From contig CM027382.1 of the NCBI GenBank assembly GCA_015680905.1, positions 13,985,501-14,049,500 of the forward strand: DNA of 64,000 nt, written 5' to 3'. Shown here in pieces: positions 1 to 64,000 of this stretch (position 1 is the first letter of the stretch; each line of letters begins with the position of its first letter). The notes beneath the pieces were generated by a model. It did no database searches, had not been told where the DNA came from, and was given only the letters and a program-made list of their open reading frames with translations. The position numbers and the translations under genes were made by a program. Source of the DNA: Coptis chinensis. Lineage: Eukaryota; Streptophyta; Magnoliopsida; Ranunculales; Ranunculaceae.

Positions 1-82
1 TGCTAAAAGGGTCTTAAATTTGGAAAGAGTAAAAAACCCAACCAAAGTTAAAACCTTGGCTAGCAGCTGCCATAATAAGTTT

Positions 83-183
83 CGGGAGACGGACGACATA
101 GTTTCTACCGTCTGTTGGTTATTTATATACAGACTGTTGGTTATTTATGTATAGACGGCAGAAACTATGCCGTCTGTCTCCCG
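83..183. repeat. Imperfect inverted repeat / hairpin near the left end of the outer element
   Basis: CGGGAGACGGACGACATAG on the left pairs with CTATGCCGTCTGTCTCCCG on the right with few mismatches. The loop holds two direct copies of CTGTTGGTTATTTAT. A related sequence (GGCGGCAGAGTTTATGCAG) occurs near the other end at about 6295-6315, so this is probably a subterminal repeat of the outer element. Confidence 0.6.
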
Positions 184-579
184 TTTTAATTAAATGGACG
201 GACGGACAACAGAAAAAATGCCATCTGTACTGTGACGCAAAAACTGATAAATCTTGTTCTTCTTTTCATATACAAATTCTCTGAAAATTCATATCCATTG
301 TACTCCATTCATTCCATTCCACTTACTCCACAATCCATTACTATTCATTCCACAACTCAACAATCCACACATCTATTCAACTAACCAAAATTCATTCATT
401 AAACATAATCCATACAAACATCAATCAATATAAACATAAATAATAATAATAATAATAATAAATAAATAAACTAATTTCGACTCAAACCCTCGCTAGATTG
501 CCTCTTTTTTTATTTACTCTATTGCTGTGATTCTCACAATGTTATTTCTAGAATCTGCACTTTTAACTCTGCGACTCTA

Positions 580-814
580 TTATGTGAATTTTGTTTCTCT
601 TCTCTCTCGGCCACCAAATAATAATAGTATTCGTCGGTTGTAGTCATAACCGAATCGCGCATCCCATGCATCATTAGAGGCGACTCGGCATATCGCACTA
701 TAAGTGTAGCCTACAAAAAAATCAATAACTTTAAGAAAAATTATCACTATAAACCAAATATAATTCAAGTTTCAAAATATAAACCAAATACTAACCTCAT
801 CTAAAGTGTCAAAA
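580..814 (-). pseudogene. C-terminal part of an unidentified ORF, cut off by the CACTA insertion
   Basis: Minus-strand sequence left of the CACTA element. A short exon-like piece (about 795-814) reads FDTLDEV up to a GTTAGTATTT donor-like site. After a putative intron, a 3' exon ends with NDAWDARFGYDYNRR and a stop at about 580. It would continue the ORF at 5539-5909 if the CACTA element and one copy of its target duplication were absent. I do not recognise the protein. The exon structure is inference. Confidence 0.35.
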
Positions 815-835
815 CACTACACCATAACTGGCTAT

Positions 836-1090
836 TTGCAACGGCAAAAAACCGTTGCTAATAATTTTCGCAACACTTTTTAAGCGTTACAAATATGGCT
901 TGGGTAAAGCGTTGGGAATATTTGCAACGGTTAATAAGCGTTGCAAACAGAAATTTCCAACGGTCAATAAGCGTTAGTAATATGTTAAAAATATTACCAA
1001 CGGTTCTTAACCGTTGCAAAGTTGTTTGTTAATTTAAAAAAAATCATTTAAAAATCATTTGTAACGGTTATAAACCGTTGCTGATGGGTT
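836..1090. repeat. Left subterminal repeat array of the CACTA element
   Basis: About ten short copies, in both orientations, of GCAACGGTTAATAAGCGTTG-type units: CAACGG, AACCGTTGC, AAGCGTTGC and AACGGTTATAAACCGTTG. In CACTA elements such subterminal repeats are the binding sites of the TNPA/TNP1-type protein. The function here is inferred from the family. Confidence 0.75.
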
Positions 1091-1289
1091 GCTAAAAAAA
1101 AAAATTAATTTATCATATTTTGTAGCCACATTGCTTTATGTGCAAGCTTAATCAAGGCCAAAATTACAACTTTACAAGTCTGCAAAGTAAACTTCCGAAT
1201 TGGAACAAAACCTTAAAAACAGTAATTAGTTATAATAATAACAATTATGATACTAGTACTGATGGTCAACAAATAATGACCATACTTAC

Positions 1290-1711
1290 ATCAGCAATTA
1301 GAGGGCACAAAATATCTTCTTGGCCATATTGTTTACTAGCAACAACAACTTTCATGCGGAGAACAACTTCATCCTTGTTCCTTACATCCATAATCTCTGA
1401 ACCTTCCTCTACCAACTCATCTAAAAGTTCAATTGCCTGAAAAATAAATATACAAAAAAGTCTCAATTCATACACTTTATCAAGATGAGTTCTTTCCAAA
1501 TATAAATACAAACCTTAGCAATAGCTTTAGTGTATCCACTAATAATTTCACTCGGGTGCAATCCCGACCTGATAAGCTCCTCAGCATTTTATAAAAGTTC
1601 CCCAGAAAATGATATCGTTAGATTAGTTCCATCACCAATTTCCTCATGCTATGCCTTTCCAGCTAACACCAATATCTTTGCTCCAATAGTCTCTCCTCCA
1701 CATGCGGCGAG
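1290..1711 (-). pseudogene. CCT8: Captured fragment of CCT8 (T-complex protein 1 subunit theta)
   Basis: Two exon-like blocks on the minus strand match plant CCT8, a subunit of the cytosolic chaperonin TRiC that folds actin and tubulin. Block one (about 1540-1711) contains EEIGDGTNLTISFSGELL and EELIRSGLHPSEIISGYTKA. Then comes an intron (about 1440-1538, donor GTTTGTATTT). Block two (about 1290-1439) contains EEGSEIMDVRNKDEVVLRMK and ASKQYGQEDILCPLIAD, ending at a GTAAGT donor. Two glutamine codons expected in block one read as TAG and TAA, consistent with C-to-T decay. Only the middle of a roughly 545-residue protein is present. The piece is directly preceded, with no intron, by ABC-transporter sequence. 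Confidence 0.85.
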
Positions 1712-2490
1712 CTTGTCACCTCCAACATCCATGTTGCCGGATTGTATCCATCTCGTATCTTTGGGACTCCATTAACACTCTTGAAAAATAAAATCAAGTT
1801 GTTCAAGATCTGATTAAGTCACGAAAGTGATAAAACCAAGAACTCAACAGCAAGTTCCATGTGTCCTCACCTCAAAGTACTTAATTAGATGGCAAGAATT
1901 GCAGCCCCAATGGTCCAACATATATTTCTTCTCCTCCTCGTTTCATTAGGAAGAGCTGCAAGCATGTAGAAAGACTTAATACTTACCCACCTTTAGTTGT
2001 ATGAGATATATATATATGCGTGACTCAACCCCTCGTAATGTGGTCGGGATCCGGGAACTCGGGACAATTGTCTTGGTGTGTCAAATTTGTCAATAATAAC
2101 TAGTATATGTATGTCAATCTTTTGAGTCCTTGGAACCCCACCCTATATCGTCAAAATGTAAGCGACACACTGTCATTGACAATCTCATACCTCATCAAAC
2201 GCCTCAAAAATGTCAATGCTAGGTGGTGAATGGTGCACACCACAGTTCTTCCACGGTGTCCACCGTGTGTTCCTCACGGGTCCTCATCACAATAGTACCG
2301 CTCTCGGCATCAAGTCCGAGGTTGGTTCATCCATGAAAATTATGGAGGGATTGGCAACCCAGCTCAACTGCAATAGTGAGCCGCTTACCTTTGCTCGTTG
2401 AGAGCCCATTCACTCCGTGCAACCCTACTAGTGCTCCCCTGAGTGATTTCAGTTCAACAAGTTCCATGACTTCCTCAATAAACATCTGCG
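1712..2490 (-). pseudogene. Captured fragment of a PDR-type (ABCG) full-size ABC transporter
   Basis: Three exon-like blocks on the minus strand match the second nucleotide-binding domain of plant pleiotropic drug resistance transporters. Block one (about 2185-2490) reads [20 protein letters not shown] and KRLTIAVEL, then, past frame changes in the Walker B region, IDIFEAFDE and a GTATGAGATT donor. Block two (about 1870-1957) reads LFLMKRGGEEIYVGPLG, ending near LIKYFE. Block three (about 1712-1790) reads NGVPKIRDGYNPATWMLEVT and then runs straight into CCT8 sequence. Introns separate the blocks, so the source was genomic. The parent is a plasma-membrane exporter of about 1400 residues. Only about 150 residues are represented, so this is not functional. 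Confidence 0.82.
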
Positions 2491-2964
2491 ACATTAGATT
2501 TCCGAGTTAGATAATACCATGTATTAGCTATAACCATCTCTCTAGACACTCATGCAACTACCCAGAATAGGCCCACAGCCATTTGATCAATTAACAGTAG
2601 TAGAAAGTAATGTCTCAACAACTGCAACAAGGCAATCCAAAGACGTCATTGAAAGCTAAAAAAGAAGAGAACTCTAACCTCTGCTGAAACTTATGTCTCA
2701 GAACTCGAAAATGAGACCATATAAAAATTTCATAACTTGAACAAGATGGATAGGTTTCTAAATCAAAGTTATCGAAATCAATAAAGTTACCTTTAGTGCA
2801 CTTTTCACGGACTCAATGACTCAAACTCAACAAACCAAAAGCAGAATCCCCCTCGCTGGCCGAAGTAACAACCAATAGAGAACCAAAACCACATTAAAAA
2901 AATTGCAACCCATGATATGTTTGACAAATGTTAATTAAGGAATGAGGAGAGTATATATTAGTAC
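2491..2964. other. CACTA interior without recognisable coding sequence
   Basis: Intron-like AT-rich sequence upstream (in minus-strand sense) of the ABC transporter block, ending in an acceptor-like CGCAG next to the block. I see no further exon. The left breakpoint of the 22 kb tandem duplication lies at about 2940 within it. Confidence 0.5.
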
Positions 2965-3087
2965 TTCTGACTTGTATACCATTTGGTCTGATTTTCCCAA
3001 AAGTTTTGAACTCTTCCTCGACTTCTGAGATTGAAGCATTTAAGGGCAAACTCTTTACATAGATAGAGTAGGTATAGAATGTTTGCG
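2965..3087 (-). pseudogene. Captured exon of a G3BP-like NTF2/RRM protein
   Basis: The minus-strand exon lies between an acceptor CTGCAG and a GTACTAATAT donor. It reads YSIYVKSLPLNASISEVEEE then FKTFGKIRPNGIQVRS. This is the start of the RRM of plant G3BP-like proteins (NTF2 domain followed by RRM), with the RNP2-like IYVKSLP and the helix SEVEEEFKTFG. Parent proteins bind RNA and are linked to stress granules. The rest of the RRM and the NTF2 domain are absent. A degraded version sits at 25170-25310 just after the duplication junction. Confidence 0.78.
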
Positions 3088-3955
3088 CTGCAGATCCAAT
3101 ACCCAAATAAACAAATCTTAGAGATACCTGAACACATAATCAAGCACAATTCCTTTTAGTAAGCACATCAATAAAACTCCAGTAGTATGGTTTGGAAAAC
3201 TGATTATCATACTTTAGCCAGTTGCGAAGAGTCAACTCCTTTCTAGTTTCAACTACTTATTAGTTCAGCACGAAACAATAGTTAATAAACAAAATAAATA
3301 GAATATAATGAGTGAAAGCGAGAGAGTTAAAAAATGTGCACTGCGGAATTATATTCAATATATGTGTTGTGTGCTACCTGGTAAAAGTCTACAACTGTCA
3401 TGGAAAATTATGGTGAAAGGTGCTACAATTCCGCCGTGGTTTCTCCCAGTGAGAGTGTGTGTGGTCAGAGAAAGATAAGGGTGGCTAGGCAAAAAAGGAA
3501 AGTGAGGGAGATGGGGACGAAGTGGTGAGTGTTTCATTTGGAAACTCCATTAAGTGTAGCCAACAATCTAGCAAGGCATGTGAGAAAGTTCGATACCATC
3601 TCATTTCAAGGAAGAAGGAAAGCTTAAAGCTTATCCAAGAACATACAAAAACAAAAATATTTCACTGCTCAAACACATGCACCAACACTCGACATTATAA
3701 CAAAATTCAGTGTCTTCCAATGGGATCATTCCAAAACTTGCATGATTAGACTTATTCTAGAACTGCATTTTAAGTTAATGAGAAACTGAATATATTTCCA
3801 AATATTCAGTGAAAATCTACAACAAAAAACTGGATAGGGGAACAAGTTAATGAGAGAAGCCTAAACAAAATTAACAAAAAACAAAAAAACAAAAAAGACA
3901 ATAAGATATTTCACTAAACCAAACCAAAAAAAAAAGAAGGAAAGAGAGACTCACA

Positions 3956-4345
3956 GTGAATGCATTTTCCACCAAATGAAATACACGCCCTTGCATACCA
4001 ACAAGCTCATCAAAGGGCACATCTTCAGCACCATCAACATCATCCAAACCATCAAACATCTGTTCAACTTGTGCCTCAAGGCGTCTTTGCTTGCATTTCC
4101 AACTGGCGGCGACATTCTCTGCATTTCTTCTAATCATTTCACCAGCCCCAACAATACCTTGACCACCACCAACATTCTCAACGTCATCCATTCTATTTGC
4201 CACAACAGGTGGTCTTCTAGCAGCACGAGCACCGTCATCTCTCTCAACATCCTGAGCACCACCACCAATCTCCCTTAAATGTCTAAAATAATCCCTCAAA
4301 GAAGTAGCTCCAAGAAATATAAAAACAATACTAGCAGAAAGTAAG
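3956..4345 (-). pseudogene. Captured fragment of a DOA10/SUD1 (CER9)-like membrane E3 ubiquitin ligase
   Basis: The minus-strand exon starts ASIVFIFLGATSLRDYFRHL and continues through an R/E-rich loop (GAGEMIRRNAENVAA, EAQVEQMFDGLDDVDGAEDV). It ends VPFDELVGMQGRVFHLVENA then FT at a GTGAGTCT donor. This matches the region after the first transmembrane helices of plant SUD1/CER9, the homologue of yeast Doa10, an ER-membrane E3 ligase acting in protein quality control and in cuticle and sterol metabolism. The parent exceeds 1000 residues and has an N-terminal RINGv domain, absent here. About 130 residues are retained with an open frame. The unit B copy (26150-26470) is more scrambled. Confidence 0.85.
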
Positions 4346-4509
4346 ATACATGACTCAAAAACAATCTATGTGCCTCACTAAAACTCCTGACAAATGACAA
4401 CCTCCAAATCCAAAATGTAATAAACAGTATTATAAGTAGCTAAATTGAAAGTACAAACACAAGTCGTAAAATAAACTGCAAAATCTAGCTCCCTTAAATC
4501 TAGCTCTCA

Positions 4510-4620
4510 CAAATTTCAGTGAGTAAAGATATTTTCCGCTTCCTGTGAGCGCTCTTTCCAAAAGGCTTCTTTGTACAAAAGAGCATTCTTTCTATTATGA
4601 GCGGCCTGAAAACGCAAGTG
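4510..4620 (-). pseudogene. Short unassigned coding-like piece in the CACTA cargo
   Basis: The minus strand reads AAHNRKNALLYKEAFWKERS before losing frame. The amino-acid usage looks protein-like, and the piece sits between the F-box/LRR-like and SUD1-like fragments. I do not recognise the family. It could be a further captured exon or chance. Confidence 0.3.
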
Positions 4621-4710
4621 AAAGTATGTGAACAAATAACTAAACTTTGCACCTACTGCTAGTCAAACTTTAAGTTATTACACAAAAGAACATACTACAA
4701 AATACTCACA

Positions 4711-5060
4711 AAAATATCTAATTCCTTCAGATATGGTGCGCTTCTACATAGGCAAAGAACAGCAAGAATTTGTTTGGAGTCTTCGAAGTTGACACACAAT
4801 GTGATGGATTTGAGGTGACTATAAGTTCCTTGTAATCCCTCTCTTGCAGTATTAATTGGGGAAAGCTAGAAACCAACAGAGAAAACAAAAGTCACTAAAG
4901 TCGGGAACTAAATTGTATGAAGACAAACATATAGGATTATAGGAATGCCAAAGAAACTTACCTCCGTGAACTGATAGTCAATAAAAAATTGCTGAATTTC
5001 ATCTAGCTGCCCACAAACTCTTGGAAAGGTAGCATATTTTGTGTTTGCTAGATTGTTGGC
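4711..5060 (-). pseudogene. Captured F-box/LRR(FBD)-like fragment
   Basis: Minus-strand exon (about 4711-4866) with leucine-rich-repeat spacing: GTYSHLKSITLCVNFEDSKQ, ILAVLCLCRSAPYLKELDIF. This resembles the LRR/FBD part of plant F-box proteins, the substrate receptors of SCF ubiquitin ligases. A second block (about 4970-5050) reads FPRVCGQLDEIQQFF and may belong to the same source. The F-box itself is not visible. The match is to a very large, fast-evolving family, so the assignment is general. Confidence 0.55.
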
Positions 5061-5344
5061 TACACTTAATGGGGGGGGATAGAAAGAAACGGCGTACGAG
5101 ATGATGATATAAACTGGATCTGGATCGAGATGATGATTTTGAGGAAAAAGAATTTCAATTGTAGGGATTTTGAAATGCGTATGAGAAGGTATTGAGCCTT
5201 GAGCTTCTTGAATTGAATAGAGAGAGGGAGAGCTGACGAGTAAGAGTGTAGCGGTTGTGAGAGAGAGAGAGAGAAGGGGGAGGAGGCTGGAGAGTGTAGA
5301 GGCGGTGAGAGAGAGAGACAGAGGAGAGAAAATAAAATTATGTT

Positions 5345-5520
5345 TTAAGTTTTTAATTTGTAACACTTCACAAACGCTTTTTAAGCGTTAACAATTAATT
5401 CCTGAAATTCACTTAAATAAACCAACGCTTTACAATATTGCCAACGCTTATGTAGCGTTGGTAACTTGCTAACGGTAAATAACCGTTGCAAAGCAAAAAA
5501 TGTGCGTGTTGCAAATATCC
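5345..5520. repeat. Right subterminal repeat array of the CACTA element
   Basis: Mirror of the left array: AAACGCTTTTTAAGCGTTAAC, CCAACGCTT, GTAGCGTTGG and AACGGTAAATAACCGTTGCAA motifs occur before the terminal TATTATGGTGTAGTG. The unit B equivalent is at 27543-27690. Confidence 0.75.
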
Positions 5521-5538
5521 TATTATGGTGTAGTGAAA

Positions 5539-5909
5539 TTCGGGACAAGGTTCGGAAGATAACTTTGATCAACATGAGGTATATGTATGGCAACATGCAT
5601 TCCCTGAGATATAACTATGTCATAGCTCCATGGGTTATCCGGATCGGAAAGAGCTGGAACAAAAGACTCGTAAGGACCTTGAGATGAAGAGTAGGGCTCA
5701 GCAGGGTGTGGGATACGCAAATCACATATAATAGCCTTATGTCCCACAAAGTCCATATTAGCAGCTCTGTATATGTTAGCAAGCAATATAGGACCCCTTG
5801 AGACGTAATCCCAGTAACTATCATAGTCACTATTCACATCTAAATATAGAGAAACTTGTGGCCACAAGTCTTGATTCATTCTAAGATAGAACCTCCACAA
5901 TTTCAACAT
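5539..5909 (-). pseudogene. N-terminal part of an unidentified ORF split by the CACTA insertion
   Basis: The minus-strand open frame starts MLKLWRFYLRMNQDLWPQVS and runs about 120 residues through NPWSYDIVISQGMHVAIHIP and VDQSYLPNLVPNF, where the CACTA terminus begins. The continuation on the far side is at 580-814. It lies inside the PIF/Harbinger-like element. The protein is not a transposase I know and could be a captured host exon or an element ORF. A scrambled second copy is at 27707-28075 in unit B. Confidence 0.4.
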
Positions 5910-6555
5910 TAAACTAATCCAAACATTAAACTAATCCCTTTAACCTCATAATTCCAACATTCTAATTCAACAAACAATTCAACATTCTAATTCAACATTA
6001 AACTAATCAAAATAACTCACAATCAACAACACCGCAATCTCATACAGAGCAATAGTATCGCAGAATATTCACCATTCAATTCCATTCAATTATAATATTC
6101 AAACATTCAATTCAATTCAAACTATTTCTAAAATCGAATTTGAATAGGAGAGAGTGAAACTTACGAGTATTGAGCACAAAAACGGAGATTGAGGAATGAA
6201 AGAGTGAGGAGAGAGGAGGAGTTTCTCGAGTTTGTTTTTGGTAGTGAGGGGAGATTGAGAAGAGATTTGTGTGTTATAACGTCTGGAGTATACAGGCGGC
6301 AGAGTTTATGCAGAAATTTTACTGTCCGTATCCCGAACTTAACAGCTGCTAAAAGTGTCCATTGGACTAGTTTTTCGAATTTCGGCTGCCAAATTTGGTT
6401 GGGGCTGCTAAAAGGCCTATGTGGCACATTTTAGCAGCCCATTATAGCTGCTTTCCATTGGACTTGCTCTAAGGTACTCAAAAGAGGATAGATAACAGTC
6501 CCAATGCAAAAGAAGATTATAAAATAAAAGACAATTGCGAACAAGTTGAAAACAA

Positions 6556-6672
6556 TCATTTATCCATCCAAATGACACATCTAAGGCTCTTCCCAACTAG
6601 TAGCAAATCAAAAGCTTTGTTGATATCTTCAAAAGCCACTTCATGAGTGACAAAATCATCCAAATTAAGCTC
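6556..6672 (-). pseudogene. Last exon of an alcohol dehydrogenase-like gene (relic)
   Basis: The minus-strand exon follows an acceptor CGACAG and reads ELNLDDFVTHEVAFEDINKA then FDLLLVGKSLRCVIWMDK and stop. This is the C-terminus of plant zinc-dependent alcohol dehydrogenases (the usual form is FITH..F..INKAFDL...G..LRC.I.M). No zinc-binding or NAD-binding exons are seen in the 3 kb to the right, so only the terminal exon persists. It lies 84 bp from the end of the PIF/Harbinger-like element. The second copy is at 28740-28856. Confidence 0.7.
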
Positions 6673-7059
6673 CTGTCGAATGCAATATGATTATCAAGAA
6701 AAAGAAGAAATATAGATGAAGCAAAGAAGCTTTCCGGGTTCATTATAATCATTCAAACAAATAATACACGGACATCCTTCTTGAGCATATTTTGTTAATA
6801 AACACATAAAATAAGAAGAAAAAGTTTGGCAAATTCATATTGACTAACAAGGAGACCAAGGGGAAGCACAACTAAGATACTACCTGGTAGTGTTACCAAC
6901 TTAAACATAACCCAATTCACATAATGTAATCCATAGAACTACAACTTCCATTGTATCTAAAACGATACAATTATGAGACAAGATTTGCATTGAAGAGTCA
7001 CTATAATAACCGCACCATAATGTAGCCAACTATTGCGGATTGTACCAATGATTACAATT
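6673..7059. other. No recognisable gene
   Basis: AT-rich sequence between the ADH-like exon and the local direct repeats. Open frames are short, hydrophobic by composition and unsupported. Confidence 0.4.
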
Positions 7060-7370
7060 GCGAACACGAAATGCAATGATCAGGAAGAGAGTTAGATAAA
7101 AATGATCCGTCGCAGTATCTCTGTTTTCGAATATGAACTCCCAAGTACTGTGACAAGGTTGATGTTGCCCCCACACATGTGATCAAGCCTCATAACCTCC
7201 AAAGCAATATTCACAACTTTTAACTCACTTTCTACATGGGACAATTTTGTGAATTCCACTTTTATGTATTTGGGCACTAGACCCCCCAAAAACCGTTTTT
7301 TTTCTCCTTAACATCATAAACCCCACTCATTATCTACATTTGGGTTTTTCTATTGCCCTCAGACCCCATA
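7060..7370. repeat. Local direct repeat, copy 1
   Basis: About 300 bp strongly similar to 7935-8310, sharing CCAAAGCAATATTCACAAC, GACAATTTTGTGAATTCCAC and CTCCTTAACATCATAA. The second copy lies inside the foldback loop and this one outside it. Read on the minus strand both give a short similar peptide (KVVNIALEVMRLDH), family unknown. Confidence 0.75.
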
Positions 7371-7469
7371 AGGGGCGAGTGCACCAAACGGAATAGCAAC
7401 ACTCGTTTCTAGTTTGACAACAAAATGAGTTTTCTTGAATATGAAGGTTTCCTATCGAAGAAAAAAAAA

Positions 7470-7775
7470 ACTTCATTTATCATTTATTTTGAGTCCAAAA
7501 CCATTAAAAAGAGACAAATGTGTTTTTGAATGTTTGATGGGTTAATGAAACTAAAACAAATAGCAAATAGTCCAAAGCCCAACTGGTCAGTTTGTATAAT
7601 TCTAATCACCCATAACAAACTTGTAAGCTCTTCCTCCTTTCTTTCACTCTCAATTATTAACACAATCGTCAATAAAAAACAAAAAACAAATCTAGAAAGG
7701 ACTTAGGGCGCAGCTTGTTGCATGCTTGTCATAATTATTTGTAAAATTCGTTATCATTATCAATAAAATTTCCAC
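7470..7775 (+). repeat. Foldback element, left arm
   Basis: About 305 bp complementary to 8430-8780. Shared blocks include CAAATAGCCAAAGGC-type sequence, TTGGACTC and the inner edge CCACTTAAAAAAA. The arms enclose a loop of about 650 bp. No flanking target duplication was resolved. Confidence 0.75.
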
Positions 7776-7934
7776 TTAAAAAAACAAAACAAAACAAGAT
7801 AATTTTTTACTTTCAATGCTAATTTTTTATAGTTTTCAACTCTGACTCTTTACGAAGCAAGCCATTTGCATTTTTACAATCAAAAGCGGCACTCAACTTT
7901 GTAGAAGTTGCTTCAGTGATGAGTTGGTTATCCA

Positions 7935-8310
7935 TTCGCGAACACAAAATGCAATGATCAGGAAAAGAGTTGGATAAAGATGATCTCGTCGCAGTGCTCC
8001 CTGTTTTCGAATCTGAACTCCCAAGTACTGTGATCAAGCCTCATAGCCTCCAAAGCAATATTCACAACTTTTAACTCACTTTCTACACGGGACAATTTTG
8101 TGAATTCCACTTTTATGTCTTTGGCACTAGACCCCCCAAAAAACAGTTTTTTTTCTCCTTAACATCATAACCCACTCATTGTCCATATTATTTCCTCCCA
8201 GAAAGACATATAGTCTACACATTTTAATGGAATTATCAAAGTGGGCATTTTACTTTTGGTGGCAATGCTTATCTAAATTTGGACTTTTCTATTGCTCTCT
8301 GACCCTTTAT
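7935..8310. repeat. Local direct repeat, copy 2 (inside the foldback loop)
   Basis: Counterpart of 7060-7370 with a roughly 60-bp insertion near 8190-8260. Minus-strand short frames here (for example EATSTKLSAAFDCKNANGLL) are not recognised. Confidence 0.7.
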
Positions 8311-8429
8311 CTACAACAATTCAATAAATTGTTAACTTTCTATAATGTTATAAGTCTATATAAACTCTATTATCATGTGCAAAAAACTATAAAATATTAA
8401 CATTAAAAATAAAAAATTGCCTTATTTAT

Positions 8430-8780
8430 TTTTTATTATTTTTTTAAGTGGAAATTTTATTGATAATGATAACGAATTTTATAAATAATTAGGACAAACA
8501 TGTAACAAACTACTCCTCAAGTTCTTTCTGAATTTGTTTTTTTATTTTTGTTTTTTGTTTTTTTAGGTTGAGGTCTGACATTTTTAAAAAAATTAAGAGT
8601 AAAAGAAAAGAGGGAGAGCTTACGTGTTTGTTATAGGTTATTAGAATTATACAAACTCACCGGTTGGGTTTTAGGCCTTTGGCTATTTGTTTTAGTCTCA
8701 TTAACCAATAAAACATTCAAATACACATTTGTCCATTTTTAATGGTTTTGGACTCAAGATAACTGATGAATGATAATTTT
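8430..8780 (-). repeat. Foldback element, right arm
   Basis: Inverted partner of 7470-7775, from TTTTTTTAAGTGGAAATTTT at its inner edge to GGACTCAAGATAACTGATG at its outer edge. It differs by several small indels and T-tracts. Confidence 0.75.
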
Positions 8781-9186
8781 GTAAAGGCAAAAAGAGAAGT
8801 AAAAAAAAGTTGGTTTATTGGAATGTTTTTTATTAGTTTTTTTTTCATACTATTTTTTTTTTTTTTTATTATATTCTCATTATAGTTGTGAAAATTTTGG
8901 AGGTGCGGTAGTGGAAGTTTGCAAAATTGGAGGGTACGAATCCTTATAGTTTAAAGGTTTTTCTAGGCTAGTAGTGGAGCTTTTCTAATCTCCGGGAGGG
9001 ACGGGAGTGTTGTTTGACGCGCCCATCCTTTGGCTGTAATGTTTAATGACCAACATCCGTCTATATATTATAAGAAATATATGTTCTTGTTTAGAGAATG
9101 CTCTTTATTTTGAATGGTTGATTCTATTTGTTTCCCAATATTCTGACTGGTATATTGTTACATTGGACTTGTACTGTGATTTACAG

Positions 9187-9494
9187 AGGGTGTTAGTGCA
9201 GTTGATGAAGAAACTACTCAACCTAGTTCTCATCTTGCAGTTCCTGGCACTGCTGCTGTTTCTGAAGAAGGTTGTGTGTGTGATATTTGCCTGCTGCAGC
9301 ACTGTTTTCAAAGTGTTATTGTCTAAGAAGTTCCATGGTCTTTTTGTCTTATTTTGTTACATGGTTTAGGGTGGGACACCAATAGTTATGATGGACAACT
9401 ATCACCAAGCAAGGCTCTTCGTGCTGCAATGCTGAGGAGCCGATTTGCTGAAAACATCGTAAAAGCGCGACAAAAAACTCTCTTGATAATATAA
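9187..9494 (+). pseudogene. GTE-type bromodomain transcription factor fragment
   Basis: Two exon-like blocks on the plus strand. Block one, 9187-9270, starts after TTTACAG and reads GVSAVDEETTQPSSHLAVPG before a GTTGTGTG donor. Block two, 9370-9494, starts after GGTTTAG and reads WDTNSYDGQLSPSKALRAAM, LRSRFAENIVKARQKTLL, then a stop. The second block matches the conserved region C-terminal of the bromodomain and NET domain in plant GTE8/9/10-like factors, which bind acetylated histones. The bromodomain and the long charged helix are missing, so this is a relic or captured piece. It is convergent with the MLO gene. In the unit B copy (31360-31654) the LRAAMLR part is lost. Confidence 0.7.
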
Positions 9495-10652
9495 GTATTC
9501 CCCCCTTTTCTTTGTAACATACATACAAAGAAGTACTGAGGAGTATCTAAATAATGTCTGTGAATTTAGTCAGATTTGCAAATACTCACTTTCTCATGTA
9601 TTCAAAGGTGGCGGAATATGTATGTCTGACAGAGTACTGTCTTTTACGGTGGGAACATAATTTATAGTTGGAAATATGAAATGGGGAAGAGGCTGAAAAG
9701 CTAAAAGTTGGGATGAAATTTGGAAAGTTCTGGAAGATTTCGTGAAATTATCAAATATTTCAGTAATAATGGATTAAATGAGCATAGTACAAAAGTCCTG
9801 TATTTTTTGTGATATCACCACGATTTTTTCAAATGTTGACATTGAATCTATCTACCGAGATTTCGGTGGTCGGGGTTGCGACCAATATGGACATTTTGTT
9901 CCATAGTAATAAGTGGACATTTTCCTACCAAGCTTGTAATATTGGTACTCACAGAGCTGATAAATTGCGAACACTTCAAATGCGAGCTGACATTATGATG
10001 CTACCTCTGCTTTTGTATCCCCTGCATATTCAACAACATCTATTGGTTAGAATATGCTACAAGTAAGACCTACTAGACGATTGTCCACTAACGTCAAAAA
10101 TGTTTGAGAATCAAGGAACAAATTGTTGAGGTTGTGGCGAGTACAGCGAAATAACTAATGGTATTGACCAATCACATGTATAATACAATTGCGGCATGTA
10201 GTTTGTTGAAAAATAATCCGGTTATCACGTTGCAGATCTATTTTTTGCAAGAAAATCACATGAACTTAGTGTGAATGGTTGATAATCTAGTAATATACTA
10301 GGACTAAAAAGTCTGAAATTCTTTTCATTTTAATTTCGGATCTAAAGCAAAATCCCTTTTTCTTTTTCTTTTTTCATTTATTGGTTGCACACTCTGCAAA
10401 AATTGAATAGCTATTAGCTAGGAATAAGTCAATAACTAGATGAAACTTGCTTACCAAAAATTCATTTATGAACAAACATGAACAATGTACAAGTCATGTC
10501 ACTGGACTACAGACGAGCTATTTCTAAAACCCTGAACTTTCTCAATAATAGATACACAAAAATAACTTACATCAACTAAACACAATGTGCAGCCACCGCA
10601 CAGCTGGAACGCACTACAACAACTTCCCAACAACATTATTGCTGCATTAGCT
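9495..10652. other. Intergenic and 3' UTR region of MLO copy A
   Basis: No coding signal beyond short open frames. A minus-strand AATAAA at 10377-10382 lies about 270 bp past the MLO stop and is a candidate polyadenylation signal. The same element is at 32537-32542 in unit B. Confidence 0.5.
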
Positions 10653-13600
10653 TCATGGCCGACTAGGGGCTTCAGGCTTCACGAAGGTGAAGTCATCTTC
10701 ATTAGAGGGTTGCTGTGCATTGTTAGCATAGTACGGTTCAGTAGTTTCAGACTCTAGACCACCATTATCCATGTGAGCAATTAGATTGGCTGTCGATGAT
10801 GTGGGAGAATTGTCAGCTTCTATGTCCGACATATCTTTTTCTGTATATCTTCTACTGGTAAAAGATGAGCGTGCTGAGTGTCCAGTAGTCTGAAACCGGT
10901 GAAGGGGGTGCACGGGAGACTGGGTTGGTGAAACACCCGGAGTACTTCTAGGAGATAGCCCAGCTTTCTTCCTCTTAACAGCTGCTTTATGCCAATTCTT
11001 AAAGCCCTAGACGCGTTTGTTAGATCAAAGATTGACTTCTTCATGTTTGATCCCATCTGCACATTGCGACGAACTATCATTTTGCTTTCCATAAAACATT
11101 TGAAGCGATGAGTTCTAAAACATAAAGCAGACCACTACTACATATCTCAGAGTTTCTGAGTCGCATCATAAAATGCCCCAGACCAGATGAAGTAATAATA
11201 TTATACCTGAGTTACCAAGGCATAAAGTGGAAGAGTAATGTAGCTGCACAAAAACTGGACACCCACCCTGCACAGCCACCACGACAACAGTCAGCTTGAG
11301 TGTAGGAACTTCAATCTTGAAAAATATGGCGGTCAATACTCAAAAGTAATATGGTCAAATACTCAAATCTCCATCTGGTTTGATCTTTCAAAATTAATGT
11401 TCATAAATAAGATCCTTCAATTAACCAGCCCTCAACCCTCACAAAGTTGATCATTATAAACGTCTTAGAAGTAAAATCCTGAGGGCTGCCATATGATAAT
11501 TGATAAGTTGATTGCCACATAACGCCATTACACTGTTAATAATTTTCCGGCCATTATCAAGCCAAACCGTTTTTCCAAATCATTTTCGAAAATCAAGTTG
11601 CAACTGGCAAGAATCTGTGAGCCATCTTCTTATTTTCTTTGTGGGCCTACCATTATCCACCAGTATAATGTTCATAATGGATGCATACCAACTACCAAGA
11701 CATAATGCTATCACAAAATCCTCTTTTCAACTTTGGTCACATGTAATGAAAATGACACGTAAATATGTCTAACTATTGCCATTGCCAAAAGAAATTAGTA
11801 TAATGATACCCTGATATAAGTGGCTGGTCTAGCTCTGTTGGGAAACAACGAAATTAAGACTTACCCAAGAGCCAATCTTACAATTATTAGATGGAATTCC
11901 TTATGGAAACAAGATTTCAGCCCAAACTCGTACTGCAGAAAACAAGGAATATTACAATTAAGATTTTGAAAAGAGCAATAACTGAACTGAGATATTTTTA
12001 AAATACATGTGACGGAAAGGAGAGGGAGATAAATTACACATATCCACAAGAAGTACGTAATTTGAAAAGCATTCTGCACAGAAAAAAAAAATTAAAAACG
12101 AGCCTTTGATAAAAGTGAAAATAGAAGACATGTATGATATCAGGACTGAATGGAAAAGGCTAGCTTCTTGCTTATTCCAAGAAGAACATGGTGCCCATGT
12201 AGGAAGTCTATAATCAACCAGCTTATGAAACAAATCATGTTCCAAGTGGATTAGTCTAACTACATGAGCAGCATAAATCTTCACTCAAATTCTACTTTTG
12301 ACCAAAATAGATAAATTAACAGTCAACGTGGTTAGAATGATTGTTTATTAGATTATACTGCCCAAAGCAATAGCTACCATTACGTAAGGATCAACTAGTA
12401 AACGTCTCATGTATCTGATAAGCTCAACATCTTCAAGCGATTTTCCACGCCAAAATGTTGTTCATATTAGTTTTCGCAAGACTTAAGCTGCAGCAACTTT
12501 TAGTAAAGAGTCTAACTTTGGCTTTTGCCGCATCAGTCTGGACAGGAATGTTTTTAAAAGTAAATTAAAATGTTTTTTATATTTTTCCTATACCACATAC
12601 TATGAAGGGTGATTTTATAATTCCATAGGATTGATATAAAACTTATACTCAATCTTAAAACACGAAATGCTCTCCTCCAAATCCCCAAAAAAGTATGAAT
12701 TGATGAATTTTATTAGCAACAAAAGAACAGAGTAATACAATACCTGAAACAGAGTAAAATGAATGAGATAGAGAGTTAATGGAGGCCAACTGAACCAAAA
12801 ATATTTGTCACTGACTTGCACAAGAGGAATCCCTTGTACCACTGCATGTCTTTCTTGGATATCAATAGCCATCTGTGTTATAATAGCTTGAAGCTTTGTT
12901 CCAACAGCTAAAATTATCTAGAAGAAATTAAACGGTCTGAGGTTATTGTCATATCCAATTAAAAACTGATGAACGAAAACTTTCTTTGTAAAACTACTTA
13001 CGAGAAGAGGAATTACGGCTGCCCAAAACAGTGTTTGCCACCCTAAATGAACAAGATGACTCAACAAGTAAGTATGAAAGTCAGGAAAAGTGTAGCTCAA
13101 ACAAGTAAGAGTGAATTCCATCTATGATTGGAAACAAACAGTATTTTTCCTGGCATCAAGTACTGGGAGAAAGAAGTACTTACCACTAACATTTAGAAGC
13201 AAGAAGATCACAAGTGTCCCCCACAATAAAGGACTGCCAGCATCATAATGAAATTAAGTTAGAAAACAACTATTGACTATGAATGATGATACTTTTGTAA
13301 ACAATAAAGTAAGATTACAAGATGGAAAGCATAGAAGTGGCTCACCTAATTCCAACAACCACCTTAAAATCATCTTCTAAAGATCTTTTAATATATCTTT
13401 GGAAGTCAAACTTACTTCCAGGAGCTAAATGAACCTATAAAGATGATATAATTAACAAAACATAAAAGAGAAGGAAACGAGTAACTCAAAATTGTTGCAG
13501 CTGAAGAAACTCACAGTGATGAATCCATGCCGCATAGTCATGTAGTCGGCCTTACGAACAGACCTGAAAAATTGTCGAAAGAAGCAGACCTAAAAGAGAA

Positions 13601-16600
13601 AGGAAATCTAGAAATCATCCTAGTGAACAACTACTCCAAGTTACAAACACAGGAATCTTAAAATGGTGCTACACCTTCTAAGGGGGTCCTGTGTATAGCA
13701 TTTATTATGTGCAACAAAGTAAATTCTTTGTCCAAGCATCCATGTGTGTCGCAAGGGCTAGCTACTTAGAATCGGTCTTATGGAGTTTTGACACAATTAA
13801 TGGAAATATATAATGGACACATGACCTTGAAGATTGGCTTTCATTTTAAACTCGTTATAGTACTCAAGAACTTGACAGCCAGCTACTCTGCTCAGGAGAG
13901 ATTGGTGAATATCGTGGTACACTAAGACTATGATTCAAAAGTACCATATCCTTATTCTGCTTATTATGTACAGCCATCTAACGACTAACATACAAAGTAT
14001 AACTTATTAAAAAACAAAAACTACAAGTAGGATTATGAGATCTTACAAAATAAAACAAGATTGGAATCCTTGTCCAGAATTTTGTGTGTGCTACACGAAA
14101 GGCGTCTCATGAGTAAGCCTGAATCTTGCAGGATCTGCACGAGTTGTGATGTCGAGTTCAGTATTGTCAGAAATAGAAAATAAAGTATATAGGAGATTAA
14201 ATTATAATAGCACAATACACGAAGTTTCATCTTTGGTAAGTGCCTTCTAGCTTAGTCGGTAAAACCTTTGGGTGATGATACTGAGGTCCGGGGTTTGAAC
14301 CCCGCTACACAATTGAGTTCTTGATCTCTTTAAAAGCGGGTTTGCCCACACATTTTTGTAAGTGCCTTCTAGCTTAGTTGGTAAAACCTTTGGGTGATGG
14401 TACCGAGAGGTCCGGGGTTGAACCCCCACTACACACAATTGAGTTACTAATCTCTTTAAAAAAAAGGTTTGCCCACACATTTTTTTGTAAGTGTCTTCTA
14501 ACTTAGTTGGTAAAATCTTTGGGTGATGATATCAGAGGTCTCAGGTCTGGGTTCGAACCCTGCTACACACAAGTAAGTTACTGATCGGTGATGATACGAG
14601 GTGCAGGGGATCGAACCCCCAAACATCAAAAGAGTTACTAATCTCATTTCAAAGCGGGCTTGCCAATCAAAAAAAAAAAAAAAAGTTTCATCTTTGGAAA
14701 CATGAGAGATATATTGTCATCCAAGAAAAAACATACGAGAATTTATTTTTCATAGAAAATACCATTTGAAAACTTCGTAGTCCACGAGACAAAGTATCCT
14801 TCTCCCACTCTTTCCATCCACGAATCTGCATAAAAAAAAGAAGGAATGAGTAACAATATATTGTCAATTACATGACATTTGTAATCTTGGAGATGGTAAC
14901 AGTTATTAGCACAGAGAACACATAGAAAAAGGATGCAGGTTAGTGATGTCAGGGAAGATATCTAACATCAACCGGGTCCTCAGATCCCACTGTGTTTGGG
15001 CTGGTTCCTACTTTATCATTTCTATTAAAGGTTTGAACGATTTCCTTTTGGCTCAGTGAGAATTACATATTGACATTGATCCAACCGGTCAACAAAACCA
15101 AGCCATATGGCTGATTACGGCCTGCCGTACAATAAATTCATGCAGCAAACCATCTTTCCATGATCAGCAAATAGTACCAATTACCAAGTCCACTATCACG
15201 TTGATTACCATAATGTTTCCATGTAATGTCAAATATTTCTTGACCATCCACTACATGCAATTAAGTATAAATGTGCCTCTTCAATACAATGTATATTGCA
15301 AAAGGCATTACCGCATTAGCTAGATGGAAGCCAATAAAATGGTGAAAACAAAACTGTTTTAGCACAAGCCCCCACTATTCAAGAAGAATACATATTCATT
15401 CTCTAGATTCCTCACAATTTACATTATAGATGCCAAAACAAGCAAACAATTATAAGACATATATACCTACCCACCTTTAGTCTTCCAAGTGTCATCGTTA
15501 CAGCACTTAATACTACATGAAAGACTGCAAGAAAGAATATGAAAATGTGCAACTGATGCAACCCGTTCGCAGATATAAGTGATTCATAACCCTGTCAGAA
15601 AGAATGGTAAAACTTAGTTTAGGCAAATACAAGACAGATTCCAAAAATCTGTTCCCTACGTACAAGCATAAACTAGAAAAAAAAAAATTTATCGAGATTG
15701 GATACTAGTTAAGCATTAAGTTGTGAATGCTGATGTAATTCTATTGCAGGGTGCATCAACAGAAACTTGGTCTAGCTTGTATTCACCAGCTCATTGAAAG
15801 GATAATGTGCATATCAAATGATATTCGCTTTGTTTGGAACCATAGTCCCCGTTACTAGTAAACATCTGATTCACTATGACCAGTTGTATCTTAAGCGTGT
15901 TTTTCAATTTCTAGAATAGTTCATTCTCACTTTCTTACAAAAAGTTGTGAGAATTTTTTTTGTTTTTCTCATTTGATCAATGGGTGCAGGAGTGTGGGAA
16001 GTGTGGCAGGCTAATTCCGTATAATGCTACTGAAGATTTCCGCCCTATAACTCTGAGAAATTATTAAGAGCTTTACTGATGTTCAAAACCATATAGAAAA
16101 GATTTGTCACAGTTCTCTTCTTATTTGGCAACTAAGAAAAGTAATCAGAAAGAAAATCTTAGCTATTTTCTGACACAGCCTCTAATTTCTTAGTATTCAT
16201 TACACGACCGGGAAAAGTTCGCTTAGTTACCTAATTTCTAATTTGGTATAATGCTACTGTCTAATGTCTCAATCTGAAAAATGGTGTAATATACACATAC
16301 TGTTTTGCAAGTAGTTGCTGATGCAGCACCAGCCAAGAATCTACGATCATTCCATAAAAGCCTTCGGCGATGTTCCTCAGTACTACTTTCCTCTGCTTTA
16401 TCTTTGTGTCTAAGTGGGCATGGCAACATTGAATCTGCTGCTTTATAGGGGATACAGATTTTAGCAATGTAGACCTGGCTGAATGTCAGAATTAGGGAAA
16501 TGAAACCTAAAACCATCAGCTCTGCATAGCCAATAGAAGAAAAAAAATGGTTTAATTTACGGTTTGAAAATCCCCAAAGATGATAAAATATATATATATA

Positions 16601-17608
16601 TATATATATATGGTTGTAATTGAGATTTGAGAATGAAGAGTTTATATTTACCTCCTTTAACCTTCTCAAGAGCTTCAAAGAGAGCTTTTTTGTGCCTATC
16701 CGTGAACCACTGAAGTAGAAACAATATATAAAGTAATTCAGACAATGTGAAATATAACTTGAAACCTACAAACTGTACTAAACACTAATTTAACAAAATT
16801 CTTCATCCCCACACACACAAGAAACAATAAATATTGAACATAAATACTGCCCAAAAAAGAACTCAATAAGAATTAGCCCTTCAATTTCTTTTTGCGTATG
16901 AGCAAGAAAAGTCAAAGAAACTGAAACTTCCGACAAAACACACATAATTACGCATTAATGCACCAAAGCCACCTAAACTCCTAAACTCCACAATCTATCT
17001 TGCTTGCTTCACTATTATTGAAAGAAACTCTCAGCTGTTTCTCAACAAATGTTATAATTAAGAGAAAAATAAATGTTTCTCAGCAGAGTTAACTAAAATT
17101 AGACCAAAACTAATAACATCAATCTGTTACTACACCTGATTTGTTCATTACTCTCTACTGCAACTTAAAGAAGAAAAATTTACCAAAAAAACAAAAAATC
17201 TAGCCTCACTTCAACTCATGACAAAAAATAGTAAAAATAACAAAGCCATCAAATTTATCTTAAAACCCAATTTGGGTAAATCAAAATAAGAGAACTTTTT
17301 AACAAATTGACTTGAAACAGAAAAAGAACTTTTTCATTTTGAACTCTGCAAGTCTGCAACTATCAGAAACTCCACTGAACTCAAACAGACCAAAAAGCAG
17401 ACACCCCAGTAAATCTAACTCAAAAAGAAAGTCAAACTAAAATCTTTAAAAAAAAACAGTTGCATGTTTCCTTACGTACCGTTCCAAGTTTATGAAGAAC
17501 TTTCTCCAAACCGATAGAAATAATTATGATAATAGCAACAACAGTAGCAACAGCCCATGTTGGTGTTTGATCAAGTTGTCTTGAGGTTGAAGATTCACCA
17601 CCCGCCAT
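10653..17608 (-). CDS. MLO-like seven-transmembrane protein, copy A (15 exons; apparent frameshifts)
   Basis: MLO proteins are plasma-membrane, calmodulin-binding, seven-helix proteins. Some act as calcium channels, and some members are powdery-mildew susceptibility factors or work in pollen-tube and synergid signalling. Exons: 17480-17608, 16652-16709, 16301-16521, 15475-15591, 14763-14825, 14047-14134, 13515-13589, 13346-13434, 13184-13233, 13002-13042, 12744-12917, 12038-12073, 11865-11932, 11207-11267, 10653-11056, with plant-type GT/AG borders. TM1 holds [19 protein letters not shown]. Other landmarks are [51 protein letters not shown], the calmodulin-binding helix ([14 protein letters not shown] in unit B) and the tail DDFTFVKP. 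Cysteines of the first loop (KIC, PC, TTC) and the later KSCFH are present. Exons 5, 6 and 15 show small indels against unit B that break the frame, all at CG or CTG-like sites. Sequence resembles clade III members most; clade is tentative. Confidence 0.93.
14223..14697 (+). mobile_element. Multimeric tRNA-derived SINE insertion in MLO intron 5
   Basis: Three full units and one partial unit in a row, starting near 14237, 14358, 14487 and about 14585. Each has an A-box-like TAGCTTAGTTGGTAAAACC and a B-box-like GGTTCGAACCC. The array ends in an A-run of 16 bases (14669-14684, allowing for overlap with the duplication). A 14-bp direct duplication AGTTTCATCTTTGG flanks the entire array (14223-14236 and 14684-14697). 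One flanking duplication around all units indicates a single retroposition of a multimeric RNA or later unit amplification inside one insertion. It lies antisense to the MLO gene. The unit B copy is 36387-36858. Confidence 0.82.
16588..16612. repeat. (AT)n microsatellite in MLO intron 2, copy A
   Basis: About twelve AT dinucleotides. The unit B counterpart (38750-38793) is almost twice as long. Confidence 0.9.
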
Positions 17609-18589
17609 ATTTAACTAACAAACTAACACTCACTCCCTCACAAAACTAAACAACACCAAGTCTCAAAACTCTCTCTTCCAACACTTTATGCAAAATAAAT
17701 GGAAAGAAAAAAAGTTCCTGTTTAGGGAGTTTATAAGAACCACTTGCAGAAAGAGTTGCAAGTATAATTATTGATGCTCTTTCAAGCAGGGTGTTATGGT
17801 GGAAACGACCATTATTTATGTCGTACGTTCGGTTTGGCTCATAGTTTGTTGGATTGCTTTAGTTTTTTATTATGTTTTTGTTATCAGTTTTGACTCTTGT
17901 TCTGTTTTATTACAAAAAAAAACACCCAATCAATACGTTTTATTAGTTAGTAAGATGAAATGAGAACATAACACGTGGAATTGACTGTTGAGTACTTATC
18001 TAATTTGTGGATTAGCACGAACTTTCTTAAGAGTAGGGTCTTTGTCTTGAAATGGTAAAGAAACGCGGTTACATTGCATGGGCTGTATTTTTTTTACCCT
18101 CTTTAAATTGACGGTTTTCTTAAGAGTGAATTTGTAAGTTAGTAAAATTGGGCTGACACATTTTTTGCTTGTAAATTAAGTCTTTATGATATTCAATGAA
18201 GTTATCATTGTGTACTTAGAATTTTAGAGGTAAGATGATTATGGGATTTATGGGATGGCGAAATTCTCAATTTTGGTCCCCATTGCAAAAGAAACTAATT
18301 TGTTTGATTTCAGGACAACGATATGGATATATGATGATCTCGCTATCTCAGGACCACATTATTTTTTAACTTCCTATTACGGGATAGTACTTTAGGACAA
18401 AACAGTTGGACCCATTGATTAGATTCTGCTATATTTGGAAGGCACCAAATTCTCCCATGCCTGGCTCCATGCCTTAGTAGCTGCCTTTATCATAGGTGGA
18501 TAGGTGATAGGTCAAACTGTCAAACCCATCGAAGTGCTTGTTCCATACTTGTATTGCATTTTAAAGTTTATTTTAAGCAAGGCCTAAAA
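17609..18589. promoter_or_regulatory. Upstream region of MLO copy A with candidate TATA box
   Basis: On the minus strand TATAAA lies at 17730-17735, about 120 bp before the ATG, followed by a pyrimidine/purine-rich leader of roughly 90 nt. This is a plausible core promoter. It is duplicated without obvious change at 39915-39920 in unit B. The rest of the stretch shows no gene. Confidence 0.5.
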
Positions 18590-18970
18590 TATCGATATTA
18601 ATCAATATATCGGTGTACTTAAAAACTGATATATATCGGATATATTTATTATTTTGGTGATCATTTCAAACTATTTAAAATATCAGAAATATCGGATATA
18701 TTGGACATATAATATCAAAAATATATCGGAAATATATTGGAAATATCAGATTTATATTAAAAAATAGTCAAAAAATCAACCGATATATATCATAAATATC
18801 GGATATATTGATTATATCGGCGATATAAAGTTTTATATCGAAAAAAAAAAGATTCTGTATTCAGTAGATATATATCGAAAATATCAATATCGGTGTACCA
18901 AAATATCAATATATATCGGTGATATATCAGATATATCGGCGATATTTTGGTCGATAATTTTAAGTTGAGT
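18590..18970. repeat. ATATCGG-rich degenerate repeat
   Basis: About 380 bp built of variants of TATATCGGATATAT, AAATATCGG and ATATCAATATCGGTG, many of them near-palindromic. This is one of the few places where units A and B differ by plain substitutions (A/G and C/T). No gene. Confidence 0.7.
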
Positions 18971-19639
18971 TCGTCTACCTCGAACATATTTTCATAAGTA
19001 CCACATCTGAGACTGTTGGATCTGAAAATAATTATCTTTCTTTCTTTTTGTTTTTGATTTTCTAACCGTCGGATCTCGGATCCAACGGTCTCTCGGAACT
19101 CTCGTTCCTATAAAAATATTCTCGTAATAGGCCAGGCCTTTCTGAAGTTTACATAGCACACTGCCCGAGAGAACTTCATAAGTTTTTCTTGTTGATTACT
19201 TAGTTCAAATTATTTATGAACAAAAATTAGTTTTTGAGGGGGTTAAATATTGAGAACCTCATATAAAAAATATAAAATCCCTCAATAGTCCCCGTATGTA
19301 ATTATTGGAAGGTTATTGGAAAAGACAAACCGTCAAAAACCTACAGGCCAAGAATCTAAGGAATAAGGACGGATCAAAACAATCTACGGTCTACCCAATC
19401 ATCCAAAAAAAAATCTGCTCATAATCTTTATTAGAATAGAATATGCCAAAAAAGCAGCAACCCCTCGTGAAATCATGGGTCGTGACGATTGACGAAGTCC
19501 AATTTTGTTTGAAATATCAATTGTGTCAAGTTTGTTTTTTTGTTTAGTAAAGTTAAAGATATATTAAAAAAGGAAAAAATATACTGTGGTTTTGAGGAGA
19601 ATTACATTCCATCCCTTCTCAAAAATTCATATTGTTACA
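18971..19639. other. No recognisable gene
   Basis: Unique AT-rich sequence. In unit B the matching stretch carries an extra partial copy (about 60 bp) of TGAAGTTTA...CACACTGCCCGA. Confidence 0.4.
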
Positions 19640-20160
19640 ACTATTGAAACAATAGAACATCTACAAGCAATTTAATGGAACCTATAATAGTACCTAAACG
19701 AAGACTCCCACATATTGTGTAACCATATAGGTTGGCCCTCATATATCATATTTTGATTGTCCTAAAAACTCACGTTACTTTTTGCAGCCAAATCCGCAGA
19801 AAAATTTTCTTCCCTCCAAATCGAGGTAAGTTTGAGTGACTGAAAGTTGTGTGCACAGTTATTCCATCTCGCCTTAAGCTGTCAAGAGACATTTCCTGTA
19901 CTAAAAGCACCTACGGTTGATATAGAGTCTGACTCGATTAAGATGTGATTCCATCTCCTTGCAATAGCAAGTTCCGCACCCATATCAATAGCATTGCATT
20001 CGGTTCGAAAGCTTGTGCCTATTCCCAAGTTGCTACTGAGCACAGGTTTAAATGCACCCTTGCTGTCTCTATAAGTAACTCCAATGCCCGACGGTCCTGG
20101 GTTCCAAAACTAGCACCATCAATATTAACTCCAATGCCCGACATTCTTGTGTCAAGTGTC
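19640..20160 (-). pseudogene. LINE-type RNase H domain relic
   Basis: The minus strand reads, in one or two frames, NIDGASFG, GIGVTYRDSKGAFKPVLSSN, FRTECNAIDMGAELAIARRW, NHILIESDSISTVGAF and WREENFSADLAAKSN. These are the D-G-A-S start, the glutamate-bearing helix, the ESDS strand and the closing W.RE.N..AD.LAK of the RNase H fold found at the C-terminus of plant L1-type LINE polyproteins and derived genes. Several stops interrupt it. No reverse transcriptase lies nearby. The unit B copy is about 41870-42390. Confidence 0.65.
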
Positions 20161-20533
20161 AACATACATAGGACACGTAAAATAAAATGGAAAAAAGTAA
20201 ATCTCTACCCAAAAAAAAATCCCACCACCACCTACAGTACAGTATTATAATATTTGTGTTATTTTTTTTTACACATGCTAGTGAATAAAATTGTTTTGAT
20301 TAAACAAGCACAAGGCATGGTCGCATGGAACATTTCGCATGCATGTTGCCTTAGCAATCCCATCACAGAGGAGCATTTTGAGAAATTCCTTTATTTTATT
20401 TTATTTTCAGATAACAATATATATTTTTTGAGAAATACATTAATTAGTTGATTAGTTCATATAACATATTTATGGCAGTGCTTTCAAATACATTATGTGA
20501 TCTACCAAATGCATTTATACACCTAAAAGTAAA

Positions 20534-20966
20534 GGGTGTGTTTGTTATGATGGAAACACTATGGAAAGGAAAGGAAAATAAGAATGGTCTACTTTTTCCA
20601 TAGTTTTTAAGGCGTTTGTTTACTCATGGAAAGGAAATGGGATTTTCCATATAAAACAAATGTAAAAAGGTTTCATATCCTTAAATAACCCCGAAAATTT
20701 TGTGGAAATGAAAAAGAAAGTTGAAATAGATAGATAGGGACTTACGCCTACTAATACACCCATGACCCAACAATATAATTATTCATTTTCATAGCTTTGC
20801 AAAACAAACATGATTATTTATTTTTCCAAAATTTTTTACTTTTTTCTTTCCCTCAGTTTACCAAACACATACCATTTAAAATTATTTCATTTCCATTCCA
20901 TTCATAAAATGACCACCCATTTTATTTCCTTTTCTTTCCATGAGTTAAAATTTAACAAACACACCC
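20534..20966. mobile_element. MITE with GGGTGTGTTTGTT terminal inverted repeats
   Basis: Starts GGGTGTGTTTGTT and ends AACAAACACACCC. The inverted similarity extends inward to GGAAAGGAAAGGAAAA versus TTTCCTTTTCTTTCCATG. Length is 433 bp, with A-rich flanks (AAA on each side) as a possible 3-bp duplication. It is non-coding. The superfamily is uncertain. The unit B copy is 42761-43193. Confidence 0.72.
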
Positions 20967-21236
20967 AAAATAACCAAATGTGGGTTGGTATGAAAATCTT
21001 AAATTACTATCCAAGCTCTAACTTCTTGCAAATGCATGAACACAAGAGACAAGCGTTACAACAAGGACTAAGGGAGTGCTACACTTTTTGCTCTTGTTTT
21101 TTCCTTAGGTTTAACTGTTTAAGAACTACTACAGTACTACTTGCTTCCATAAATTAAAAGACTAATAGATAGCTGGATAAATTTATCACTAAACGCTATC
21201 CATTATTTCTATCAATTCGAGCAAGGGTTATATATA

Positions 21237-21255
21237 AATATATATATGGTGGGAC

Positions 21256-21332
<77 letters not shown>

Positions 21333-21345
21333 GTTTTATTTTATT
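21237..21345. repeat. (TA)n microsatellite, unit A
   Basis: About 90 bp of TA repeats followed by an ATTT/ATT-rich tail. It is longer and rearranged in unit B at 43465-43610. Confidence 0.9.
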
Positions 21346-21659
21346 TATTTATTTATTATTATTATTATTTTTTATATAAGTTGATTTTATTGGAAAAGAA
21401 TGTGTTTACTAGTACATAAGTGAGTGAGTACCTCACTTGTGAGGTTCGAATTACAAAGATGAAAACAATATTGAAAAGGGATTAACTCCTATTACAAGAA
21501 TTCTCCCTTGGTCCCCTAAGCACATTTGGCCAATCTAACACCAGTTTGCGTGGGACTTGAATACCTGATCATCACATGCAGTTGACGCGTTAAACTATCC
21601 TACAAGAAGTTAAGAACAACCGTGCCCATTTCATTTCTTTTATATATACACACCAAAAA

Positions 21660-22790
21660 ACACACGGTTAACTTGGATTAACTAGTATTATCCCCTGAGC
21701 CAATTAGGATCCCCACCCCTGGCAATTAGGGTCTCCTCCAAATACACGGACAACTCCTTCCTTCCACAATACACACAAAAAATGAGTATTTGTTCTGACG
21801 GACCCATATTGTATTGGGCAGATAAAAAAAAAAACAATTATTACAAGTGTGTCATTGGTCCCAAAAGTTCAAAAAAACAATTATTACAAATTGTCATTGG
21901 TCCCAAAAGTTGAATTTGAAAACCCTGCTTTAAACGATTTCGGCTAGGTCGTTCGTTGGCAAACCAAACGGTCGATCATCGCTTCTAGATCGAAGTCCAA
22001 AACGATATAACCATATCGTTTGGGGATTTGACTTAGAAAAATCCCTAACGATATGGCCACACGTTTGGACTAAGTCTCCAACAATATGGCTTACCGTTTG
22101 GACTAAATCCCCAACCATATGGCCACACCGCTTGGGATTTAGACTTTGAAAAATATAAAGTTACGTTTTTTGGGCTTTTTTGACCCGATTAAGGGGCATC
22201 GTTTGGACTAAGTCCTAAAATGGTGTGGTCAGCGTCGCTTGGGATTTGAACTTTGGAAAAAAATATAAAGTTATGTTTTGGGCTCTTGACAAAAAGTGGG
22301 CACATCGTTTGGACTAAGTCCCAAACGATGTGGCCAAGTCGTTTTGGACTTAGTCCAAACGATGTGTCCACACCGATAAGTTTTTTTCTAAGTCCAAATC
22401 CCAAACGACATGAACACATCATTTTGGACTTAGTCCGCATAAGCATCGACCGGACCGCTTGGTTTGTGACAACTAAGCTTACCCTAGCCGGGTCGCTTAA
22501 GCTTGGGGTTTTCGAATTCAACTTTTTGGGACCAATGACACACTTGTAATAATTGTTTTTTTTTTGTTCTGCCCAACACAATATGGGATCCATCAGTAAT
22601 AGGACCCAAAAAATTTGTGTGTATTTGGGAAAAGATCCTAATTGCCTATCTAGTAGCGAAGGGAAATCCTAATTGATAGAAGTTTTTTTTTGTGTGTATT
22701 TGGAGAAAGACCCTAATTGCCCATCTAATGAGGGAAAATCCTAATTGGCTTAATCTAGGGATTACGTGAAACACTAACTAACCCATTGTA
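21660..22790. mobile_element. 1.1 kb element with long terminal inverted repeats and internal satellite-like units
   Basis: Left and right arms of about 250 bp are inverted copies of each other: AGCCAATTAGG, CAATTAGGGTCT, CCAAATACAC and TTGGGACCAATGACACAC occur in inverse order and orientation. Between the arms (about 21940-22440) lie six or more roughly 40-bp units around AACGATATGGCCACACCGTTTGG and GACTAAGTCC, in both orientations, so the core is palindrome-rich. No transposase was seen. It is probably a Mutator-like or foldback MITE. The unit B copy is 43930-45060. Confidence 0.65.
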
Positions 22791-23008
22791 TTATTAGTCA
22801 ACTAAATCGGCCAAAGTCTTTCAAATGGCCGCAGATCACAAACATATTTTCAAAATCACAAACTCATCCCATCTAATGTCTAATTTTTGTGAATTGTAAC
22901 CGTGTTGTATCAGATTACCAATATCATTTGTTTACCAATTCATGAAGTGTGTGTTAGACTGTTAGTAACTTAATTAAACAAAATGGTTACAAGTTCAAAA
23001 GTTCATTA

Positions 23009-25150
23009 TGTCTGACCAATTTCTAAACAATTAAAAAATGAATAATTGAAATATAAATATCTCAACTATCACTTGTTCAATTGTCTAAAACCAAGGCTAT
23101 GACGGGATACAACATACGTCCAAAAAAACCTAAAACCCACATCACAACGGGATCAACTTAACAACAAAAATCTCCAAATTTCAACTATCACTTTATTAAA
23201 ACTTTCTTCCATCCCAAATACAAACATAAAAACAAACTTTAAAGAATAACAATTTCCAACATCATTATCATGTCATATAAAATGTAACCTACGTTATTAC
23301 ATCCTTCCAAAAAGATCGCACCTAATAAACTAAACTCCCGTGATCGCCTCGGTTAGAATCCAAATCACACGGTTCCATCAAGCTTTCCACCTGTGTTTAA
23401 GAACACACCGTTCTAAAAACAAAACAAACATGGGTCGACCAAGAAAATAGAATTTGCTGGTATGAGTAGACTACCCACGGATAAATATTATCATACTTTA
23501 ATTATCCAAACAATCACTTTATATTTTCCCATAACTTAATCATTCCGGCTTGGAAGCGGGTAGTTCAATTTCAACCGGCATAGTGTCTTCCCAAGCAAGA
23601 CTTTATTCTATTAACTCATTATCATAACTCGTTATTATAACTAGGTAACCGAATTAAAACCTCATCGGATATCCACTTTTGATAAGGGTAGGACCGCCCC
23701 TCGCACAAAAATGTTATTAAGTCCTACCCTCCCAAAGAAAGTTAGCAATTTTATATAATTAATATGTGTAGATATCCCATAGGTATTCCAATGCAAGCCC
23801 AAATACACTCGCAGATAATCAAATCAATTTCTTTTATCAAATAATCAATTTCTTTTCTTATACACTTTCACCATTTAGTGCCTATATATACCTTAGGTCA
23901 TTCCCGTCCACATTCAAGGAATACCCAACCCCTACATTCCCAGACACTCAGGAACACTAACCCCAAGCGAAGGCTTAATACCTTAGTTCCTCTAGGGTAG
24001 TCCAAAACAATGGGTCATTCATGGCACATTCATCGAATACCGGGTTATTCATGGCCATTTAATGAATACCCATAGATAACGCTTAACCATTTATGGCACA
24101 TTCAATAAATGCCCACCTATCCTATGACATCGGCTCAGCCAAAACTCAATTCTAAAACCTTAAGGCGTGGAGAGTTCTAAAAGAGTGCGGTAAATTTATT
24201 TACGATTATTGAACTTTATTTTATATATCAATTTAGAGAACGAATGAATATTTTTGATTCCTGTGATTTTTGATTTACGCTATTAATTTCGGGGATGTCT
24301 TTAGTGTCATACGTTGCATATCATAAAAAGATTGAAATATCGGCATAATAGTTAATACGACACACATATATATATACAGTGTCTTAGCCTAAAGTTAAGC
24401 ATCTATCCCAATAGACTTAATCATAGCCAAGCCAAAGGTCTTTATGGCTATGTCTCTTAAAATATAAATCTTGTCACGCGGTCTAAAATACGCCATATCA
24501 ACGCCAAAGTCAACATATCATGGTCAAAGTCAAACTGCCATTTCCATGTTCGACAGTTGTTTAAGGTGGTCATAGCCATGGTTCATGGCCATTAAGGTAA
24601 TGTGCATGGCTCATGGCCTGTTCATGGCCAAGGTAATGGTTCGGACCAACCGCCAAGCCCAAACCTTAGAACCCTAAGTTCAAACATTTAAAAGACCCTA
24701 ATTAGATCTATTTTAAGTCCTATGGACTGGCCTCAAACAATATTAGAAATTAGCCCAAAACCTTATACCGACCGCCCAAAACATAATTGATTGTTTCGAA
24801 AAATTAAACTAAAACCGCCCAACAAAACAATCAAGTTCTGGCCCAAAGATTCTGCAAGAATTTGGCCCCAAACCAAATAGAAATGGAACCGCCCAATACA
24901 ACTCAAATTTGCTAAGGCCTAAGGCCCAACTAAACAAATCAATTTCAGCCCAAAGAAATCAATCTGTGCCCTAAGCCCACTAAGATGAACAAAGGTCATC
25001 TTCTCCAATGACCACCACCAAACCGCCACCACCAATTCGATCGACCACCCATTTTGACCCCACGGTTTTCCTCCTCATCACCAACCAAACAACATTAATA
25101 AAAAGCCAAAACCAAAATCATACAATAATCAAACTTCCTAAATCTAGATC
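23009..25150 (-). mobile_element. LTR-type element, truncated at the duplication junction (unit A)
   Basis: Same sequence as 45280-47430 in unit B, beginning at the TG near 23009 and cut off at the junction after AATCTAGATC. It carries no coding sequence. Related by its ends to the solo-LTR-like sequence described at 45280. Confidence 0.5.
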
Positions 25151-27706
25151 GAATGAGGAGAGTATATATTAGTACTTCGACTTGTATACCATTTGGTCTG
25201 ATTTTTCCCAAAAGTTTTGAACTCTTCCTAATTCGAGGCCCCAAGCATTTAAGGCAAACTTCTTTACATAGATAGAGTAGGTATGGAATGTTAAAGGCAG
25301 ATCCAATACCCAAATAAACAAATCTTAGAGATACCAACACATAATCAAACACAATTCCTTTTAGTAAAGTTTATCAATAAAACTCCAAGTAGGGTATGGT
25401 TTGAGAAAACTGATTATCATACTTTTAGCCAGCCATGAAAGAGTCAACTCCTTTCTAGTTTCAACTACTTATTAGTTCAAGACTTAAACAATAGTTAATA
25501 AACAAAATAAATAGAATATATATGAAGAAAGCGTAGAGAGTTAAAAATGTGCATCATGGAATTATATTCAATATATGCGGTTGTGTGCTACCCGGTAAAA
25601 GTCTACAACATCATGGAAAATTATGGGTGAAAGGTGCTATGCATTCATTAGTTTCCCCATTGAGAGTGTGTGAGTGGTCGAGAAAGATAAGGGGTGGCTA
25701 GGGCAAAAGGAAAGTGAGGAGATGGGGACTAGTGGGCGAAGTGTTTCATTTGAAACTCCATTATGTAGCCAACAATCTAACAAGGCATGTGAGAAAGTTC
25801 GATACCATCTCATTTCAAGGAAAGAAGGAAAGCTTAAAGCTTATCCAAGAACATACAAAACAAAATATTTCAATCGCCAAACACATGCACCAACACTGAC
25901 ATTATAACAAAAATCGGTGTCTCCAATGGGATCATTCCAAACTTGCATGATTAGACTTATTCTAGTTGCAATTTTTAAGTTAACGAGAACTGAATATGTT
26001 TCCAAATATTCGAAAATCTACAACAAAAAACACGATAAAAGGCACAAGTTAATGAGAGAAGCCTAAACAAAATTAACAAAAAAAAAAAACAAAAGACAAT
26101 AAGATATTTCACTAAACCAAACCAAAAAAAAAGAAGGAAAGAGAGACTCACGGTGAATGCATTTTCCACTAAATGAAATACGCCCTTGCATACCAACAAG
26201 CTCATCAAAGGGCACATCTTTCAGCACCATCAACATCATCCAAACCATCAAACATCCGTTCAACTTGTTCCTCAAGCGTCTTTGCTTGCATTTCGGCTGG
26301 CAGCGTGACATTCTCTGCATTTCTTCTAATCATTTCACCCCAACAATACCTTGACCACCACCAACATTTCAGCGTCATCCATTCTATTTGCCACAACAGG
26401 TGGTCTTAGCAACGACGAAACCGTCATCTCTCAACATCCACGAGCACCACCACCAATCTCCCCTTAAATGTCTAAAATAATCCCTCAAAGAAGTAGCTCC
26501 AAGAAATATAAAAACAATACTAGCAGAAAGTAAGATACATGACTCAAAACAATCTATGTGCCTCCACTAAACTCCCGACAAATGACAACCTCCAAATCCA
26601 AAATGTAATAAACAGTATTATAAGTAGCTAAATTGAAAGTACAAACACAAGTAAAGTAAAATAAACTGCAAAATCTAGCTCCTTTAAATCTAGCTCTCAC
26701 AAATTTCAGGTGAGTAAAGATATTTTCGCTTCGTGAGCTCTTTCCAAAAGGCTTCTTTTGTACAAAAGAGCATTCTTTCTATTATGAGCCGGCCTGAAAA
26801 CGCAAGTGAAAGTATGTGAACAAATAACTAAACTTTGCACCTCTCGCTAGTCAAACTTTTAAGTTATTACACAAAAGAACATACTACAAAATACTCACAA
26901 AAATATCTAATTCCTTCGGAGGATATGGTGCTTCTACATAGGCAAAAGAACAAAGCCAAGAATTTGTTTGGAGTCTTCAAGTTGACACACAATGTGATGG
27001 ATTTGAGGTGACTATAAGTTCCTTGTAATCCCTCTCTTGCAGATTAATTGGGGAAAGCTAGAAACCAACGGAGAAAACAAAAAGTCACTAAAGTGGAACT
27101 AAATTGTATGAAGACAAACATATGGGATTATAGGAATGCCAAAGAAACTTACCTCAGGTGGGCCGATAGTCAATAAAAATTCTTTGATTTCATCTAGCTG
27201 CCCACAAACTCTTGGAAAGGTAGCATATTTTGTGTTTGCTAGATTGTTGGCTACACTTAATGGGGGGATAGAAAGAAACGGCGATCGAGATGATGATATA
27301 AACTGGATGCGGATCGAGATGATGATTTTTGAGGAAAAAGAATTTCAATTGTAGGGATTTTGAAATCGATGAGAAGGTATTGAGCCTTGAGCTTCTTGAA
27401 TTGAATAGAGAGGAGGGAGAGGCTGAAGAAGAGTGTAGCGGTTGTGAGAGAGAAGCGGGAGGATTTTGGAGTGTGTAGTGAGTGAGAGAGAGAGCAGAGA
27501 GAGAAAATAAAATTATGTTTTAAGTTTTAATTTGTAACACTTCACAAACGCTTTTAAAGCGTTAACAATTAATTCCCTGAAATTCACTTAAATAAACCAA
27601 CGCTTTTACAATATTGCGGCGCTTATGGCGTTGGTAACTTATTAACGATAAATAACCGTTCCAAAGCAAAACAATCGTGTTGCAAATATCCTATTATGGT
27701 GTAGTG
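25151..27706. mobile_element. Right half of the CACTA element (unit B)
   Basis: Begins at the duplication junction inside the G3BP-like fragment and ends at TATGGTGTAGTG. It retains degraded copies of the G3BP-like exon (about 25170-25310), the SUD1-like exon (about 26150-26470) and the F-box/LRR-like block (about 26920-27070), all on the minus strand. It lacks the left terminus and so cannot be mobilised as a unit. Confidence 0.85.
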
Positions 27707-28654
27707 AAATCGGGACAAGGTTAGGAAGATAACTTTGATCAACATGAGGTATATGTATGGCAACATGCATTCCCCGAGATATAACTATGTCATAGCTCCA
27801 TGGGTTATCGGATCGGAAAGAGCCGGAACAAAAAACTTAAATGGGAGGACCTTGAGATGAAGAGTAGGGCTCGGAGTGTGGGATCATAAATCACATATAA
27901 TAGCCTTATGTCCCACAAAGTCCATATTAGCGACTCGTATATGTTAGCAAGCAATATAGGACCCCTGAGATTTTAATCCCGGTAACTATCATAGTCACTA
28001 TTCACATCTAAATATAGAGAAACTTGTGGCCACAAGTCTTGATTCATTCTAAGATAGAACCTCCACAATTTCAACATTAAACTAATCCAAACATTAAACT
28101 AATCCCTTTAACCTCATAATTCCAACATTCTAATTCAACAAACAATTCAACATTCTAATTCAACATTAAACTAATCAAAATAACTCACAATCAACAACAC
28201 CGCAATCTCATACGTGAGCAATAGTATCGTAGAATATTCACCATTCAATTCCATTCAATTATAATATTCAAACATTCAATTCAATTCAAACTATTTCTAA
28301 AATCGAATTTGAATAGGAGAGAGTGAAACTTCTTAAAGTATTGAGCACAAAACGGAGATTGAGGAATGAAAGAGTGAGGAGAGAGGAGGAGTTTCTCGAG
28401 TTTGTTTTGGTAGTGAGGGAGATTGAGAAGAGATTTGTGTGTTATAACGTCACGGAGTATATACGAGTTTATGCCGTCTGTTGCAATTTAATTTACGGCA
28501 GAAATTTTACTTGTCATTATCGAACTTAACATTTGCTAAAAGTGTCCATTGGACTAGTTTTTCGAATTCGGTACGCCAAATTTGGTTGGGGCTGCTAAAA
28601 GGCCTATGTGGCACATTTTAGCACCCATTATAACTACTTTCCATTGGACTTGCT
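27707..28654 (-). mobile_element. Right part of the PIF/Harbinger-like element (unit B)
   Basis: Counterpart of 5536-6469, including the ORF remnant (27707-28075) and the terminal GGACTTGCTC followed by TAA. Confidence 0.55.
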
Positions 28655-28739
28655 CTAAGGTACTCAAAGAGGATAGATAACAGTCCCAATGCAAAAGAAG
28701 ATTATAAAATAAAGACAATTGCGAACAAGTTGAAAACAA

Positions 28740-28856
28740 TCATTTATCCATCCAAATGACACATCTAAGGCTCTTCCCAACTAGTAGCAAATCAAAAAGC
28801 TTTGTTGATATCTTCAAAAGCCACTTCATGAGTGACAAAATCATCCAAATTAAGCT
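28740..28856 (-). pseudogene. ADH-like last exon (unit B copy)
   Basis: Counterpart of 6556-6672, with the same THEVAFEDINKAFDLLL and LRCVIWMDK end. One base is missing at its acceptor edge. Confidence 0.65.
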
Positions 28857-29654
28857 CTGTCGAATGCAATATGATTATCAAGAAAAAGAAGAAATATAGA
28901 TGAAGCAAAAGAAGCTTTCCGGGTTCATTATAATCATTCAAACAAATAATACACGGACATCCTTCTTGAGCATATTTTGTTAATAAACACATAAAATAAG
29001 AAGAAAAAAGTTTGGCAAATTCATATTGACTAACAAGGAGACCAAGGGGAAGCACAACTAAGATACTACCTGGTAGTGTTACCAACTTAAACATAACCCA
29101 ATTCACATAATGTAATCCATAGAACTACAACTTCCATTGTATCTAAAACGATACAATTATGAGACAAGATTTGCATTGAAGAGTCACTATAATAACCGCA
29201 CCATAATGTAGCCAACTATTGCGGATTGTACCAATGATTACAATTCTTGACGCGCGAAATGCAATGATCAGGAAGAGAGTTAGATAAAAATGATCCGTCC
29301 TTTTGATATCTGTTTTGAATATGAACTCCCAAAATTTGTGACAAGGTTGATGTTGCCCCACATGTGATCAAGCCTCATAACCTCCAAAGCAATATTCACA
29401 ACTTTTAACTCACTTTCTACATGGGACAATTTTGTGAATTCCACTTTTTATGTATTTGGGCACTAGACCCCCAAAACCGTTTTTTTCTCCTTAACATCAT
29501 AAACCCCACTCATTATCTACATTTGGGTTTTCTATTGCCCTCGAGACCCATAAGGGCGAGTGCACCAAACGGAATAGCAACACTTTCGTTTCTAGTTTGA
29601 CAACAAAATGAGTTTTCTTGAATATGAAGGTTTCCTATCGAAGAAAAAAACTTC

Positions 29655-30960
29655 ATTTATCATTTATTTTGAGTCCAAAACCATTAAAAAAGAGACAAAT
29701 GTGTTTTTGAATGTTTGATGGGTTAATGAAACTAAAACAAATAGCAAATAGTCCAAAGCCCAACTGGTCAGTTTGTATAATTCTAATCACCCATAACAAA
29801 CTTGTAAGCTCTTCCTCCTTTCTTTCACTCTCAATTATTAACACAATCGTCAATAAAAAACAAAAAACAAATCTAGAAAGGACTTAGGGCGCAGCTTGTT
29901 GCATGCTTGTCATAATTATTTGTAAAATTCGTTATCATTATCAATAAAATTTCCACTTAAAAAAACAAAACAAAACAAGATAATTTTTTACTTTCAATGC
30001 TAATTTTTTATAGTTTTCAACTCGACTCTTCTGAAAGCAAGCCATTTGCATTTTTACAATCAAAAAGCACTCAACTTTGTAGAAGTTGCTTCAAATGGAT
30101 TGATAGTTGGTTATCCATTCTTGAACACAAAATGCAATGATCGGAAAAGAGTTGGATAAAGATGATCTCGTAAATTGCTCCTGTTTTCGAATCTGAACTC
30201 CCAAAATCTTGTGATCAAGCCTCATAGCCTCCAAAGCAATATTCACAACTTTTAACTCACTTTCTACGGGACAATTTTGTGAATTCCACTTTTATGTCTT
30301 TGGCACTAGACCCCCAAAAACAGTTTTTTTCTCCTTAACATCATAACCCACTCATTGTCCATATTATTTCCTCCCAGAAAGACATATAGTCTACACATTT
30401 TAATGGAATTATCAAAGTGGGCATTTTACTTTTTGGTGGCAATGCTTATCTAAATTTGGACTTTTCTATTGCTCTCTGACCCTTTATCTACAACAATTCA
30501 ATAAATTGTTAACTTTCTATAATGTTATAAGTCTATATAAACTCTATTATCATGTGCCAAAAACTATAAAATATTAACATTAAAAATAAAAAATTGCCTT
30601 ATTTATTTTTTATTATTTTTTTAAGTGGAAATTTTATTGATAATGATAACGAATTTTATAAATAATTAGGACAAACATGTAACAAACTACTCCTCAAGTT
30701 CTTTCTGAATTTGTTTTTTTATTTTTGTTTTTTGTTTTTAGGTTGAGGTCCGACATTTTTAAAAAATTAAGAGTAAAAGAAAAAGAGGGAGAGCTTACGT
30801 GTTTGTTATAGGTTATTAGAATTATACAAACTCACCCGGTTGGGTTTTAGGCCTTTGGCTATTTGTTTTAGTCTCATTAACCAATAAAACATTCAAATAC
30901 ACATTTGTCCATTTTAATGGTTTTGGACTCAAGATAAACCGATGAATGATAATTTTGTAA
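29655..30960. repeat. Foldback element and internal direct repeat (unit B)
   Basis: Counterpart of 7470-8780. Arms lie at about 29655-29970 and 30605-30955. The direct repeat copies are at about 29245-29545 (outside the arms) and 30120-30500 (in the loop). Confidence 0.72.
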
Positions 30961-31359
30961 AGGCAAAAAGAAGTAAAAAAAAGTTGGTTTATTGGAATGT
31001 TTTTTATTAGTTTTTTTTTCATACTATTTTTTTTTTTTTTATTATATTCTCATTATAGTTGTGAAAATTTTGGAGGTGCGGTAGTGGAAGTTTGCAAAAT
31101 TGGAGGGTACGAATCCTTATAGTTTAAAGGTTTTTCTAGGCTAGTAGTGGAGCTTTTCTAATCTCCGGGAGGGACGGGAGTGTTGTTTGACGCGCCCATC
31201 CTTTGGCTGTAATGTTTAATGACCAACATCCGTCTATATATTATAAGAAATATATGTTCTTGTTTAGAGAATGCTCTTTATTTTGAATGGTTGATTCTAT
31301 TTGTTTCCCAATATTCTGACTGGTATATTGTTACATTGGACTTGTACTGTGATTTACAG

Positions 31360-31654
31360 AGGGTGTTAGTGCAGTTGATGAAGAAACTGCTCAACCTAGT
31401 TCTCATCTTGCAGTTCCTGGCACTGCTGCTGTTTCTGAAGAAGGTTGTGTGTGTGATATTTGCCTGCTGCAGCACTGTTTTCAAAGTGTTATTGTCTAAG
31501 AAGTTCCATGGTCTTTTTGTCTTATTTTGTTACATGGTTTAGGGTGGGACACCAATAGTTATGATGGACAACTATCACCAAGCAAGGCTCTTCGTGGAGC
31601 CGATTTGCTGAAAACATCGTAAAAGCGCGACAAAAAACTGTCTTGATAATATAA
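31360..31654 (+). pseudogene. GTE-like fragment (unit B copy)
   Basis: Exon-like blocks 31360-31443 and 31543-31654. The second block lacks about 14 bp found in unit A within the LRAAMLRSRF segment and so loses frame. Confidence 0.65.
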
Positions 31655-32812
31655 GTATTCCCCCCTTTTCTTTGTAACATACATACAAAGAAGTACTGAG
31701 GAGTACCTAAATAATGTCTGTGAATTTAGTCAGATTTGCAAATACTCACTTTCTCATGTATTCAAAGGTGGCGGAATATGTATGTCTGACAGAGTACTGT
31801 CTTTTACGGTGGGAACATAATTTATAGTTGGAAATATGAAATGGGGAAGAGGCTGAAAAGCTAAAAGTTGGGATGAAATTTGGAAAGTTCTGGAAGATTT
31901 CGTGAAATTATCAAATATTTCAGTAATAATGGATTAAATGAGCATAGTACAAAAAGTCCTGTATTTTTGTGATATCACCACGATTTTTTCAAATGTTGAC
32001 ATTGAATCTATCTACCGAGATTTCGGTGGTCGGGGTTGCGACCAATATGGACATTTTGTTCCATAGTAATAAGTGGACATTTTCCTACCAAGCTTGTAAT
32101 ATTGGTACTCACAGAGCTGATAAATTGCGAACACTTCAAATGCGAGCTGACATTATGATGCTACCTCTGCTTTTGTATCCCCTGCATATTCAACAACATC
32201 TATTGGTTAGAATATGCTACAAGTAAGACCTACTAGACGATTGTCCACTAACGTCAAAAATGTTTGAGAATCAAGGAACAAATTGTTGAGGTTGTGGCGA
32301 GTACAGCGAAATAACTAATGGTATTGACCAATCACATGTATAATACAATTGCGGCATGTAGTTTGTTGAAAAATAATCCGGTTATCACGTTGCAGATCTA
32401 TTTTTTGCAAGAAAATCACATGAACTTAGTGTGAATGGTTGATAATCTAGTAATATTCTAGGACTAAAAAGTCTGAAATTCTTTTCATTTTAATTTCGGA
32501 TCTAAAGCAAAATCCCTTTTTCTTTTTCTTTTTTCATTTATTGGTTGCACACTCTGCAAAAATTGAATAGCTATTAGCTAGGAATAAGTCAATAACTAGA
32601 TGAAACTTGCTTACCAAAAATTCATTTATGAACAAACATGAACAATGTACAAGTCATGTCACTGGACTACAGACAAGCTATTTCTAAAACCCTGAACTTT
32701 CTCAATAATAGATACACAAAAATAACTTACATCAACTAAACACAATGTGCAGCCACCGCACAGCTGGAACGCACTACAACAACTTCCCAACAACATTATT
32801 GCTGCATTAGCT

Positions 32813-35800
32813 TCATGGCCGACTAGGGGCTTCAGGCTTCACGAAGGTGAAGTCATCTTCATTAGAGGGTTGCTGTGCATTGTTAGCATACGGTTCAGTA
32901 GTTTCAGACTCTAGACCACCATTATCCATGTGAGCAATCAGATTGGCTGTCGATGATGTGGGAGAATTGTCAGCTTCTATGTCCGACATATCTTTTTCTG
33001 TATATCTTCTACTGGTAAAAGATGAGCGTGCTGAGTGTCCAGTAGTCTGAAACCGGTGAAGGGGGTGCACGGGAGACTGGGTTGGTGAAACACCCGGAGT
33101 ACTTCTAGGAGATAGCCCAGCTTTCTTCCTCTTAACAGCTGCTTTATGCCAATTCTTAAGCGCCCTAGACGTTTGTTCGTCAAAGATTGACTTCTTCATG
33201 TTTGATCCCATCTGCACATTGCGACGAACTATCATTTTGCTTTCCATAAAACATTTGAAGCGATGAGTTCTAAAACATAAAGCAGACCACTACTACATAT
33301 CTCAGAGTTTCTGAGTCGCATCATAAAATGCCCCAGACCAGATGAAGTAATAATATTATACCTGAGTTACCAAGGCATAAAGTGGAAGAGTAATGTAGCT
33401 GCACAAAAACTGGACACCCACCCTGCACAGCCACCACGACAACAGTCAGCTTGAGTGTAGGAACTTCAATCTTGAAAAATATGGCGGTCAATACTCAAAA
33501 GTAATATGGTCAAATACTCAAATCTCCATCTGGTTTGATCTTTCAAAATTAATGTTCATAAATAAGATCCTTCAATTAACCAGCCCTCAACCCTCACAAA
33601 GTTGATCATTATAAACGTCTTAGAAGTAAAATCCTGAGGGCTGCCATATGATAATTGATAAGTTGATTGCCACATAACGCCATTACACTGTTAATAATTT
33701 TCCGGCCATTATCAAGCCAAACCGTTTTCCAAATCATTTTGAAAATCAAGTTGCAACTGGCAAGAATCTGTGAGCCATCTTCTTATTTTTCTTTGTGGGC
33801 CTACCATTATCCACCAGTATAATGTTCATAATGGATGCATACCAACTACCAAGACATAATGCTATCACAAAATCCTCTTTTCAACTTTGGTCACATGTAA
33901 TGAAAATGACACGTAAATATGTCTAACTATTGCCATTGCCAAAAGAAATTAGTATAATGATACCCTGATATAAGTGGCTGGTCTAGCTCTGTTGGGAAAC
34001 AACGAAATTAAGACTTACCCAAGAGCCAATCTTACAATTATTAGATGGAATTCCTTATGGAAACAAGATTTCAGCCCAAACTCGTACTGCAGAAAACAAG
34101 GAATATTACAATTAAGATTTTGAAAAGAGCAATAACTGAACTGAGATATTTTTAAAATACATGTGACGGAAAGGAGAGGGAGATAAATTACACATATCCA
34201 CAAGAAGTACGTAATTTGAAAAGCATTCTGCACAGAAAAAAAAAAATTAAAAACGAGCCTTTGATAAAAGTGAAAATAGAAGACATGTATGATATCAGGA
34301 CTGAATGGAAAAGGCTAGCTTCTTGCTTATTCCAAGAAGAACATGGTGCCCATGTAGGAAGTCTATAATCAACCAGCTTATGAAACAAATCATGTTCCAA
34401 GTGGATTAGTCTAACTACATGAGCAGCATAAATCTTCACTCAAATTCTACTTTTGACCAAAATAGATAAATTAACAGTCAACGTGGTTAGAATGATTGTT
34501 TATTAGATTATACTGCCCAAAGCAATAGCTACCATTACGTAAGGATCAACTAGTAAGCGTCTCATGTATCTGATAAGCTCAACATCTTCAAAGCGATTTT
34601 CCACGCCTTAAAAATGTTGTTCATATTAGTTTTTCGCAAGACTTAAGCTGCAGCAACTTTTAGTAAAGAGTCTAACTTTGGCTTTTGCCGCATCAGTCTG
34701 GACAGGAATGTTTTTAAAAGTAAATTAAAATGTTTTTTATATTTTTCCTATACCACATACTATGAAGGGTGATTTTATAATTCCATAGGATTGATATAAA
34801 ACTTATACTCAATCTTAAAACACGAAATGCTCTCCTCCAAATCCCCAAAAAAGTATGAATTGATGAATTTTATTAGCAACAAAAGAACAGAGTAATACAA
34901 TACCTGAAACAGAGTAAAATGAATGAGATAGAGAGTTAATGGAGGCCAACTGAACCAAAAATATTTGTCACTGACTTGCACAAGAGGAATCCCTTGTACC
35001 ACTGCATGTCTTTCTTGGATATCAATAGCCATCTGTGTTATAATAGCTTGAAGCTTTGTTCCAACAGCTAAAATTATCTAGAAGAAATTAAACGGTCTGA
35101 GGTTATTGTCATATCCAATTAAAAACTGATGAACGAAAACTTTCTTTGTAAAACTACTTACGAGAAGAGGAATTACGGCTGCCCAAAACAGTGTTTGCCA
35201 CCCTAAATGAACAAGATGACTCAACAAGTAAGTATGAAAGTCAGGAAAAGTGTAGCTCAAACAAGTAAGAGTGAATTCCATCTATGATTGGAAACAAACA
35301 GTATTTTTCCTGGCATCAAGTACTGGGAGAAAGAAGTACTTACCACTAACATTTAGAAGCAAGAAGATCACAAGTGTCCCCCACAATAAAGGACTGCCAG
35401 CATCATAATGAAATTAAGTTAGAAAACAACTATTGACTATGAATGATGATACTTTTGTAAACAATAAAGTAAGATTACAAGATGGAAAGCATAGAAGTGG
35501 CTCACCTAATTCCAACAACCACCTTAAAATCATCTTCTAAAGATCTTTTAATATATCTTTGGAAGTCAAACTTACTTCCAGGAGCTAAATGAACCTATAA
35601 AGATGATATAATTAACAAAACATAAAGAGAAGGAAACGAGTAACTCAAAATTGTTGCAGCTGAAGAAACTCACAGTGATGAATCCATGCCGCATAGTCAT
35701 GTAGTCGGCCTTACTTAACAGACCTGAAAAATTGTGAGAAAAGAAGCAGACCTAAAAGAGAAAGGAAATCTAGAAATCATCCTAGTGAACAACTACTCCA

Positions 35801-38746
35801 AGTTACAAACACAGGAATCTTAAAATGGTGCTACACCTTCTAAGGGGGTCCTGTGTATAGCATTTATTATGTGCAACAAAGTAAATTCTTTGTCCAAGCA
35901 TCCATGTGTGTCGCAAGGGCTAGCTACTTAGAATCGGTCTTATGGAGTTTTGACACAATTAATGGAAATATATAATGGACACATGACCTTGAAGATTGGC
36001 TTTCATTTTAAACTCGTTATAGTACTCAAGAACTTGACAGCTACTCTGCTCAGGAGAGATTGGTGAATATACGTGGTACACGAAGACTATGATTCAAAAG
36101 TACCATATCCTTATTCTGCTTATTATGTACAGCCATCTAACGACTAACCGCCACAAAGTATAACTTATTAAAAAAAACAAAAAACTACAAGTAGGATTAT
36201 GAGATCTTACAAAATAAAACAAGATTGGAATCCTTGTCCAGAATTTTGTGTGTGCTCTTACGAAAGACGTCTCATGAGTAAGCCTGAATCTTGCAGGATC
36301 TGCACGAGTTGTGATGTCGAGTTCAGTATTGTCAGAAATAGAAAATAAAGTATATAGGAGATTAAATTATAATAGCACAATACACGAGTTTCATACTGGT
36401 AAGTGCCTTCTAGCTTAGTCGGTAAAACCTTTGGGTGATGATACCAGAGGTCTGGGGTTTGAACCCCGCTACACAATTGAGTTACTGATCTCTTTAAAAA
36501 CGGGTTTGCCCACACATTTTTTTGTAAGTGCCTTCTAGCTTAGTTGGTAAAACCTTTGGGTGATGGTACCAGAGGTCTGGGGTTCGAACCCCCACTACAC
36601 ACAATTGAGTTACTAATCTCTTTAAAAAAAAGGTTTGCCCACACATTTTTTTGTAAGTGTCTTCTAACTTAGTTGGTAAAATCTTTGGGTGATGATATCA
36701 GAGGTCTCAGGTCTGGGTTCGAACCCTGCTACACACAAGTAAGTTACTGATCGGTGATGATACCAGAGGTCTGGGGATCGAACCCCGCCAGCATCAAAGA
36801 GTTACTAATCTCATTTCAAACAGGCTTGCCAATCAAAAAAAAAAAAGTTTCATACTGGAAACATGAGAGATATATTGTCATCCAAGAAAAAAACATACGA
36901 GAATTTATTTTTCATAGAAAATACCATTTGAAAACTCGTAGTCCTGAGACAAAGTATCCTTCTCCCACTCTTTCCATCCACGAATCTGCATAAAAAAAAG
37001 AAGGAATGAGTAACAATATATTGTCAATTACATGACATTTGTAATCTTGGAGATGGTAACAGTTATTAGCACAGAGAACACATAGAAAAAGGATGCAGGT
37101 TAGTGATGTCAGGGAAGATATCTAACATCAACCGGGTCCTCAGATCCCACTGTGTTTGGGCTGGTTCCTACTTTATCATTTCTATTAAAGGTTTGAACGA
37201 TTTCCTTTTGGCTCAGTGAGAATTACATATTGACATTGATCCAACCGGTCAACAAAACCAAGCCATATGGCTGATTTACGCCCTGCCGTACAATAAATTC
37301 ATGCAGCAAACCATCTTTCCATGATCAGCAAATAGTACCAATTACCAAGTCCACTATCACGTTGATTACCATAATGTTTCCATGTAATGTCAAATATTTC
37401 TTGACCATCCACTACATGCAATTAAGTATAAATGTGCCTCTTCAATACAATGTATATTGCAAAAGGCATTACCGCATTAGCTAGATGGAAGCCAATAAAA
37501 TGGTGAAAACAAAACTGTTTTAGCACAAGCCCCCACTATTCAAGAAGAATACATATTCATTCTCTAGATTCCTCACAATTTACATTATAGATGCCAAAAC
37601 AAGCAAACAATTATAAGACATATATACCTACCCACCTTTAGTCTTCCAAGTGTCATCGTTACAGCACTTAATACTACATGAAAGACTGCAAGAAAGAATA
37701 TGAAAATGTGCAACTGATGCAACCCGCTCAAGAGATATAAGTGATTCATAACCCTGTCAGAAAGAATGGTAAAACTTAGTTTAGGCAAATACAAGACAGA
37801 TTCCAAAAATCTGTTCCCTACGTACAAGCATAAACTAGAAAAAAAAAAATTTATCGAGATTGGATACTAGTTAAGCATTAAGTTGTGAATGCTGATGTAA
37901 TTCTATTGCAGGGTGCATCAACAGAAACTTGGTCTAGCTTGTATTCACCAGCTCATTGAAAGGATAATGTGCATATCAAATGATATTCGCTTTGTTTGGA
38001 ACCATAGTCCCCGTTACTAGTAAACATCTGATTCACTATGACCAGTTGTATCTTAAGCGTGTTTTTCAATTTCTAGAATAGTTCATTCTCACTTTCTTAC
38101 AAAAAGTTGTGAGAATTTTTTTTGTTTTTCTCATTTGATCAATGGGTGCAGGAGTGTGGGAAGTGTGGCAGGCTAATTCCGTATAATGCTACTGAAGATT
38201 TCCGCCCTATAACTCTGAGAAATTATTAAGAGCTTTACTGATGTTCAAAACCATATAGAAAAGATTTGTCACAGTTCTCTTCTTATTTGGCAACTAAGAA
38301 AAGTAATCAGAAAGAAAATCTTAGCTATTTTCTGACACAGCCTCTAATTTCTTAGTATTCATTACACGACCGGGAAAAGTTCGCTTAGTTACCTAATTTC
38401 TAATTTGGTATAATGCTACTGTCTAATGTCTCAATCTGAAAAATGGTGTAATATACACATACTGTTTTGCAAGTAGTTGCTGATGCAGCACCAGCCAAGA
38501 ATCTACGATCATTCCATAAAAGCCTTCGGCGATGTTCCTCAGTACTACTTTCCTCTGCTTTATCTTTGTGTCTAAGTGGGCATGGCAACATTGAATCTGC
38601 TGCTTTATAGGGGATACAGATTTTAGCAATGTAGACCTGGCTGAATGTCAGAATTAGGGAAATGAAACCTAAAACCATCAGCTCTGCATAGCCAATAGAA
38701 GAAAAAAAATGATTTAATTTACGGTTTGAAAATCCCCAAAGATGAT

Positions 38747-38795
<49 letters not shown>

Positions 38796-39793
38796 TTGTA
38801 ATTGAGATTTGAGAATGAAGAGTTTATATTTACCTCCTTTAACCTTCTCAAGAGCTTCAAAGAGAGCTTTTTTGTGCCTATCCGTGAACCACTGAAGTAG
38901 AAACAATATATAAAGTAATTCAGACAATGTGAAATATAACTTGAAACCTACAAACTGTACTAAACACTAATTTAACAAAATTCTTCATCCCCACACACAC
39001 AAGAAACAATAAATATTGAACATAAATACTGCCCAAAAAAGAACTCAATAAGAATTAGCCCTTCAATTTCTTTTGCGTATGAGCAAGAAAAGTCAAAGAA
39101 ACTGAAACTTCCGACAAAAACACACATAATTACGCATTAATGCACCAAAGCCACCTAAACTCCTAAACTCCACAATCTATCTTGCTTGCTTCACTATTAT
39201 TGAAAGAAACTCTCAGCTGTTTCTCAACAAATGTTATAATTAAGAGAAAAATAAATGTTTCTCAGCAGAGTTAACTAAAATTAGACCAAAACTAATAACA
39301 TCAATCTGTTACTACACCTGATTTGTTCATTACTCTCTACTGCAACTTAAAGAAGAAAAATTTACCAAAAAAACAAAAAATCTAGCCTCACTTCAACTCA
39401 TGACAAAAAATAGTAAAAATAACAAAGCCATCAAATTTATCTTAAAACCCAATTTGGGTAAATCAAAATAAGAGAACTTTTTAACAAATTGACTTGAAAC
39501 AGAAAAAGAACTTTTTCATTTTGAACTCTGCAAGTCTGCAACTATCAGAAACTCCACTGAACTCAAACAGACCAAAAAGCAGACACCCCAGTAAATCTAA
39601 CTCAAAAAGAAAGTCAAACTAAAATCTTAAAAAAAAAAAAACAGTTGCATGTTTCCTTACGTACCGTTCCAAGTTTATGAAGAACTTTCTCCAAACCGAT
39701 AGAAATAATTATGATAATAGCAACAACAGTAGCAACAGCCCATGTTGGTGTTTGATCAAGTTGTCTTGAGGTTGAAGATTCACCACCCGCCAT
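32813..39793 (-). CDS. MLO-like seven-transmembrane protein, copy B (15 exons; one apparent frameshift)
   Basis: Same gene model as copy A. Exons: 39665-39793, 38834-38891, 38463-38683, 37636-37753, 36925-36985, 36211-36299, 35674-35751, 35506-35594, 35344-35393, 35162-35202, 34904-35077, 34192-34227, 34019-34086, 33362-33422, 32813-33211. Exons 5, 6 and 15 read cleanly here: [14 protein letters not shown], then [20 protein letters not shown], and the 132-residue C-terminal exon with [20 protein letters not shown]. Exon 4 is one base long, breaking GYESLIS into the helix LHQLHIF. In exon 7 the family motif FFRQFF is scrambled over about nine codons although the total stays a multiple of three. 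Each damaged spot is intact in copy A, so a full 555-residue product is implied for the ancestral gene. Promoter, SINE-bearing intron and 3' flank are duplicated too. Clade III-like by its C-terminus; tentative. Confidence 0.93.
36387..36858 (+). mobile_element. Multimeric SINE insertion in MLO intron 5 (unit B)
   Basis: Same four-unit array. Here the units read ACCAGAGGTCTGGGGTTCG, closer to a tRNA-type B-box region than the unit A reading. The flanking duplication reads AGTTTCATACTGG on both sides (36387-36399 and 36846-36858). Confidence 0.82.
38750..38793. repeat. (TA)n microsatellite in MLO intron 2, copy B
   Basis: About 21 TA dinucleotides, expanded relative to unit A. Confidence 0.9.
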
Positions 39794-39914
39794 ATTTAAC
39801 TAACAAACTAACACTCACTCCCTCACAAAACTAAACAACACCAAGTCTCAAAACTCTCTCTTCCAACACTTTATGCAAAATAAATGGAAAGAAAAAAAGT
39901 TCCTGTTTAGGGAG

Positions 39915-39920
39915 TTTATA
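39915..39920 (-). promoter_or_regulatory. Candidate TATA box of MLO copy B
   Basis: Minus-strand TATAAA about 120 bp before the start codon, identical in context to 17730-17735. Confidence 0.45.
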
Positions 39921-40774
39921 AGAACCACTTGCAGAAAGAGTTGCAAGTATAATTATTGATGCTCTTTCAAGCAGGGTGTTATGGTGGAAACGACCATTAT
40001 TTATGTCGTACGTTCGGTTTGGCTCATAGTTTGTTGGATTGCTTTAGTTTTTTATTATGTTTTTGTTATCAGTTTTGACTCTTGTTCTGTTTTATTACAA
40101 AAAAAAACACCCAATCAACACGTTTTATTAGTTAGTAAGATGAAATGAGAACATAACACGTGGAATTGACTGTTGAGTACTTATCTAATTTGTGGATTAG
40201 CACGAACTTTCTTAAGAGTAGGGTCTTTGTCTTGAAATGGTAAAGAAACGCGGTTACATTGCATGGGCTGTATTTTTTTTACCCTCTTTAAATTGACGGT
40301 TTTCTTAAGAGTGAATTTGTAAGTTAGTAAAATTGGGCTGACACATTTTTTGCTTGTAAATTAAGTCTTTATGATATTCAATGAAGTTATCATTGTGTAC
40401 TTAGAATTTTAGAGGTAAGATGATTATGGGATTTATGGGATGGCGAAATTCTCAATTTTTGGTCCCCATTGCAAAAGAAACTAATTTGTTTGATTTCAGG
40501 ACAACGATATGGATATATGATGATCTCGCTATCTCAGGACCACATTATTTTTTAACTTCCTATTACGGGATAGTACTTTAGGACAAAACAGTTGGACCCA
40601 TTGATTAGATTCTGCTATATTTGGAAGGCACCAAATTCTCCCATCCCTGGCTCCATGCCTTAGTAGCTGCCTTTATCATAGGTGGATAGGTGATAGGTCA
40701 AACTGTCAAACCCATCGAAGTGCTTGTTCCATACTTGTATTGCATTTTAAAGTTTATTTTAAGCAAGGTCTAAA

Positions 40775-41150
40775 ATATCGATATTGATCAATATATCGGT
40801 GTATTTAAAAACTGATATATATCGGATATATCTATTATTTTGGTGATTATTTCAAATTATTTAAAATATCAGAAATATCAGATATATTGGACATATAATA
40901 TCGAAAATATATCGGAAATATATTGGAAATATCAGATTTATATTAAAAAATAGTCAAAAAGTCAACCGATATATATCATAAATATCGGATATATCGATTA
41001 TATCGGCGATATAAAGTTTTATATCGGAAAAAAAAAAGATTCTATATTCAATAGATATATATCGGAAATATCAATATCGGTGTACCAAAATATCAATATA
41101 TATCGATAATATATCAGATATATCGACGATATTTTGGTCGATGATTTTAA
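40775..41150. repeat. ATATCGG-rich degenerate repeat (unit B)
   Basis: Counterpart of 18590-18970, with scattered substitutions between the two. Confidence 0.7.
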
Positions 41151-41280
41151 GTTGAGTTCGTCTACCTGGAACATATTTTCATAAGTACCACATCTGAGAC
41201 TGTTGGATCTGAAAATAATTATCTTTCTTTCTTTTTGTCTTTGATTTTCTAACCGTCGGATCTCGGATCCAACGGTCTCT

Positions 41281-41400
41281 CTCGTTCCTATAAAAATATT
41301 CTCGTTCCTGAAGTTTATAGCACACTGCCCGAAAAATAGTTTTTCTTGTTCGTAATAGGCCAGGCCTTTCTGAAGTTTACATAGCACACTGCCCGAGAGA
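41281..41400. repeat. Local partial duplication unique to unit B
   Basis: A piece resembling TGAAGTTTATAGCACACTG is inserted about 55 bp before its source copy (TGAAGTTTACATAGCACACT). Unit A has one copy only. Confidence 0.7.
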
Positions 41401-41869
41401 ACTTCATAAGTTTTTCTTGTTGATTACTTGGTTCAAATTATTTATGAACAAAAATTAGTTTTTGAGGGGTTAAATATTGAGAACCTCATATAAAAAATAT
41501 AAAATCCCTCAATAGTCCCCGTATGTAATTATTGGAAGGTTATTGGAAAAGACAAACCGTCAAAAACCTACAGGCCAAGAATCTAAGGAATAAGGACGGA
41601 TCAAAACAATCTACGGTCTACCCAATCATCCAAAAAAAAATCTGCTCATAATCTTTATTAGAATAGAATATGCCAAAAAAGCAGCAACCCCTCGTGAAAT
41701 CATGGGTCGTGACGATTGACGAAGTCCAATTTTGTTTGAAATATAAATTGTGTCAAGTTTGTTTTTTTTGTTTAGTAAAGTTAAAGATATATTAAAAAAA
41801 GGAAAAATATACTGTGGTTTTGAGGAGAATTACATTCCATCCCTTCTCAAAAATTCATATTGTTACAAC

Positions 41870-42390
41870 TATTGAAACAATAGAACATCTACAAGCAATT
41901 TAATGGAACCTATAATAGTACCTAAACGAAGACTCCCACATATTGTGTAACCATATAGGTTGGCCCTCATATATCATATTTTGATTGTCCAAAAAACTCA
42001 CGTTATTTTTTGCAGCCAAATCCGCAGAAAAATTTTCTTCCCTCCAAATCGAGGTAAGTTTGAGTGACTGAAAGTTGTGTGCACAGTTATTCCATCTCGC
42101 CTTAAGCTGTCAAGAGACATTTCCTGTACTAAAAGCACCTACGGTTGATATAGAGTCTGACTCGATTAAGATGTGATTCCATCCCCTTGCAATAGCAAGT
42201 TCCGCACCCATATCAATAGCATTGCATTCGGTTCGAAAGCTTGTGCCTATTCCCAAGTTGCTACTGAGCACAAGTTTAAATGCACCCTTGCTGTCTCTAT
42301 AAGTAACTCCAATGCCCGACGGTCCTGGGTTCCAAAACTAGCACCATCAATATTAACTCCAATGCCCGACATTCTTGTGTCAAGTGTCAA
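41870..42390 (-). pseudogene. LINE-type RNase H relic (unit B copy)
   Basis: Counterpart of 19640-20160, nearly identical. Confidence 0.62.
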
Positions 42391-42760
42391 CATACATAGG
42401 ACACGTAAAATAAAATGGAAAAAAGTAAATCTCTACCCAAAAAAAAATCCCACCACCACCTACAGTACAGTATTATAATATTTGTGTTATTTTTTTTTAC
42501 ACATGCTAGTGAATAAAATTGTTTTGATTAAACAAGCACAAGGCATGGTCGCATGGAACATTTCGCATGCATGTTGCCTTAGCAATCCCATCACAGAGGA
42601 GCATTTTGAGAAATTCCTTTATTTTATTTTATTTGCAGATAACAATATATATTTTTTGAGAAATACATTAATTAGTTGATTAGTTCAGATAACATATTTA
42701 TGGCAGTGCTTTCAAATACATTATGTGATCTACCAAATGCATTTATACACCTAAAGTAAA

Positions 42761-43193
42761 AGTGTGTGTTTGTTATGATTTAAAATATTTATGGAAAGGA
42801 AAGGAAAATAAGAATTGGCCCACTTTTTCCATAGTTTTTAAAGGCGTTGTTTTTTCATGGAAAGGAAATGGGATTTTCCATATATTAAACAAATGTAAAA
42901 AGTTTTTTGTCTTATTTAACCCCGAAAATTTTGTGGAAATGAAAAGGAAAGGAAATGGATAGATAGGGACTTACGCCTACTAATACACCCATGACCCAAC
43001 AATATAATTATTCATTTTATAGCTTTTGCAAAACAAACACGATTATTTATTTTCCCAAACTTTTACTTTTTCTTTCCCAGGTTTTTACCAAACACATACC
43101 ATTTAAAATTATTTCATTTCTATTCCATTCCATAGTGGACCACCCATTTTATTTTCTTTCCTTTCCATGAGTTAAAATTTAACAAACACACCC
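42761..43193. mobile_element. MITE with GTGTGTTTGTT ends (unit B copy)
   Basis: Counterpart of 20534-20966. The interior differs by several indels and the left end reads AGTGTGTGTTTGTT. Confidence 0.65.
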
Positions 43194-43458
43194 AAAATAA
43201 CCAAATGTGGGTTGGTATGAAAATCTTAAATTACTATCTAAGCTCTAACTTCTTGCAAATGCATGAACACAAGAGACAAGCGTTACAACAAGGACTAAGG
43301 GAGTGCTACACTTTTTGCTCTTGTTTTTTCCTTAGGTTTAACTGTTTAAGAACTACTACAGTACTACTTGCTTCCATAAATTAAAAGACTAATAGATAGC
43401 TGGATAAATTTATCACTAAACGCTATCCATTATTTCTATCAATTCGAGCAAGGGTTGT

Positions 43459-43650
<192 letters not shown>

Positions 43651-43929
43651 TTGATTTTATTGGAAAAGAATGTGTTTACTAGTACATAAGTGAGTGAGTA
43701 CCTCACTTGTGAGGTTCGAATTACAAAGATGAAAACAATATTGAAAAAGGGATTAACTCCCTATTACAAGAATTCTCCCTTGGTCCCCTAAGCACATTTG
43801 GCCAATCTAACACCAGTTTGCGTGGGACTTGAATACCTGATCATCACATGCAGTTGACGCGTTAAACTATCCTACAAGAAGTTAAGAACAACCGTGCCCA
43901 TTTCATTTCTTTTTATATATATACACACC

Positions 43930-45060
43930 AAAAAACACACGGTTAACTTGGATTAACTAGTATTATCCCCCGAGCCAATTAGGATCCCCACCCCTGGCAA
44001 TTAGGGTCTCCTCCAAATACACGGACAACTCCCTTCCTTCTAATACACACAAAAAAAATGAGTATTTGTTACTGACGGACCCATATTGTATTGGGCAGAT
44101 AAAAAAAAAAAAACAATTATTACAAGTGTGTCATTGGTCTCAAAAAAGTTCAAAAAAACAATTATTGAATGGTCCCAAAAGTTGAATTTGAAAACCCTTA
44201 AGCTTAAACGACTGCCAGTCGATTCGTTACAGCAAACTAAACGGTCTGATCACACCGTCTAGACTGAGTCCAAAACGATATAACCATATCGTTTGGGATT
44301 TGGACTTAGAAAAATCCCCAACGATATGGCCACACCGTTTAGACTAAGTCTCCAACAATATGGCTACACCGTTTGGACTAAATCCCCAACGATATGGCCA
44401 CACCGTTTGGGATTTAGACTTTGAAAAAATATAAAGTTCTGTTTTTTGGGCTTTTGACCAGTGTGGGCACATCGTTTGGACTAAGTCCTAAATGGTGTGG
44501 TCATGTCGTTTGGGATTTGAACTTTGAAAAAAAATATAAAGTTATGTTTTTTGGGCTCTTGACCGGTGTGGGCACATCGTTTGGACTAAGTCCCAAACGA
44601 TGTGGCCAAGTCGTTTTGGACTTAGTCCAAACGATGTGTCCACACCGATAAGTTTTTTTCTAAGTCCAAATCCCAAACGACATGAACACATCATTTTGGA
44701 CTTAGTCCGCATAAATTAATGACCGCAGACCATTTGGTTTAGTACAACGAATCCACTCTAGCCGGGTCGTTTAAGCTTGGGGTTTTCGAATTCAACTTTT
44801 TGGGACCAATGACACACTTGTAATAATTGTTTTTTTTTTGTTCTGCCCAACACAATATGGGATCCATCAGTAATAGGACCCAAAAAATTTGTGTGTATTT
44901 GGGGAAAAGATCCTAATTGCCTATCTAGTAGCCAAGGAAAATCCTAATTGATTGAGTTTTTTTTTGTGTGTATTTGGAGAAAGACCCTAATTGCCTATCT
45001 AATGAGGGAAAATCCTAATTGGCTAATCTAGGGATTACGTAACACTAACTAACCCATTGT
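43930..45060. mobile_element. Long-TIR element with palindrome-rich core (unit B)
   Basis: Counterpart of 21660-22790. Here the core units read more regularly (GGCCACACCGTTTGG, GACTAAGTCC). Confidence 0.65.
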
Positions 45061-45279
45061 ATTATTAGTCAACTAAATCGGGCCAAAGTCTTTCAAATGA
45101 CGCCGATCACAAACATATTTTCAAAACTGTCAAACTCATCCCATCTAATGTCTAATTTTTGTGAATTCCAACCGTGTTGTATCAGATTACCAATATCATT
45201 TGTTTACCAATTCATGAAGTGTGTGTTAGACTGTTAGTAACTTAATTAAACAAATGGTTACAAGTTCAAAAGTTTATTA

Positions 45280-48200
45280 TGTCACAGCCCGAATTTCTAA
45301 ACAATTAAAAAAAATGAATAATTAAAATATAAATATCTCAACCATCACTTGGTTCAATTGTCTAAAAACCCAGGCTATGACAGGGGATACAACACATGTC
45401 AAAACCTAAAACCCACATCACAACAGGATCAACTTAACAACAAAAATCTCCAAATTCCTCAACTATCACTTTATTAAAAACTTTCTTCCATCCCAATACA
45501 AACATAAACAAACTTTAAGAATAACAATTTCCAACATCGTATTCTCATGTCATATAAAAATGTAACCTACGTTATTACATCCTTCCAAAAGATCAGACCT
45601 AATAAACTAAACTCCCAGACTGCTCCAGGCGAGAATCCAAATCACACGCCGCGGTTCCACTGCCTTCCACCTGTGTTCCCAAGAACACACCCACGTTACC
45701 AAAACAAAGCAAACATGGGTCAGCAAAAATGGAATTTGCTGGTATGAGTAGACTACCCACAGATAAATATTATCATACTTTAATTATCCAAACAATCACT
45801 TTATATTTTCCCATAACTTAATCATTCTCAGCTTGGAAGACAGGTAGTTCCGTCATTTCAACCGGCATAGTGTCTTCCCAAGCAAGACTTCCATTCTATT
45901 AACTCATTATCATAACTCGTTATTATAACTAGGTAACTGAATTAAAACCTACTGATATCCACTTTTGGATAAGGGTAGGACCGCGTCCCTGCACAAAATG
46001 TTATTAAGTCCTACCCTTCCTGCAAAAGAAAGTTAGCAATTTTATATAATATGTGTAGATATCCTATAGGTATTCCAATGCAAGCCCAAATACACTCGCA
46101 TAATCAAATCAATTTCTTTTATCAAATAATCAATTTCTTTTCTTATACACTCACCATTTAGTGCCTATATATCTTAGGTCATTCCCGTCACATTCAAGGA
46201 ATACCCAACCCTACATTCCCGTACACTCAAGGAACACAACTAACCCGCAAGGCGAATACCTTAGTTCCTCTCTAGGGTAGTCCAAACAATCTGGTCATTC
46301 ATGGCACATTCAATGAATACCGGGTTATTCATGGCACATTTAATGAATACCCATAGATAACGCTAACGGGCCATTTATGGCACATTCAATAAATGCCCAC
46401 CTATCCTATGACATCAACAGTCATAAAACTCAATTCCAAAACCTTAAGGCGTGGAGAGTTCTAAAAGAGTGCGGTAAATTTATTTACGCATTATTGAACT
46501 TTATTTTATATATCAATTTAGAGAACGAATGAGTATTTTGATTCCTGTATTTTTGATTTACGCGTTATTAATTTCAGGGATGTCTTAGTGTCATAACGTT
46601 GCATATCATAAAAGATTGAAATATCACATAATAGTTAATACACGTACACACGTATATATATACAGGTCTTAGCCTAAAGTTAAGCACCTATCCCAATAGA
46701 CTTAATCATAGCCAAGTCAAAGGTCTTTATGGCTATGTCTCTTAAAATATAAATCTTGTCACGTGTCTAAAATACGTCATATCAACGTCAAAGTCAACAT
46801 ATCATGGTCAAAGTCAAACTGTCATTTCCATGTTCGACAGGTTCAGGGTCATAGCCATGGTTCATGGCTAAGGTCAATGTGCATGGCTCATGGGCTCATG
46901 ACCAAGGTAATGGTTCGGACCCAACTGGCCAAGCCCAAACCTTAGAACCTGGAAGTCTAAACATTTAAAGACCAATTAGATCTATTTTAAGTCCTATGGA
47001 CTGGCCTCAAACAATATTAGAAATTAGCCCAAAACCTTATACTGACCTGGCCCAAAACATAATTGGATTCGGCTCGAAAATTAAACTGAAACCGGCCCAA
47101 CAAAACAATCTAAGTTCTGGCCCAAAGACTTAAAAGAATTTGGCCCAAACCAAATAGAAATGAACTGGCCCAATACAACTCAAAATTTGCTAAGGCCCAA
47201 GGCCCAACTAAACAAATCAATTTCAGCCCAAAGAAATCGACCCAGGCCCAAGCCCACTAAGATGAACAGTGTCATCTTCTCCAACAGCCACCACCAAAAC
47301 CGGCCACCACCAATTCCGATCGACCACCCATTTTGACCCCACGGTTTTCCTCCTCATCACCAACCAAACAACATTAACAAAAGCCAAAAACCGAAAATCA
47401 TACAATCAAAACTCTTCCTAAATCTAGATCTGAAAATTTCGGGCTGCCATGAATGGCTTCTCCGAGCTCCACTCGACAGCCCTCATCACTCCACCATTTC
47501 CACAACAATCCCTTTCCAGTACATAACCCGAAACCCACCAACCAACAAACCAATCAACCTAATGAAAACAAATTTTGAGTTTGAGCCGCCATTAACGATT
47601 TCGTTTTTACTGAGCTTCAAATTTAACTAGAACGACCCCACTCCTCAAGCCCCCGACGTCCATCATACATCAACAACCAATTTAGTTTAACATCACGGTA
47701 TATATAAAAAAGGTTTAAACAAATCCCTCGGGACAATTTGACGATTTGTCCTCGTGGTTTGGCGGCGCCATTGACGCCTATTCAAAGCTTGAACAGAGCT
47801 TCCACAGCCCCACCCAAATCCGGCATTAAATCCAACGATTTCAACCATCACCAATACCCCGACAGTTCAAACAAAACAGAAAATACGTTTTCTTTGTCTT
47901 GGCTCGAGACGCCATTGACGCCTCCAAGCTTCGACAGCCCGACGTCAACAACTCCATACAAAGCCAAAACAACAAGGGTTCAAACAACCAAAAGACAAGA
48001 CGATTAATAATAACCGAATACTGAATCAAAAACATGAGCAGAAATCTTTAACAATAAAGTTTATACATGAAATAGAAACTAATCTACTCACCTTTAGCGC
48101 GCTCTGACTATCAACCAGCTACCAAGAAAAACTTCTTTTTCTGCTGCCAGTAAAACTTCTCTCTTTTCTGTAAAACTCTCGCGGTGTTTTTGACCAACCC

Positions 48201-48387
48201 TATTCTGTTTTCTGTTCTGTTCAAAAACAAAACCCCCGAAATAGGGAAGAAGGTTTATCCCATAAACCCACGTCTCCTATTTCCACTAACACTTATCCTA
48301 TTTATTTTATCTATTATCTATTATTATTATCTATTATTATTATTATTATTAGGAAAATAAAAGAATTAAAACACGGGGTGTTATACA
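45280..48387 (-). mobile_element. Solo-LTR-like or non-autonomous LTR element, about 3.1 kb
   Basis: Left edge TGTCACAGCCCGAATTTC; right edge ACACGGGGTGTTATACA. On the minus strand this reads TGTATAACACCCCGTG...CGGGCTGTGACA, the AACACCCCG/CGGGCTGTGACA pair of ends common in plant LTR sequences. No second copy in LTR arrangement and no gag or pol were seen, so a solo LTR or LARD-type element is likely. A clear 5-bp duplication was not found, so the exact ends are uncertain. The right breakpoint of the tandem duplication (47430) lies inside it. Confidence 0.5.
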
Positions 48388-48399
48388 TTAGGTATTTGG

Positions 48400-48510
48400 A
48401 ACTGGTCCAGGATCAGAAGACTATAATTATATTATATATATATATATATAATATAATTATAGTAATACATATATATGTCTATATATATATATAATATAAT
48501 TATACATTAG
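48400..48510. repeat. AT-rich palindromic low-complexity tract
   Basis: TATATATA and TAATATAATTATA arranged as near-palindromes. Confidence 0.8.
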
Positions 48511-49160
48511 GTGTTAATCAATCATTTAATCATTTAACTTTCGTAGGACACGTAACTACTGGAACTAGTTCCAAGCTTTATGATATTACAAGCATCATGC
48601 ATGTGCAAACTCACGCGTTGTTTTTATGCCCAAACTAAATATTTAAGATAGCAAGGGTAAGATCGTAAATATAAAAAAATAATATAGGCAAAAATGTCGT
48701 GACAAAGAATACAAATTACAAAATAAAAAATAAAAATAAAATTTATAGTATGGTACTATTATTGTATTATTATTTTTATTTTTATTTTCCAATAATCATA
48801 CTACTTTAAAAATCTCACCTATGTTATAATCTATAGGTTGGCCCAATGTGGCGGCTGCCCACCATAAAGTCTATCAGTTATCTATCTATAAAGATGTTAC
48901 CTAAGAGCATCTCTTGGTGGTGGTAGCATACTCTTTTTATATTTAAAAAAAAAAATTGAAGAAGTTGGTCGCAAATTTCAACTAATTCTAAGTAGTCGCA
49001 AATTTCGCCCACAAAATTCATTGTAGGGGACACCATACACGCCTGTACCAGTGTTGCGCGCCATTGGTACTGTCGCGTGCCAATACTAATGGCGCGTGCT
49101 ATCAAATACAAAGTCCAAAATTTCAATAAATTGCTTCATTCTCACCCAACACTCTAAAAC
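48511..49160. other. No recognisable gene
   Basis: AT-rich spacer with TTATTATT runs and short unsupported frames. CATGCATG-like motifs occur near 48595. Confidence 0.4.
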
Positions 49161-49172
49161 TATCTCCACAAC

Positions 49173-49524
49173 TATGGCTTCTTCTTCATCATTGCAAAAA
49201 ACTAGCCAACATACCAACGTTGCCGAATCAACTCAACAATCCTATTATTTTGATACAATCGATCAAGAGAGGTGCCAAATTTGCACCTAAAAAAAACACC
49301 TTGCGTTGTCATGTAAGTATATGAACAAAAGGTGTAGTCCTAAAGCACTACATTGTCAAGGTTATATGCTCATACATAGAAGTTGTAACGAAGATGGTGA
49401 AGAAGTAAGATTTTTGAAATGCATGTATGATATATGTCCTGGTATGGAATATATTTCGGCAGTAACCTGCTTCAACACAACGGAGCAAATAATAAAGAAT
49501 TCACTAATAAACAGAGGAAATTGA
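49173..49524 (+). CDS. Small cysteine-containing hypothetical ORFs
   Basis: Two adjacent plus-strand frames. The first (49173-49290) reads MASSSSLQKTSQHTNVAEST and ends with ERCQICT. After a stop the second (from about 49306) reads SCKYMNKRCSPKALHCQGYM and continues with further cysteines to a stop at 49524. The pair might be one small protein with about eight cysteines, with the break real or due to sequence error. An in-frame stop and lack of a known family argue for a relic. Function unknown. Confidence 0.25.
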
Positions 49525-49989
49525 TGTTGGGGGAGATGAAACTGAACCAAGATAATGGCTGCCTACGTACCCAAGATCTACTATCTATGGATCAAGTTTC
49601 AACGTAGTTCCTTATGAGAGAGAATGTTTTTTATGAATTGGTAGAGATTGAGTCCTAAGAGGACTGTACGTTTGTTTGTCAAAAGAATTGTTATCTCTTT
49701 GAATTTTTATCCTTATTTTCTACAATAATGAACCTGGACATATTCATCAATAGACCGATAATTGGATGGGCTAGGGTTAAGCACGTGGGCTTAACTGCTG
49801 GACTAGGCCTAGTATTGGGTTGGATTCATGGGCTTAATAAGCCACAAAGTGGGGTCTATATATTGCCCTCTCTTTGGTGGATGGGCAAAGCCCATGTGGC
49901 AAAGAAGTTAATATAGAAAAAAGAATGGAATAATATCAATTTAAAATACATAAAATAAAATAGAATAAATGTTACCAAGTATTGGTATG
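49525..49989. other. No recognisable gene
   Basis: Spacer. The stretch at 49750-49900 is relatively GC-richer, with repeated GGGCTTAA/GGGCTA words. No supported coding frame. Confidence 0.35.
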
Positions 49990-50550
49990 TGTAATCTCAT
50001 TGTCAAAGGCGACAATAGGCGATGACAGGAGACAAAAATTATTGGCGACAAAATATGGAAATAATTAGCAAAAATTATTGGCTGAAAATATTAGCGAAAA
50101 TTATTGGCGGAAGTTATTTGCGAAAGGAGGCATAAATAATGAGTGAAAATTATTGGCGGAAATAATTTGCGGAAGTTAGTGGCGGAAGAAATTAGCGAAA
50201 ATTATTGATGAAAGTTATTTACGAAAGGAGGCGGAAATAATTGGTGAAAGATATTAGCGGAAGTTATTGGCAAAAATTATTTGCAAAAATTATTGGCGGA
50301 AGTTATTTGGGAATTAAAGGAGGCAGAAATAATTGGCTGAAGATATTAGCAGAAGTTTATGGGCGGAAATAATTGGTGGAAGTTATTGGCGAAAATTATT
50401 GGCAGAAGGGCGGAAGTTATTGGCGGAAATAATTTACGAAAATTATTGACATAAATTATTAGCGGAAGGGCAGAAGTTAGTGGCGGAAATAATTAGCGAA
50501 AATTATTATCGGAAGGGCAAAAGTTAGTGGCGGAAATAATTAGCGAAAGT
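49990..50550. repeat. Short tandem array of GGCGGAAATAATT/GGCGAAAATTATT units
   Basis: About 560 bp built of 11-13 bp words (GGCGGAAGTTATT, GGCGGAAATAATT, AGCGAAAATTATT) with spacing drift. Higher-order repeats of about 60 bp (for example GGCGGAAATAATTAGCGAAA recurring) are visible. Non-coding, minisatellite-like. Confidence 0.85.
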
Positions 50551-50776
50551 TTGTATATGGATACTGTTAAAAGTTGCTTCGAAAGGTGTGCCTTCCCAGA
50601 GGGAAAGTAATAGCTAGAACGTTGATTGTATAATAAAAGTAGGAAAAATAATACCAACCTTTGATGGAAATGCAACATCACTTCTTGTTTTTGATCTTGT
50701 GTTGTTCGTTGCATGTTGATAGGTAATATTGATAAAAAAAAAATATGATGGCGATATAATAGGGGAATACAGACGC

Positions 50777-52161
50777 TGATAAACGAAAAATGAATAGTCT
50801 ACCTACGAAATGAACGATGAATCCACAACGTAAGTAAACTAAACTTTTTACTTGATGCTCTCTTGTTTATCAAAGATTTTATTCTACTCTCAACCAATTG
50901 AGATATAGGTGAGTAGATAGAGTTCGTTCCACTCCTAGTACTCTAGCATGGATGTTTTCTAATCTAACTAGTCGTTTTTAAGTCTATGAGAGTTTTACGA
51001 AGGGAATTATACTACGATGCAACTACCCACAAGATGCAACTAGTCGGCTATCGGAATACTAAGGGAATGCTACGTTGATTCTATGATAAGGAGTTAGAGG
51101 GGGATTGATTCCACCTTAACTCAACTTAATCCACTAACGATTTAATCGTCAGAATCCGAATTGAAATCGCGCAGAACAATTGGTTATTCCTAATCCCTAA
51201 TTATACATGGCATTTCTACCAATTCATAACTAGCATGTGAACAATTAAACCCATTCTCATGGTGAACTAATCATTTCTAGAGTGGAATAGAAAATACGAT
51301 TTAATTTTACGATAATCGAATCAAGCTTTCATCAAGGCTTCACAACCCCTCTAATGGAGGTTTAGCCTTGAATCATTCGCAATCATTTCCATTTATATTA
51401 AAACTAAACATAATATAAAGCATTGAAATTTATTTAATTAAACAATAATGAAATCTAATTTAATGACTAAAATCAACTAAGGACATAAATTGAAATTAGA
51501 TCTAGAATCGAATTGACAAAAATCGAAATGGATAAAGAATACTACTTTATTGATCTAATCAAATGAAGAACAAGATTCAAAGGTTTAATCTAATAAGGGA
51601 TTTGAAACTAATTAAAGAAAAACAATTAAATCTAGATCTAGAAGCTATTTTAATGGCTACTTTCTATTCTAAGCTATGAACCCTAATTCTCTACTAATTA
51701 ATCTACCATTAACAAAGACTTAAGCTTTTGTTCTTATACATTCAGATCCAAAATTCGTGCATGGGCTTGGAGCCAGGGTTTGGGCCGCAGAATCGTGCCC
51801 AAAACCCAATTCTTTCAAATTCAAAAGGCCTCTTCAGCTGCAGTTGACTTCCACAGACTTTTCGTCCACTTCTGCTCCTCTGATTGGGTCAAGGCTTGGA
51901 CCATTACAAAGCTCTTTCCGAGCCGGTCGTTTTGACATAAGGTATGCCCAATTCGAGGTCCGAGTCCAAAGATACGGCTTTGAAGTTCTCACGACTTTTG
52001 CTCCTCAGATCTCGCTAAAGTGGTACATTTCGCACATAATGGACTTTAAAGCCCGAAATGCATAAAAACGCTAAGAATCGTTAACTCTTACTTATTATTC
52101 ACATAATTGGTCTGACAAGATGATTATTAGGGGTTAAAACTACAGTTTTGGGCTCTTATCA
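50777..52161 (-). repeat. 3' LTR of the Athila-like element
   Basis: Bounded by GACGC on the left. A polypurine tract (AAGGGGTGGTT on the minus strand, about 52162-52172) lies immediately inside it, as expected for the 3' LTR. Confidence 0.92.
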
Positions 52162-52172
52162 AACCACCCCTT

Positions 52173-55100
52173 AAACAAAGATTTTGCTTGTCCTCAAGCA
52201 AATATGAGAAATTAGAATAAGTGACCAAAAATGGAGTTCTAGCTAATCTCGTTTTCACTGAAATGCGATTGCATTGACCATATGCAACAAGGCCTTTAAA
52301 CCACTAGGAATTCCTAGTGGACGAAGTTATAGCCCGTGAGAGTTTTCCGTTGAAGGTACTCACAAACTTCATCTATACTACAACGACTAAGAAAATAAAA
52401 CTATTGTTTCTTTATTCATGCTCAACTATCTATACATCTCTCTAGCAATTACATAAGAATAACCAGTCAAAACCCTAAGTTAATATATGCATAATAATCA
52501 ATCATCTACAATAAACATATATACAATGAGTAGTACTATCAAATGTTTAGCAGGTTTGTTTCTCGAGAACTTCGAATAAGCGCCTTAAGTAGGTTCTCAC
52601 AATAATAGTCAAGAAACAACACTCGATTTTTTGCACTCAAGTTTCGCTACTCCAGTGTACAGTGGGCACACTTTACCTTACAATCTCAATGACAACAAGG
52701 AAGCCGGGGTCAATCAAACACATCTGCCACTTACTATCACACTAACCTATTCCTAATCGAGCTAGAGGTCTTTATTAGGTGTTCTGAGGGATTAGGAGAT
52801 GGTTTAAGAAGGAAGGAAATGGATATTCAAAAGGACAAGTCCGAGATAATAGAGTCTTCAGATATGTAACTTAGAGAAAACCTTGTTATTTTCTTTTGCT
52901 TCTATACTTTGTTTCCATCCTTAGCCATATTTTTTTTTTTTTTCTTTTGGCTTTTTGACTCCTTTTATTCTATTTTTTTTTTTTTTTTTTTTTTTTTTAT
53001 TTTCTTTTTTTTTTTTTTGGATGGAAACTTCTTTTCTTTATTTTCCAAGCAAGTAACAATTTTTGTTTACGTGTTTTTTCTTCTTCTTCTTCACTCATTC
53101 TATTCTCGGACTTATTCTAAATTGGGTAGGTCGATTTATTTGATTTTTTTTTTTTTTGTTTTGTTTTGTAACAGGTAAAGGAATTGTGGTGTATGGAAGG
53201 CTAAAGAAAAGGCTCAGAGTGGTGACTAGCGGAAAATAATTCATAGGTTTGAATTTCGGCTATATCGATCCAAAGAGCGCCTAAATTTCTCACTTAGGAT
53301 ATGGTTTAGTGATCAAGCAAGTGGGACGGTGATTTCTCTATCCGGATTTTACTTCTCCCTTGTGTCATTTCTCAAATGTTTCGGCTTCATATAAGGCTTT
53401 AGGCTATATTCTCACAGGATTTGTAGAATAAGTACTCTAGCCTAGATTTTAAACTTATCGCTAACAATCATAGATACTCACATAATATATTTATAGATAG
53501 ATGCAAAGATTATTACCTACGATTAACCTAAGTTTCTAACAATTATTCGATGCAACAACTATGTGAGACTTCTAGATTGTTAAGAGCATGGAGAAAGAAA
53601 ACAATACCAATATTCCTAAGTGTATAGCATAAACTTATTTATTTATATTTTTAAATTTTTGAAATTTTAACTCGAAAACAAATGCATATTATATATATCT
53701 ATATCCTAACAGATGTCTTAATTACACGTGATTCTATGCCCCCCAAAAACAAGAAGCATGCTTTGTCCTCAAAGCATTGTAAATAAAAGGGTAGGAAAAA
53801 TACCATCAAAGCTGCGGAAATTCGTAAACATCCGCAAAACAATGTTAGAACGCACTAATATAGGAAATAAAACCGACACAATAACTCTATAAGAGTTCCA
53901 CCCATAATGGGGTTAACATAATTAAATTGCTTGGGACATAAGCGCACACAAAACGTAAACTAAAACTTACCTCCACTCCCATTTGTTGTTATTCGTCATC
54001 TTCGCCATCCTCTACTTCTATAAAGAAGTGAGGTTCCTTCGCCCGCCATGCTATGATAATTTGCCGGGCTTCACGCCATTTATCATCTATGGTTGCTAAC
54101 CTATTAAGTGCCACTTGGTCCGATGGGGTGTGGTGCAACAACGGTGAGGTCAGATCCGCCACCCATGCCAAGTCATTGCACGGAAAGATCGAATAATACT
54201 ATTGGGGGTCGACCGTCTACCTTAATCCAATCCGCGGAAACGGTACAAAAACAGGAAAGAAACATAGCATAATACGCGAAATTAGAACAGCATAAGAAGG
54301 TACTTATGCCTCATAGTATAGGCTCGTGCTAAACTAGACATCAAAGTCCCGGGAAGGTCATAGAACCGGGCGCCCATTGGCTAAAGCAAGGGAAAACGCC
54401 GCAAGTGGCGCCATTCACGTAAGAAAAACGCCATTCCCCTAAAATGTTTAGCATTATCCAAAACATAACAGGTTCCTATGTTCATGGACAAGCTACCGCG
54501 GCAACGTTATAGTCCCCTTTGGTCCTCAATACGGAAAATGCCTGCCCCATAAGCCTCGCGGCAAAGACTCATAAGTGTAGACATGCATATTATCGAATCC
54601 AATAGCACCATGGGTCTTGTATCTCAATGGGCATAGCAAGTCCAAGAACAAATGCTAGCAAGAACCCGTAATCTCCATTGGTTCATTGTCAATGTTGATG
54701 GAGAACACTTGTTCTCCATCCGGCCCTCAAAGAAAATGCAGTTATTATAAAAATAAGATGCAAGTGCCGGAGAATAAAGTTCGGCCGGTCTTACCATAAG
54801 AGGTTCCTACCAACATATGTGATCACCTCGCCAAACCAAGCAACCGTAAGTAATGCTTTGGAACAAATCTTCGAAAAGACTGTTCCGTATTAATATTGAG
54901 ATGTCATCTCTAAATTACGCTTTGGAATAGCTGCGAATGATTCGATACTACACGCTTAAAAACCGGAAAATTTCGGTCCAGAAGAAGTCGCGCTGGCGCA
55001 TTAACTTCAAGCGCTGGCGCTATTTTTTGTATTTTTGATTTCCAAGAACTTAGCTGGTCAATTTTCGACTAAGCGCTGGGCGGCTTCGACGAAAAATTTT

Positions 55101-58100
55101 TCCGACAGAATTTAGGCGCTGAGGGCCAACTAGAAGCTGGCGCGCTCCCGAAGCTGCAGAAATGCTTAAAATGAAGTCAAAACGCGGGAATCGGGTTTGA
55201 AGGGTGAATGATGGAATTTAGGTGTAATGTGAGTTGTGAGGATAGATTGTATCAAGTTTAAATAGGCTTAAAGTTGCTAGAATGGATCGGAAAGTTGCCA
55301 AAACTAATTTCGCAGCTTTCCGAAATCCTAAAATCTCCAAACTCGAAAACGGAAACAACTCATATCCCGGATTCTAATTCAAACCCAAGATTCTTATTTG
55401 GATATTATGACTGAATGTACCTATTTAATCTAGATTTCATCCTACAATGATTCTCAATCATAGATATGCCTATACTGGCCATATTTTCACCTTACTCCGC
55501 AAAGAAATTCTAACACTAGGTTTTTATAAAAATAAAGCGTGAAATGATCAAACCACCCCCAAACAAGTTCGGAAGGTGGGATTAATATGAAACAAGCACA
55601 CAAACTGAAAATAACCCCTTATATTAAAATTTTCATTCGGAGTATCACTACAAAATCCACATTACTGAAATAAAAATTACATTACAATAAAGACAACAAA
55701 AGTAAATAAAACAACAACTACTAAACATAAATAACTACCACTATCACCGCTCATCCTTCTAAACACCTCGCCACCGGTGGCGGAGGGCACGATCTCCTCG
55801 GTGGTGGCTCCCCGAGCTCCGAAGGTCCAAAGAATCGTCGCCCCTCCGCCGACGACGCCATGCCTAGTACCGTTGTGTCCTCGAGAGGCAGAGTCCTCAG
55901 ATGAGGTGGGAAGCGTGCATAGCATCTCTACTCTAAACCGACACCGGGCTTCCATCTCAGCCCCGCCTGCTCCCATCTCTCATCCTCCTCTCGGGCGCGG
56001 AGCTCGGTTGTGGTGAATGGTGGCCCTGTCGAGTCCGGAGGGTGCATTGACAGAAGTGTTGAGTGAACGATGCCCCTATGTAGCATAGTCATGCGCCAAA
56101 GATCGGAACCAACACCTCCGAAGGCATCCGTGATCAAAGCAGGTGCCATCCTCCTCATCCTCCTCCGACTCATCCTCATCTACCCCTCCGCTCCTCCCTC
56201 ACCGTTCCCTATCCTCGGCAATTTCAGACTTGTTGGACACACTCCCCTATAGATACGCGGGTTCCCGCGGTGGTAATGTAAATCCTCTCGGCCGGAGTTG
56301 CCTTCATCTTCAACATGATCTTAGTGATAAGCACAGAAGAGGTGCCAACGACCGTCCAACCTCCCCGATCACGTTTTTCGAAGCAAAAACTCCGTGATAC
56401 AAATCGCATTTCCGCCCCTCGAGTATCCATAGGACGCGGAGGCAGGTCGACCGATGTCAACCGACCTTGTCCTTGTTTAGGACATTCCACCAATCCAATC
56501 GGGTCTGGTCAGCTTGGTTGGTCCTCGAGAAGCCTTCGGCGCACACAATGGGAGTTTGATTGTAGCTCCCATCGATGACAAGAACGCCTTCATCAACGGC
56601 TCAACCCCCATCAAACGGGGGCCTCTGTAAAAACGGCAGATTCAGATTGATTCTAGGCGAATGCCTAGAATCTCATACCCAACAGCCCCCAGAGTCAACT
56701 CCTCCTCTTCTTCTTCACTAAAACAAAATCCGACTCCCCTCCAACTCCGGTGTTGTAGAACCGTCTGACCAAGTCTTCATGGTAGAAGTCTTCGGTCGAA
56801 AGTACCGAGACTATTCCAGTCTCTCTACTAGCCATTTCACCACCAAAAAACGGCGAAAATGGTCGGCGGTGAAAGGAACTTCCTCCAGATAATACTGGCG
56901 TTGAGCCATCTAGTTTTGAAATGTCGATTGGGGTTTATATAGATGTGGTGGTGGTGGTTTAGCTTGACCGACTTTAAGAACAATGGTGGTGGTGGTGGCG
57001 TGGGGCGGCAGCACCAAAATTTTTTAATTTCGGTGGTTTTGATAATAGAAATCGGTGGTGGTAGTGATGGTTGGTGTTTTGAAGTCGATTTGAGGTTTGG
57101 ATTTGATTTTTTGGCGTGGGTTGTTTGTATTTTCTTTTTATTTTGATTTCTTTTTAGGTTTGGAGCTTGGTAATGGCGTTAATGGAAGATGAAACGATGA
57201 ACTGTCGTGAGAATGTAAGAGCCGAAGCCGCTTCCATGGGCTGGTGGGCTGAAGTTGGGCCCAAGCCCAAAATCAAAATTTTCGATTTTTTCGATTTTTT
57301 CGCTAATTTCAAATCAAAATTCCCGCCGTTATCGGGTCCGATATTTGCGAATGAGATATGGAAATGATCAGGAGAGAATTTCCTATCCAATGATCCATAA
57401 AACACTCTATTCCGACTTCGGATGACATATGAGATAGTGGAAAACGCCTCGAAGCGTGCATGACGAAGTTATGCTTAACGAATGAACTCTAAATTAATAG
57501 ATCATGTCAATCCGAATCGTAATACAATAAAACGGCCTAAGCAACTCTAGTGGGACATAAAACATTTAGTACGAACATTTAACACCCACCCCAAAAACAA
57601 ATTTTTACAACGGCTTAGAAAATTTGTTTTTAGCAAATGGTCTTTTAAAGTCGATTCCCGAGACTTCCTAGATTACTATGTTTATTTTTATTTTTTTTTT
57701 TTATTTTAGTTTTAGAAGGAAAACAATAAGCAATAAAGACATAATTCACACCATAGAGAAACATGACTCAAAAACCGAGAAAACATGCAAGAGTGGAAAA
57801 CGTGAATTATGTGAACCGTGGACTTAGGATCCGTACTTACAGCCACATACTCCATAGGGAGGGCCCGGTTACCTTAATGGTGCACTCACCAATATATTGG
57901 AATGAGAGGAAATGCACCAACACAGAAATTTGAGTCGTTTATAGTCAGATACTCAAGACTTTATCTAAAACATATGTATGAACATGCAGTTGATCATATA
58001 TCAACAACCGAAATAGTTGTGGATCATTCCATAAATAAATATCACAGCAAACATATCCAAATACAATGAAACACCAAGATTTCCTACGACACAGCCTAGT

Positions 58101-58599
58101 GGAATCCAAACGAAGTCGGATAACCCTATTGTGTAACCTATCATGCACCTTATTTTTCATTTTTGAATGAGTGGGTGTTCTAGTAAATAAGTGTGGAAAA
58201 GTGAATGGTTGTGGAGAATATGGTAGATATGGATAAGTTTTAGAAAGACAGCCTTATAACAATGAGGATTTGGTTTTAGCACCGAACTCATTCATTGTGT
58301 GTGTGGACCTGCCTCAATTTGAAAATGAAGGTGTCAAATAGTTTGTCCTTCCAAGTATCCGTTTGTTAGGAGGATTTAAAAAATTATAGAGCAATGTAAG
58401 AAACAACAGGATCGAAAGTGCAAACTCGGGTTCCTTTGAAAGGGTGGAAGGAGGGGGATCGAGGTGGATGTTGTGCAAGTTAGTTCTTGATAGGGTGAAT
58501 TGTCACCTACTCGAAGAAACTCATCAAATTCCTCATCTAGATTGGTCATATCCACATTACTATGGTAGTCCTCTACATCTTTGAGAAAGTCATCTATCC
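52173..58599 (-). other. Internal region of the retrotransposon without identified pol
   Basis: A long T-rich tract (52930-53160, A-rich on the coding strand) lies near the 3' LTR. A relatively GC-rich stretch (about 53990-56900) shows discontinuous minus-strand coding-like sequence (for example LNRLATIDDKWREARQIIIA). I cannot assign it to a known domain. In complete Athila elements an additional ORF occupies this 3' position. I found no RT, RNase H or integrase motif. Confidence 0.45.
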
Positions 58600-59435
58600 C
58601 GGCCCCTCATCAATAATATGTGTATCGACTAGTGTAGGAATGAAAATGTTGAGTCCGACTTTCCAAAGGAAAGAATTTTGGGGCATATGACTATCGGGGA
58701 ACGTGTTGTTGAAATAATCTCGAAGCAAAGTTCTCGATCATGCTAACCTCTCCATCCATAGATCTTAATCCGGTAATCGCGGTCCTTGTTTTAAAAACAT
58801 TGACTTCAAAAGCAAGATGGCCAAAAGACATGGACATTGAACCATCACGGCAATTAATGAGCGCATTGGGCAGTTGCCAAGAAAGGACGCCTCTAAAATG
58901 ATCGGACAGAGTCGTTAGCTTAACTTCTTCAGATCGAGGACTACAAAATCAGCCGGATAGTAGAAATCCCGAACTTTTACCAACACATTTTTCGACTACA
59001 CCCTTAGGATATTTAATAGACCCGATCCTAATTGCAACGCCATTTTAGTGGGTTGCATTTTGTCTCTAGACCTATTTGTCTATACAAATAAAATGGGAGT
59101 AAGTTAACACTAGCCCCCGTGTCTAATAACGGTCGTCAGATAGGAATCTCCTAAGGTGCATTGACAAGAGAGATCTAATTGTGGTCCTTGTACTTAACAA
59201 TTCCATTATGTTCAGATAAGGTTGGGAATTGTTCTGTTAAAAAGGCGTCTTTTGGTATATTTGTCTTACGCCTAGTAGTACACAATTCCTTAAGAAACTT
59301 AGCATGATGTGGTAGCTTTTTAATAGCTTCGAGGAAGGGAAGGTTTATAGTTAGATTCTTAAAAACATCCCTAATCTCCTCATAATTTGTATCCTTAGTT
59401 AACATGGCTAATTTTTGTGGAAACGGTGGTTTCAC
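58600..59435 (-). pseudogene. Gag-pol linker and protease-like remnant
   Basis: The minus strand shows PPFPQKLAML and INLPFLEAIKKLPHHAKFLK, the conserved segment before protease in Athila-type polyproteins. Degraded protease-domain neighbourhood follows (YPKGVVE). It is broken. Confidence 0.65.
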
Positions 59436-59864
59436 GACATATTTAGCAATGGTATCACTGGATGTTTAACCGTGGCTTTTGTTTCTTAAGTTGGTTGTAA
59501 CCGGGACCTCTACAGTGGTAGGCTCTTAGGTTTCTATTTCAAGATCTAGTAATATAGAAAGGTGTAGGACTATTGGTGGGGTAACTATAGGCATAGTTAC
59601 TTTGTTATCAACCACTCGCTTGCCCGAGAGAGTGGTGATGGCATTTATCTCACCTACATTTTCAAATTCATTACTAGTATTATCCGTTACCTCAAAGGTC
59701 GTGTTTGTTGTTTTAGGATTAGGTATTGCGTTATTCGAAACACACCTTTGGTTTGGGCTTTATCTTGAGCCAACCGTTGGGTTAAATTAGTTACGGATTG
59801 TAGAAGTTGGTTGGATGGATGAGCCATGGTTTGGAAAAGTTTTTGGCTCACTTGTATAAAGGTG

Positions 59865-60548
59865 TCAAGACGATCCGTGTGTGGGTGTAGTGGTCACGGG
59901 TGGTGTTACTGGAACTATTTCCCGTGAATTATTTATTGGTGGATTTTGATAGTTATTATTTACCGGAACGATACCTCTATTAGCATTATAATTATTATAA
60001 TTACCTTGACCTTGTGCTTGACCTTGTCGAGGTTGCACTTGGTTGTTATAATTATTAAAATTACCCTGACCCTGTCCTTGTCGTAGTGGGGCTTGGTTAA
60101 AGCTCTGCGTTGGCCTAACATATTGATGATTGTACCCTTGAGGTGTGACGTTTTGGTTATTTCTCCAACCGAAGTTGGGATTTTGTCTCCAAGGGGCGTT
60201 AGGTTCACTATTAATGGAACAAGCCTGTTCATAGGCTATAGGACAGTGGGATTCGGGATGCTCAGGGCTCCAACAGAAACTACATGGATTTGAATTTACA
60301 TTCATAACGGGGATTGGCTTTTGTTGTACAGAAATGGCATCTACCTTTTTTGTGAGGGATTCAATTAGAGTTTTAAGCTCAGGATCTGATTTAACCTCAA
60401 ACATACTGGTAGCCTTAACTGTGGAAGAAGAACTAGCGGAGCGGGAGTAATCGTCACTACCCCCCCAATTATTATTACGCTTAGTTTGGTCCTCTAAAAA
60501 TTTATAAGCCTCCGAGGCTCCTTTGTTTAAGAAACTACCCCCATTCAT
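59865..60548 (-). pseudogene. Gag-like region of the Athila-like element
   Basis: The minus strand starts MNGGSFLNKGASEAYKFLED, typical of the C-terminal part of plant Athila/Tat gag. A CX2CX4HX4C zinc knuckle follows (CSFCWSPEHPESHC), then a Q/N/G-rich tail. The upstream part of gag, toward 61000, is fragmentary. Confidence 0.8.
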
Positions 60549-61709
60549 TATGTCAAGGACTTCTTTATGGTGATGTTGAAGTCCTTTGAAAAGGCAATTT
60601 AACTAACGTGTCTTTCGCTAAGTTATGATGTGGACACTCTATAAAGAGATCGGTGAAGCGGTTCCAAGCCTCTGAAAATGATTCATGAGGATTTTGTCGA
60701 AAAGAAATGAATCTTGGAAAGCATCTCATCCGTCTTTAGGGGTGGGTAAAATGTTCCATAAACAATTTGAACAAGTTTAGCCCACGAGTCCACGTAATTA
60801 GGCTTTGGGCGTTAACCAAGACGCCTTTATCGGCTAAGGTGAAGGGAAATACCCTTAATTTAATTTGTTAACCAACCAACCGTAGGATGGTGGAATGTTG
60901 TTAGGACTTGTTCAATCCTACGCGTATCTTTGGTAAGGTTTTTCATGGTCTAAACCATGAAAAGCGGGTAACAAATTAAAAATATTTGAGGGATTCTCAA
61001 ATCCCATTTGGGTTTTGCTAGAACGATGCAAGATTTGGGGCTATCGCTCAAGGCTTTGTAGAAGTCGAGAGAGGAGTCTCTCTTTCTTCCCCATTATATC
61101 GTATGGTGTGTGTGATAGTAGTTAGAGGTGTAGTGTGTGGTATACTAGATAGACTTGATTGTTGATGTTGTTGTGTATTTACGTTCGGTGTTTTATGCGA
61201 CCACTGCACTTTAATCTCATGCAAGACTAAGTCGAGCTTAACTACACATGCAACACTCCAAACAATTCTCGATATACTAGTATAAACCTCTAACAGAGAT
61301 CGCGAGGTGTGGAAGAAAGGAATACCGATTGCGCCCTTGCTTCGCTTTTATGAATAGCGTCTTGGAATGCAGCGTGTTCGGTGTTTATAAGAGAATGGAA
61401 CACGAAAAACTTGACAACTTCGAAGTTCAAATCAAACTGTGGAAATCACGGAAATTGAGAGAGGAGAAGGGTAGCCATCTATCTAAGGTATATTTCGGTG
61501 TAAACGAAGTCCATAAGATAGCTGGTCGCTTCTCTTTGAAGCTCTTTGAAGGCCTTCAGTCGTTTTTCTGGAATTTTTCCAAAACTGAAAAGCGGCAACC
61601 ACAAAAGTATGAATCAAACAAGGGTGGGTGGGTGAAATGGGACTTAAAAATTACTAATTCTATTATGAAAACAATGCTAAAGTGCAACTAAGATATAAAT
61701 GGGGCCATT
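60549..61709 (-). other. 5' internal region of the retrotransposon
   Basis: Leader and fragmentary N-terminal gag region between the 5' LTR and the recognisable gag block. No clear primer-binding site was identified next to the LTR. Confidence 0.45.
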
Positions 61710-63101
61710 TGATAAACGAAAAATGAATAGTCTACCTACGAAATGAACGATGAATCCACAACGTAAGTAAACTAAACTTTTTACTTGATGCTCTCTTGTT
61801 TATCAAAGATTTTATTCTACTCTCAACCAATTGAGATATAGGTGAGTAGATAGAGTTCGTTCCACTCCTAGTACTCTAGCATGGATGTTTTCTAATCTAA
61901 CTAGTCGTTTTTAAGTCTATGAGTTTTTCGAAGGGAATTATACTACGATGCAACTACCCACAAGATGCAACTAATTAGGCTGCCGAATCGAATACTAAGG
62001 GAATGCTACGTTGATTCTATGATAAGGAGTTAGAGGGGATTGATTCCACCTTAACTCAACTTAATCCACTAACGAATAAATTAATCGTAACTGAATTGAA
62101 TCGCCATGAGAACAATTGGTTATTCCTAATCCCTAATTATACATGGCATTTCTACCAATTCATAACTAGCATGTGAACAATTAAACCCATTCTCATGGTG
62201 AACTAATCATTTCTAGAGTGGAATAGAAAATCACGACGACTCACGACAATCGAATCAAGCTTTCATCAAGGCTTCACAACCCCTCTAATGGAGGTTTAGC
62301 CTTGAATCATTCATAATCATTTCCATTTATATTAAAACTAAACATAATATAAAGCATTGAAATTTATTTAATTAAGCAATAATGAAATCTAATTTAATGA
62401 CTAAATTGAACTAAGGACATAAATTGAAATTAGATCTAGAATTGGAATTGACAAAAATCGAAATGGATAAAGAATACTACTTTATTGATCTAATCAAATG
62501 AAGAACAAGATTCAAAGGTTTAATCTAATAAGGGATTTGAAACTAATTAAAGAAAAACAATTAAATCTAGATCTAGAAGCTATTTTAATGGCTACTTTCT
62601 ATTCTAAGCTATGAACCCTAATTCTCTACTAATTAATCTACCATTAACAAAGACTTAAGCTTTTGTTCTTATACATTCAGATCCAAAATTCGTGCATGGG
62701 CTTGGAGCCGGGGTTTGGGCAGGAGAATGGGGCCCAAAACCCAATTCTTTCGATCCCAAAAGGCCTCTTCAGCTGCAGTTGACTTCCACAGACTTTTCGT
62801 CCACTTCTGCTCCTCTGATTGGGTCAAGGCTTGGACCATTACAAAGCTCTTTCGAGCCGGTCGTTTTGACATAAGGTATGCCCAATTCGAGGTCGAGTCC
62901 AAAGATCGGCTTTTCGGAAGTTTCTGGCGACTTTTGCTCCTGTATCTCGCTAAAGTGGTACATTTTCGCACATAATGGACTTTAAAGCCCTGAAATGCAT
63001 AAAAGCGCGTAATCGGTGTTAACTCTTACTTATTATTCACATAATTGGTCCGACAATTATGATTATTAAGGGGTTAAAACTACAGTTTTGGGCTCTTATC
63101 A
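61710..63101 (-). repeat. 5' LTR of the Athila-like element
   Basis: Directly comparable with 50777-52161 over its full length. Ends TG...CA. Confidence 0.92.
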
Positions 63102-63106
63102 GACGC

Positions 63107-64000
63107 CCCCAATATAAAATCAATGTAAGAAAGTGTAAGTCTTGCCCCCATTGTTGTCATTGAAAAAACTAAGGCAAAGGGGCCACGATGGTCCTTAATG
63201 ACCTTAGCTATTCAAGTGTAACAACACATGTACTAAACGTGAGGCAAGGTTTGGAATTTTCCGCAGGTGCAAGGTTGTCAATTTTGCACTTCGACCAAAC
63301 TAAAACACAACGTCGTTGTCCTTAGTAGTGGAATTCACACGGATATTAAAATTTGAGAGTATTCCAATAACCGTACCGAGTAAGAACAACCATCTTATTG
63401 ACTCGGATTTTTTTCAAGCAGGCATGAATGCTACATACTTGGACCGAAGAAGGCATAATATGAATGACCTCTTCGGAATTAATGCTAATGAATGACAATA
63501 TTGTTGAAAGGAGGAATACAGAAGAATAAAGTAATGTAAAAATGTAAAAGAACTTTGTAACGGTATGGTAAAAATGTTGTTTGAGTTTGTTTCAATAGCA
63601 ACCATCGAGATGTATTGGAAATCAGCTCTGTGGATGAAACTGATTCAACACCATATTTAAGGTTGAAAGGTGGTAACGTAGTTGAATACTTCGGCGTTGT
63701 ACTATAAGCCTGCAAAATTACAAGTAACTCCTTTACCTAATTCCCCTTGAGAAACGACAAAACTCTTCATGCCCGTGACCATTATTTGTGGAAGTTACAT
63801 CAAAGGGACTTCGTGTTAAGCGGGGTGAAATCCATTTCATCCAGAAGATTTAAACAGACAGACGCCCTTGGTCGAGCCTATGTGGAGGATGACACTTGCC
63901 ATTATCTCTTACAAGAGTTTGAGACTTTAGGTGGTACACATGTTTGGGACCGACTGGAGATTGTCTTTTTCTTTGCATGTAATCAGCCTATCTAGGCCGG
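63107..64000. other. Flanking sequence without recognisable gene
   Basis: Sequence continuing the interrupted host locus to the right of the retrotransposon. An open frame at 63747-63995 (KLHQRDFVLSGVKSISSRRF) is not recognised and runs close to the window end. Confidence 0.35.

Follow-up and report, generated by a model that had tools for sequence, protein, structure and literature searches.

Within the 64,000-nt stretch of Coptis chinensis DNA analysed here (the window), positions 815-5535 are a single CACTA-type DNA transposon, the parts of which are listed in Table 1. The terminal string CACTACACCATAA at 815-827 recurs as its exact reverse complement at 5523-5535, so that the perfect CACTA ends described in a first-pass annotation proved to be 13-bp perfect inverted ends within 28-bp terminal arms that are 89% complementary, and the AAA target duplication that it had reported was found immediately outside them. 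Helitrons are not known to have terminal inverted repeats (TIRs) or a target-site duplication, and this identity was ruled out since both are present. Fifteen subterminal 7-mers were counted in the element ends, against a mean of 0.19 and a maximum of 2 in 300 shuffles, and none in the element middle against a shuffled mean of 0.85, a zero that is not significant by itself. Subterminal direct and inverted repeats, like a 3-bp target-site duplication, are described as traits of the CACTA superfamily in PMC8978399, and the element thus possesses the TIRs, the 3-bp duplication and the subterminal repeats of that superfamily. Genome-wide, 1328 matches to the terminus (≤2 mismatches) were obtained, against 0 for a reversed control. 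When the two flanks were joined at a single AAA, continuous matches spanning the joint with 92-95% identity were found at at least 40 places (40 of the 172 first-look candidates were scored, and all spanned it). Empty copies of the insertion site therefore exist, indicating that the element inserted as one unit.

Table 1. Features of the CACTA-type element and of its tandem duplicate, in window coordinates.
Feature	Position	Strand	Remark
Left target-site duplication, AAA	812..814	.	
Left terminal inverted repeat	815..842	+	First 13 bp perfect
CACTA left terminal region	815..1133	+	AACGGTT/AACCGTT-type subterminal repeats; 10 of 15 motif matches
CCT8 (T-complex protein 1 theta) fragment	1134..1682	-	Two exon pieces and introns
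PDR-type ABC transporter fragment	1692..2788	-	Source locus L030 on C3
G3BP-like (NTF2 and RRM gene) fragment	2783..3071	-	Two RRM exon pieces
ABC_membrane (ABCB-like) transporter fragment	3089..3409	-	Sixth piece, missed by the first-pass annotation
Short piece	3437..3543	-	Best match L046, 95.3%; overlaps a dispersed repeat; not counted as a gene
SUD1/DOA10-like E3 ligase fragment	3546..4483	-	Exon and intron; source locus L021 on C6
28-bp arm from SUD1-like intron	3547..3574	+	Start of the SUD1 fragment
F-box/LRR (FBD-associated) fragment	4489..5013	-	Three exon pieces
Filler, exact inverted copy of the 28-bp SUD1 arm	5045..5072	-	Between the F-box piece and the right terminal region
CACTA right terminal region	5073..5535	+	Common to relatives without the cargo of the window element
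Right terminal inverted repeat	5508..5535	-	
Right target-site duplication, AAA	5536..5538	.	
Second, left-truncated element copy	25151..27706	+	Tandem duplication of 2940-25150

Every captured gene piece has a source locus in the same genome that carries further exons of that gene, on C8, C3, C1, C2, C6 and C8 for CCT8, PDR, G3BP, ABC_membrane, SUD1 and F-box, respectively. All five identities proposed earlier (CCT8, PDR, G3BP-like, SUD1/DOA10 and F-box/LRR) were borne out by such loci, and its "at least five" host genes was conservative, as six are counted with the ABC_membrane piece. The CCT8 fragment itself matched T-complex theta in the PDB (E=1.3e-4), and its source L037 (95.8% identity) contains Pfam Cpn60_TCP1 (E=2e-34). 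PDB matches of the PDR fragment were pleiotropic ABC efflux transporters (E=0.0013), its third exon having no PDB match, and ABC_tran was found at its source (E=8e-6). About 1.67 kb present in most copies and in the source is absent from the window PDR piece at 2520-2524; the adjoining 2520-2788 was first read as CCT8, a reading dropped because L030 shows a further PDR exon there. For the G3BP-like piece, RRM_1 matched below the cut-off and the RRM region gave nothing below E 0.2 in the PDB, while its source L031 (88.5% identity) carries NTF2 (E=1.4e-8) and RRM_1 below the cut-off (E=0.0061). From the ABC_membrane exon, VSLRFVYLGIGSA, the reading frame runs on into the RRM exon of G3BP; the ABC_membrane source, L023 (95.7% over 321 bp), has a neighbouring ORF with Pfam ABC_membrane (E=5e-14). 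The captured SUD1 exon had no Pfam match itself, and an ORF neighbouring it at the source gave RINGv (E=5.8e-18); the F-box source L019 (98.1% identity) gave F-box (E=4.1e-6) and LRR_At5g56370 (E=1.2e-12). No family was assigned to three of the 10 source-locus proteins searched with Pfam, namely one ORF at L023, the ORF at L046 and the captured SUD1 exon region. The short piece was dropped as a seventh gene, as an overlapping stretch occurs at at least 12 other places and the ORF neighbouring L046 lacks a Pfam match. Of the 4721 bases, 113 lie outside the transposon ends, the host pieces and this short piece.

The single-strand cargo and the intron retention claimed in the first-pass annotation also stood: all six gene pieces are on the minus strand, their introns align to the source loci, and all 17 splice dinucleotides inspected by eye occur both in the window and in the sources. 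Across the covering copies, 15 of the 17 are kept in all, one in 8/9 and one in 7/9. The genome search suggested there, for parental loci and for other copies of the element, found both, with cargo and ends in common. Nine independent insertions carry the cargo, the window element and eight others; seven of the nine have matching 3-bp target duplications (AAA, AAG, ATT, GTG, GTA, TCA and TTA), the remaining two having damaged right ends. As other copies share the cargo and ends of the window element, neither finding named beforehand as speaking against the reading, fragments from separate insertions with their own boundaries or a lack of copies sharing cargo and termini, was obtained. Together, the source loci and the independent copies support the identification as a Pack-CACTA whose cargo comes from at least five unrelated host genes, in pieces that share one orientation and retain introns. 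Over columns where ≥75% of copies agree, the sources differed from the majority base of the copies by 1.2-3.2% substitutions, depending on the piece (CCT8 17/546; PDR 10/770 and 3/259; G3BP 6/272; ABC_membrane 10/311; SUD1 21/843; F-box 6/518).

Seven of the 41 ORFs listed for the region were scanned with Pfam, and no transposase domain was found in them; a weak RRM match and an acyl-carrier match both fell below the curated cut-offs. Likewise, none was recognised by eye in the long ORFs of several relatives. The genome holds at least 150 Transposase_21 candidates over the cut-off (150 of 2715 were scored, all passing), and no autonomous partner was found among the 100 of 1328 termini and the 44 transposase matches listed, a comparison covering C1-C3 with termini reaching only early C3, in which the closest pair lay 29.7 kb apart. 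The element thus combines a host-gene cargo of remote origin with non-autonomy and mobility, as in Pack-CACTA. We consider it about 90% probable that it is a non-autonomous Pack-CACTA in which six host-gene pieces from five chromosomes were captured at the DNA level and then mobilised as a unit, presumably by cut-and-paste with a CACTA transposase supplied from elsewhere.

Partial-cargo relatives, shared joints and the inverted 28-bp filler point to a stepwise assembly. Both the left transposon region and its joint with CCT8 are common to L024-L029. In L032 and L033, G3BP lies 11-19 bp from the right end and is preceded by the 7-base GTAT(T/A)GA, which recurs with one mismatch at the G3BP/ABC_membrane joint of the window element. 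The joint of PDR and G3BP shows a 6-bp microhomology, AAAGTT, and no clear microhomology was seen at the other joints. Accumulation may thus have started from a left half with CCT8 and a G3BP piece joined to the right end; PDR would have been added next, a step whose place in the order is uncertain since in L029 CCT8 directly adjoins the upstream part of PDR. A block of ABC_membrane, SUD1 and F-box would then have been inserted between G3BP and the right end, and two internal deletions in the PDR part would have yielded forms of about 7.9, 6.4 and 4.7 kb, the window element being of the shortest form. Template switching in the repair of breaks or gaps probably brought about the captures, a reading that draws on few joint features, the recurring string having only 7 bases.

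The literature describes two ways in which TIR transposons may capture genes: neighbouring insertions may fuse, as proposed for Pack-CACTA, or a gap may be filled with template switching, as proposed for metazoan Pack-TIRs (PMC8903248, PMC13317346, PMC8277862). In the former, two elements that inserted close to each other become one, losing the ends that face inwards and carrying off the intervening DNA; it is the published model for the superfamily, reported for Arabidopsis Pack-CACTA (PMC8903248, PMC13317346), and is in accord with the separate occurrence of the left and right parts of our element in relatives. It could also claim a TIR-like string with three mismatches at the joint of ABC_membrane and the short piece, but this string belongs to a dispersed repeat, and the window contains about as many such matches as chance would give (23, with 21.4 expected). 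Moreover, the sources lie on C8, C3, C1, C2, C6 and C8 instead of in one neighbourhood, fusion would not be expected to leave an exact inverted filler, and the subterminal motif is absent from the middle, although only 0.85 occurrences were expected there by chance. Fusion is therefore regarded as a possible but doubtful origin. The possibility that what looks like one element is in fact several separate insertions, or an artefact of the assembly, was raised by a 22-kb tandem duplication that breaks inside the element, with differences clustered near CG/CHG sites, and by two pairs of loci that share flanks. These indicate that the assembly contains duplicated or noisy parts, and the copy at 25151-27706 is a segmental duplicate, not an independent insertion or transposition. 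For the element itself, the artefact reading is refuted by the identical cargo order with differing target duplications at independent places and by the empty sites, and is hardly credible; the tandem duplicate may still be such an artefact.

Whether the cargo encodes a protein was judged from the copies. Two CCT8 stop codons, absent from the source, are common to them, the first in 10/10 covering rows and the second in 9/10, the remaining row being gapped. Sites variable in any copy numbered 195/1799 in exons and 119/1218 in introns. Codon-position counts (CCT8 exon B 1/18/10 and exon A 19/4/42; F-box exon 2 13/8/7; SUD1 23/21/17) followed no consistent pattern, the PDR count being unusable because the projected source frame has stops. 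The exons show no clear constraint; together with the shared stops, this disfavours protein-coding use, so that a conserved protein is unlikely and the cargo most probably does not code for protein. Should it be transcribed, it would form a cassette of splice-competent exons. The view that the cargo is retained because it yields a functional chimeric protein or a regulatory RNA acting in trans could draw on the common orientation of six pieces (a chance of 1 in 32 if orientations are independent), on the splice dinucleotides kept in 15 of 17 cases, on an exon substitution rate per copy-site against the source below that of introns in 4/5 regions, and on the spliced chimeric mRNAs of Tgm-Express1 (PMC1947982). 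However, the lower exon rate could stem from constraint on the source genes, and kept splice sites mean little in copies so young; in view also of the shared stops and the variable-site counts, such a function is very improbable. It is speculative, and on balance improbable, that template-switching repair across chromosomes builds co-oriented exon cassettes and leaves inverted filler, with the orientation bias reflecting transcription or splicing from the right end, and that the cassette thereby supplies, in mobile form, chimeric exons or small RNAs directed against the six host genes.

The closest likeness is Tgm-Express1, a 5.7-kb CACTA element of the soybean wp allele described in PMC1947982 with fragments of five unrelated host genes including exonic and intronic regions. 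Unlike it, the window element has pieces of six genes, belongs to a multi-copy family, and has located source loci and partial-cargo relatives; the exons of Tgm-Express1 were shown to be spliced (PMC1947982). By that precedent, chimeric transcripts or small RNAs are possible from such an assembly. Like Pack-CACTA and Pack-TYPE elements of Arabidopsis, maize and rice, it is non-autonomous with DNA from one or more loci, but its inverted filler and microhomology point to repair, not to fusion of neighbours. A sequential build-up of fragments has been reconstructed from relatives for maize Helitrons as well (PMC3288121), which differ from the window element with its TIRs and 3-bp target duplications. 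The element adds a well-documented example to a phenomenon already described in other plants and is not of a new kind. Because the family is young, its sources are located and relatives stand at apparent intermediate stages, every joint can be compared with its source. Gene models placed on 815-5535 would be annotation artefacts.

The element at window 815-5535 starts with CACTACACCATAA and finishes with its exact reverse complement, its terminal arms being 28 bp overall and 89% complementary, and AAA adjoins it on either side. AACGGTT-type subterminal motifs numbered 15 in the element ends against a shuffled mean of 0.19, and 0 in the element middle against a shuffled mean of 0.85. With the flanks fused at one AAA, 40 continuous genomic matches of 92-95% identity were found, and the joint was spanned in 40/40 of those scored, out of 172 first-look candidates. 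This continuity across the joint shows that the element was inserted as a single unit into a dispersed repeat. The window occupies C6:13985501-14049500 of an assembly of 936 Mb in 116 contigs, in which the 28-bp left terminus gave 1328 matches at ≤2 mismatches (reversed control, 0); these are ends rather than elements, because right ends can also match at this tolerance.

The cargo was split into five stretches for the genome search, and the source loci were retrieved and read. Six host-gene pieces were assigned, for which the name G3BP is taken from the first-pass annotation, and the name SUD1 and the label ABCB for the ABC_membrane piece are presumed. Gene sense follows the element's minus strand in all six, a 1 in 32 chance if orientations were independent. 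Introns are present in the pieces, which shows that the cargo was captured at the DNA level. The window's element differs from its sources in 1.7-6.6% of aligned columns with gaps counted, and the majority base of the copies in 1.2-3.2%, substitutions alone. The PDR source lies close to other PDR matches on C3, and the SUD1 source holds ~1.2 kb extra that is absent from the element.

Cargo pieces and other features of the window, with source loci and per copy-site rates of difference from the source
Feature	Window	Strand	Source locus and matches	Exon rate	Intron rate
CCT8 piece	1134-1682	minus	L037; PDB T-complex theta; Pfam Cpn60_TCP1	0.033	0.042
PDR piece	1692-2788	minus	L030; PDB pleiotropic ABC efflux transporters	0.038	0.042
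G3BP-like piece	2783-3071	minus	L031: NTF2, plus RRM below cut-off	0.035	0.051
ABC_membrane transporter piece	3089-3409	minus	L023		
Short piece, not counted as a gene	3437-3543		overlaps dispersed repeat		
SUD1/DOA10-like piece	3546-4483	minus	L021; RINGv in neighbouring ORF	0.027	0.056
F-box/LRR piece	4489-5013	minus	L019 98.1%; second locus L020 97.0%	0.034	0.011
Another dispersed repeat, around the element	661-814, 5539-5700		at least 40 similar genomic places		
Direct tandem duplication, ~22.2 kb	2940-25150, 25151-47431		Mlo-family exons in each unit		
Direct repeat, 1.4 kb	50777-52161, 61710-63101		94.5% identity, ~11 kb apart		

Eight further independent cargo-bearing insertions were identified elsewhere in the genome, namely L009, L010, L011, L012 (= L013), L014, L015, L016, and L018 with L017. 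L012 and L013 were counted as one because their flanks are 98% alike, and L018 and L017 we read as a single element later interrupted by a ~9 kb insertion. Matching 3-bp duplications were found in 7 of the 9 insertions, the window's own included, and the right ends are damaged in L010 and L016. The total of at least nine is a lower bound, as scoring covered 40 of the 1771 first-look candidates. L014, which is 7.9 kb, and L016, which has no right end, carry two extra stretches matching the PDR source locus, one of 1.67 kb along its whole length and one of ~1.5 kb in part. L010, L011, L012, L013 and L018 keep the 1.67-kb stretch and lack the ~1.5-kb one; L015 has lost part of the former and all of the latter, and the window's element and L009 have neither. 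The PDR/G3BP joint carries a 6-bp AAAGTT microhomology common to the window, L009, L010, L011, L012 (= L013) and L018, which is absent in L014 and L016 and lost in L015; this distribution shows that the joint is a later deletion.

Related elements bear on how the cargo was assembled. L024-L028, seen as a sibling Pack-CACTA subfamily (L024/L027 flanks ~95% alike), have both of the element's ends, the left one together with part of the CCT8 piece, around a different middle, which in L028 contains a DUF1644 gene piece. In L032 and L033, G3BP lies within 11-19 bp of the right-end region; their joint has a 7-base string that recurs with 1 mismatch at the window's G3BP/ABC_membrane joint. This suggests, the string being short, that G3BP was joined to the right end first and that a block of ABC_membrane, SUD1 and F-box pieces would then have been inserted. 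Near the G3BP piece of L033, an ORF at 2582-2893 matches RlmN_N weakly, short of the curated cut-off, and is possibly another host fragment.

The published Pack-CACTA capture model is the fusion of neighbouring insertions (PMC8903248; PMC13317346), and the route proposed in a metazoan Pack-TIR study is template switching with microhomology and fillers (PMC8277862). The first 28 bp of the SUD1 piece occur a second time, in perfect inverted form, where the F-box piece gives way to the right end, as expected of a templated filler. A TIR-like string with 3 mismatches stands at the ABC_membrane/short-piece joint; it is part of a dispersed repeat, and such strings occur across the window at chance level. 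Apart from PDR/G3BP, the element's other joints showed no clear microhomology. For this family we lean towards template switching over fusion, with recombination between elements also possible.

Coding potential was assessed across the copies. One CCT8 stop was present in 10/10 covering rows and a second in 9/10, the remaining row being gapped; in both cases the rows represent nine independent insertions (L012 and L013 as one). The CCT8 source has neither stop, and the locus L029 the second only. Sites variable in any copy relative to the source amounted to 195/1799 in exons and 119/1218 in introns, and exons had the lower copy-site rate in 4/5 regions, introns in the fifth. The lower exon rate can be explained by constraint on the source genes, and this weak test, comparing exon with intron rates, revealed no clear constraint on the copies' exons. 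PDR exons carry 12-20 gap columns per copy in all nine copies. Splice dinucleotides were present at 17/17 sites in both the window and the sources; across covering copies, 15 were kept in all, one in 8/9 and one in 7/9, a retention expected without selection because the copies are so young.

Differences between copies, the tandem duplicate among them, were enriched near CG and CHG sites, ~2-fold to 10-fold depending on the copy. This is the pattern expected of methylated DNA, in which the cytosines may have decayed or been miscalled. Lone frameshifts in the window copy should not be over-read; stops common to copies are safer. The left breakpoint of the tandem duplication falls within the CACTA element. 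Private differences reached 6.3% in the second element copy against 0.7% in the first, whose figure is lowered by its use as alignment reference, so the tandem duplicate may have poorer sequence quality or be an artefact of the assembly. The 1.4-kb direct repeat is possibly a long terminal repeat pair.

Soybean Tgm-Express1 (PMC1947982) is a 5.7-kb CACTA element with fragments from five unrelated host genes, whose exons end up spliced in chimeric mRNAs; for maize, Pack-CACTA elements with DNA from several loci are reported in PMC8903248. The present element joins these multi-locus elements of maize and soybean, and is a newly found example, in Coptis chinensis, of a kind already known.
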